From assembly GCA_030145345.1 (NCBI GenBank), contig JAQYVT010000018.1, forward strand, positions 1 through 39,253: a stretch of DNA of 39,253 nt, read 5' to 3'. Shown piece by piece: positions 1 to 39,253 of this stretch. The translations under genes were made by a program, and so were the position numbers. This DNA comes from Desulfobacterales bacterium. GTDB taxonomy: Bacteria > Desulfobacterota > Desulfobacteria > Desulfobacterales > UBA11574. Positions within the stretch are counted from its first letter, which is position 1. Each line of letters opens with the position of its first letter. Under the pieces are notes generated by a model, which worked only from the letters and a program-made list of their open reading frames with translations, was not told the origin of the DNA and ran no database searches.

Positions 1-277
1 AACTCTGTTTAGAGAGACATAGAATAGCAGCAAAATTCCCAAAGGAAGAAAGATACGATCTAACTTCATAGACAAGAAGATCTGTGGTGTCTATCCAGCA
101 GAATATGGAAGAAAGACAACCATGGATTACATTCGGATGCTTTACATATCCTATGCTTCTGCTTGCGAATTGGAAACACGGATATTATTAGCCCGGGATT
201 TAGATTTAATTGAAAAAAGTGAGTTGGGTACACTAAAAAAAGACATCCCAGAAATCGAAAGAATGTTAAAACGCTGA
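1..277 (+). pseudogene. Decayed four-helix-bundle (23S rRNA intervening-sequence type) protein gene, 3' part
   Basis: Translation in two frames recovers the family pattern of small four-helix-bundle proteins. One frame gives FPKEERYDLTS, a TAG stop at 69-71, then TRRSVVSI. A second frame from about 101 gives EYGRKTTMDYIRMLYISYAS followed by ACELETRILLARDL, and ends at TGA 275-277. In intact relatives the stop position is normally a Gln (LTSQ.RR) and the next segment reads SIPANIAEG.GR. Here a small deletion near 97-100 removes that stretch and shifts frame. One nonsense codon plus one frameshift make a pseudogene the simplest reading. The 5' end lies outside the window. The function of the family is poorly known. 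Confidence 0.75.
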
Positions 278-298
278 TAAAGTCTTAAGAAAAAAAAC

Positions 299-331
299 CC
301 TGGAATCCTTGACCCCTGGAATCCTTGGACC
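299..331. repeat. Two-copy 16-bp tandem repeat
   Basis: The unit CCCTGGAATCCTTGAC is followed directly by a second copy differing at the last bases (CCCTGGAATCCTTGGA) and a third partial CCCT. It lies between the decayed gene and hsp20 and overlaps no convincing reading frame. It resembles the octamer-periodic TTGGAATATTGGA-type repeat at 19981-20065 in composition and periodicity. Confidence 0.7.
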
Positions 332-333
332 CT

Positions 334-356
334 CTTCTCCAACTAAATTGGAGAAG
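334..356. other. Perfect 8-bp hairpin
   Basis: CTTCTCCA (334-341) and TGGAGAAG (349-356) form a perfect 8-bp stem around a 7-nt loop, immediately after the tandem repeat. There is no T-tract, so it is not a typical intrinsic terminator. It could still end residual transcription of the decayed gene or be part of the repeat. Confidence 0.5.
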
Positions 357-417
357 AACCTTATCTATAAACAGAATACGCGCTTTCGGAATTTGCCGAC
401 AAGATTCAGGACTTTTC

Positions 418-446
418 TTTACAAATGCTTGGTTCGGTGTTAATAT
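418..446 (+). promoter_or_regulatory. Candidate sigma-70 promoter for hsp20-lon
   Basis: TTTACA (418-423) and TAATAT (441-446) are separated by 17 bp, matching the -35 box at 5 of 6 and the -10 box at 4 of 6 positions. It lies about 100 bp upstream of the hsp20 start. I saw no clear heat-shock sigma-32 promoter and no CIRCE inverted repeat in this interval. The call rests on sequence match only. Confidence 0.4.
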
Positions 447-545
447 TCGCATATTGAAGTTCCCTGAAGCCCCGCCAGGCGGGATGAATCGACGCATCAG
501 CATGTGATTATTTTTGAACGAACCCTTACGCGCAGGAGCTTTAAA

Positions 546-992
546 ATGGATTATATCAAAATACGATTCACGGACGATTTTGATCATCACGATTCCAAGT
601 TCGAAAAAACAGTTGAGGATCTCTTTAGATCGATAAACCCCATGTTTACGATTGCTGAGCGGACGTGGAAGCCTCAAATGGATATTTATGAAACCCCGGA
701 CGAGATCATTATCATGGGTGAAATCGCCGGAGTTACAAAAGATGACCTAGAGCTGGAAATCAGCAGTAAAGCCGTTAAAATTCAAGGAAACCGTGTCCCG
801 TTAACACGCATAGAAAATGCAACATACCGTCTGGCGGAAATACAGTATGGTAAATTTGAGCGCATACTCTATCTTCCTGCGCCCATTGACCCTGAAGTTG
901 TTTCTGCCTCATATTCCAATGGATTTCTCCAGGTTCGACTTGCCAAGCTTTCCCTTGATAAGACTTTCAAGGTCCCAATTACAGAACGATAG
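546..992 (+). CDS. Hsp20/alpha-crystallin family small heat shock protein
   Basis: Cytosolic ATP-independent chaperone that holds unfolding proteins for refolding or degradation. The 148-residue product has a short N-terminal arm and an alpha-crystallin domain from about residue 38. The domain runs from the start at PQMDIYETPDEIIIMGEIAG to the end at GFLQVRLAK. The start at ATG 546 is preferred because AGGAG (534-538) lies 7 nt upstream. An in-frame ATG at 504 would add 14 residues and lacks a ribosome binding site. The C-terminal IXI motif typical of the family is not obvious; PITER follows the domain. The gene sits 51 bp upstream of lon, so the pair plausibly forms a protein-quality-control unit, with Hsp20-held clients passed to the Lon protease. 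Confidence 0.9.
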   Translation: MDYIKIRFTDDFDHHDSKFEKTVEDLFRSINPMFTIAERTWKPQMDIYETPDEIIIMGEIAGVTKDDLELEISSKAVKIQGNRVPLTRIENATYRLAEIQYGKFERILYLPAPIDPEVVSASYSNGFLQVRLAKLSLDKTFKVPITER

Positions 993-1043
993 CGAGTAAA
1001 ATAAAATCAGAATTCGTTTGGATGAAACGATTTGGAGGTTCAC

Positions 1044-3392
1044 ATGACAGAACAGCAGCCATCACCTGAACTCAGCGCGGAAAAAATTCCGGAAGTTCTT
1101 CCGATCCTTCCATTGTTTGACGCGGCGCTTTTCCCCAAAATGGTTTTGCCGCTGGTTGTTATGCAGCCGGAATCGATTAAACTGGTCGACGAAACCATGT
1201 CCCAGAATCGACTTATAGGACTGATTGTAGTGAAAAAGTCCTCCGAGGATAACGTTCATGCCCAAGATGATCTGAACACCGTTGGCACCAGCGCATTGAT
1301 CCTTAAAATGGCAAAAACAGAGGACAACAAATTGCAATTGCTGGCCCAGGGTTTGGGAAGATTCAAGGCCAAAGAATATGTGCAAGAAAAGCCGTATCTT
1401 CGAGCCCGGGTCGAACATATTAAAGAAATAGATACAAAAGACAAAGAAACCGAGGCCCTGATGTCCAACATGATCGGCCAGTTCACCAGAATTGCCGAAC
1501 TTTCTCCCGGGTTGCCCCAGGAAATCGTGGTGATGGCAAGATCCATAAAAGAACCCGGCATATTGGCGGATATGATCGCTTCTACAATCAACTCCAGCCT
1601 TGAAGAAAAACAGAAAGTTCTGGAAATTTTTGACACGAAAAAACGGTTAAAGGAAGTGACTCGGCTGGTTAACCATCAGTTGGAAATCCTCGAGCTGGGA
1701 AACAAAATTCAATCCCAAGTTAAAGGAGATATGGATAAACGGCAGCGGGAATACTATCTTCGCGAGCAGCTCAAAGCCATTAAAGAAGAACTGGGCGAAA
1801 AAGATGAAGCCGCTGTGGAAGTTGAAGATTACCGGGCAAAAATCGATGAAAAAAACCTGCCCGAGGAAGCCCGCAAGGAGGCTGAACGGGAACTGAATCG
1901 CCTTTCCCGAATGCATCCGTCTTCAGCGGAATATACCGTGGCATCCACCTACCTGGACTGGCTGACCACACTTCCCTGGCATGAAAGTACAGAGGACAAC
2001 CTTGACATCAAAAAGGCCAGACAAATTTTAGATAAAGACCACTTTGGGCTGGACAAAGCCAAAAAGCGAATTCTGGAATATCTGGCGGTACGCAAGTTAA
2101 AACCGGAGTCAAAAGGGCCCATTCTATGCTTTGCCGGTCCCCCCGGTACGGGTAAAACATCTCTGGGCCGCTCCATCGCCCAGGCTTTAGGCCGCCGGTT
2201 TTTCCGAATTTCACTCGGCGGCGTAAGGGATGAGGCTGAAATAAGGGGACATCGACGCACGTATGTCGGCGCCCTTCCCGGACGCATTATTCAGGGGATA
2301 CGACGATCCGGATCGAACAACCCCGTATTTATGCTCGACGAAATCGATAAGGTTGGAAGCGATTTCCGAGGTGATCCGTCGTCTGCGCTTCTGGAAGTTC
2401 TCGATCCTGAACAGAACTTTTCTTTTTCAGATCATTATCTGGACGTGCCCTTTGACCTGTCAAAGGTGATGTTCATCACCACCGCCAATATTCTGGATAC
2501 CATCCCGCCTGCACTGCTGGACAGAATGGAAGTTCTGAAGCTTCTCGGCTATACACTTGACGAAAAAATCAGAATCGCCAACCGCTATCTTATCCCCCGC
2601 CAACGTGAAGCCCATGGCCTTAAGACCAAACAGTTGTCTTTTACAAAAGGCGCTGTAAAACACATTATATCGGGGTATACGCGCGAAGCCGGCTTGAGAA
2701 ATCTCGAACGTGAAATCGCATCGATCTGCCGTGGGGTTGCTGCCAGTATCGCTGAAAAAAAAGTCGCGTCCGTTACAATCAAGGTTGAAAATATTTCCGA
2801 GTACCTCGGGCCCGTTCGATTGATTTCGGAAGCAAAGGCCAGGACTTCAATTCCCGGAGTGGCAACGGGGCTTGCCTGGACACAGGCCGGCGGCGAACTC
2901 CTCTTTATTGAAGCCACCTCCATGAGGGGTGCTAAAGGCCTTACCCTGACGGGCCAGCTTGGAGATGTCATGAAAGAATCCGCAACCGCGGCATTGAGTT
3001 TTATTCGATCGAATGCCGATACCATCGGCATCCCTGATGATTATTTCGAAAAACACGATATTCATATTCACGTCCCGGCAGGCGCTATTCCCAAAGACGG
3101 TCCGTCAGCCGGTGTCACCATGCTGACTGCACTGACATCGTTACTGACCCATAAAACCATCAACAAAGATCTTGCCATGACCGGTGAAATAACATTAAGA
3201 GGTCAGGTTCTCCCGGTGGGCGGCGTCAAGGAAAAGGTCCTGGCAGCCCATCGTGCGGGCATAAAAACGATTATCATACCCAAGTGGAACGAAAAAGATC
3301 TGGAAGACATACCCAAAGAGATTCAAAAAAAGATTCGCTTTTACCCTGTGGAAAGGATGCTGGATGTTTTGAAAATCGCATTTGAAAAATAG
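1044..3392 (+). CDS. lon: ATP-dependent protease Lon (endopeptidase La)
   Basis: Cytosolic AAA+ serine protease degrading misfolded and regulatory proteins. The 782-residue product shows the full LonA order. First comes the N-terminal substrate-binding LAN domain (about 20-210), then a helical region. The AAA+ module follows, with Walker A GPPGTGKT at 365-372 and a Walker B segment FMLDEIDK. The C-terminal protease domain carries catalytic Ser688 in PKDGPSAG and Lys731 in GGVKEK. The Ser-Lys spacing of 43 residues matches E. coli Lon (679/722). ATG 1044 is chosen because GGAGG (1034-1038) sits 5 nt upstream. A TTG at 1032 in the same frame would overlap that site. Length is typical. It follows hsp20 and abuts rlpA with almost no gap. 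Confidence 0.98.
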   Translation: MTEQQPSPELSAEKIPEVLPILPLFDAALFPKMVLPLVVMQPESIKLVDETMSQNRLIGLIVVKKSSEDNVHAQDDLNTVGTSALILKMAKTEDNKLQLLAQGLGRFKAKEYVQEKPYLRARVEHIKEIDTKDKETEALMSNMIGQFTRIAELSPGLPQEIVVMARSIKEPGILADMIASTINSSLEEKQKVLEIFDTKKRLKEVTRLVNHQLEILELGNKIQSQVKGDMDKRQREYYLREQLKAIKEELGEKDEAAVEVEDYRAKIDEKNLPEEARKEAERELNRLSRMHPSSAEYTVASTYLDWLTTLPWHESTEDNLDIKKARQILDKDHFGLDKAKKRILEYLAVRKLKPESKGPILCFAGPPGTGKTSLGRSIAQALGRRFFRISLGGVRDEAEIRGHRRTYVGALPGRIIQGIRRSGSNNPVFMLDEIDKVGSDFRGDPSSALLEVLDPEQNFSFSDHYLDVPFDLSKVMFITTANILDTIPPALLDRMEVLKLLGYTLDEKIRIANRYLIPRQREAHGLKTKQLSFTKGAVKHIISGYTREAGLRNLEREIASICRGVAASIAEKKVASVTIKVENISEYLGPVRLISEAKARTSIPGVATGLAWTQAGGELLFIEATSMRGAKGLTLTGQLGDVMKESATAALSFIRSNADTIGIPDDYFEKHDIHIHVPAGAIPKDGPSAGVTMLTALTSLLTHKTINKDLAMTGEITLRGQVLPVGGVKEKVLAAHRAGIKTIIIPKWNEKDLEDIPKEIQKKIRFYPVERMLDVLKIAFEK

Positions 3393-3394
3393 TG

Positions 3395-4168
3395 ATGTCC
3401 ATTCTATTAAAAAAAAGACATTGCCCTGCAATTTATAGACGTCTTGCTTTTTGCGGTCTTTTAATTTTTCTTGTTTACGGATGTGCAGCAGTCGAACCGC
3501 CGCCAACCCCTCCCGGGCAGCCGAAACCCTATAAAATTGGGCAAAACTGGTATCAGCCGCTGGCGCATGCTAAAGGGTTCAACCAGCGGGGCCGAGCATC
3601 CTGGTACGGAAGGGACTTTCACGGGAAAAAGACAGCCAACGGCGAAACCTATAATATGTATGCCATGACAGCTGCCCACAAAACCCTCCCCTTCGGCACG
3701 TATGTCAGCATACGTAATTTGGAAAACAACCGAAAAATCGACGTCAGAATTAACGACCGGGGGCCTTTTGCCCGCGGTCGGGTCATCGACCTTTCTTATA
3801 CGGCGGCAAAAAAACTCGGCGTTGTCGGACCCGGTACAACAGATGTTGAAATTATAGCACTCGGCACACCCAATCGGCCGGACATATCCAAAAGCACCGG
3901 TCGATCCTATGCGCCGTCGAATTATTATCAGGGAAATTTTACCATTCAGATCGGGGCCTTCAGTGAGAGGATTAACGCTGAAAGACTTCGGGAAAAGCTT
4001 GCTCGATCCTACGAAAATGTCCACATCACACCCTATTTCGATGGGAATAGTACCTTTTATCGGGTCCGGGCAGGCAGATATTCGAGCCTGGAAGAAGCAG
4101 ACAGGAATGAAGAATTCATGATCCAAAACGGATATGAGAATGCATTTGCAATTGCGGAAGATAATTGA
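3395..4168 (+). CDS. rlpA: RlpA-like septal ring lytic transglycosylase lipoprotein with SPOR domain
   Basis: Predicted outer-membrane-anchored enzyme that cleaves denuded peptidoglycan strands at the division site. The product has 257 residues. A hydrophobic segment LAFCGLLIFLVYGC ends in Cys30, a plausible lipidation site, although Tyr at -2 is unusual in a lipobox. The double-psi beta-barrel follows with ASWYGRDFHGKKTANGE, AAHKTLPFGT and VRINDRGPF; the His and Asp of the last two motifs are the conserved active-site residues. A SPOR domain (about 182-254, beginning FTIQIGAF) would bind septal glycan. The start abuts the lon stop, and an overlapping GTG at 3392 is an alternative. No strong ribosome site is visible, so translational coupling to lon is likely. 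The downstream gene overlaps by 4 nt. Confidence 0.92.
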   Translation: MSILLKKRHCPAIYRRLAFCGLLIFLVYGCAAVEPPPTPPGQPKPYKIGQNWYQPLAHAKGFNQRGRASWYGRDFHGKKTANGETYNMYAMTAAHKTLPFGTYVSIRNLENNRKIDVRINDRGPFARGRVIDLSYTAAKKLGVVGPGTTDVEIIALGTPNRPDISKSTGRSYAPSNYYQGNFTIQIGAFSERINAERLREKLARSYENVHITPYFDGNSTFYRVRAGRYSSLEEADRNEEFMIQNGYENAFAIAEDN

Positions 4169-4773
4169 CGCGTCGAGAACACATACTGCAAAAAGTCGCC
4201 TTTCTGGACCGTGACGGCGTTATTAACCGGGATTCGGCCGATTACATAAAGCACTGGTCTGAATTTGAGTTTTTGCCCAATAGTTTAGAAGCGTTAAAGC
4301 AGCTCAAACAGAATGGGTTTACCACCATTGTCATCACCAACCAGTCGGTTATCAATCGTGAGATGGTATCCAGAGAGGGACTCGACCAAATTCATACCCT
4401 GATGAAGACCCGCGTTCAAGCCGGCGGAGGGGAAATAACAGATATATTCTTTTGCCCGCATACACCCGAAGACCGGTGCGATTGCCGGAAACCAAAGCCG
4501 GGATTGATTGATCAGGCAAAAAAGAGATACCGGATCGACCTTTCAACCGCTGTTATGGTTGGGGATAGTGCGAAAGATATTGAATGTGCCCGAAATGCCG
4601 GATGCAGGTACGCGCTTCTGGTCAAAACCGGTAATGGAATCCAGGCTGAAAAAATATTAAAAGAAAAAGCGATTCATCCCGACCATGTGGCCCGGGATCT
4701 TTTCAACGCCGTTCACTGGATAATCACCCATTACAATTCGCCAAACCATCCGGGCCACCTGCATCGACCATGA
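4165..4773 (+). CDS. gmhB: D-glycero-D-manno-heptose 1,7-bisphosphate 7-phosphatase (HAD-IIIA family)
   Basis: Removes the 7-phosphate from heptose bisphosphate in the ADP-heptose pathway for lipopolysaccharide inner core. The 202-residue HAD phosphatase has the nucleophile motif LDRDGVIN (Asp15, Asp17), the ITNQS motif II, and KPKPG with GDSAKDIE for motifs III and IV. The zinc-binding loop CPHTPEDRCDC distinguishes GmhB from histidinol phosphatase domains without zinc. The start is TTG 4165, overlapping the rlpA stop by 4 nt, with GGAAG about 5 nt upstream. A histidinol-phosphatase role is a weaker alternative. The gene lies between rlpA and recD2 in an overlapping run, which suggests cotranscription rather than shared function. 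Confidence 0.88.
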   Translation: MTRREHILQKVAFLDRDGVINRDSADYIKHWSEFEFLPNSLEALKQLKQNGFTTIVITNQSVINREMVSREGLDQIHTLMKTRVQAGGGEITDIFFCPHTPEDRCDCRKPKPGLIDQAKKRYRIDLSTAVMVGDSAKDIECARNAGCRYALLVKTGNGIQAEKILKEKAIHPDHVARDLFNAVHWIITHYNSPNHPGHLHRP

Positions 4774-6956
4774 ACAGGCCCCTTCCCATAACCACCCTTG
4801 AAGGTGAGCTGGAAAGAATCACCTATTCTAGTCCTGAAACCCATTATACCATCGCAAAGCTAAAAACGAGCAAGACCCACAATATGGTTACCATCGTGGG
4901 GTCAATGCCGGCGGTCAAACCGGGACAATTCCTTAAAATCGAAGGAACCTGGGAAACCCATTCAAAATATGGCCAGCAGTTCAAAATTGCGTCCTATGAA
5001 GAGACGTTGCCGGCGACCATCAGCGGCATCAAAAAATATTTGGCATCCGGCATTGTCAAAGGGATCGGACCCTCAACGGCCCATAGAATGGTCCGTTGTT
5101 TTGGAGCCGAGACTCTTGAAATTATAGAAAAAAATCCTGAAAGACTCGTCGAGGTCGACGGCGTCGGACACGCAAAAGCAGCGTTAATATGTGATGCCTG
5201 GAAATACAATCATGCGGCAAGGGGCGTCATGCAGTTATTGCAAAATGCGGGGGTGAAAACCGCTTATTGTGCAAAAATACTTAAAACCTATGGTGCGGAT
5301 GCGGTCAATATTATCCAAAGTGATCCTTACCGCCTGGCCACCGATATTCCCGGAATCGGTTTTTATTTTGCGGACAGAATCGCGCTCAAGCTGGGTATCT
5401 CAAGGGATGACACCCAGCGTGTGAGGGCTTGCATCCGCCATGTGATCGAGCAATTCATCAATGAAGGGCACGTCTTTGTTTATGAAAGTCAATTGGTTGC
5501 GCAGTGTGCAGACCTTTTTTCCCTTGAAGCCGATATCACCCGATATTCCATGGAAAAATTATCGGCCGACGGAGAACTGGTGATTGAAAATGCACCGGAT
5601 ACTTCTGAAAACAGAATCGTTTACTTGAAAGAAATTCACCAGGCGGAAACCGGTATATCAAATCGAATCAAAGCGTTGCTGTCTGTCCCGATCATACCGA
5701 CCTCAATAGATGCGGAACGCATTTCAAAAGAAGTTCAAAAAAAATTGGCCATCGCACTTTCCCGGGAACAAGTTGACGTCCTTGAAAAGATTCTCTCCCA
5801 TCGTGCGGTAATTATTACCGGCGGACCCGGAACCGGCAAAACAACCCTGATTAGATCTGTCAATGCCATTTTTGAAGCCCTCGGGAAACGGGTTCTTCTT
5901 GCGGCGCCAACCGGTCGCGCAGCCAGACGGCTGTCCGAGGTTACCCGAAGGAATGCAAAAACCATTCACAGATTATTGGGGGTTAATTTTAAAGACGGCC
6001 TGTTCGATAAGAACCGGGATAACCCTTTGGACGCGGATGCTGTAATTATTGATGAAGCTTCCATGGTGGACACCCTTTTGATGTTTCATCTGATCAATGC
6101 GGTCCCCATGACCGCTGTTCTGATATTGGTCGGTGACGTTTTCCAGCTTCCGTCAATCGGTCCTGGCAACGTTCTTTCCGACATGATAAAATCAGCCCGG
6201 ACACCTGTATTTTATCTCAAGAAAATTTTCAGGCAGGCGCATAAAAGTCCCATTGTGTTCAACGCTCACAGAATTCGCCAGGGTGAATTCCCGGTCTTCG
6301 AGCCGCTGGACCATACCGAAAGCCTTTCTGAGTTTTATTTTATAGAACAGAATGATCCGAACACGGTTGTCGCCACGATTCTTGAATTGTGCAACAAAAC
6401 AATTCCTGAACGGTTTAATCTTGATCCGGTGCACGACGTTCAGATTCTAACGCCCATGCATAAAGGCGTCATCGGAACGACCCATCTTAATCAAGTTTTG
6501 CAGAAGGTATTGAACCCAAATCCGGTGATCGTCGAAACCAGAGGCAGTACATTCAAAATTGAAGACAAGGTCATGCACCTTAAAAACAACTATCAAAAAG
6601 AGGTTTTCAACGGAGATATCGGGACCATACGCACGGTTGACGTAAAAGAAAATGTCTTTTCGGTGGACTTCTACGGAAGGACGGTAAGTTACGATTTTAC
6701 GGAGATGGATGAAATATCCCTGGCGTATGCCATATCTGTTCATAAATCACAGGGATCCGAATATCCGGCCGTCATATTACCGATAATGACACAGCATTTT
6801 GTTCTTCTCCAGAGAAACCTTTTATACACCGCCATTACACGGGGGAAGAAACTGGTAATTCTAATCGGCACAAAAAAAGCCCTGGCAATTGCGCTCAAAA
6901 ACGATACGCCCAAAAAACGTCTTTCCGGCCTTGCTTTCAGGCTTAAACAGAATTAA
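4770..6956 (+). CDS. recD2: RecD2-type ATP-dependent 5'-3' DNA helicase
   Basis: Superfamily 1B helicase of the RecD/TraA group that acts without RecBC. The 728-residue product has the long N-terminal region that defines RecD2. An OB-like segment is followed by helix-hairpin-helix repeats around IVKGIGPSTAHRM (about residue 95) and VEVDGVGHAKA (about 127). The helicase core has Walker A GGPGTGKTT (351-359), the DEAS box in VIIDEASMVD, and the C-terminal VHKSQGSEY motif. ATG 4770 overlaps the gmhB stop as ATGA, pointing to coupled translation. Proposed roles in the family include DNA repair and replication restart; the specific role here is inferred. No RecB or RecC gene is nearby, consistent with stand-alone action. 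Confidence 0.95.
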   Translation: MNRPLPITTLEGELERITYSSPETHYTIAKLKTSKTHNMVTIVGSMPAVKPGQFLKIEGTWETHSKYGQQFKIASYEETLPATISGIKKYLASGIVKGIGPSTAHRMVRCFGAETLEIIEKNPERLVEVDGVGHAKAALICDAWKYNHAARGVMQLLQNAGVKTAYCAKILKTYGADAVNIIQSDPYRLATDIPGIGFYFADRIALKLGISRDDTQRVRACIRHVIEQFINEGHVFVYESQLVAQCADLFSLEADITRYSMEKLSADGELVIENAPDTSENRIVYLKEIHQAETGISNRIKALLSVPIIPTSIDAERISKEVQKKLAIALSREQVDVLEKILSHRAVIITGGPGTGKTTLIRSVNAIFEALGKRVLLAAPTGRAARRLSEVTRRNAKTIHRLLGVNFKDGLFDKNRDNPLDADAVIIDEASMVDTLLMFHLINAVPMTAVLILVGDVFQLPSIGPGNVLSDMIKSARTPVFYLKKIFRQAHKSPIVFNAHRIRQGEFPVFEPLDHTESLSEFYFIEQNDPNTVVATILELCNKTIPERFNLDPVHDVQILTPMHKGVIGTTHLNQVLQKVLNPNPVIVETRGSTFKIEDKVMHLKNNYQKEVFNGDIGTIRTVDVKENVFSVDFYGRTVSYDFTEMDEISLAYAISVHKSQGSEYPAVILPIMTQHFVLLQRNLLYTAITRGKKLVILIGTKKALAIALKNDTPKKRLSGLAFRLKQN

Positions 6957-7093
6957 CATGTAATGAAGCCCCGCTCCCCCAAGAGACAGAATCTCATCCG
7001 TACGCCGACAAAAGGCGGGGTATTGGAAATCAAAATAAATATGTATTAAAAATCTTGACAATGCTTATTATTTCAATTAGTTAAACTTCAACC

Positions 7094-7120
7094 TTGACAA
7101 AGTATGGATTTAAATAACAT
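7094..7120 (+). promoter_or_regulatory. Candidate promoter for rpmF
   Basis: TTGACA (7094-7099) matches the -35 consensus perfectly. TAACAT (7115-7120) is a 4-of-6 match to the -10 box at a short 15-bp spacing. A second perfect TTGACA lies 39 bp upstream (7055-7060) without a good -10 box. The interval is AT-rich and about 35-60 bp upstream of the rpmF ribosome site, a suitable place for a promoter. The exact -10 box is uncertain. Confidence 0.35.
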
Positions 7121-7152
7121 TTCAACAAAAACAAATAGTTAGGTGATTACTT

Positions 7153-7329
7153 ATGGCAGTTCCAAAACGAAAAACATCAAAATCAAAGCGGGATAAGCGA
7201 CGGACGCATCAAAAGATTGCAGGCCCTAATCTGACCAGTTGTCCCCAGTGCGGTGATGCCAGGCTTCCACACCATGCATGCCCCAGTTGCGGCACATATA
7301 AGGGCCGCACTGTAATTGAAACCGAATAG
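7153..7329 (+). CDS. rpmF: Large ribosomal subunit protein bL32
   Basis: The 58-residue bL32 has the family start MAVPKRKTSKSKRDKRRTH and a zinc ribbon with Cys30, Cys33, Cys43 and Cys46 (CPQC and CPSC). This is the zinc-binding (C+) form. A TAGGTG ribosome site lies about 8 nt before the ATG. In many bacteria rpmF precedes the fatty-acid genes plsX-fabH-fabD-fabG-acpP-fabF. Here the next gene, 121 bp on, is rpiB, so that block is missing at this position. Confidence 0.97.
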   Translation: MAVPKRKTSKSKRDKRRTHQKIAGPNLTSCPQCGDARLPHHACPSCGTYKGRTVIETE

Positions 7330-7450
7330 TTTTGCTTGTTTCCTAAAAAGACTTTTTTACGCGACCGGTGAGCATTTTTGGGGTTCTTGAAAATATTTTC
7401 CCTTCAAAGCTTTCAACCGTTCTTTCAGTTCCAATATACAGGGTAATATC

Positions 7451-7927
7451 ATGTCCGGAATTACAACACCCATTGTGATCGGCAGCGATCATGCTGCATA
7501 TGATTTGAAAGAAAAAATCAAAGCATTCCTCATGGAACGGTCCATCGATGTTGAGGATGTGGGATGCTACAGTGAAAATTCGGTGGACTATCCGGATTAT
7601 GGTATCAAAGTCGCATCAATGGTTTCTTCGGGTAAATTTTCCCGTGGGATCTTGTTGTGCGGCACCGGGATTGGCATGTCCATGGTTGCCAATAAATTTT
7701 CTCGTGTCAGGGCGGCGCTGTGTTCAGATCTTTTTTCCGCCATCATGAGCAGACGACACAACGATTCCAATATACTGGTCTTGGGGGCGCGCGTTATCGG
7801 AGACATGCTTGCCCTGGAGATTGTTAAAGCCTGGTTGGAGACACCCTTCGACGGTGGACGGCATCTTCGTCGACTGGAAAAATTCGATCACATAGATATG
7901 GATGCGGAGCACGGCTGTACCGGTTGA
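7451..7927 (+). CDS. rpiB: Ribose 5-phosphate isomerase B
   Basis: Interconverts ribose 5-phosphate and ribulose 5-phosphate. The 158-residue product has the RpiB/LacAB fold signatures: [11 protein letters not shown] near the N terminus, the catalytic Cys70 in [10 protein letters not shown], and the [15 protein letters not shown] motif. ATG 7451 follows an AGGG ribosome site. Ribulose 5-phosphate is the precursor of dihydroxybutanone phosphate, made by RibBA further downstream, so its place in this run is metabolically sensible. The 3' end is close to, or overlaps, glyA depending on the glyA start. Confidence 0.95.
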
Positions 7928-8009
7928 CCCGTTAGCGGTTAAGCCGTCACGGCTAACCGGCGAAACCATCGTTACCACTTCGCGCTTAAACCCAATCAAG
8001 GAAAAATAT

Positions 8010-9272
8010 TTGAACTTGAGACTTATCGAAAAAGTAGATCCCGAGATTGCCCGTGCAATCTCCATGGAAATCGATCGACAGACCAACACGTTGGAGCTTA
8101 TTGCATCGGAAAATATTGCAAGTCCTGCAGTCATGGCCGCCCAGGCAAGTGTACTTACCAATAAATATGCCGAAGGCTATCCGGATAAACGCTATTACGG
8201 CGGGTGCGAATATGTCGACGTTGCTGAAAAACTGGCAGTAAGCCGCGCAAAAAAGCTATTTAAAGCCCCTTATGCGAATGTTCAGCCGCACTCGGGTTCC
8301 CAGGCCAATATGGCCGTATATTTTGCGCTGCTAGAGCCGGGAGATACGGTCCTGGGAATGAATTTGTCCCATGGGGGGCACCTGACCCATGGCAGCTCGG
8401 CCAGTTTTTCAGGAAAACTCTATAATTTTATTCACTATGGCGTACATGCAGATACCGGTACCATCGACTATGAAGAACTGACACGGTTGGCAAAAAAGCA
8501 TCGGCCGAAGTTGATCGTTGCCGGTGCCAGTGCCTACCCGCGTATAATAGATTTCGAAGCCTTCGCACAAATCGCGGCATCGGTAAACGCGTATTTAATG
8601 GTGGATATGGCCCATATCGCCGGTCTTGTGGCCGCCGGACTTCATCCCTCTCCCGTACCGTTTGCCGATGTGATAACTTCAACAACGCACAAAACGTTAA
8701 GAGGGCCGCGCGGCGGCCTGATTTTGGCTCGAACCGATTACAGCACCCGACTGAATAGGGAAATATTCCCCGGAATTCAAGGCGGACCGCTCATGCATGT
8801 TATTGCGGCCAAAGCGGTTGCGTTCAAAGAAGCCCTGAGCGAATCATTCAAGACCTATCAGAAAAATATCGTGAAAAACGCAGATGTTCTCGCCGGCCAT
8901 CTGATGGATAGCGGTTTAAAACTGGTTTCCAACGGTACCGATAACCATATGATGATCGTCGATTTGAGAAATCTGAAAATAACAGGAAAAGATGCTGAAG
9001 ACGCCTTGGGCCGTGCCGGAATTACCGTGAACAAAAATTCCATACCCTTTGAGACCCTCAGCCCTGCGGTGACCAGTGGTATCCGTATCGGGACCCCCGC
9101 AATTACCACCAGGGGCATGGAAGCGCCGGAAATGAAAGCAATTGGAGAACTTATTGTCCATGTGCTCCAAAATTACACGGATGATAAAATTATTGCAACG
9201 ACAAAGAAAAAAGTGTTTGAGCTCTGCCAAGCGTTTCCGCTGTATCGAAACTGGCACCAAGAGGTGGAATAA
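8010..9272 (+). CDS. glyA: Serine hydroxymethyltransferase
   Basis: PLP enzyme converting serine and tetrahydrofolate to glycine and 5,10-methylene-tetrahydrofolate, the main one-carbon source. The product has [27 protein letters not shown], and the PLP-binding lysine in [14 protein letters not shown] place the start at TTG 8010 because AAGGA (7998-8002) lies 7 nt upstream. That start gives 420 residues and puts the PLP lysine at 228, against 229 in E. coli GlyA. A longer frame from ATG 7902 would overlap rpiB by 26 nt and add 36 residues with no family counterpart. The next gene begins 2 nt after the stop. Confidence 0.96.
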
Positions 9273-9274
9273 AA

Positions 9275-9766
9275 GTGGCAGGGGAAAGCAGCCGCCCTTC
9301 ATGGGAAACCTATTTTATGGACATCACGTCTTTGGTGGCCAGACGTTCCACATGCCTCCGGCGGTCGGTTGGCGCCATCATCGTAAAAGACAAAAGAATC
9401 TTGTCCACCGGTTACAACGGTGCGCCCACCGGCATTAAACACTGCCTTGAAACAGGATGCCTCCGGGAAAAACTGAATATCGCCTCGGGTGAAAATCATG
9501 AGCTTTGCCGAGGGATACATGCCGAACAGAATGCCATCATTCAGGCCGCTTATCATGGTGTTACCATAAAGGGTGCATCACTTTTCTGCACCAACCTGCC
9601 CTGTTCCATATGTGCCAAGATGATTATCAACGCAGGAATAAGTAGCATCTTTTACGCGTCTGGATACGCAGACTCCATGTCCGAAGAAATGTTGAAGGAA
9701 GCGGGTGTTGACGTCATAAAGATTGATGTCGGCCCGTCCGAATTAACCATCAATAATCCGAGATAG
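9275..9766 (+). CDS. dCMP deaminase family protein (deoxycytidylate deaminase)
   Basis: Zinc deaminase predicted to convert dCMP to dUMP, supplying thymidylate synthesis. The 163-residue product has the zinc and catalytic motif HAE (82-84) and the second zinc motif PCSIC (Cys110, Cys113). It also has the ComEB/dCMP-deaminase insert region [13 protein letters not shown] and further cysteines (CLETGC), typical of the family. The start is GTG 9275, two bases after the glyA stop, with a GAGGTGG ribosome site inside the end of glyA. GlyA makes the methylene-folate that thymidylate synthase uses with dUMP, so adjacency of the two genes is functionally coherent. Confidence 0.9.
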
Positions 9767-9782
9767 AGCCAGGGAGGAATTC

Positions 9783-10238
9783 ATGAAGTGTCCATTTTGC
9801 GGAGAAATTGACAACAAAGTGATCGACTCTAGATTGAGCAAAGATGGGAATGTCATCCGGAGACGCAGGGAATGCATTCTATGTAGCAGACGATTTACCA
9901 CTTACGAACATATTGAAGATATCCCTGTCATGATTGTTAAAAAAGATGGGCGCCGTGAAGTCTTTTCCCGTGAGAAGGTCCGTTCGGGCCTCCAAAAGGC
10001 ATGTCAGAAACGGGATATAAGTGTTAATGTTATCGATGAGTTCCTCGATGAACTGGAACGCGATCTCAGGGAAACCGGTGAAAAGGAGATACCTTCCCAC
10101 AGAATCGGTGAAAAGATCATGGCAAAACTTCATGATATAGATGATGTCGCATATGTAAGGTTTGCTTCAGTATACAGGGAGTTCAAGGATGTTAACGATT
10201 TTGTTTCTGAATTAAAACATCTTTTGAGCAGGCATTAA
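9783..10238 (+). CDS. nrdR: Transcriptional repressor NrdR
   Basis: Nucleotide-sensing repressor of ribonucleotide reductase genes. The 151-residue product matches the usual length. It has an N-terminal zinc ribbon (Cys3, Cys6, Cys31, Cys34), the following RRFTTYEH segment, and an ATP-cone domain (about 46-136) starting [14 protein letters not shown] strong GGGAGGA ribosome site precedes ATG 9783. Its targets, the nrd genes, are not in this window. I did not find a pair of NrdR boxes upstream of any gene here. Confidence 0.96.
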
Positions 10239-10294
10239 ACATGATGCGTTGGAAAAATGTCGAACGTATCCGAGTTTAGGTCAACCATAGTATT

Positions 10295-11413
10295 TTGACA
10301 TTCAAAGACCACAAGCGTTTTATGCAGATGGCACTCGACCTTGCCAAAAAGGGCGAGGGGTTTACTTCGCCAAACCCCATGGTCGGTGCCGTAATTGTTA
10401 AAGACGGCGAGGTTATCGGAAGGGGATATCACCGGGCCGCAGGCGAAGCTCATGCTGAAGTCGATGCCATCGACACTGCCGGAAGTTTGGCACGAGATGC
10501 AACCCTTTATGTCACGCTGGAGCCTTGTAATCATACTGGACGTACGCCCCCCTGCACCGAAAAAATAATAGGTGCCGGAATTCGGCATGTGGTTGTTGCC
10601 ATGGAAGACCCAAATCCCGACGTGAAAGGTGGCGGCTTAGAATATTTAAAAAAGCATGGTATCAAAACCACGGCGGGGATTTGTGAAGACCACGCAAAAA
10701 GACTGAATGAATTTTTTATAAAGTACACCCGAACCAAAAGACCCTTTACGATCATTAAATGCGCAGCGACGTTAGACGGGCGCATCGCAACAAGGAGCGG
10801 TGATTCCAAGTGGGTTACCGGTGAAGCGGCCAGGGAGTTTGTCCACAGCCTTCGTCATGCTGTCGATGCCATTATGGTGGGCATCAATACGGTAGAGAAA
10901 GACAATCCCAGTCTGACCACCCGGCTGGCAAATCGTCCAAAAGATTTCAAAAGTCAGGATCCCACAAGAATTATTCTCGACACCCATCTTCGAATTTCTG
11001 AAGCGGCTAAACTCTTGCGGCTTCATTCGGATTCTGATACGATACTGGTCACCGGGCCTTCGGTTTCAAACGATAAAAAGGCCCGAATAGAAAAGACAGG
11101 CGCCAGAATTATCGAATCTCCTTTAAAAGATGGGAGGATCGACCTTGACCGCCTCATGGATCGCTTGGGATCCTGGGGTATAACCAGCCTCCTTATCGAA
11201 GGCGGCAGCCGGGTTGTCGCATCCGCGCTATCCGCAGGCATCGTTGAAAAAATTATATTTTTCTTCGCACCTAAAATTCTGGGAGGAGATGACGGCATTC
11301 CCATTTGCAAAGGACCGGGGGCGGATGCAATGGATCGCTGTATTCCGGTTAAGGATATTCATGTCAGACGATTCGGTGACGATATTATGATCCAAGGGTA
11401 TATTGACACATAA
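10295..11413 (+). CDS. ribD: Bifunctional riboflavin biosynthesis protein RibD (deaminase/reductase)
   Basis: Carries out the deamination and the side-chain reduction of the pyrimidine intermediates after GTP cyclohydrolase II. Residues 1-145 form the deaminase with zinc motifs HAE (53-55) and PCNHTGRTPPC (Cys78, Cys87). Residues about 148-370 form the reductase, starting PFTIIKCAATLDGRIAT and including LLIEGGSRV. The start is TTG 10295, giving a family-typical N terminus and 372 residues. No good ribosome site is visible, and ATG 10322 is a poorer alternative because it trims the first helix. No FMN riboswitch is visible in the 56-bp upstream gap. Confidence 0.95.
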   Translation: MTFKDHKRFMQMALDLAKKGEGFTSPNPMVGAVIVKDGEVIGRGYHRAAGEAHAEVDAIDTAGSLARDATLYVTLEPCNHTGRTPPCTEKIIGAGIRHVVVAMEDPNPDVKGGGLEYLKKHGIKTTAGICEDHAKRLNEFFIKYTRTKRPFTIIKCAATLDGRIATRSGDSKWVTGEAAREFVHSLRHAVDAIMVGINTVEKDNPSLTTRLANRPKDFKSQDPTRIILDTHLRISEAAKLLRLHSDSDTILVTGPSVSNDKKARIEKTGARIIESPLKDGRIDLDRLMDRLGSWGITSLLIEGGSRVVASALSAGIVEKIIFFFAPKILGGDDGIPICKGPGADAMDRCIPVKDIHVRRFGDDIMIQGYIDT

Positions 11414-11448
11414 CATTACCCCAGGCGGATACACCGAAACCGGACACC

Positions 11449-11483
11449 AAGATTGACAATTTCCAATGGACCATTTTTTGAAT
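11449..11483. repeat. Heptamer-periodic spacer between ribD and ribE
   Basis: AAGATTG-ACAATTT-CCAATGG-ACCATTT-TTTGAAT (11449-11483) has a loose 7-bp period and shares the TTGAC.ATTT.CAATGGA pattern with 26728-26745 in the ribosomal operon. It fills half of the 71-bp ribD-ribE gap. Confidence 0.4.
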
Positions 11484-11484
11484 T

Positions 11485-12147
11485 ATGTTTACCGGAATCA
11501 TAGAAGGTCTCGGCACGATTCGTGAAATACGACCGACGGGTCAGGGGAAACGCTTGGGTGTCGATGCGGACTTCGATCTTGATCAGACCAAAATCGGAGA
11601 CAGTATTTCAGTAAACGGCGCCTGTTTGACCGTGGTTATGATCGAGGGGTCGCTGTTTAAGGTGGACATGTCACCTGAAACCCTTGCAACGACGACCTTT
11701 GGCCGGGCAAAGATCGGAGATCGCGTCAACCTTGAGCGCGCCCTTCGACTGTCCGATCGCCTGGACGGTCATCTTGTTTCAGGGCATATTGATGGGATTG
11801 GAACCGTAAAACTCAAGGAAAAAACCGGAAACGCCATAATTATCACCATTGAAGTTCCCGAATCCCTGTCTTATTATATGATAAAAAAAGGCTCGGTTGC
11901 GGTGGACGGCATCAGCCTTACCATCAACAACTGCAGCCGCAACCGGTTTGACGTAAGTATCATACCGCATACTGCAAAATTGACGACCTGGAGCGATATA
12001 AAAGCTGGAGATATAGTCAACATAGAAACAGACATGATCGGAAAGTATGTGGAACGATTTGTTCGTCGAAGTCATGACATCGACACCCCGAGAGAGACCG
12101 GCAAATCGGTGGACATGCAGTTTCTTGCCAAAACCGGTTTCGTTTAA
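11485..12147 (+). CDS. ribE: Riboflavin synthase alpha chain
   Basis: Catalyses dismutation of two 6,7-dimethyl-8-ribityllumazine molecules to riboflavin. The 220-residue product shows the diagnostic N terminus MFTGIIEGLGTI. It has two homologous lumazine-binding repeats (about 1-97 and 98-195), each with an SVNGACLTV- or AVDGISLTI-type motif. Its substrate is made by RibH, encoded two genes downstream. The ribosome site is weak. The 71-bp gap before it holds a 7-bp-periodic stretch like those found in the ribosomal operon. Confidence 0.95.
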   Translation: MFTGIIEGLGTIREIRPTGQGKRLGVDADFDLDQTKIGDSISVNGACLTVVMIEGSLFKVDMSPETLATTTFGRAKIGDRVNLERALRLSDRLDGHLVSGHIDGIGTVKLKEKTGNAIIITIEVPESLSYYMIKKGSVAVDGISLTINNCSRNRFDVSIIPHTAKLTTWSDIKAGDIVNIETDMIGKYVERFVRRSHDIDTPRETGKSVDMQFLAKTGFV

Positions 12148-12211
12148 TTTGGGGTTTCGGAACTTTTACATCTTATTGAAAATTAAGGAACAACGGAGAA
12201 AATAAATAAAA

Positions 12212-13426
12212 ATGCCACTATTAACCACCGAAGAAGCGATTAAAGAAATAAAGGCCGGACGTATGGTCATTCTCGTTGATGACGAAGACCGTGAAAACGA
12301 GGGCGACCTCACCATGGCGGGTGAATCTGTGACACCTGAAGCCATCAATTTTATGGCCAAATATGGAAGGGGACTTATTTGTCTGTCCATGACCGGAGAA
12401 AAGATCGATTCTCTTCACCTGCCGCTGATGGTTGAACACAATACATCTAAATATCAGACCGGTTTTACGGTGTCTATCGAAGCGCGGTGCGGTGTAACAA
12501 CCGGCATTTCCGCGGCGGACCGCGCCACCACAATTCTTACAGCCGTAGCAGACGATGCCGAACCCACCGATCTTGTGAGACCCGGACATATATTCCCGCT
12601 ACGCGGCAGGAACGGAGGGGTCATCGTGCGAGCCGGCCAGACAGAAGGGTCCATAGATCTGGCGCGTCTTGCCGGTCTAAAACCCGCCGGAGTGATTTGT
12701 GAAATCATGGATGAAGACGGTACCATGGCCCGGATGCCGGCCCTTGAAAAGTTCAGTAAAAAGCACGGCATCGGCATATGCACCATTGCGGATCTTATTG
12801 AATACCGTATGCGTACCGAATCTTTCGTGAAAAAGGTTGCAGAGACGGTGATTCCCACATCCATTGCAGGAGAATTCAAAGCAGTTGTGTATGAAAATGC
12901 GGTGGATGATTTGTTGCATATCGCCATGGTCAAGGGGCACATTGATCCGGAGAAACCCGTCCTTGTCAGAGTCCACTCAGAGTGCCTCACCGGAGATATT
13001 TTCGCTTCCCTTCGTTGTGACTGTGGTGATCAGCTGCAGACGGCCATGGAAATGATCGACCAGGAAAACGCCGGGGTACTCCTCTATATCCGGCAGGAAG
13101 GACGCGGCATCGGTCTTGTTAACAAGATTAAGGCCTATGCACTCCAGGATCAGGGCCTGGATACAGTTGAGGCCAATGAAAGGCTCGGATTCAAGCCTGA
13201 TTTGAGAAATTACGGGATCGGCGCCCAGATTCTGGTGGACCTCGGCGTTAAAAAGATGCGGCTTCTGACCAACAATCCCAAGAAGATGGTCGGCCTTCAA
13301 GGATATGGGCTCAGTATAATCGAACAAATTGAGATCGAGACAGAGCCCAATGAATATAATCGGAATTATCTGGAATGCAAGAAACTTAAGATGGGGCACC
13401 TGTTAAATGTCAATACCGTGCCGTAA
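12212..13426 (+). CDS. ribBA: Bifunctional 3,4-dihydroxy-2-butanone 4-phosphate synthase / GTP cyclohydrolase II
   Basis: Supplies both precursors of the lumazine ring. The 404-residue fusion has an N-terminal RibB domain (1-200) with [22 protein letters not shown] and the conserved RPGHIFPL (His126). The C-terminal GTP cyclohydrolase II domain (about 206-400) has zinc ligands Cys258, Cys269 and Cys271, spaced as in E. coli RibA. It also has RQEGRGIGL and LLTNNPKK. Both active sites therefore look intact, whereas some RibBA proteins have lost one. ATG 12212 follows a distant GGAG. It lies between ribE and ribH in the same direction, so it is presumably cotranscribed. Confidence 0.97.
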
Positions 13427-13480
13427 AATTGAGGAACCCGTGACAGGTGATCCATTTCAATAACATCGGGAGGAAATCAA

Positions 13481-13954
13481 ATGCCAAAAATTATTGAAGC
13501 CAAGCTCCTGGCCGAGGGCAAAAAATTTGGGCTTGTTGTAAGCCGTTTTAATGATTTTATCACCGAAAGACTTCTTGAAGGTGCTTTGGATGGGCTGTTA
13601 CGCTCCGGTGCCAGAGACGAAGATATCGAGATCGTGAAGGTCCCCGGTGCCTTTGAAATACCATTGATGGCAAAAAAGATGGCCACAACAGGTCGATACC
13701 ATGCGATTATCTGCCTGGGAGCGGTCATCAGAGGTGCAACGCCGCATTTTGATTTAGTCAGCGCCGAAGTCTCCAAAGGAATCGCCGTGGTGGGTCTGGA
13801 ATCTGAAGTTCCGGTCATCTTTGGCATTGTAACCACCGATACCATCGAACAGGCCATCGAACGTGCCGGAACAAAAGCCGGCAATAAGGGATGGAGTGCG
13901 GCAATAACCGCCATAGAAATGGCAAACTTGATTGAGGTCGTCGACCAGGCTTAA
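13481..13954 (+). CDS. ribH: 6,7-dimethyl-8-ribityllumazine synthase
   Basis: Condenses the RibD product (after dephosphorylation) with dihydroxybutanone phosphate. The 157-residue product matches the family length. It contains [17 protein letters not shown], the substrate loop VPGAFEIPL, and [15 protein letters not shown], which includes the active-site His region. A strong GGGAGGA ribosome site precedes ATG 13481. The protein normally assembles into pentamers or 60-mer shells that can enclose riboflavin synthase, encoded upstream as ribE. Confidence 0.97.
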
Positions 13955-13956
13955 CC

Positions 13957-14385
13957 ATGGGGAACCGTCGCAAGTCCCGAGAACTTGCTATGCAAGCGCT
14001 CTTTTATATTGATATGAACCAGAATGACTCCAATGAGTTGCTGGAACGATTCTGTGTCAATTTTAACCCTTCAAAAAAGGCCCGCCCCTTTTTTCTCAAG
14101 CTTGTTAACGGCGTTATCCAAGCAAAATCCGAAATCGATTCAATCATCGAAAACTTCTCCGATAATTGGAAAATAAGCCGCATGTCCTGCGTGGACAGAA
14201 ATATTATTAGAATCGCCCTGTATGAACTGCTTTACTGTCAGGACATTCCACCCAAAGTATCCATCAACGAGGCCATTGACGTAGGAAAGAAATTCGGCAC
14301 CGAATTGTCGGGTTCCTTTATCAATGGAATCCTCGACAGTATACACATAGCCCTTGAAAAAAGGGAAGTCAACGACCACCCGTAA
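13957..14385 (+). CDS. nusB: Transcription antitermination protein NusB
   Basis: Forms a heterodimer with S10 (NusE; rpsJ lies at the other end of this window) that binds boxA RNA in rRNA antitermination. The 142-residue all-helical product has the N-terminal RRKSRELAMQALFYID, and MSCVDRNIIRIALYELLY in the core. It starts 2 nt after the ribH stop, and ribH-nusB is a common bacterial pair. The stop codon lies inside the loop of the first of four hairpins that end the operon. Confidence 0.95.
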   Translation: MGNRRKSRELAMQALFYIDMNQNDSNELLERFCVNFNPSKKARPFFLKLVNGVIQAKSEIDSIIENFSDNWKISRMSCVDRNIIRIALYELLYCQDIPPKVSINEAIDVGKKFGTELSGSFINGILDSIHIALEKREVNDHP

Positions 14386-14443
14386 AACGGGTGGCTTGCC
14401 TTTTCGGCCATAGGCCGAAAAGTCAAAAGCACGTCAGTGCTTT
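14376..14443. repeat. Three tandem hairpins downstream of nusB (REP/palindromic-element-like)
   Basis: Three perfect stem-loops follow each other. The first is CCACCCG/CGGGTGG (14376-14382 with 14388-14394, 5-nt loop containing the nusB stop). The second has a 10-bp stem, CTTTTCGGCC with its complement (14400-14409, 14413-14422, 3-nt loop). The third is AAAGCAC/GTGCTTT (14426-14432, 14437-14443, 4-nt loop). The first is of the type found in REP sequences and at ends of IS200/IS605-like elements. No transposase remnant is visible. A separate terminator follows. Confidence 0.65.
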
Positions 14444-14459
14444 AATCGTTGCATTTGCG

Positions 14460-14484
14460 ACCGGGTGCAAAGCACCCGGTTTTT
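14460..14484 (+). terminator. Intrinsic terminator of the rib-nusB operon
   Basis: A perfect 9-bp GC-rich stem, ACCGGGTGC (14460-14468) and GCACCCGGT (14472-14480), closes a 3-nt AAA loop and runs into five T residues (14480-14484). It is the last of four hairpins after nusB and lies 65 bp before trpB2. Confidence 0.85.
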
Positions 14485-14548
14485 GGCAAAAATAAAAACA
14501 ACCACCGACATTCAGATAACCGAAACCAGTTGACGTAAAGGAGATTGT

Positions 14549-15925
14549 ATGGAAGTCAAAAAAGTTCTCTTAACGGAAGATGAAATGCCGAGGCAATGGT
14601 ATAATATACTTGCCGATATTAAGATGAACCCACCACTGGGACCTGACGGACAGCCGGTTAAGCCTGAAGCCCTTGCACCGGTTTTTCCCATGAACCTCAT
14701 CGAGCAGGAAGTCAGTCCCGACAGGTGGATCGATATTCCAGAAGATGTCCTTAAGGTTCTCAGCATCTGGCGGCCATCACCGCTCGTCAGAGCACGCGCG
14801 CTTGAAAAATTTCTGGATACGCCTGCAAGGATCTACTTTAAAAATGAAGGGGTAAGTCCTCCTGGAAGCCACAAACCGAACACCGCCGTTCCTCAGGCAT
14901 ATTACAACAAGGTTTTCGGGATTGAAAAAATGACCACCGAAACGGGGGCCGGACAATGGGGAAGCGCCCTCTCCTTTGCCTGTTCCCAGTTCGGAATAGA
15001 ATGTAAAGTTTTTATGGTCAGAGTCAGCTTCGACCAGAAACCGTATCGCAAATCGATGATGGAAGCTTGGGGCGGGAAGTGTGTGGCAAGTCCCAGTACA
15101 CAAACAAATGCCGGTCGAAATGCGTTGAAAAATGATCCTGACACACCCGGAAGCCTCGGCATTGCTATCAGTGAGGCCATTGAAGCGGCCGTGAGTGATG
15201 AAAGCGGTAAAACACGCTACTCATTGGGCAGCGTTCTAAATCATGTTATGTTGCACCAAACCATTATTGGGCTTGAGGCAAAAAAACAACTCGAAAAGAT
15301 CGGGGAGTATCCGGATGTCGTAATCGCCTGCGCCGGTGGTGGAAGCAATTTTGCCGGCCTTGCATTCCCGTTTGTTTGCGACAAAATAAATGGGAAAAAT
15401 ATTGATATATATCCATATGAACCGACGGCCTGCCCGACCCTGACAAAGGCACCGTTTGTCTACGATCACGGGGATACCGCAAGATATACCCCCCTGCTCC
15501 CGATGCACAGTCTCGGACATGCCTTTGTTCCACCACCAATTCATGCAGGCGGGCTCCGGTATCATGGGATGTCTCCGGCAGTGAGCCAGCTTGTTAACGA
15601 GGGAATTATCGAAGCAAAATCCGCAACCCAGCTGGATGCCTACGAGGCGGGAGTTATTTTTGCAAGGACTGAAGGGTTTATACCTGCTCCGGAAACCAAC
15701 CACGCTTTGGCCGGAGTCATTGACGCAGCAAAAAAAGCCAAAGAAGAGGCCAAAGAAAAGGTTATCCTGTTCAACTGGAGCGGTCACGGTCTCATCGACC
15801 TTACAGCCTATGACAAATTCTTTGCCGGGGAATTGTATAATTTTGTCTTGACGGATGCGGAGATGTCAGCGTCGGAAAAGGTGTTCGAAAATTTTCCCAA
15901 GCCGAAAATGTTAAAAAGTCGTTGA
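14549..15925 (+). CDS. trpB: TrpB2-type tryptophan synthase beta chain (PLP-dependent)
   Basis: Predicted to condense indole and serine to tryptophan. The 458-residue product has the long N-terminal extension of the TrpB2 subgroup ([22 protein letters not shown]). The PLP lysine is Lys109 in GSHKPNTA. The TGAGQWGSA segment and the phosphate loop AGGGSNFAG are present. An AAAGGAG ribosome site lies 5 nt before ATG 14549. No trpA or other trp gene is adjacent. That is usual for TrpB2, which often acts without a tightly bound alpha chain as an indole-salvage enzyme or in a distant trp set. The strong terminator upstream indicates a separate transcription unit. Confidence 0.93.
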
Positions 15926-15928
15926 TCA

Positions 15929-16192
15929 ATGAATAAAGTTTTGGATGGTCTTGAGCGAAGATGTCCCAGGCTGGGCGGACCTGTTTTGTTCGGATACTGC
16001 AGAACAAACAGCGAAGACGATTTGCCCTGCTGGAAGATTTTCGACTGCTGGTGGGAGTGCTTCGACGTGGTGGAATATTTTAAAAAATCCTTGCCGGAGG
16101 ATACGTTTAAAAGACTTGTTAATGCAAAGCCAAAACCAAAAATGGCAAGTCTTGTTGAACTCATTGAGCAAGCAAAAAATAGGGTTCCGTAA
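15929..16192 (+). CDS. Small Cys/Trp-rich protein of unknown function
   Basis: An 87-residue frame starting 3 nt after the trpB2 stop. It contains RRCPRLGGPVLFGYCRT, then LPCWKIFDCWWECFDVVEYF, and a basic-acidic helix-like tail ending ASLVELIEQAKNRVP. Five cysteines and three tryptophans lie within the first 45 residues. CPRLGG and PCWK..DCWW look like metal or disulfide positions, but no known motif is complete. The pattern is reminiscent of small proteins in related sulfate reducers, which I recall only loosely. There is no signal peptide. Tight spacing suggests cotranscription with trpB2, although no strong ribosome site is present. Confidence 0.6.
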   Translation: MNKVLDGLERRCPRLGGPVLFGYCRTNSEDDLPCWKIFDCWWECFDVVEYFKKSLPEDTFKRLVNAKPKPKMASLVELIEQAKNRVP

Positions 16193-16559
16193 ATTTAATC
16201 TTCTGATTTTGGGAGAATATTTCCAATAACAAATATTGCCCACCATAACGTGCAAGAATGGTATCAATTTAGCCTTTTTGAAAAAAATTGTCGCAATCAG
16301 ACAATCCGGTTTTAACGGGTCAAACCCGTGCATCAGTGAACGTAAAAAAAAACAGCGGCCGATATTTGAAAATAAGACTTTCTATCGGTTTTTTTAACCC
16401 ATGGTACATGCCGGCTTGCTGTTCTTTACGCTACGCTCACCGATTCACTCAGACAGGAATCCGCAAAAAATGCGGAGTTGGATTGCGCCTCGACCGTGTC
16501 CTATCATATCGCTAAAATGATACTCAGAATTTAATTATCAATTATCATAGGAGGCTGTT
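16193..16559. other. Gene-free interval with weak hairpins
   Basis: No convincing gene is present. Visible features are a 6-bp hairpin ACGGGT/ACCCGT near 16314-16329 and a weak terminator-like stem followed by seven T (described separately). A short hairpin TCCGCA/TGCGGA lies near 16460-16476, and the AT-rich leader of the downstream hydrolase occupies the right end. Confidence 0.5.
16359..16395 (+). terminator. Weak terminator-like stem after trpB2 unit
   Basis: CCGATA (16359-16364) and TATCGG (16383-16388) can pair around an 18-nt loop and are followed by seven T (16389-16395). The stem is only 6 bp and AT-containing, so efficiency is doubtful, but position and T-tract fit the end of the trpB2 transcript. 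Confidence 0.3.
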
Positions 16560-17186
16560 TTGATTATCCAAGAACTGGTCGTTGGACCGCTTATGGCAAA
16601 CTGTTTTATCTGCGGATGTTCGAAAACAAAAGAAGCTGTTGTCATTGATCCAGGGGGTGATGCAGACACGATATTGCTTTCTCTGGCCGATGCCAAGCTC
16701 AAGGTAAAATATATCATCAACACCCACGGACATTTTGACCATGTCAGCGCCAACGGTAAAATGAAAGATGCAACCGGTGCCGACATCCTGATTCATCCTC
16801 TAGATGCACCCATGCTGGAAAAACTTTCATCAAATGCAGCTTTTTTCGGGGTTTCAGTGGAAAACTCACCACCGTGTGATCAAACCCTTGAGGAAGGCGA
16901 TACCGTTTCTTTTGGTGATATTACCCTGAAAGTTATCCATACGCCCGGACATACGCCGGGCGGTATTTCACTGTATACCAACGGGATTGTTTTTGTGGGG
17001 GACACGCTGTTTGCCGGTTCCATTGGTCGCACCGATTTCCCAGGCGGAGATTTTAACACCCTGATATCGAGCATCAAGACCAAACTTTTTAATATGGAAG
17101 ATGATATGCGGGTCTTTTCAGGGCACGGTCCGGAAACAAGCATCGGCGTGGAAAAGCGCCATAATCCTTTTGTGGGGCAGTTTTAA
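16560..17186 (+). CDS. Metallo-beta-lactamase-fold hydrolase (glyoxalase II-like)
   Basis: A 208-residue binuclear-metal hydrolase. The metal motif THGHFDH gives His56, His58, Asp60 and His61. HTPGHTPGG and FVGDTLFAGSIGRTD supply the third-metal-ligand His and the bridging Asp, and FSGHGPET the last His. The layout is that of the YcbL/glyoxalase-II-like group acting on thioesters such as S-lactoylglutathione analogues; the true substrate cannot be read from sequence. The start is TTG 16560, with GGAGG (16550-16554) 5 nt upstream. A terminator follows the gene. No signal peptide is present, so it is probably cytosolic. Confidence 0.88.
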   Translation: MIIQELVVGPLMANCFICGCSKTKEAVVIDPGGDADTILLSLADAKLKVKYIINTHGHFDHVSANGKMKDATGADILIHPLDAPMLEKLSSNAAFFGVSVENSPPCDQTLEEGDTVSFGDITLKVIHTPGHTPGGISLYTNGIVFVGDTLFAGSIGRTDFPGGDFNTLISSIKTKLFNMEDDMRVFSGHGPETSIGVEKRHNPFVGQF

Positions 17187-17265
17187 ATTCTTGGTTGAAG
17201 AAAAAATGACAATTCGATGAAAGAAGTTTTTGTTCGATTTTAGAGTGGTCTGAGTCAAATATTTG

Positions 17266-17307
17266 GGTCACCCGGACCATGCATATGTCTGGGTGACCTA
17301 TTTTTTT
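17266..17307 (+). terminator. Intrinsic terminator after the MBL-fold hydrolase
   Basis: GGTCACCC (about 17266-17273) pairs with GGGTGACC (about 17291-17298) and is followed by TA and seven T (to 17307). The T-tract is also the left copy of the apparent target duplication of the foldback element beginning at 17308. Confidence 0.75.
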
Positions 17308-17520
17308 GTACGTATTCAGGGGGTGTGTTTTCTCGTGTAACGATATCGGCGGAGTGGCTTCGTCATTTCAATGATTTAGCAGTGGGGGAGACCGCGGCTC
17401 CCGCATGCTTTTCGCGGGAGAACGCGGAGGGGGAAGGAATGCCCCCGCTGCTAAGTTATTGAAATGACCAGACACGCAGACGCCAAAGTGAAACGGGGAA
17501 GCACCCCCCTGAATACGTAT
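17308..17520. mobile_element. MITE-like foldback element with apparent target-site duplication
   Basis: The outer arms TACGTATTCAGGGGG (17309-17323) and its exact complement (17505-17519) are 15-bp terminal inverted repeats. Further in, 17362-17388 pairs with 17442-17468 without interruption for 27 bp, with three G:T pairs and no other mismatch. The centre holds a further hairpin: CCGCG/CGCGG (17392-17396, 17423-17427) over CTCCCGC/GCGGGAG (17398-17404, 17414-17420). The element is flanked by identical TATTTTTTT (17299-17307 and 17520-17528), as expected for target duplication. No protein frame is inside. It could equally be a structured RNA. Confidence 0.6.
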
Positions 17521-17545
17521 ATTTTTTTAGCCGGTTTCGTTGTTT

Positions 17546-18151
17546 TTATTGACCGGACATGCCGGGCATCATTGGCATTGACATCTTCTGATACCCGGAG
17601 GGTATCTCAAAAAGAGCGTCGGAAACCGTTTTTTCATCGATGTTTCTGTATTCCATGACCATATGGCCGGATGGCCCATCTGACTCAATTTTGATGGGAA
17701 AATGGAGCGTTTCGGAAATCCAGTAGGTTGCAGTGCCAAGGGACGGATCATTGGGCGTGTAAAGATGTTTTGCACACATATAGCCGTTGACTTTTTCTTT
17801 GCCCAGATATTTCTTCGTCCCCATCTTCTCCAGTTCATCCGGATCAACGGGAGCCATATTTGGTTGACTGCCTGAAGGCATTTCCATGTACATCATTTGT
17901 TCAGGCATCAAAACCCATACAACGCCTTTATCTTTTCGGAAAATCGTTACCTGTTTTCTCCCTTGAAAATTCATTTCCTGTCTGAAGTTACTTCCCTTGA
18001 AAAACGCTTTACCTTTTATGGTTCCCATGGACGATGTTTGAACCATATCGGCGGAAAAGTCAGCAGCATTTCCGGATACCGGAAGCGCCAATACGGCCAT
18101 GATAAAGATGGCGACAAACAGATAGAGCCGTGACATTGAATTCTCTAACAT
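17546..18151 (-). CDS. Exported DUF4412-like (LolA-fold-like) protein with Met-rich C terminus
   Basis: A 201-residue protein with a signal peptide (LFVAIFIMAVLALPVSGNAA, cleavage near residue 30). A beta-rich domain follows, resembling periplasmic DUF4412/LolA-like proteins: DFSADMVQTSSMGTIKGKAF, KGVVWVLMPEQMMYMEM, then YLGKEKVNGYMCAKH. Its function is not known. Methionine is unusually common (EQMMYMEMP, and the tail MSMPMMPGMSGQ), which might bind a soft metal such as copper, but that is speculation. ATG 18151 has a GGGGG-type site 8 nt upstream, and an internal ATG 15 nt further is also possible. It reads toward the foldback element at 17308-17520. Confidence 0.75.
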   Translation of the reverse strand: MLENSMSRLYLFVAIFIMAVLALPVSGNAADFSADMVQTSSMGTIKGKAFFKGSNFRQEMNFQGRKQVTIFRKDKGVVWVLMPEQMMYMEMPSGSQPNMAPVDPDELEKMGTKKYLGKEKVNGYMCAKHLYTPNDPSLGTATYWISETLHFPIKIESDGPSGHMVMEYRNIDEKTVSDALFEIPSGYQKMSMPMMPGMSGQ

Positions 18152-18231
18152 CCTTTTTTCCCCCTTGTATCGGTTAATGACCAGGTTCGTGTTTTAAAAA
18201 CGATACCATAATCAACCCAAGGAGGCAACAG

Positions 18232-18266
18232 CCCCCGTCCCGACCGGATTTGCGGCGGGACGGGGG
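18232..18266. terminator. Strong GC hairpin between two minus-strand genes
   Basis: CCCCCGTCCCG (18232-18242) and CGGGACGGGGG (18256-18266) form a perfect 11-bp stem around a 13-nt loop. It lies directly downstream of the 18285-18635 gene on the minus strand. No T-tract follows in that direction, so it may be a terminator, an RNA-stabilising stem or a repeat. Confidence 0.45.
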
Positions 18267-18284
18267 AACACTCACTGCTTAAGG

Positions 18285-18635
18285 TCATCTTCGTGGCTTA
18301 TATCTGCCATGACCACGGTCGCGACCGCCGTGCCGTGTTTCTTTATAATGATGGGAACGCCATCTTTTCCGGGCCTTCCAATGTCCTCGATGATGTCTCG
18401 GCGGGGGATAATATCCATAACGTGGCGGACACGGGTATCTGTAGGCCACTCTCGGCGGCGGACATGGATAAATACAACCGTTAATCAGTGCACCACCCAG
18501 AACCGCTGCACCAACGCCGATGGCGACACCCTCCCATCGATACTGCTGAGGGCTCCCTGCCCAGGCCGAAGGCGAGATAAATGACAGCGCGAAAACCATT
18601 GCCAAAAGAACGATTATCAGATTTTTCTTTTCCAT
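18285..18635 (-). CDS. Small exported basic protein with glycine-zipper-like segment
   Basis: A 116-residue protein with a clear signal peptide (LIIVLLAMVFALSFISPSAW, cleaved near AWA-G). A short glycine-rich hydrophobic stretch follows (GVAIGVGAAVLGGALING), then two CPPP/CPPR motifs in a Pro/Tyr-rich region. The tail is strongly basic and rich in His, Arg and Gly. AAAGGAG lies 8-9 nt before ATG 18635. Similar layouts occur in small envelope proteins of unknown role, where the glycine zipper may sit in the membrane. No enzyme motif is visible. The gene has its own leader and is followed by a strong hairpin. Confidence 0.7.
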   Translation of the reverse strand: MEKKNLIIVLLAMVFALSFISPSAWAGSPQQYRWEGVAIGVGAAVLGGALINGCIYPCPPPRVAYRYPCPPRYGYYPPPRHHRGHWKARKRWRSHHYKETRHGGRDRGHGRYKPRR

Positions 18636-18952
18636 TTTCTTGTCTCCTTTCTGGCATCTTTTGTACCCTTAGACGTCGGAGATCGGAAAAGGTTTAAATC
18701 AAGATGAAATGTGCTCGAACGAAAACTATGATTTTTCGTTAAAACCAAGGAAGACGAATATTTTAACCACAGTGATGCGGGGTGTATTTCGAGGATTAAC
18801 CCGCCAAAGATCGGTGGCGGGTTAAAATTTGCGTCTGACCCCGGAGAAATAGGCTGCGCCCCGATGAAATAGGCGTTGCATTTCATTGGGCAAGCATTTC
18901 ACGGGGCAGGCGGAGATATTGGGGGAAAGGACTGTTTTCCTTCGGGCACTAA
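18636..18952. other. Gene-free interval with palindromes
   Basis: No gene is seen. It holds the leader of the 18285-18635 gene and an 8-bp palindrome AACGAAAA/TTTTCGTT (18718-18725, 18733-18740). A perfect 11-bp stem TTAACCCGCCA/TGGCGGGTTAA (18796-18806, 18815-18825) lies downstream of the permease gene and could end its transcript, although no T-tract follows on the minus strand. A further imperfect palindrome lies near 18859-18890. Confidence 0.5.
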
Positions 18953-19876
18953 TTATCCGGCTGCCATATGCAGCCATATGGAAAATGTCACCGCAGACAG
19001 CATGGTACAGACGGAAAGCGCTGCCACTGCAAAATCTGCATCGCCGTTCATTTCTTTTGCCATAACATAGGTTAACGTGGCGGTGGGCGATGCCAGAAGG
19101 ATAAGACCGGGAAGATAGCCCTGGGGATCTACATGGAATAATCGGTAGAAGATAACGCCCAAGCCCGGAAGTAGAATCAGCTTCAAGAAACTCGAAGAAA
19201 AAAGTTGAAATATCTTCGATTGCATCGACTTAAAAGAAAGAGAAGCCCCGATGAGAAGCAAGGCCATAGGAAGTGCGAGTCCGCTCAAAATATTCAGACT
19301 TCTGTCCATAACAAGGGGTAGCCGCAGTCCTGTGAAAGAAAATAAAATACCTGCAAATGCCGAGATAATAACAGGATTGCCCAATATTCGTAAAACAACA
19401 GCCCGTTTGTTTTGTGAGGCCGAATTATTGTCAGAATTCAATTGAAGGGCGACGACGGAAAGAAAATTCTGCAATATCATGATAAACCCCGCAATAATAC
19501 TGGCCCTCACAAACCCATCATTGCCGAGGGAGTAATATGAAACGGCAAGACCGATATATCCCAGATTCCCATGAAAGGAGGCCTGAATAAACGTTCCCAG
19601 AGCCCCTTGCCGGATCCGCAAAAATAAGCCCACGCACCAGGCCACTGCAAAGACAGTCAGAACGGCCAGAATCGTAATGAACAGAACGGTAACGTCGAAA
19701 TTGGCCTTTAAGGAAGCTTTTGAGATGGCGTGAAAGATCATGGCGGGGATTGCCAGGTAATAGACCAGACGATTTGCCGGACCTAAAAATTCCGGCTGAA
19801 TAAACCCTTTAAATCGGACAAACCATCCCAGGGTGATTATCGAAAATATGGGAATTATTGTATTAATAATATTCAT
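18953..19876 (-). CDS. AEC (auxin efflux carrier) family permease
   Basis: Inner-membrane secondary transporter of 307 residues, with about ten hydrophobic helices in two halves separated by a polar linker (NSDNNSASQNKRAVV, about 145-160). Family-like features are the N-terminal IPIFSIITLGWFVRFKGF, GNLGYIGLAVSYY in the first half, and LALPMALLLIGASLSF and LLASPTATLTYVMA in the second. Bacterial AEC members move small carboxylates such as malate; the substrate here cannot be deduced. It stands alone between intergenic repeats, with no obvious operon partner. Confidence 0.9.
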   Translation of the reverse strand: MNIINTIIPIFSIITLGWFVRFKGFIQPEFLGPANRLVYYLAIPAMIFHAISKASLKANFDVTVLFITILAVLTVFAVAWCVGLFLRIRQGALGTFIQASFHGNLGYIGLAVSYYSLGNDGFVRASIIAGFIMILQNFLSVVALQLNSDNNSASQNKRAVVLRILGNPVIISAFAGILFSFTGLRLPLVMDRSLNILSGLALPMALLLIGASLSFKSMQSKIFQLFSSSFLKLILLPGLGVIFYRLFHVDPQGYLPGLILLASPTATLTYVMAKEMNGDADFAVAALSVCTMLSAVTFSIWLHMAAG

Positions 19877-19889
19877 AGTTAAGAATCCG

Positions 19890-19933
19890 GGCTCATCGAA
19901 GATCCCGCCATACGGGGGAGGACCTGACTTTTT
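19890..19933 (+). repeat. Direct repeat, copy A (hairpin plus T-tract)
   Basis: About 44 bp matching copy B at 20125-20167 at roughly 80 percent. Shared blocks are GATCCCGC, CGGG, GAGGACC and TTTTT. The CCCG/CGGG core can form a short hairpin, and GACCTGACTTTTT follows. It lies just upstream of the AEC permease start. Confidence 0.55.
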
Positions 19934-19980
19934 GTGCTACCCCAGAGGGGTGAAGTCTACCGAACATACTAGCCGGAATG

Positions 19981-20065
19981 ATGGAGTGTTGGAGTATTGG
20001 AATGTTGGGCATTAAAAAGGGTTCAAAACCCATTACTCCAACACTCCATTATTCCAATATTCCAG
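19981..20065. repeat. Palindromic octamer-periodic repeat
   Basis: ATGGAGTGTTGGAGTATTG (19981-19999) and the inverse of 20031-20049 match at 18 of 19 positions, enclosing a smaller hairpin GGGTT/AACCC (20019-20031). Each arm is itself built from 8-bp units of the TGTTGGAG/TATTGGAA type, and the right side extends to about 20065. It is non-coding. Confidence 0.7.
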
Positions 20066-20124
20066 GTTAACCGATTGAGATGGCATAGCCGTTGTTTTTA
20101 ACATTCGCAATACGGGACAGTCAT

Positions 20125-20167
20125 GGCCCATCAAAGATCCCGCATCGCGGGAGAGGACCCGGTTTTT
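20125..20167 (+). repeat. Direct repeat, copy B (hairpin plus T-tract)
   Basis: Partner of 19890-19933 in the same orientation, 235 bp away. The core CCCGCATCGCGGG forms a 5-bp stem, followed by GAGAGGACCCGGTTTTT. It lies 50 bp downstream of the stop of the minus-strand metallo-hydrolase. Confidence 0.55.
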
Positions 20168-20217
20168 CAAGATTAAACAAATCGGTTATCTTGAGTTGAG
20201 GATCCATCCCGGACATA

Positions 20218-21114
20218 TCACGGGTCTTGCGCGGCAATATATTTGAGCATCTGACCGATCACCATTGCGATAATATCCCTCGGCATAAAGCCGTCGGGTA
20301 TCCATTCCATAAATCTTTCGGTTATCTCTTGGGTGCTCTTTTGAACATCTTTGGTTTTACCATACGACGCTTCCAGAATACCCCGTGTTTCCTTTGCAGC
20401 GTTTATGGATTGCTTAAAAAAAACCCGGCCGTCATCACCGGTCCTGGCGCCGAAGTGCTCGGCCAGATAGACATTGACGTCATATCCGGCCATCTTTTCA
20501 AGACTATCTTGGTATTTGTCAAAGTTTGAATTTGCTGCTGTAAAAATCTTATCTTTAAATGGAATGCCTCCGGCATCGGACGCAAACATGGCTTTCTCTC
20601 GAGGAACATACACTGCAATGGAACATGAAGAATGGCCCGGGGTATCGATCACCTCCATGGAGAGATCACCGCAGGGAATGACGTCTCCTTCTGCTACAAT
20701 ATCTTCAACATTTATTCCGCCAAACTCCAGTCCCAGGGCTTCGGTCTGTTCTTGGAGTCCATGTTCAGCCAGCAGTATTCCATTTAAGAATGAAATACTT
20801 TCGATGACTTCGGGTCTGTTCAAAAGTTCTTTTGCCCTTGCCGATGCCGTTATTTTTATCCACGGCCATCGTTTTTTGAAAAAAGGAACGATCCCGCAGT
20901 GGTCAAAATGGGAATGAAGTATCACCATCTGTTTTATCTTTTTCTCTTCTATATTAAATTCCTGTAACTGCCGGATCACATCGGGAACGATGTAGGTCAT
21001 TCCCCCGCCGAGGATGGCATACTCGCCCTTTCCCTTTAAAAGATAAACACATGACGTTTTTTCACCGAGGAGCAAGATTCTTTCGGTCACATTTCCCGGG
21101 TGATCTATAATCAT
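20218..21114 (-). CDS. Metallo-beta-lactamase-fold metallo-hydrolase
   Basis: A 298-residue hydrolase with metal motif HSHFDH (His67, His69, Asp71, His72), the DTPGHSSCSIAVYVP segment and ASDAGG for the bridging Asp. LAEHFGARTGDD gives a late conserved His. The C-terminal extension of about 80 residues, ending IAMVIGQMLKYI, is helical and may contact a partner or cover the active site. The start at ATG 21114 is chosen because AAGGAG lies 7 nt upstream. A longer frame to 21228 has no ribosome site and an atypical N terminus. The substrate is unknown. The protein is not closely similar to the other MBL-fold enzyme at 16560-17186. Confidence 0.85.
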   Translation of the reverse strand: MIIDHPGNVTERILLLGEKTSCVYLLKGKGEYAILGGGMTYIVPDVIRQLQEFNIEEKKIKQMVILHSHFDHCGIVPFFKKRWPWIKITASARAKELLNRPEVIESISFLNGILLAEHGLQEQTEALGLEFGGINVEDIVAEGDVIPCGDLSMEVIDTPGHSSCSIAVYVPREKAMFASDAGGIPFKDKIFTAANSNFDKYQDSLEKMAGYDVNVYLAEHFGARTGDDGRVFFKQSINAAKETRGILEASYGKTKDVQKSTQEITERFMEWIPDGFMPRDIIAMVIGQMLKYIAAQDP

Positions 21115-21232
21115 TTTATTCTCCTTTGGGGCACCGTCACCCCTTGCGCTGGATACATTAAAAAATCTACAAGGATTCGATTCGAGCATAAACAAAATTG
21201 GGATTCCCTGCAAGCCAATACAATTCAATGAG

Positions 21233-21508
21233 CAGGGTTAACGCATTTGATTTCGGTACAGCGGAGCGACGGCGTGTTTCTCTTGGAAACCGAATGGCTG
21301 TTTGAAGGGCTTTAGCACCCGTTAGACCGAGCCGAATGAAATTATAATTTAAAACATCCATCGGATATTTTATCGACGAATGGTTCTTTATGACCCTGGC
21401 ACGGCTCGGGCTTACGGGTGCTCGAGCACAAGTTCCATTCGGTTGGAAAGAGATATACGCCGTCGTGGAGCGTTCTCTCTCTATCGGGATTCAAATGCGT
21501 TCACCCTG
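21233..21508. mobile_element. Imperfect foldback element with ~100-bp arms
   Basis: The left arm 21233-21333 and the right arm 21403-21508 are imperfect inverted copies around a 69-nt centre. Matching blocks include CAGGGTTAACGCATTTGA (left) against CAGGGTGAACGCATTTGA (inverse of right), CGACGGCGT, ACCGAATGG and AGCACCCGT, and finally CCGAGCC. CAATGA occurs just outside both ends (21226-21231 and 21512-21517), a possible but short target duplication. There is no protein frame inside. This could be a MITE-like element or two opposed copies of a dispersed repeat. Confidence 0.6.
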
Positions 21509-21654
21509 ATACAATGACTTTAAGGATGAAAAACTCTCGACAAAACAATAAATGAGCAATAAATTTATGAGAAAAATTTGAAAATTCGGAATTGCAATGT
21601 TAGTATCTTGATTGAGCGAAAGTCGAAGATGCCCCGGACCTGAAGAGAGGGCAG

Positions 21655-21804
21655 ATTAGAAGCTATCTCAAAATAATCTATTGGCCCAATCTCGGCGTTG
21701 GAGCCTCGTTTTAAGTCCTCGACATACTTTAGTATGCCTGCGGGTTAAAACTCGGCTCCGCCTTGATCTTGAACCAAAATCTTTATTTTGAGATGGCTTC
21801 TAAT
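21655..21804. mobile_element. 150-bp foldback element with 22-bp terminal inverted repeats
   Basis: The terminal arms 21655-21676 and 21783-21804 pair over 22 bp with one G:T pair (ATTAGAAG...CTTCTAAT). Inside, GGAGCCTCGTTTTAA pairs with TTAAAACTCGGCTCC, and a near-palindromic centre ACATACTTTAGTATGC lies near 21722-21737, so nearly the whole element can fold into one long stem. No frame is inside. The right end touches the leader of the nitrilase-family gene. Confidence 0.65.
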
Positions 21805-21838
21805 AGGGTTTAACAGTTTTAATATCAGAGGGTCGAAT

Positions 21839-22615
21839 ATGAAAGTATCGAGCATCCAACTGGAAATTATCGATCAGTCCAAACAGAAGAACCTTGAACA
21901 CGCGCTAAATATGGTGGACCGTACACCGGAAAGCGACCTCATTTTACTGCCTGAAATATGGCCGTGCGGTTTTTTTTCTTTCCACAGGTATCAATCTGAC
22001 AGCGAACCGATGAATGGCCCAACGGTCAGTGCATTCAAAGAAAAGGCCCGTGAGCGGCAATGCCATATTTTGATGGGTAGTTTTGTCGAAAGAGAAAACG
22101 ATAATTTGTTTAATACGACAATTTTGCTGAACCCAAATGGTGAGGTTGTTGCGAAATATCGCAAGATCCATCTTTTCGGCTATATGTCGGAAGAGGCCCA
22201 ACTTTTGACCCCGGGCAAGGATGTTGTCGTTTCGGATACCCCTTGGGGAGAAAGCGGATTTTCCACCTGCTATGATCTGCGGTTTCCCGAGCTTTTTCGC
22301 AGAATGCTCGATAAGAACGCGAAATTTTTTTTAGTCGTATCCGCCTGGCCCCTTGCACGCGTGGAGGCCTGGCGGTTGTTTAACAGGGCCAGAGCCCATG
22401 AGAATCTAGCGTATCTTTTCTCCTGCAACTGCGCCAGCACCAGCCCAAGCGTCGGCACCCGTTTTGCGGGCCACAGCATGATTGTCGACCCTCTGGGACA
22501 GGTTCTGGCCGAGGCGGGGGAGGCGGAAGAAATTATCACCGCTGAAATTGATCCCGGTATGGTCGATTCGGTCCGGAGCCAATTTCCGGCGATAGCGGAT
22601 CGGGTATTCAGGTAG
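21839..22615 (+). CDS. Carbon-nitrogen hydrolase (nitrilase superfamily, Nit2-like omega-amidase type)
   Basis: A 258-residue cytosolic amidohydrolase with the Glu-Lys-Cys triad: Glu39 in LLPEIW, Lys109 in YRKIHLFG and Cys144 in TCYDLRFPEL. The length and the CYDLRFPEL form fit the branch containing Nit2/omega-amidase and YafV-type enzymes, which hydrolyse amides such as alpha-ketoglutaramate. The exact substrate is not determinable. ATG 21839 is preferred, with AGAGGG about 8 nt upstream. A longer frame from 21788 would start inside the arm of the adjacent foldback element and has no family counterpart. The next gene is convergent. Confidence 0.92.
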   Translation: MKVSSIQLEIIDQSKQKNLEHALNMVDRTPESDLILLPEIWPCGFFSFHRYQSDSEPMNGPTVSAFKEKARERQCHILMGSFVERENDNLFNTTILLNPNGEVVAKYRKIHLFGYMSEEAQLLTPGKDVVVSDTPWGESGFSTCYDLRFPELFRRMLDKNAKFFLVVSAWPLARVEAWRLFNRARAHENLAYLFSCNCASTSPSVGTRFAGHSMIVDPLGQVLAEAGEAEEIITAEIDPGMVDSVRSQFPAIADRVFR

Positions 22616-22634
22616 CTGACAAAAAAATATCAAA

Positions 22635-24047
22635 CTAAGTTTTTGTTTTTGCCACAATGGCTTTGGCGGGTATCAGTCCGGTGGCACCGGCTGATACAAT
22701 GTTTCCCGCCACACCGGGCCCGTCGCCGGCGACGTACATCCCTTTGATCTCTGTTTCCAGATCAGGCGTGGTATCGACCTGGGTTGCAAAAAATTTAATT
22801 TCAGGTGCATAAAGCAATGTTCCGTCGTTGGATACACCCGGAACCACCCGGTTGAGCGTATCCAGACCTTCCATGATGTTGGTTAGAATTCTCTCGGGAA
22901 GCGCCATGGCGATATCACCACAGACCACCTTGGTCAGTGTCGGTTCAATATACCCTTTTTTAACTCGGTGCCATGTACTCCGCCGGCCGCGCTTGAGATC
23001 GCCGAAGCGCTGCAGTATCGGCCTGCCGCCGCCGATCAGCGTGGCCAGGCTGCCGATGGACTCTCCGTATGCTTGGTTGTCCGTTACCGGCTCCGTCAGA
23101 ACCACCTTGGACAGAAATGCGAAGTTGGTATTCTCGGATTTTTTGTCCCGATATGAATACCCGTTGACACAGACAAAGTTGGTGTAATTCTCTAAAGAAA
23201 CGAATCCCCCTTTATTGGTGCAGAATGTTCGGGTCTGATCGTCATATTTTGATGTCTGAATAAAAAAAGTGGGATCGTAGATAACGTCGCAAAGATCCTG
23301 CAGAATATCATTGTGAACCTCAACGCGCACCCCAACCTCAATGCCTCTTTGCCTGAGCCCGATCCCATATTTTTGTGCCAGTTTCCCGGTCCAGTCCGCG
23401 CCCACACGGCCCGGGGCCAGGATAATGTTGTTCGATGGATATTTTTTCCGGTTGGTCACGACCCCTTTCACCCGTCCGTTTTCGATAATAACGTCCTTTG
23501 CTTCCTCTGACGTGTGTATCGTCACCCCTTTGGACTTGATGTCATCGACCATATCTGCGATGTAGCCCGGCAAGTTTTCACTCCCCAGATGCTTCTGTTT
23601 GATAACCAGCAGGTCGATCCCATACCGCTTGGCCCGTTTCCGGATATTATAGGCTTCTTCCAAATCGGTGGGATAGACAGGGCCGTCCATTCCGAATCTG
23701 TTGAATATCTGTTCCGTCTCATAGATAAGCTCCTGGGCCTTGCCGGCCGGCATAAACTGAGTTAAATCGGTCTTGCCCAATTTAGGAATGAAGTTCAGCT
23801 TACCGTCAGAGAACAGACCTGCGCCGCCGATACCGCACAGGATATTGCAGGGCTTACATTTCATACATTTTTGATTTTCAGTGATCGGGCATTTGCGTTT
23901 CAGAGGACCTTTTCCTTTATCGACAATAAGAACATTCAGGTCAGAGTGCTCGCACAAGTAATGGGCGGCAAAGAGTCCGGCGGGACCGCCGCCGATAATG
24001 ACAACATCATAATCTTTTTTCTTTATGCTGGATTGGACTGCAGACAT
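22635..24047 (-). CDS. FAD-dependent dehydrogenase (COG2509-like) with ferredoxin-like Cys cluster
   Basis: A 470-residue flavoprotein. A Rossmann dinucleotide motif IIGGGPAGLFAA (about 17-28) is followed by the family-typical region GGAGLFSDGKLNF. The C-terminal FAD-closing motif is MYVAGDGPGVAGNIVSAGAT. Between the two N-terminal motifs lie Cys53, then Cys61, Cys64, Cys67 and Cys71, spaced CX2CX2CX3C as in [4Fe-4S] ferredoxins. The family is annotated as uncharacterised FAD-dependent dehydrogenases, and the physiological substrate and electron acceptor are unknown. No signal peptide is present. The gene is a single unit between the convergent nitrilase gene and the terminator of the ribosomal operon. 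Confidence 0.85.
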   Translation of the reverse strand: MSAVQSSIKKKDYDVVIIGGGPAGLFAAHYLCEHSDLNVLIVDKGKGPLKRKCPITENQKCMKCKPCNILCGIGGAGLFSDGKLNFIPKLGKTDLTQFMPAGKAQELIYETEQIFNRFGMDGPVYPTDLEEAYNIRKRAKRYGIDLLVIKQKHLGSENLPGYIADMVDDIKSKGVTIHTSEEAKDVIIENGRVKGVVTNRKKYPSNNIILAPGRVGADWTGKLAQKYGIGLRQRGIEVGVRVEVHNDILQDLCDVIYDPTFFIQTSKYDDQTRTFCTNKGGFVSLENYTNFVCVNGYSYRDKKSENTNFAFLSKVVLTEPVTDNQAYGESIGSLATLIGGGRPILQRFGDLKRGRRSTWHRVKKGYIEPTLTKVVCGDIAMALPERILTNIMEGLDTLNRVVPGVSNDGTLLYAPEIKFFATQVDTTPDLETEIKGMYVAGDGPGVAGNIVSAGATGLIPAKAIVAKTKT

Positions 24048-24170
24048 GTTTTCTCCTCATGCGAAACGGTCTTTTATTATAATAACATGTTAGCCTTATG
24101 AAACGATGAAGCAACACGCATTCAGATAATATTTTTAAAAGGGCTAAAGACACCCTGTTCTAAACACCCG

Positions 24171-24204
24171 AAAAAAAAAGCCCTGTCTTTTCAGACAAGG
24201 CTTT
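24171..24204 (-). terminator. Intrinsic terminator of the ribosomal superoperon
   Basis: Read on the minus strand, a 12-bp stem formed by 24193-24204 and 24177-24188 (one G:U pair) closes a 4-nt loop and runs into nine U residues (24179-24171). It lies 40 bp after the rplQ stop. Confidence 0.9.
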
Positions 24205-24243
24205 GGAAAGGATCATGGGATGATGACGAGCATCCATTCGGAT

Positions 24244-24945
24244 TTATTCTTTGGATCCGATGTCTTCCTTTTTATCTTCGGCTTTTTCAGGTTCAGGTTC
24301 AGATTTTTCAGTGACTTCCGGCGCCGTCGGTTCCGCGGCCTTCTCTGCAGGCTTTTCGGCTGCGTCTTCGACAGACACCTCAGGTTCTAAAACCACCGCC
24401 TTGTCTTCGGAGGTATCTTCTTTTAACGCGATGTCTTCCTTCTCCTCTTTAATCTCTTCTTCTACGCTGATCTTTTTTTCAGCCGCCGGCGTATCTTTAA
24501 CTTCTTTTTTCTCGGCAACCTGTTTTTTCTCTACAGCGGCTTTGGTCTTTTTCGTCTTTTTGGTTTTCTTCTTCTTCTTTTTATCATCTTCGGAAAAGAT
24601 CAGCTCAATCAATGAAATCGGCGCGGCATCACCCGGTCGTCTTCCAAGTTTGACGATCCGGGTATACCCACCGGATACGGCCCCATAACGCTCGGCAGCT
24701 TCTGCAAAAAGTTTATGAACAACGTCCTTTTCCCGTATAATTGAAAGTGCCTGGCGCCTCGCATGAACATCTCCTCGTTTCGCCAGAGTAATTAAATTAT
24801 CGGCCCAGCGTCTTAATTCCTTTGCTTTAACATCCGTCGTACGAATGCGTTCATGTTTGAAGAGCGACGTCACCATATTTCTAAACATGGCATCTCTATG
24901 GCTGCTCGTGCGGTTTAATTTTACGCCGGCTTTTCGATGTCTCAT
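24244..24945 (-). CDS. rplQ: Large ribosomal subunit protein bL17 with long charged C-terminal extension
   Basis: Residues 1-118 are a normal bL17 ([17 protein letters not shown] at the start, [13 protein letters not shown] at the end of the core). bL17 sits near the peptide tunnel exit. Residues 119-233 are an added low-complexity tail. It begins as a lysine block ([17 protein letters not shown]) and then becomes rich in Glu, Lys, Ala, Pro and Val. Typical bL17 proteins are about 115-130 residues, so this is nearly double. The frame is open and uses ordinary codons to a stop 40 bp before the terminator, so it does not look like readthrough of a broken stop. Confidence 0.95.
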
Positions 24946-24953
24946 GGGATTAA

Positions 24954-25973
24954 TTATTCTCCTTCCTCTATATCTTCCTTAGGCAACTCAAAACCTTCCA
25001 TCTTCATTCCGAGAGACAGGTCCATTTCACTTAAGACTTCCTTGATCTCATTTAAAGACTTTCTGCCAAAGTTTTTGGTTTTGAGCATTTCCGCCTCGGT
25101 TTTGCTGACCAGTTGATAAATTTTTACAATATTTGCGTTCTTAAGACAGTTGGCGCTACGCACGGAAAGCTCTAGTTCTTCAACACTTCTATAAAGATTT
25201 TCATTTAACTTGGGCTTCTCTATCTCCTCGGTCTTTTCCACAGGTTCCGGCTCAAAAAGTTCATCAAAATTAATGAAGATCGTCATCTGTTCTTTTAAAA
25301 TCTTGGCGGCATAGGCCACTGCGTCTTCAGGCAGGATACTTCCGTCGGTCCAAACCTCCAAGGTCAGTTTATCGTAGTCTGTTCTCTGACCGACACGGGC
25401 ATTGCCCACCACGTAGGTAACGCGTTTAATCGGTGAGAAAACGGCATCGATGGGGATGGTACCCAGAGGCGCGTCTTCATCTTTGTTTGCTTCAGACAAT
25501 GAATACCCTTTGCCAACCATGGCGGTCATGGTCATTTTCAATTTTGACTCAGATGAAAGGGTCGCGATGTGCTGTTCTGGATTCAGCACTTCACACCTCC
25601 CGTCATCGCTGATGATATCAGCGGCGGTAACTTCACGTTCTCCTTCTGCATCAATGCGAACTGTTTTCGGTTCAGGGTCGGAAAGTCTAAATCGCACTTC
25701 CTTTAAGTTAAGGATAATCTCGGACACGTCTTCATAAATACCTGGAATAACACTGAATTCGTGCATAACCTCGTCAAACTTTACAGATACGATTGCGGCT
25801 CCGTAAAGAGACGATAGAATTATCCTTCTTAAAGAATTTCCAATTGTGATACCAAACCCTCTTTCAAGGGGTTCACAAACGAACTTGCCGTACGTCGGCT
25901 TACTGGTTACCTGAACTTTTTCTGGCGTTATCATCTCACGCCAGTTCATGTACATAAGTTCACTTGACGCCAT
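24954..25973 (-). CDS. rpoA: DNA-directed RNA polymerase subunit alpha
   Basis: Scaffold for RNA polymerase assembly and target of upstream promoter elements and activators. The 339-residue product has the N-terminal dimerisation domain with [20 protein letters not shown] and [21 protein letters not shown] Pro/Glu-rich linker near 240-265 follows. The C-terminal DNA-binding domain (about 265-325) contains [19 protein letters not shown] and [17 protein letters not shown] site precedes ATG 25973. It lies between rpsD and rplQ, as in the classic alpha operon. Confidence 0.98.
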
Positions 25974-26074
25974 TATTATATCTCCAATTTTTATAGCGGA
26001 TTATTAAGGATATGCGGGATGAGATACAGACGTACGATCATCACATACGCCACAACTCATATCCCGTATCTCGG

Positions 26075-26704
26075 TTATTTGGAATAGAGTTCCACGATGA
26101 GTTGTTCCTGCATCGGTACTGTTAGATCTTCACGGGAGGGAAACCCCTTAACAATACCTTTCAGGTTCTCTTTTTCCAGATCCAGCCATTGCGGAATGCC
26201 TCTTCGCACCACAGCATCGAGTGAATCTTCCAACGCCTGAATTTTGCGGCTTTTTTCCCGAACTTCAACCACATCACCCATTTTAACGAGATATGACGGA
26301 ATATTAACCTTTTTCCCGTTAACGAGAAAGTGATTGTGCCTTACGAAATGACGCCCTTGAGTACGAGAATTCACAAAGCCCATACGATAAACAACATTGT
26401 CGAGCCTGCGCTCTAGAATTACCAAAAGATTTGTTCCGGTGATGCCTTTTTGATTGTCCGCCCTTTGAAAAAACAGATGGAATTGTTTTTCCGAAAGACC
26501 GTACATCCGTTTTACCTTCTGTTTTTCCCGGAGCTGAATCCCGTAATCAGAAATTTTTCTTCCACGACGCTGCCCGTGCTGTCCGGGCGGATAACCCCGT
26601 CGGTCAAAAGCGCATTTATCCGAATAACAGCGATCTCCTTTAAGAAACAATTTTAAATTTTCCCGTCGGCATAGCCGGCATACTGAACCTGTATATCGAG
26701 CCAA
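26075..26704 (-). CDS. rpsD: Small ribosomal subunit protein uS4
   Basis: Primary 16S rRNA binder and, in many bacteria, repressor of its own operon. The 209-residue product has the zinc-binding C+ N terminus (Cys9, Cys12, Cys26, Cys31), [10 protein letters not shown], and an S4 RNA-binding domain around [13 protein letters not shown]. The start is TTG 26704, with AAGGGGG about 5 nt upstream. The 113-bp gap before rpsK contains 7-bp-periodic sequence. Confidence 0.97.
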
Positions 26705-26720
26705 GCGTTCCCCCTTTATA

Positions 26721-26817
26721 TTGAAGATTGACCATTTTCAATGGATCCGCCTTCTATGGAATTAAACCGTCAAAAAATCTTCAATCTTCGATTTTCAATT
26801 TTCAATTTTCAATTATT
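26721..26817. repeat. Heptamer-periodic spacer between rpsD and rpsK
   Basis: Two stretches have a 7-bp period. The first is TTGAAGA-TTGACCA-TTTTCAA (26721-26741). The second has six units from 26777 ending at the rpsK stop, including ATTTTCA three times in a row (26791-26811). No frame and no hairpin terminator are seen. Confidence 0.65.
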
Positions 26818-27204
26818 CTAAACTCTGCGTCGTTTGGGTGGTCGACAACCATTATGCGGTATGGGTGTAACATCTTTAATCACTAAAACATTTAACCCTG
26901 CGGCCTGAAGAGATCGAAGCGCGGACTCCCGGCCTGCGCCAGGGCCCTTGACATACACTTCAACATTTCTCATCCCGTGCTCCATGGCTTTCTTAACGGC
27001 ATCCTCTGCTGCAAGTTGAGCAGCAAAGGGTGTGCTCTTACGCGATCCCTTAAAGCCCTGAACCCCTGCGCTTGACCAGGCAACAACATTACCGCCAGAG
27101 TCGGTAATGGTAACGATGGTATTGTTAAACGTTGATTGAATATGTACGACCCCGCTGGGTATATTCTTTTTTTCTTTCTTTTTAGTACGGATTTTTTTCG
27201 CCAT
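26818..27204 (-). CDS. rpsK: Small ribosomal subunit protein uS11
   Basis: Platform protein of the 30S subunit near the mRNA exit. The 128-residue product has the conserved [32 protein letters not shown] and the C-terminal [25 protein letters not shown] site precedes ATG 27204. A 7-bp-periodic spacer separates it from the rpsM stop. Confidence 0.98.
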
Positions 27205-27222
27205 GTATTATGCTCCTGCCTG

Positions 27223-27250
27223 AAAATTCGTTATCCGTTATTCATTCATC
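27223..27250. repeat. Heptamer-periodic spacer between rpsK and rpsM
   Basis: Units AAAATTC-GTTATCC-GTTATTC-ATTCATC (27223-27250) have a 7-bp period in the 82-bp gap downstream of the rpsM stop. They are degenerate and non-coding. Confidence 0.5.
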
Positions 27251-27286
27251 GCGACTCAACGATCGAACAACAAACGGGTATCCTTT

Positions 27287-27670
27287 TTATTTTTTTCGAA
27301 CGCCACCTTTCTTTTTAACTGCAGATCTTTTGGGTCCTTTTCGCGTTCGTGCATTGGTACTTGTCCGCTGCCCACGCACGGGAAGCGACTTTCGATGGCG
27401 AAGTCCACGGTAAGATCCGAGATCCATCAACCTTTTAATATTCATGGAAATATCAGTGCGAAGTTCACCTTCAACTTTATATTCGCTGTCAATCACCTTA
27501 CGAATACTATTGACCTCAGTCTCAGACAAATCATCTGTCTTTGTATTCGGATCAATATCGAGTTTTTGGAGTATACGCCTTGATATGCTCGGACCGATAC
27601 CATAAATATATGTCAGTCCGACCTCGATCCGTTTCCGTCTAGGCAAATCTACTCCCGCGATTCTTGCCAA
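27287..27670 (-). CDS. rpsM: Small ribosomal subunit protein uS13
   Basis: 30S head protein that contacts the P-site tRNA and bridges to the 50S. The 127-residue product has [19 protein letters not shown], a helix-two-turn-helix region, and the basic tail [19 protein letters not shown]. The start is TTG 27670, preceded by the near-perfect site AAAGGAGG 6 nt upstream; no ATG is available near the conserved N terminus. Confidence 0.97.
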
Positions 27671-27684
27671 AGCTTATCCTCCTT

Positions 27685-27798
27685 TTAACCTTGTCTCTGT
27701 TTGTGGCGTTTATTCTCGCAGATGACTCTGACAACTCCTCTTCTGCGGACAATTTTACACTTGGCACACATTTTCTTAACCGATGCCCTGACTTTCAT
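27685..27798 (-). CDS. rpmJ: Large ribosomal subunit protein bL36
   Basis: A 37-residue zinc-ribbon protein too short for common length cut-offs. It begins [20 protein letters not shown] and ends [11 protein letters not shown], with ligands Cys11, Cys14, Cys27 and His32 (C+ form). It lies between infA and rpsM, its usual place. A GGAGAAATGTGA leader precedes the ATG. Confidence 0.97.
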
Positions 27799-27901
27799 TC
27801 ACATTTCTCCTTCACTAGGGTAGTAGACAATGGGCGATGGTTACCGTGTACCGAGTTTAAACCATTACCGATACACCGATCGTCGGCCATCAATCACCAC
27901 C

Positions 27902-28120
27902 TTATTTCGATCTGTATGTTATTCTTCCACGAGACAGATCATATGGAGAGAGTTCAACCGTAACTTTATCTCCTGGCAGAATTTTAATAAAATGCATGCG
28001 CATCTTTCCGGAAATATGCGCAAGTACCTGATGCTTATTTTCCAATTCCACTTTGAACATTGCATTGGGTAATGTTTCAAGCACGATACCTTCAACCTTA
28101 ATCGCTTCTTCTTTTGGCAT
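27902..28120 (-). CDS. infA: Translation initiation factor IF-1
   Basis: A 72-residue OB-fold protein that occupies the A site during initiation. It starts [20 protein letters not shown] and contains [19 protein letters not shown] and [14 protein letters not shown]. It lies directly after secY, without the adk and map genes often found between them. Confidence 0.98.
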
Positions 28121-28152
28121 GTCTTCCCCCGACGCCTGTTTGCTCAGGACGA

Positions 28153-29469
28153 TTAGAATCTTCCTTTCATTTTAGCCCCGCCTTTCTTTAAGAATCCTTC
28201 GTAGTGACGGGTCAGCATGTGAGATTCTATTTGCTGAATGGTATCAATAGCAACCCCAACAACGATTAAAAGGGCAGTACCGCCAAAATAAAACGGAACA
28301 TTAAATTTTGTCATCAGAATAGATGGAAGTACGCATACTGCAGAAACATATATGGCACCCCCTAAAGTAATACGGGTAAGAACCCTGTCTATGTAGTCTG
28401 CCGTACGTTTGCCCGGACGAATACCTGGAATATATCCACCTTGTTTTTTCATATTATCTGCAACATCCACCGGATTAAAGGTGACGGCGGTATAAAAGTA
28501 GCAGAAAAAGAATATAAAGCCGACATATAAAGTTTCATATACGATATTACCCGGTCTCATGGCCGATGCAATGTTCTGTATCCACGGAATCGCTATAAAA
28601 CTGGCCAGCGTTGCCGGGAACATGATGATGGATGAAGCGAATATGGGTGGTATCACGCCGGATGTATTGACCTTTAACGGTAAATGGGTGCTCTGCCCCC
28701 CATACATTTTTCGGCCCACAACCCTTTTGGCATATTGAACGGTTATCCGACGCTGACCCGTTTCCACATATATGATAAAGGCCACAACAAGTGCCATCAG
28801 AATAGTTAAAATTATGATGACAAATAGCCCCATTTCACCGGTTGAAAGTAGACGGAATGTATTTCCGATTGCAGCCGGCATCCGAGCAATAATTCCTGCG
28901 AATATAATCAGGGAAATGCCGTTGCCGATTCCGCGTTCGGTGATCTGTTCACCCAGCCACATAATAAACGCCGTACCCGCCGTCAGGGTCATCACGGTCA
29001 TGAGCCTGAATCCCCAGCCGGGATCTATAACCACTGCCGCACCGCCGGGAGACATCATTTTCTCAAGGCCAACACTAATACCGAACCCCTGGATTACACT
29101 GAGCAAAATCGTGCCGTACCGTGTATACTGCGTAATCTTTTTACGCCCCTGCTCGCCTTCCTTTGACAAACGCTCCAGATGGGGAATGGTCACAGTCAAA
29201 AGTTGAAGAATAATCGATGCACTGATATAGGGCATAATCCCGAGGGCAAAAACAGAAAGCCGCTCTAAGGCGCCCCCCGAAAACATATCAAAAAGACCGA
29301 GGAGCGTCCCTTTTGCCCGGGCAAAAAATGAGGCCAGTGCCACAGTGTCTATGCCCGGAGTCGGAACATGCACGCCAATACGATAGACGATAAGCAGCGC
29401 TAACGTATATATAATCCTTTTTTTGAGTTCAGGTATTTTGAATATATTGCCGAACCCGCCACCAAGCAT
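28153..29469 (-). CDS. secY: Preprotein translocase subunit SecY
   Basis: Channel subunit of the Sec translocon in the inner membrane. The 438-residue product has about ten transmembrane segments. It shows [12 protein letters not shown] early, a plug/second-helix region with [20 protein letters not shown], and cytoplasmic loops with [12 protein letters not shown] and [17 protein letters not shown]. It starts 1 bp after the rplO stop, as in the spc operon. Confidence 0.98.
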
Positions 29470-29470
29470 A

Positions 29471-29911
29471 TTAGAGAACCTCTACGTTTCCGCCCGCGGC
29501 GATTATTTTATCCCTGGCGCTTTTACTGACGCCGTTCACCTTAATTGTAAGCGGAATTTTGATCTCGCCGTGTCCAAGAAGTTTAATGCCGTCCCGCGGA
29601 CCTTTAACGAGACCGGTCCGTAAAAGTTCGGCCTCATCCACAGTGCTGCCGCTTTCAAATATTGAAAGGTCACGAATATTAATTACAGATATTTTCTGTT
29701 TAAAAATATTGGTAAAACCGCGTTTGGGCAGTCGGCGATGAATCGGCATTTGTCCACCTTCAAAGCCGGGTCTTACGCCACCGCCGCTTCGGCTATTGTG
29801 CCCCTTTGTACCCCTGCCGGCGGTTTTACCGCTACCTGAACCTACCCCGCGTCCCACACGTTTCCTCGCCCTGCGTGATCCGCCAGGAGGTGACAACTCA
29901 CTTAGCTTCAT
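29471..29911 (-). CDS. rplO: Large ribosomal subunit protein uL15
   Basis: The 146-residue uL15 has the glycine/arginine-rich N terminus ([20 protein letters not shown]) that threads into 23S rRNA, followed by [18 protein letters not shown] and the globular C terminus. Its start codon lies within the rpmD gene, overlapping by 14 nt, which suggests coupled translation. Confidence 0.97.
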
Positions 29912-30095
29912 CTATATTTTCCTCAACTTTCACCAGATGTGATACCGTGTTGACCATCCCTCGAGTTGAAGGCGTATCTTTAAGTTCAACGGTTCTGTTA
30001 AGTTTTGTCAGTCCCATACCGCGCAATACTCTCCGATGCTTTTCAGGCCTTCCAATCATGCTTTTAACAAGCGTTACCCTTAATACTCCACTCAT
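29898..30095 (-). CDS. rpmD: Large ribosomal subunit protein uL30
   Basis: A 65-residue uL30 with RVTLVKSMIGRPEKHRRVLR and LNRTVELKDTPSTRGMVN, the normal compact ferredoxin-like fold. An AAGGGA site precedes ATG 30095. The 3' end overlaps rplO by 14 nt. Confidence 0.95.
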   Translation of the reverse strand: MSGVLRVTLVKSMIGRPEKHRRVLRGMGLTKLNRTVELKDTPSTRGMVNTVSHLVKVEENIDEAK

Positions 30096-30151
30096 TTATC
30101 ATCCCTTATGGTTTAACTATAGCCGATGACCGAAGATTCCCCTGGATTTTT

Positions 30152-30191
30152 GCATTTCTAATCATCATTGGTCATTCTTGAATCTTTAATT
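30152..30191. repeat. Heptamer-periodic spacer after rpsE
   Basis: Degenerate 7-bp units (GCATTTC, TAATCAT, CATTGGT, CATTCTT, GAATCTT) run up to the rpsE stop codon on the minus strand, filling most of the 96-bp rpsE-rpmD gap. Confidence 0.45.
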
Positions 30192-30686
30192 CTAGAGGTC
30201 TTCCACACTAATACCGCGTCTTGCAGCCACCTGTTCACGACTCTGCAATCGACAGAGTCCTTCAATGGTTGCCTTAACCACATTGTGAGGATTATGTGAA
30301 CCCATACACTTTGTAAGAATATTCTGGACTCCCGCTGCTTCAAGCACCGCTCGAACAGCGCCCCCTGCAATAAGACCGGTTCCTTGGGAAGCAGGTTTTA
30401 ACAAAACACGTCCGGCACCGTACTTTCCGATAACCACATAAGGTATTGTTCCGTCGACTAAGGGGAATTTCACCATGTTTTTCTTAGCTTTTTCTATACC
30501 TTTACGGATCGCTTCGGGCACCTCGCCGGCTTTTCCAAGCCCTTGGCCGACACTCCCTTCGCCATCACCAACCACCACGATTGCACTAAAGCTGAAACGG
30601 CGTCCTCCCTTGACAACTTTTGCAACCCGGTTAATGTAAACGACCTTATCGATTAATTGATTTTCGCCTTTATTCTGTTTGAACAA
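30192..30686 (-). CDS. rpsE: Small ribosomal subunit protein uS5
   Basis: Decoding-fidelity protein at the back of the 30S. The 164-residue product has the double-stranded-RNA-binding-like N domain ([20 protein letters not shown]) and [37 protein letters not shown] lies toward the C terminus. The start is TTG 30686, preceded by AAGGAGG 7 nt upstream. Confidence 0.96.
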
Positions 30687-30787
30687 AAATCCGCCTCCTT
30701 CACCGTAAATGACTCAAATTAAGATTTTACCCTGTCACAATACGTTGTTTTATCTTTGTGAGGTGCAATTTTTAATATACCAAACCC

Positions 30788-31156
30788 TTAAAAATCCAGT
30801 CCTGCCTCACGTGCACCATCAGAAACGGCTTTAACCCGTCCGTGATATAAAAAACCATTTCGGTCAAAAACAACTTGGCGTATACCCTTTTCTATCGCCA
30901 TTTCTCCCAAGAGTTTCCCAACAAAACCTGCTACAGCAATTTTGTTTTCAAATACCGGCTGTTCCTTTACGGATTTATCCATACTTGACGCCGCCACCAT
31001 AGTTTGTCCATGGGTGTCATCAATGACCTGGGCATAAATATGTTTCGCGCTTCGGAAAACACTCAGTCTCGGCCGTTCCGGTGTGCCGACAAGATTCTTT
31101 CTGATTCTCTTTTTTCGCTTTAAACGTGCTCTTTTTTTTGGATTTAAAGATCCCAT
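30788..31156 (-). CDS. rplR: Large ribosomal subunit protein uL18
   Basis: 5S rRNA-binding protein. The 122-residue product has the basic N terminus KKRARLKRKKRIRKNLVGT, RPRLSVFRSAKHIYAQVIDD and the C-terminal GFLYHGRVKAVSDGAREAGL. It follows rplF after 13 bp. The 101-bp gap before rpsE shows no recognisable feature. Confidence 0.97.
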   Translation of the reverse strand: MGSLNPKKRARLKRKKRIRKNLVGTPERPRLSVFRSAKHIYAQVIDDTHGQTMVAASSMDKSVKEQPVFENKIAVAGFVGKLLGEMAIEKGIRQVVFDRNGFLYHGRVKAVSDGAREAGLDF

Positions 31157-31169
31157 ATTCTATATAACC

Positions 31170-31715
31170 TTATACTGCTTTAGTTCCTGTCTTTCCGGCT
31201 TTCCGCTGAATATACTCTTCGGCATATTTTATTCCCTTGCCCTTATAGGGTTCGGGAGGCCTCAATCTCCGAATAGATGCAGCGGTATGACCCAAAAGCT
31301 CTTTATCGATACCCATGAGTTTTATAACATTTTTTTTGTCAATGGATGCTGAGATGCCTTCGGGAAGATCGAATTTAATCGGGTGTGAGTATCCGAGATT
31401 AAATTCGATATGATTGCCACTCAGGGCAGCCCGATAGCCGATACCGTGTATTTCCAGTATCCTTTCAAATCCTTGGCTCACGCCGGCAACCATGTTGGCC
31501 ACCAAACTGCGGGTCAGTCCGCGAAAAGCCTGGCTGGTCCTGGCATCGTTAACAGTGATCACACGGATCATCCCGTCTTCTATCTTTAGATCCACTGCAG
31601 GATGGACGGTTCTTTCAAGGGTGCCCTTTTCGCCCTGGACAGTAATTACTCTGTCTTTATAGGTGATCTTCGTTTTTTCAGGTATGGGTATAGGTGTTTT
31701 ACCTACTCTGGACAT
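31170..31715 (-). CDS. rplF: Large ribosomal subunit protein uL6
   Basis: Binds 23S rRNA near the sarcin-ricin loop and factor-binding site. The 181-residue product starts MSRVGKTPIPIPEKTKITY, has two repeated domains, and ends with RRLRPPEPYKGKGIKYAEE, the classic uL6 signature. Confidence 0.98.
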   Translation of the reverse strand: MSRVGKTPIPIPEKTKITYKDRVITVQGEKGTLERTVHPAVDLKIEDGMIRVITVNDARTSQAFRGLTRSLVANMVAGVSQGFERILEIHGIGYRAALSGNHIEFNLGYSHPIKFDLPEGISASIDKKNVIKLMGIDKELLGHTAASIRRLRPPEPYKGKGIKYAEEYIQRKAGKTGTKAV

Positions 31716-31728
31716 TCATGACTCCTTT

Positions 31729-32127
31729 TTACCAAATATTGCAGAGAATCTCTCCCCCTACATTTGCAGTCCTGGCTTTTTTATCCGTCATTATCCCTTT
31801 TGATGTCGATAAAATAGCAATCCCCGTACCGCTCAGAACCGGCTTTACATCCTTGCTTTTGGCATAAACACGTCGACTCGGTTTACTAACACGGTTAAGA
31901 CCCAAAATCGCGTGGGTGTCTCTCTTGTCATACTTAAGATAAATACGCAATATACCCTGTTTCTTATCCTTGATGAATTTATAATTTCTGATAAACCCTT
32001 CATCTTTTAATACCCTGGCCAATTCAATTTTTATTTTTGACCCTGGAATATCGACGCTGTTGAATTTTGCCTTTCCTGCGTTCCGAATTCGGGTCAGCAG
32101 GTCCGCAATTGGATCACTCATTGCCAT
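31729..32127 (-). CDS. rpsH: Small ribosomal subunit protein uS8
   Basis: Central 16S rRNA binder and, in enterobacteria, repressor of the spc operon. The 132-residue product has DPIADLLTRIRNAGKAKF and the C-terminal GTGIAILSTSKGIMTDKKAR signature. The start is ATG 32127; a second ATG two codons on is also possible. Confidence 0.98.
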   Translation of the reverse strand: MAMSDPIADLLTRIRNAGKAKFNSVDIPGSKIKIELARVLKDEGFIRNYKFIKDKKQGILRIYLKYDKRDTHAILGLNRVSKPSRRVYAKSKDVKPVLSGTGIAILSTSKGIMTDKKARTANVGGEILCNIW

Positions 32128-32212
32128 AGTCTTCTCCGCTATTTATATTAACGCTTTAAAATTTCCTTACAACTTATTGATACAGTTTGTTTTTTAATAT
32201 CAACCCGATCGA

Positions 32213-32398
32213 TTACCAGCTGGATTTCGTGACACCGGGAAGCTTACCTTGGGAAGCAAGATTCCGGAAACAAATACGACAAATTCCAAATTTCCTTAAA
32301 AATCCTCTGGGCCTCCCGCAAATGGGACAGCGGTTGTATTGTCTGACCTTGAACTTGGGTTTTCGTATTGCTTTAATTCTAAGCGATTTTTTTGCCAA
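32213..32398 (-). CDS. rpsN: Small ribosomal subunit protein uS14, zinc-binding type
   Basis: The 61-residue short (type Z) uS14 has zinc ligands Cys24, Cys27, Cys40 and Cys43 (CPIC, CRIC). It ends with the family signature [18 protein letters not shown]. The start is TTG 32398, with GGGAGG just upstream. It lies between rplE and rpsH as expected. Confidence 0.97.
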
Positions 32399-32466
32399 AT
32401 CTTCCTCCCCCTTAAGCTGAAGATTGAACGCTTGTCATAGCTTCAACCTTCGACACACATCCTTTA

Positions 32467-32484
32467 TTCTTCATTGTTCATTGT
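32467..32484. repeat. Heptamer-periodic spacer after rplE
   Basis: TTCTTCA-TTGTTCA-TTGTTCA (32467-32487) has a 7-bp period, and the last unit contains the rplE stop codon on the minus strand. It belongs to the same class as the spacers after rpsK, rpsM and rpsE. Confidence 0.5.
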
Positions 32485-33024
32485 TCAATTACGAAACGGC
32501 ATGCCCAATAGTCGCAAAAGTTCTTTTCCTTCTTCATCGGTGTTTGCAGTCGTAACGATGGATATGTTAAGACCTTTAATTTTATCTATTTTATCGTAAT
32601 CGATTTCAGGAAATATAATCTGCTCTTTAACCCCAAGGCTATAATTGCCGTGACCATCAAGGGCTTTCCCCGATAGACCTCTAAAGTCACGAACACGGGG
32701 CAATGCGATATTAACCAATTTATAAAAAAAATCATACATGTGTTGGCGGCGAAGGGTCACCATGCACCCTATGGGCATTCCTTCCCTCAGTTTAAACGCT
32801 GCGATTGATTTCTTGGCACGGGTAACCACCGGATGCTGGCCTGCGATTATTTTAAGCTCCTCGGCTGCTGAATCCAGAAGTTTGATATTATGAATCGCTT
32901 CGCCAAGCCCCATATTCAATACCACCTTGTCAAGTTTTGGAACCTGCATGATGTTTTTGTACTTAAAGGTTTCGAAGAGTCTGGGGACAACTTCTTTATG
33001 ATAATATTCTTTTAACTGTGACAT
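32485..33024 (-). CDS. rplE: Large ribosomal subunit protein uL5
   Basis: 5S rRNA-binding central protuberance protein that contacts P-site tRNA. The 179-residue product has [40 protein letters not shown] and the C-terminal [20 protein letters not shown]. Length and position are canonical. Confidence 0.98.
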
Positions 33025-33046
33025 TCAATTCCTCCGGCACGCGATC

Positions 33047-33376
33047 CTAAGAATCTATGATCTCATTGCATTTCCTGCAGACCCGAATTTTTTTTCCATC
33101 TTCAAGACGCTTCATTTTTATACGAACGGGGGTAACACATTTATTACACAGCAACATAACGTTGGACCAATGGATGGGTGCCTCGCTCTCAATAATTCCG
33201 CCCTGTCTGTGCTTTGCACTGGGCCTGGCGTGTCTTTTGGCCATGTTGATATTTTCAACAATAATCCGGCTGCTCTTTCTTTTTATACCCAGGACTTTAC
33301 CGACTTTACCTTTATCTTTACCGGCAGTAACTTTGACTTTGTCGTCTTTTTTTATGTGACATCTATTATCTAACAT
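33047..33376 (-). CDS. rplX: Large ribosomal subunit protein uL24 with C-terminal zinc-finger-like cysteines
   Basis: Assembly initiator near the tunnel exit. The 109-residue product has a KOW motif in DDKVKVTAGKDKGKVGKVL, NMAKRHARPSAKHRQGGIIE, and a C-terminal CNKC...CRKC pair that forms a small zinc-ribbon-like end. This end is seen in many non-enterobacterial uL24 proteins. Confidence 0.97.
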   Translation of the reverse strand: MLDNRCHIKKDDKVKVTAGKDKGKVGKVLGIKRKSSRIIVENINMAKRHARPSAKHRQGGIIESEAPIHWSNVMLLCNKCVTPVRIKMKRLEDGKKIRVCRKCNEIIDS

Positions 33377-33410
33377 GAATCAACTCTCCACAGGCTGTAA
33401 AATCGTCGGA

Positions 33411-33779
33411 CTATAAAACCTCTGGCGCCAACGATATAATTTTCATAAATCTTTTGGCTCGAAGTTCTCTGGCCACCGGACCAAATATACGGGTTCCGAT
33501 AGGTTCCCTGTTTTGTGTAATTAAGACCGCTGAATTATCATCGAATCGTATGAAGGATCCATCCGGTCTTCGGATTTCCTTTTTCGTCCGAACCACAACA
33601 GCCTTAAGTATATCGCCTTTTTTGACCTTGGTATTCGGTATCGCTTCCTTAACAGATACGACGATGATGTCGCCAATACTTGCATATCGCCTTCGGGAAC
33701 CGCCAAGAACTTTTATGCAATACAGAACCTTGGCGCCCGAATTGTCTGCCACGGTTAATCGTGTCTCCGCCTGAATCAT
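33411..33779 (-). CDS. rplN: Large ribosomal subunit protein uL14
   Basis: Intersubunit-bridge protein and binding site of the silencing factor RsfS. The 122-residue product is a textbook uL14: [40 protein letters not shown], and the C-terminal [17 protein letters not shown]. Confidence 0.99.
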
Positions 33780-33945
33780 CTTTTTAACTTTCCTTGTATA
33801 TGATAACTTCCGAAATAAATCGGACTCCTCATGTCTTCGGTTTTAAAGGTCGATTTTCGGGATATTTAACAGACACTTATTATTAAAACCTAAATAAAAC
33901 ATTGGCAAAGAGCTGGATTTCCGACTTTTTGCCGTACGATAACAA

Positions 33946-34203
33946 TCAAACAGCTTTTTGGACGACCTTGCTTACGCGCCACCGTTTGGTTTTACTCAGC
34001 GGTCTTGACTGAATTATCAAAATTTTATCTCCGGCTCGGCAAGCATTGTTTTCATCATGAACGGCGAACTTGGCACGCCGCCGGATATATTTCTTATAAA
34101 ATCTGTGCTTCACGAGCCGCTCGACCAATACGATGACGGTCTTGTCCATCTTGTCGCTGACCACTGTCCCGATTAATTGTCTTTTTAGTAACTTTTTTTT
34201 CAT
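33946..34203 (-). CDS. rpsQ: Small ribosomal subunit protein uS17
   Basis: 16S rRNA 5'-domain binder with an OB fold. The 85-residue product has QLIGTVVSDKMDKTVIVLVE, KYIRRRAKFAVHDENNACRA and SRPLSKTKRWRVSKVV. The 166-bp gap to rplN is long for this operon and shows no recognisable feature. Confidence 0.97.
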   Translation of the reverse strand: MKKKLLKRQLIGTVVSDKMDKTVIVLVERLVKHRFYKKYIRRRAKFAVHDENNACRAGDKILIIQSRPLSKTKRWRVSKVVQKAV

Positions 34204-34211
34204 GGCAACAA

Positions 34212-34415
34212 CTATTCTGCCTTTTTACCCAATTCAGGTTGTTTTATTATGGTTTTGACCCTGGCGATATCCCGCTTGGTCTGCTTCATTTTTTGGGGAT
34301 TTTCAAGCTGTCCGGTTTCATGCTGAAAGCGTAGATTAAACAATTCCTGTTTAAGATCATCTACTTTTCGCAGCATTTCTTCGGCACTCAGCGCTCTGAT
34401 CTCGCTCGCTTTCAT
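34212..34415 (-). CDS. rpmC: Large ribosomal subunit protein uL29
   Basis: A 67-residue two-helix protein at the tunnel exit, near the trigger-factor site formed with uL23. It starts [20 protein letters not shown] and contains KQELFNLRFQHETGQLENP. The ATG overlaps the rplP stop by one base (TAATG), so translation is coupled. Confidence 0.97.
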   Translation of the reverse strand: MKASEIRALSAEEMLRKVDDLKQELFNLRFQHETGQLENPQKMKQTKRDIARVKTIIKQPELGKKAE

Positions 34416-34828
34416 TACAAATCACCTCTCTCTATGAACCTTGTTTTTACAGAAAGCTTATGTGAAGCAAGCCGAAGTGCTTCTTTTGCCAGTTCTCTGG
34501 AAACCCCCTCCATCTCATAAAGTACTCTACCGGGATGAATGACCGCAACCCATCCCTCGGGAGATCCCTTTCCTTTTCCCATCCTGACTTCAGCAGGTTT
34601 TTTTGTAAAAGGCTTATCAGGAAATATCTTTATCCACAGCTTCCCGCCTCTTTTGACATGCCGTGTCATGGCGATACGCGCGGCCTCGATCTGTTTTGAA
34701 CTGATACTACCGCATTCTATTGCCTGCAATCCAAATTCGCCGAAATCGAGATTACACCCTCGATATGCAGCGCCTCTCATTTTGCCTTTTTGCTGTTTTC
34801 GAAATTTTACCTTCTTGGGACTAAGCAT
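34415..34828 (-). CDS. rplP: Large ribosomal subunit protein uL16
   Basis: Organises the A-site tRNA region of the 50S. The 137-residue product has [39 protein letters not shown] and [19 protein letters not shown] 140-bp gap with three hairpins separates it from rpsC, unusual for this normally compact pair. Confidence 0.98.
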
Positions 34829-34871
34829 GTCCTCTATCTCCGATACTTCATGGTGTTGTACAAGTTATCCA

Positions 34872-34944
34872 ATCGCTTCGCGATCCTGTAAGACGACTGC
34901 CCAAAGCGCCCTCGCTCGCGAGGCGGCCGGACGGCTTCGCCGTC
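34872..34944. repeat. Three compact hairpins inside the rpsC-rplP gap
   Basis: ATCGC-TTC-GCGAT (34872-34884) is followed by a 5-bp stem CCTCG/CGAGG extendable across a bulge (34907-34925). The third is GACGGC-TTC-GCCGTC (34930-34944). The two outer hairpins share a GC-TTC-GC cap. Together with flanking sequence they fill the 140-bp spacer between rpsC and rplP. No frame is present. Confidence 0.6.
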
Positions 34945-34968
34945 TATAACAGCGAGTTCCTATGGGAT

Positions 34969-35616
34969 CTAGCTGACCGGCACCTTATCTTTTTTTAAAA
35001 TCTCACCTTTAAAAATAAATACCTTTACACCGATAATGCCGTATGTTGTACGTGCTTCTATAAAACCGTAGTCGATATCGGCCCGTAAGGTATGTAATGG
35101 TATTCGACCTTCTCTGTACTGTTCTGTCCTTGCCATCTCCGCTCCGCCCAGTCGGCCTGAACATATAATCTTTATACCCTCTGCGCCAAACCGCATGGCA
35201 GAAGAAATGCCACGCTTCATGGCTCGCCGGAATGCAACCCGGCGTTCAATCTGAAGTGCGATATTTTCAGCCACAAGCTGTGCATCAATCTCGGGTTTTC
35301 TAACCTCCTGAATATCGATAATGACTTCATGAGAAATGATTTTTTCAAGCGCTTTCTTGAGCAATGCTATTTCAGCGCCTTTCTTTCCGATCACAATCCC
35401 CGGCCTGGATGTAAAAACCCGGAGCCTGACACGCTTGGACGATCTTTCGATTTCAACCCGGGAAATGCCTGCGTGGTAGAGTCTCTTCTTTAAAAATTTT
35501 CGGATATTATAATCTTCCAGAATATAATTTGCATAGTGCTTTCCGGCATACCACCGTGATTCCCAAGTCTTAACAATACCCAGCCTTAATCCAACAGGAT
35601 TTACTTTCTGGCCCAA
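34969..35616 (-). CDS. rpsC: Small ribosomal subunit protein uS3
   Basis: mRNA entry-site protein with a KH domain. The 215-residue product starts [20 protein letters not shown], carries the KH motif near [16 protein letters not shown] (about 65-85), and the C-terminal [19 protein letters not shown]. The start is TTG 35616, with GGGAGG upstream; no ATG is available at the conserved N terminus. Confidence 0.97.
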
Positions 35617-35637
35617 GCTTTTACCTCCCTTTTAGGT

Positions 35638-35970
35638 CTATTCATCAGACAAAATAACCGTAATATGAGCGGTTCTCTTTAAAATACGTGTACCCCTGCC
35701 GCGTGCCCTTGCTCTGAAACGTTTCAATGTGGGTCCCTGGTCTGCGATTATATTACGGATAACCATTGAATCCAGATCGATATCCGCATATTGATCTGCA
35801 TTCGCCACAGCACTTTTGATTGTTTTTTCAACAATAGATGCCGCCTTCTGGGGCATAAATTTGAGCATTTCCAGGCCCGCTTCTACCGGCTTCCCCTTAA
35901 CAGCACCAACGATCATACGAACCTTCTGAGGAGAAATACGCACATATTTCGTTACAGCTCTAACTTCCAT
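35638..35970 (-). CDS. rplV: Large ribosomal subunit protein uL22
   Basis: Tunnel-constriction protein of the 50S. I use ATG 35970, which gives 110 residues starting [19 protein letters not shown], the normal uL22 length and N terminus. AAGGA lies about 10 nt upstream. An in-frame TTG at 35994 would add eight residues directly after the rpsS stop, but its only ribosome-site candidate is too close. [19 protein letters not shown] near the end is the family signature. Confidence 0.95.
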
Positions 35971-35996
35971 TACAAACAGTTCCTTTTCTGCCAACC

Positions 35997-36278
35997 TTAA
36001 CGCTTCAACCTTGATTTCTTATCAGCAGCATGACCATAATAAGTGCGGGTCGGTGAAAATTCACCCAGTTTGTGCCCAACCATGTCTTCGGTAACAAATA
36101 CCGGAACAAACTTTTTCCCATTATGAACCGCCAGTGTAATTCCCACCATTTCAGGAACAATTGTCGATCTTCTCGACCACGTCTTGACAACTCGGTTGCT
36201 TCGGGTTTCCTGAGCGATAAGAACTTTCCTTAATAATTTTTCTTCAACAAACGGACCTTTTTTCAACGATCGTGGCAT
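35997..36278 (-). CDS. rpsS: Small ribosomal subunit protein uS19
   Basis: 30S head protein that pairs with uS13. The 93-residue product has [39 protein letters not shown] and [25 protein letters not shown] lies upstream of ATG 36278. Confidence 0.98.
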
Positions 36279-36291
36279 AAACTACTCCCTG

Positions 36292-37119
36292 CTATTTCTT
36301 GGTACGCTTTTTGACGATATAGCGACTGCTTTTCCGTTTCTTGCGGGTTTTAAACCCCTTTGTCGGCATGCCCCACGGGCTGCATGGATGTCGTCCGCCC
36401 GAGGATCTGCCTTCACCCCCGCCCATTGGATGGTCAACCGGATTCATGGCGACCCCTCTCACCTTGGGACGTCTCCCGAGCCAACGCTTACGACCCGCTT
36501 TTCCGAGAGATATATTCTCATGAATCACGTTGCCAAGCTGACCGATGGTCGCCTTGCAATTCAAAAGAACCATCCGAACTTCGCCGGATGGAAGCTTGAC
36601 GAGCGCATAACGATCTTCCTTTGCCATCAGTTGGGCGTACGTCCCGGCGCTTCTGACAATCTGTCCGCCTTTTCCGATCCGCAACTCAATGTTGTGAATA
36701 TGTGTTCCCAGCGGAATATTACTCAGCGGAAGCGTATTCCCGGGTTTTATATCTGCATCGGGTCCTGAAAGCACCGTATCGCCCACCCGAAGATTAACCG
36801 GCGCCAGTATGTATCGCTTCTCACCATCGACATAATTGAGGAGCGCAATTCTCGCGGATCGATTCGGATCATACTCTATGGCGGCAACTTTGGCCGGAAT
36901 TCCGGTCTTGTCCCGCTTAAAATCGACAATCCGGTAATGCCGCTTATTCCCGCCCCCGCGGTGCCTGCATGTGATGCGGCCATAAACATTACGGCCGCCT
37001 TTTTTCCTGAGGACTTTTAACAGGCTTTTTTCAGGGGTGGCACTTGTGATTTCATCGAATTTTGAATACGATTGAGCACGCCTCCCGGGGGAAGTCGGTT
37101 TAACTTTTTTTACAGCCAT
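36292..37119 (-). CDS. rplB: Large ribosomal subunit protein uL2
   Basis: Largest conserved 50S protein, needed for subunit association and peptidyl-transferase activity. The 275-residue product has [19 protein letters not shown] early. The C-terminal motif is [20 protein letters not shown] followed by PCSPWG, which includes the His implicated in the peptidyl-transferase centre region. Confidence 0.99.
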
Positions 37120-37130
37120 TCTTTACCCCT

Positions 37131-37418
37131 TTAAACTCCGTCAAAAAAATCGATACGCTCACCGGGCATCAATTTGACAATTGCTTTCTTCCAGTCTCTA
37201 CGTTTTCCGATAATCCGACCCCTTTGCTTGGTCTTTCCCTTAACCTGCATGGTTTTTACACTGGCGACCTTTACGTTGAAAATGTCTTGAATCGCCCGTT
37301 TAATTTCAACCCGATTGGCATTGCGATCAACTTCAAACGTAATCTGGTTGTAACTCTCTTTTTGAATGTTTGTCTTTTCAGTGATCAATGGACGTCTTAT
37401 TAAATCGAACGGAATCAT
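37131..37418 (-). CDS. rplW: Large ribosomal subunit protein uL23
   Basis: Docking site for trigger factor and SRP at the tunnel exit. The 95-residue product has [35 protein letters not shown] and a basic [20 protein letters not shown] loop. Its ATG overlaps the rplD stop as ATGA. Confidence 0.97.
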
Positions 37419-38038
37419 CCAACCAGCCTCCCTTCAATAGACTTTAGCGAAGACTCGAGCAACACCACATTCTTATGTTTAAGAATGTCATATACGTTCA
37501 TTCCTTCTACTTTTAAAACCTTTATGCCCGGAACATTTCTGGCAGACAGCACCAGGTGTTCGTTCGTTTTTTCGGTGATAATCAAAGCATTTTGAGTGTT
37601 CAATGCATCCATAACCTCAAGGAAATCCCTGGTTTTAATCCTTTCGAGATCGAGTTCGTCGAGCACCACAAGGTTGTCCGCCTTCAGCTTGCTGCTCAAG
37701 GCCATCTTAATGGCCAGGCGTTTTACCTTTTTCGGAACCTTATAGGAATACGACTTGGGATCAGGACCAAACACTGAACCGCCGCCCCTTAAAAGCGGTG
37801 ACTTGGCATTACCGCGACGCGCACGGCCGGTCCCTTTCTGTCTAAAAAGTTTTCTTCCACTCCCCTTAACATCGCTGCGATGTTTTACAGATGCTGACCC
37901 TGCACGTTTATTTGCGAGCTGCATGGTCACAACTTCATGCAACACATTCGATTTAACGGGTATGCTGAAAATAGTATCTGGAAGTTCAGCCTGTGAAACT
38001 TTTTCTGCTTTACGATTAAGAACATCTACAAGAGCCAT
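37415..38038 (-). CDS. rplD: Large ribosomal subunit protein uL4
   Basis: Tunnel protein that in enterobacteria also represses the S10 operon by binding its leader; that leader is outside this window. The 207-residue product has the long tunnel loop [20 protein letters not shown] (about 65-85) and [19 protein letters not shown]. Length is typical. Confidence 0.98.
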
Positions 38039-38099
38039 AATTACGTCTCAAAAAATTATAATTTTAAAGATTAACAAAATTCTTAGGGAATTATTCCAT

Positions 38100-38732
38100 C
38101 TATTCTGCGAATTTTGGTTTTTTGATCTCGACAATGCCAGACCCCGATCCAGGAATTGCACCTTTGATCAGCATAATATTCTCTTCAGGTCTGATGTCGA
38201 CAACTTCCAAGTTTCGAACCGTTTTACGCTGATTTCCATATTGGCCTGGCATTTTTTTGCCTTTAATCACTTTTGCAGGCGTGGCACTACAACCGATGGA
38301 GCCGGGAATTCTGTGGCTGTGACTGCCGTGAGTCTTTTTACCGCCATGGAACCCATGCCGTTTAATGACACCGGAAAACCCCCTCCCTTTGGTGACGCCG
38401 GTGACATCAACACGTTGCCCAATCTCAAAAATGTCCGGTTTAATCGCCTGGCCGAGGCTGTATTCAGCTGGATTATCCACACGAATTTCACGCAGAAATG
38501 CAAAACGTGTTTCTCCGCTCTTTTTCAAATGTCCTTCCATGGGCTTGTTAACACGAGATTTCTTTTTCTCGCCAAACCCAAGTTGAATTGCATTATATCC
38601 ATCCGTATCGATCGTCTTTATCTGGGTTACCGAACACGGGCCCACCTGAACAACCGTTACCGGCATGTATTGACCTTCAGGGGTGAACAACCCTGTCATC
38701 CCAATTTTTTTACCTATCAATCCTTTACTCAT
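38100..38732 (-). CDS. rplC: Large ribosomal subunit protein uL3
   Basis: 50S assembly initiator reaching the peptidyl-transferase centre. The 210-residue product has [39 protein letters not shown], and [20 protein letters not shown]. Cys occupies the place of the Gln that PrmB methylates in E. coli uL3. It is followed 61 bp later by rplD. Confidence 0.98.
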
Positions 38733-38782
38733 TACCTTTATTCCGTCCCTTTGCAGCGCTTACGAAACGACCGCGTTAAATG

Positions 38783-39094
38783 CTACAGCTTAATCTCCAC
38801 ATCTACCCCGGGAGAAAGATCCAGTTTCATCAAAGCATCCACGGTTTGTTGGGTCGGTTCCAGAATATCGAGCAGCCGTTTATGTGTCCTGATTTCAAAC
38901 TGTTCGCGAGATTTCTTGTCGACATGAGGGGATCGCAGAACACAATACTTATTGATTCGTGTCGGAAGCGGTATCGGCCCGACCACTTTTGCTCCGGTTT
39001 TATTGGCCGTATCAACAATATCCGAGACAGACTGATCCAGAAGCTTATGATCGTATGCTTTGAGCCTGATCCTGATTTTAGTATTCATCATCAT
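38783..39094 (-). CDS. rpsJ: Small ribosomal subunit protein uS10 (NusE)
   Basis: 30S head protein and, with NusB (13957-14385), part of the antitermination complex. The 103-residue product has [40 protein letters not shown] and the C-terminal [12 protein letters not shown]. Three consecutive ATG codons open the gene. The first (39094) is best spaced from the AAAGAGA site, although translation may begin at any of them. Confidence 0.98.
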
Positions 39095-39108
39095 TTTTTT
39101 ATTTCTCT

Positions 39109-39253
39109 TTACTCTATAATCTCGCTCACCACACCGGCGCCAACCGTCCGACCGCCTTCTCTGATGGCAAACCTGAGTTCTTTTTCCATCGCTATGGGCG
39201 TTATCAACTCCGCCGTAATCGTTATATTGTCTCCCGGCATGACCATCTCTACA
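39109..39253 (-). CDS. tuf: Elongation factor Tu, C-terminal end (partial)
   Basis: The last 47 codons of tuf, truncated by the window edge. The translation starts [20 protein letters not shown] and ends [17 protein letters not shown] then TAA (39109-39111), which is the C terminus of EF-Tu domain III. It lies 14 bp upstream of rpsJ, the common tuf-rpsJ arrangement. Confidence 0.97.

Follow-up and report, generated by a model that had tools for sequence, protein, structure and literature searches.

A mobile MITE family with IS66-type ends in Desulfobacterales, and a suggestive one-strand fold signature in its inner helices

In the window (the whole 39,253-nucleotide stretch of Desulfobacterales DNA that was analysed), an MBL-fold hydrolase gene (16560-17186; Pfam Lactamase_B) lies to the left, and a DUF4412-domain gene (17546-18151, minus strand) to the right, of a 213-bp element at 17308-17520. 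By alignment of its copies, the element belongs to a family whose normal length is 214 bp. Perfect 15-bp inverted repeats occupy 17309-17323 and 17505-17519, and the arms of a 27-bp stem, 17362-17388 and 17442-17468, are 89% complementary; a sequence check found both structures where the preliminary description had placed them. Its identification of the left TATTTTTTT copy as the U-tract of a strong terminator of the upstream gene also held. The features of the locus are the following.

17265..17307, plus strand: intrinsic terminator of the MBL-fold hydrolase gene, with the stem at about 17265-17298 and the U-tract at 17299-17307 (from the sequence; fold -26.9 kcal/mol, z -5.4)
17300..17307, no strand: left target duplication (TSD) ATTTTTTT, 8 bp (from the sequence; 8-bp TSDs occur in most of 95 copies)
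17308..17520, plus strand: whole MITE copy, 213 bp; the plus strand is the family "sense" strand with the G-U pairs
17308..17323, plus strand: left terminal inverted repeat (TIR) GTACGTATTCAGGGGG, consensus GTACGTGTTCAGGGGG (from the repeat and copy comparison)
17324..17361, plus strand: left strand of the sub-terminal helix and conserved left internal loop, GTAACGATAT.GGCGGAGTGGCTTC (from alignment and segment divergence)
17362..17388, plus strand: left arm of the inner 27-bp stem (from complementarity, covariation and G-U bias)
17389..17441, plus strand: apical domain, which contains a nested hairpin and is more conserved than any other part (from alignment, segment divergence and fold)
17442..17468, plus strand: right arm of the inner 27-bp stem (from complementarity)
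17469..17504, plus strand: right internal loop and right strand of the sub-terminal helix (from alignment and covariation)
17505..17520, minus strand: right TIR, its outermost base C mutated to T (17520)
17521..17528, no strand: right TSD ATTTTTTT (from the sequence and copy comparison)

The sequence TATTTTTTT stands on either side of the window copy (17299-17307 and 17520-17528), and it had been described as a 9-bp duplication. The duplication is real, but its length is 8 bp, because the family ends fix the boundary: aligned copies start G-TACGTGTTCAGGGGG and finish with the complement ...CCCCCTGAACACGTA-C, with the 8-bp duplications outside. Compared with the family alignment, the T at 17520 is the mutated terminal C of the window copy; the element thus starts with the G at 17308 and ends at 17520, which leaves ATTTTTTT as the TSD. 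The ninth "duplicated" T is this mutated base and matches by chance. When TSDs were scored in 95 copies, all eight positions matched in 39 and seven of the eight in 22, so that 61 copies reach seven or eight matches; control 8-mers offset by 12 bp never matched at more than five positions, and the duplication is therefore not due to chance.

A search of the organism's own genome (G000) and its relatives, which the preliminary description had proposed, was productive: about 30 copies are present in G000 (32 with two partials, counted by end pairs), and matches occur in 14 other genomes of the 23 searched from the same family. Among the 60 genomes searched overall, no same-order genome outside that family gave a match. 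Used against the GTDB collection, the exact core pattern found only MAGs named Desulfobacterales, Desulfobacteraceae or Deltaproteobacteria, including Eth-SRB2, and no match was obtained in plasmid, phage and viral-contig collections. Short (213-214 bp), non-coding and multicopy, with 16-bp TIRs, the element is a MITE.

The flanks of 18 insertions in G000 were joined at the inferred empty site and sought in four relatives. Contiguous, element-free orthologous sites were recovered at base level for L004, L005, L006, L014, L015 and L016, as well as for the 38-bp copy L070 and the 121-bp copy L074. The target 8-mer is identical at two of these empty sites, AATTTCGC (L005 vs L145) and CTGTTCCG (L014 vs L137), and has diverged at the others. 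A second joined-flank search returned mostly empty sites, including those for the G001-G003 copies L203, L208 and L209, and shared insertions were scarce; at the empty site of L209, in L321 and L322, a single target copy, AATTTTTT, is present. Since most insertions are unshared among same-genus genomes, the family has been recently active. Dispersed copies, TSDs and empty sites in same-genus genomes show that the family is mobile, and the earlier reading of a mobile foldback element with target duplication is borne out. The empty sites with one target copy that were foreseen there exist for other insertions in same-genus genomes, but no clean one was found for the window copy, as G001 has both flanks without the whole segment. 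In this same-genus genome, window positions 17200-18232 (terminator, element and DUF4412 gene) are absent, and about 13 bp lie between the flanking sequences. For a test of selection after insertion, orthologous copies provided only two useful pairs, in which the elements are 97% identical and the flanks 84-92%.

The hairpin is also reshaped at fixed sites. At one site, the 214-bp L008 (G000) corresponds to the 38-bp L143 (G002), and both carry the same private end GGACGT; at two G003 sites (L157, L141), both TSDs are kept with only GTAC or GTAT between them; and L016 (G000) and L174 (G001) occupy the same site with the interior inverted. In the consensus, a computed deletion between the GGGGG direct repeats at 12 and 188 gives a 38-bp sequence from which natural 38-bp copies differ at 1-5 positions, and a deletion between AATGAC at 63 and 156 gives a 121-bp sequence. 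The GTAC footprint fits the same deletion logic, GTAC being a palindrome present at each end. Recombination or slippage between short direct repeats on either side of the hairpin would give the 121-bp and 38-bp remnants and near-precise loss; the deletion patterns are observed, and slippage at the hairpin base is their putative mechanism. Likewise, template switching between the arms may homogenise them and can invert the interior, again as a putative mechanism for observed patterns. Taken together, the dozens of polymorphic copies, the empty sites and the forms found in place (full length, 38 bp, inverted, 4-bp footprint) offer a natural archive of the decay and repair of long hairpins in bacterial chromosomes. 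At the L010 site, G002 (L171/L166) has a remnant of the element's right end joined to about 315 bp of other, repeat-like sequence.

Regarding target choice, ORF-based gene calls around 64 insertions with usable flanks gave 20 tandem, 10 divergent and 7 convergent arrangements, the remaining insertions having a gene call on one side only or on neither. The orientation of the element is random with respect to genes (26:23 against left genes, 28:23 against right genes), so no role in host transcripts is evident. Insertions thus occur in all gene contexts and in both orientations, and their targets are AT-rich. The preliminary description had the element aim at the terminator U-tract, and several copies agree with such targeting: besides the window copy, L016 (just past a tRNA terminator), L071, L201, L209 and L239 lie in or beside T or A runs. 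This proposal fails on the wider sample and is very improbable, since all gene contexts are represented, convergent sites are rarer than divergent and tandem ones, a run of six A or T is present in only 5 of the 61 good TSDs, and TSDs are 70% AT, compared with 56% in the flanks. The position of the window copy in a U-tract would then be chance within an AT-rich preference.

The ends of the family indicate what may have moved it. In the same order, IS66 transposases that score above the NCBI cut-off for the family (NF033517) lie between ends GTAACTATTCAG or GTAACCGTTCACGGG. TSDs of 8 bp flank the IS66 loci L087, L088, L116, L290, L292, L294, L295, L300 and L314. MITE ends of this type include the GTAAGCGTTCAGGGG start in G004/G007 copies, the GTAACTATTCAGGGGG end in G022 copies and the GTACGTGTTCACGGGG end of one subfamily; most copies, the window copy included, start with GTAC, a near match to the IS66 GTAA start. 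The end pattern expected of an IS66-family partner is GTACGTGTTCA(G/C)GGGG. No IS66 gene (PF03050) was found in G000 (a draft of 188 contigs, 97.8% complete), nor an autonomous partner with the same ends in that genome; relatives rich in copies gave no IS66 element with exact MITE ends, and the best-matching IS66 ends belong to other genera. The MITE consensus matched none of the IS66 loci examined. Mobilisation by another transposase family with 8-bp TSDs, for example ISL3, IS1595 or IS256, would accord with the absence of a matching autonomous element from G000; it is unlikely, however, because the MITE has the GTAA/GTAC start and TTCA(G/C)GGG block of the same-order IS66 elements. IS66-type mobilisation is likely, short of proof, with a putative IS66-type transposase acting in trans on the MITE. 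The claim refers to IS66-type ends and not to proven IS66 descent, the candidate partner being one we infer from other genera only. Two sets of candidates were rejected: single end-matches (L076-L081) have no transposase, several lie inside genes, and L077 and L081 are partial copies; the IS66 loci of G019/Eth-SRB2 (L087, L088) end in GTAAG but differ in the inner block.

The predicted fold is very stable on either strand, at -125 kcal/mol for the plus strand (z -12) and -99 kcal/mol for the minus strand (z -9.7). On the plus strand, the 27-bp stem has G-U at its imperfect pairs (consensus pairs 66/150, 68/148 and 76/140), as had been noticed before, and the search for compensatory changes proposed with that observation had a positive outcome. 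Of the pair cells in an alignment of 57 copies, 96.9% are standard, and 27 pairs have changed on both sides (RNAalifold); this covariation is higher than in any of 500 shuffles and in any slide. Events that turn a Watson-Crick pair into G-U or into A-C, counted by parsimony in 62 copies on a poorly resolved tree with shared ancestry among copies, number 20:21 for the TIR, 38:4 for the sub-terminal helix, 42:9 for the inner stem and 20:10 elsewhere. In one strand orientation, the inner helices together thus have 80:13 G-U to A-C events and the TIR is symmetric (Fisher p 2e-5 for the contrast). Outside the TIR, G-U exceeds A-C in 47 copies and falls below it in 4; singletons alone give 14:5 there (p 0.06), and unpaired sites have no matching strand bias. 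In addition, the left loop and apical domain diverge by 3.6-3.9%, compared with 8.0% for the TIR. Compensatory changes with G-U intermediates on one strand, as expected of a structured RNA, are therefore found in the inner helices only. Of the earlier proposal of selection on an RNA fold, the part concerning the inner helices stands, with its one-strand G-U bias and compensatory changes; it does not extend to the TIR, which lacks the bias, and template switching may add to the covariation. These comparisons suggest that the inner helices are kept foldable in one strand as RNA, and this signature is suggestive, not proof.

Two other explanations of the arms and the fold have to be weighed. Inverted repeats are known to undergo template switching, which makes their arms alike and inverts the spacer (PMC8604942) and which can pass for compensatory change (PMC8794818); it explains the TIR pattern and the interior inversion seen between L016 and L174. 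The TIR arms of one copy have private changes in common (81 differences vs 144 with shuffled partners; e.g., L010, L217, L232 and L036), and half of the TIR double changes are transversion types, which are unable to pass through G-U. Such a DNA process might account for all of the covariation and arm identity without RNA selection, a serious possibility that falls somewhat short of probable: it gives no reason for a strand-specific G-U excess in the inner helices beside a symmetric TIR of the same strand, or for a left loop and apical domain that diverge less than the TIR. Where covariation is taken to prove RNA structure, RNA selection and template-switch homogenisation are readily mistaken for each other, and here the TIR and the inner helices on the same strand provide an internal control for separating them. 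The stable fold, the conserved apical domain and the G-U bias would also suit a transcribed structured RNA gene or a cis-regulatory RNA (an attenuator or a stabiliser of mRNA 3' ends) that is repetitive by happenstance. This is quite unlikely, as TSDs and empty sites make transposition evident, the orientation with respect to genes is random, every gene context is represented, and neither an Rfam match (E<=1) nor a promoter-like site was found for the element. The random orientation suggests that any RNA role would belong to the mobile lineage and not to host mRNAs. We favour the view that, for as long as the mobile lineage persists, the inner helices may be selected for folding in one strand, most probably as RNA, with a function that is putative. 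That the MITE encodes a functional structured RNA on one strand, with its loop and apical domain conserved and its inner helices maintained through G-U-mediated compensation, and needed by the mobile lineage (for example, for mobilisation or survival) whatever the host-gene orientation, is a more tentative proposal, and we regard it as doubtful.

ERIC, Correia and similar palindromic intergenic repeats are likewise hairpins scattered between genes; they too have size variants and could act once transcribed, but they have other sequences and TA target duplications. Prokaryotic MITEs such as MITEPsy1 (PMC3189936) and QMITE2 of Coxiella (PMC10969869) are non-coding elements of <300 bp with TIRs, TSDs and AT-rich targets that are moved in trans; QMITE2 has 7-9 bp direct repeats, a 113-145 bp core and a very stable predicted transcript fold (PMC10969869). 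The present family resembles them in size, repeats, duplications and stable predicted fold; unlike them, it has an interior more conserved than the TIRs, a series of discrete deletions in place down to 38 bp and a strand-specific G-U signature. With the IS66 family (PF03050 / NF033517) it shares GTA.. ends, the TTCA(G/C) block and the 8-bp TSD, but it is a MITE without transposase genes, and its interior is unrelated in sequence to the IS66 loci examined. Borrelia intergenic repeat motifs are similar in that compensatory changes in repeats are read as RNA structure, and they differ in being plasmid-borne at lipoprotein loci and in not being shown there as transposons with target duplications (PMC2674063). 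In the open-access literature searched, no IS66-type MITE was described from these organisms. As a kind of element, a MITE with such ends is ordinary; the strand-specific fold signature and the hairpin dynamics are the interesting part. As a whole, we consider it very likely that the element is a MITE moved by an IS66-type system, with a hairpin reshaped in place, inner helices selected to fold and a U-tract site reached by chance.

Other repeats were encountered in the flanks of copies. A second dispersed repeat (..ACAACATGCTACTGCAAATGTCTCATAACG..), which has no relation to the hairpin element, lies in the left flank of L018 (G000 contig C91); relatives have dozens of matches to it, and it occurs at many places in G002, G003 and G009. 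A third, around AACAGATCCGGGCTAAATGGGCCATTTATGGATGG, lies in the left flank of L009 (G000 contig C95) and is abundant in G002, at some 20 places or more. Two related elements of the complete genome G007, L102:3991-4203 and L105:4653-4864, have one right flank in common (aaaattggttat), and several copies resemble one another in their left flanks, as though they belonged to larger composite repeats.
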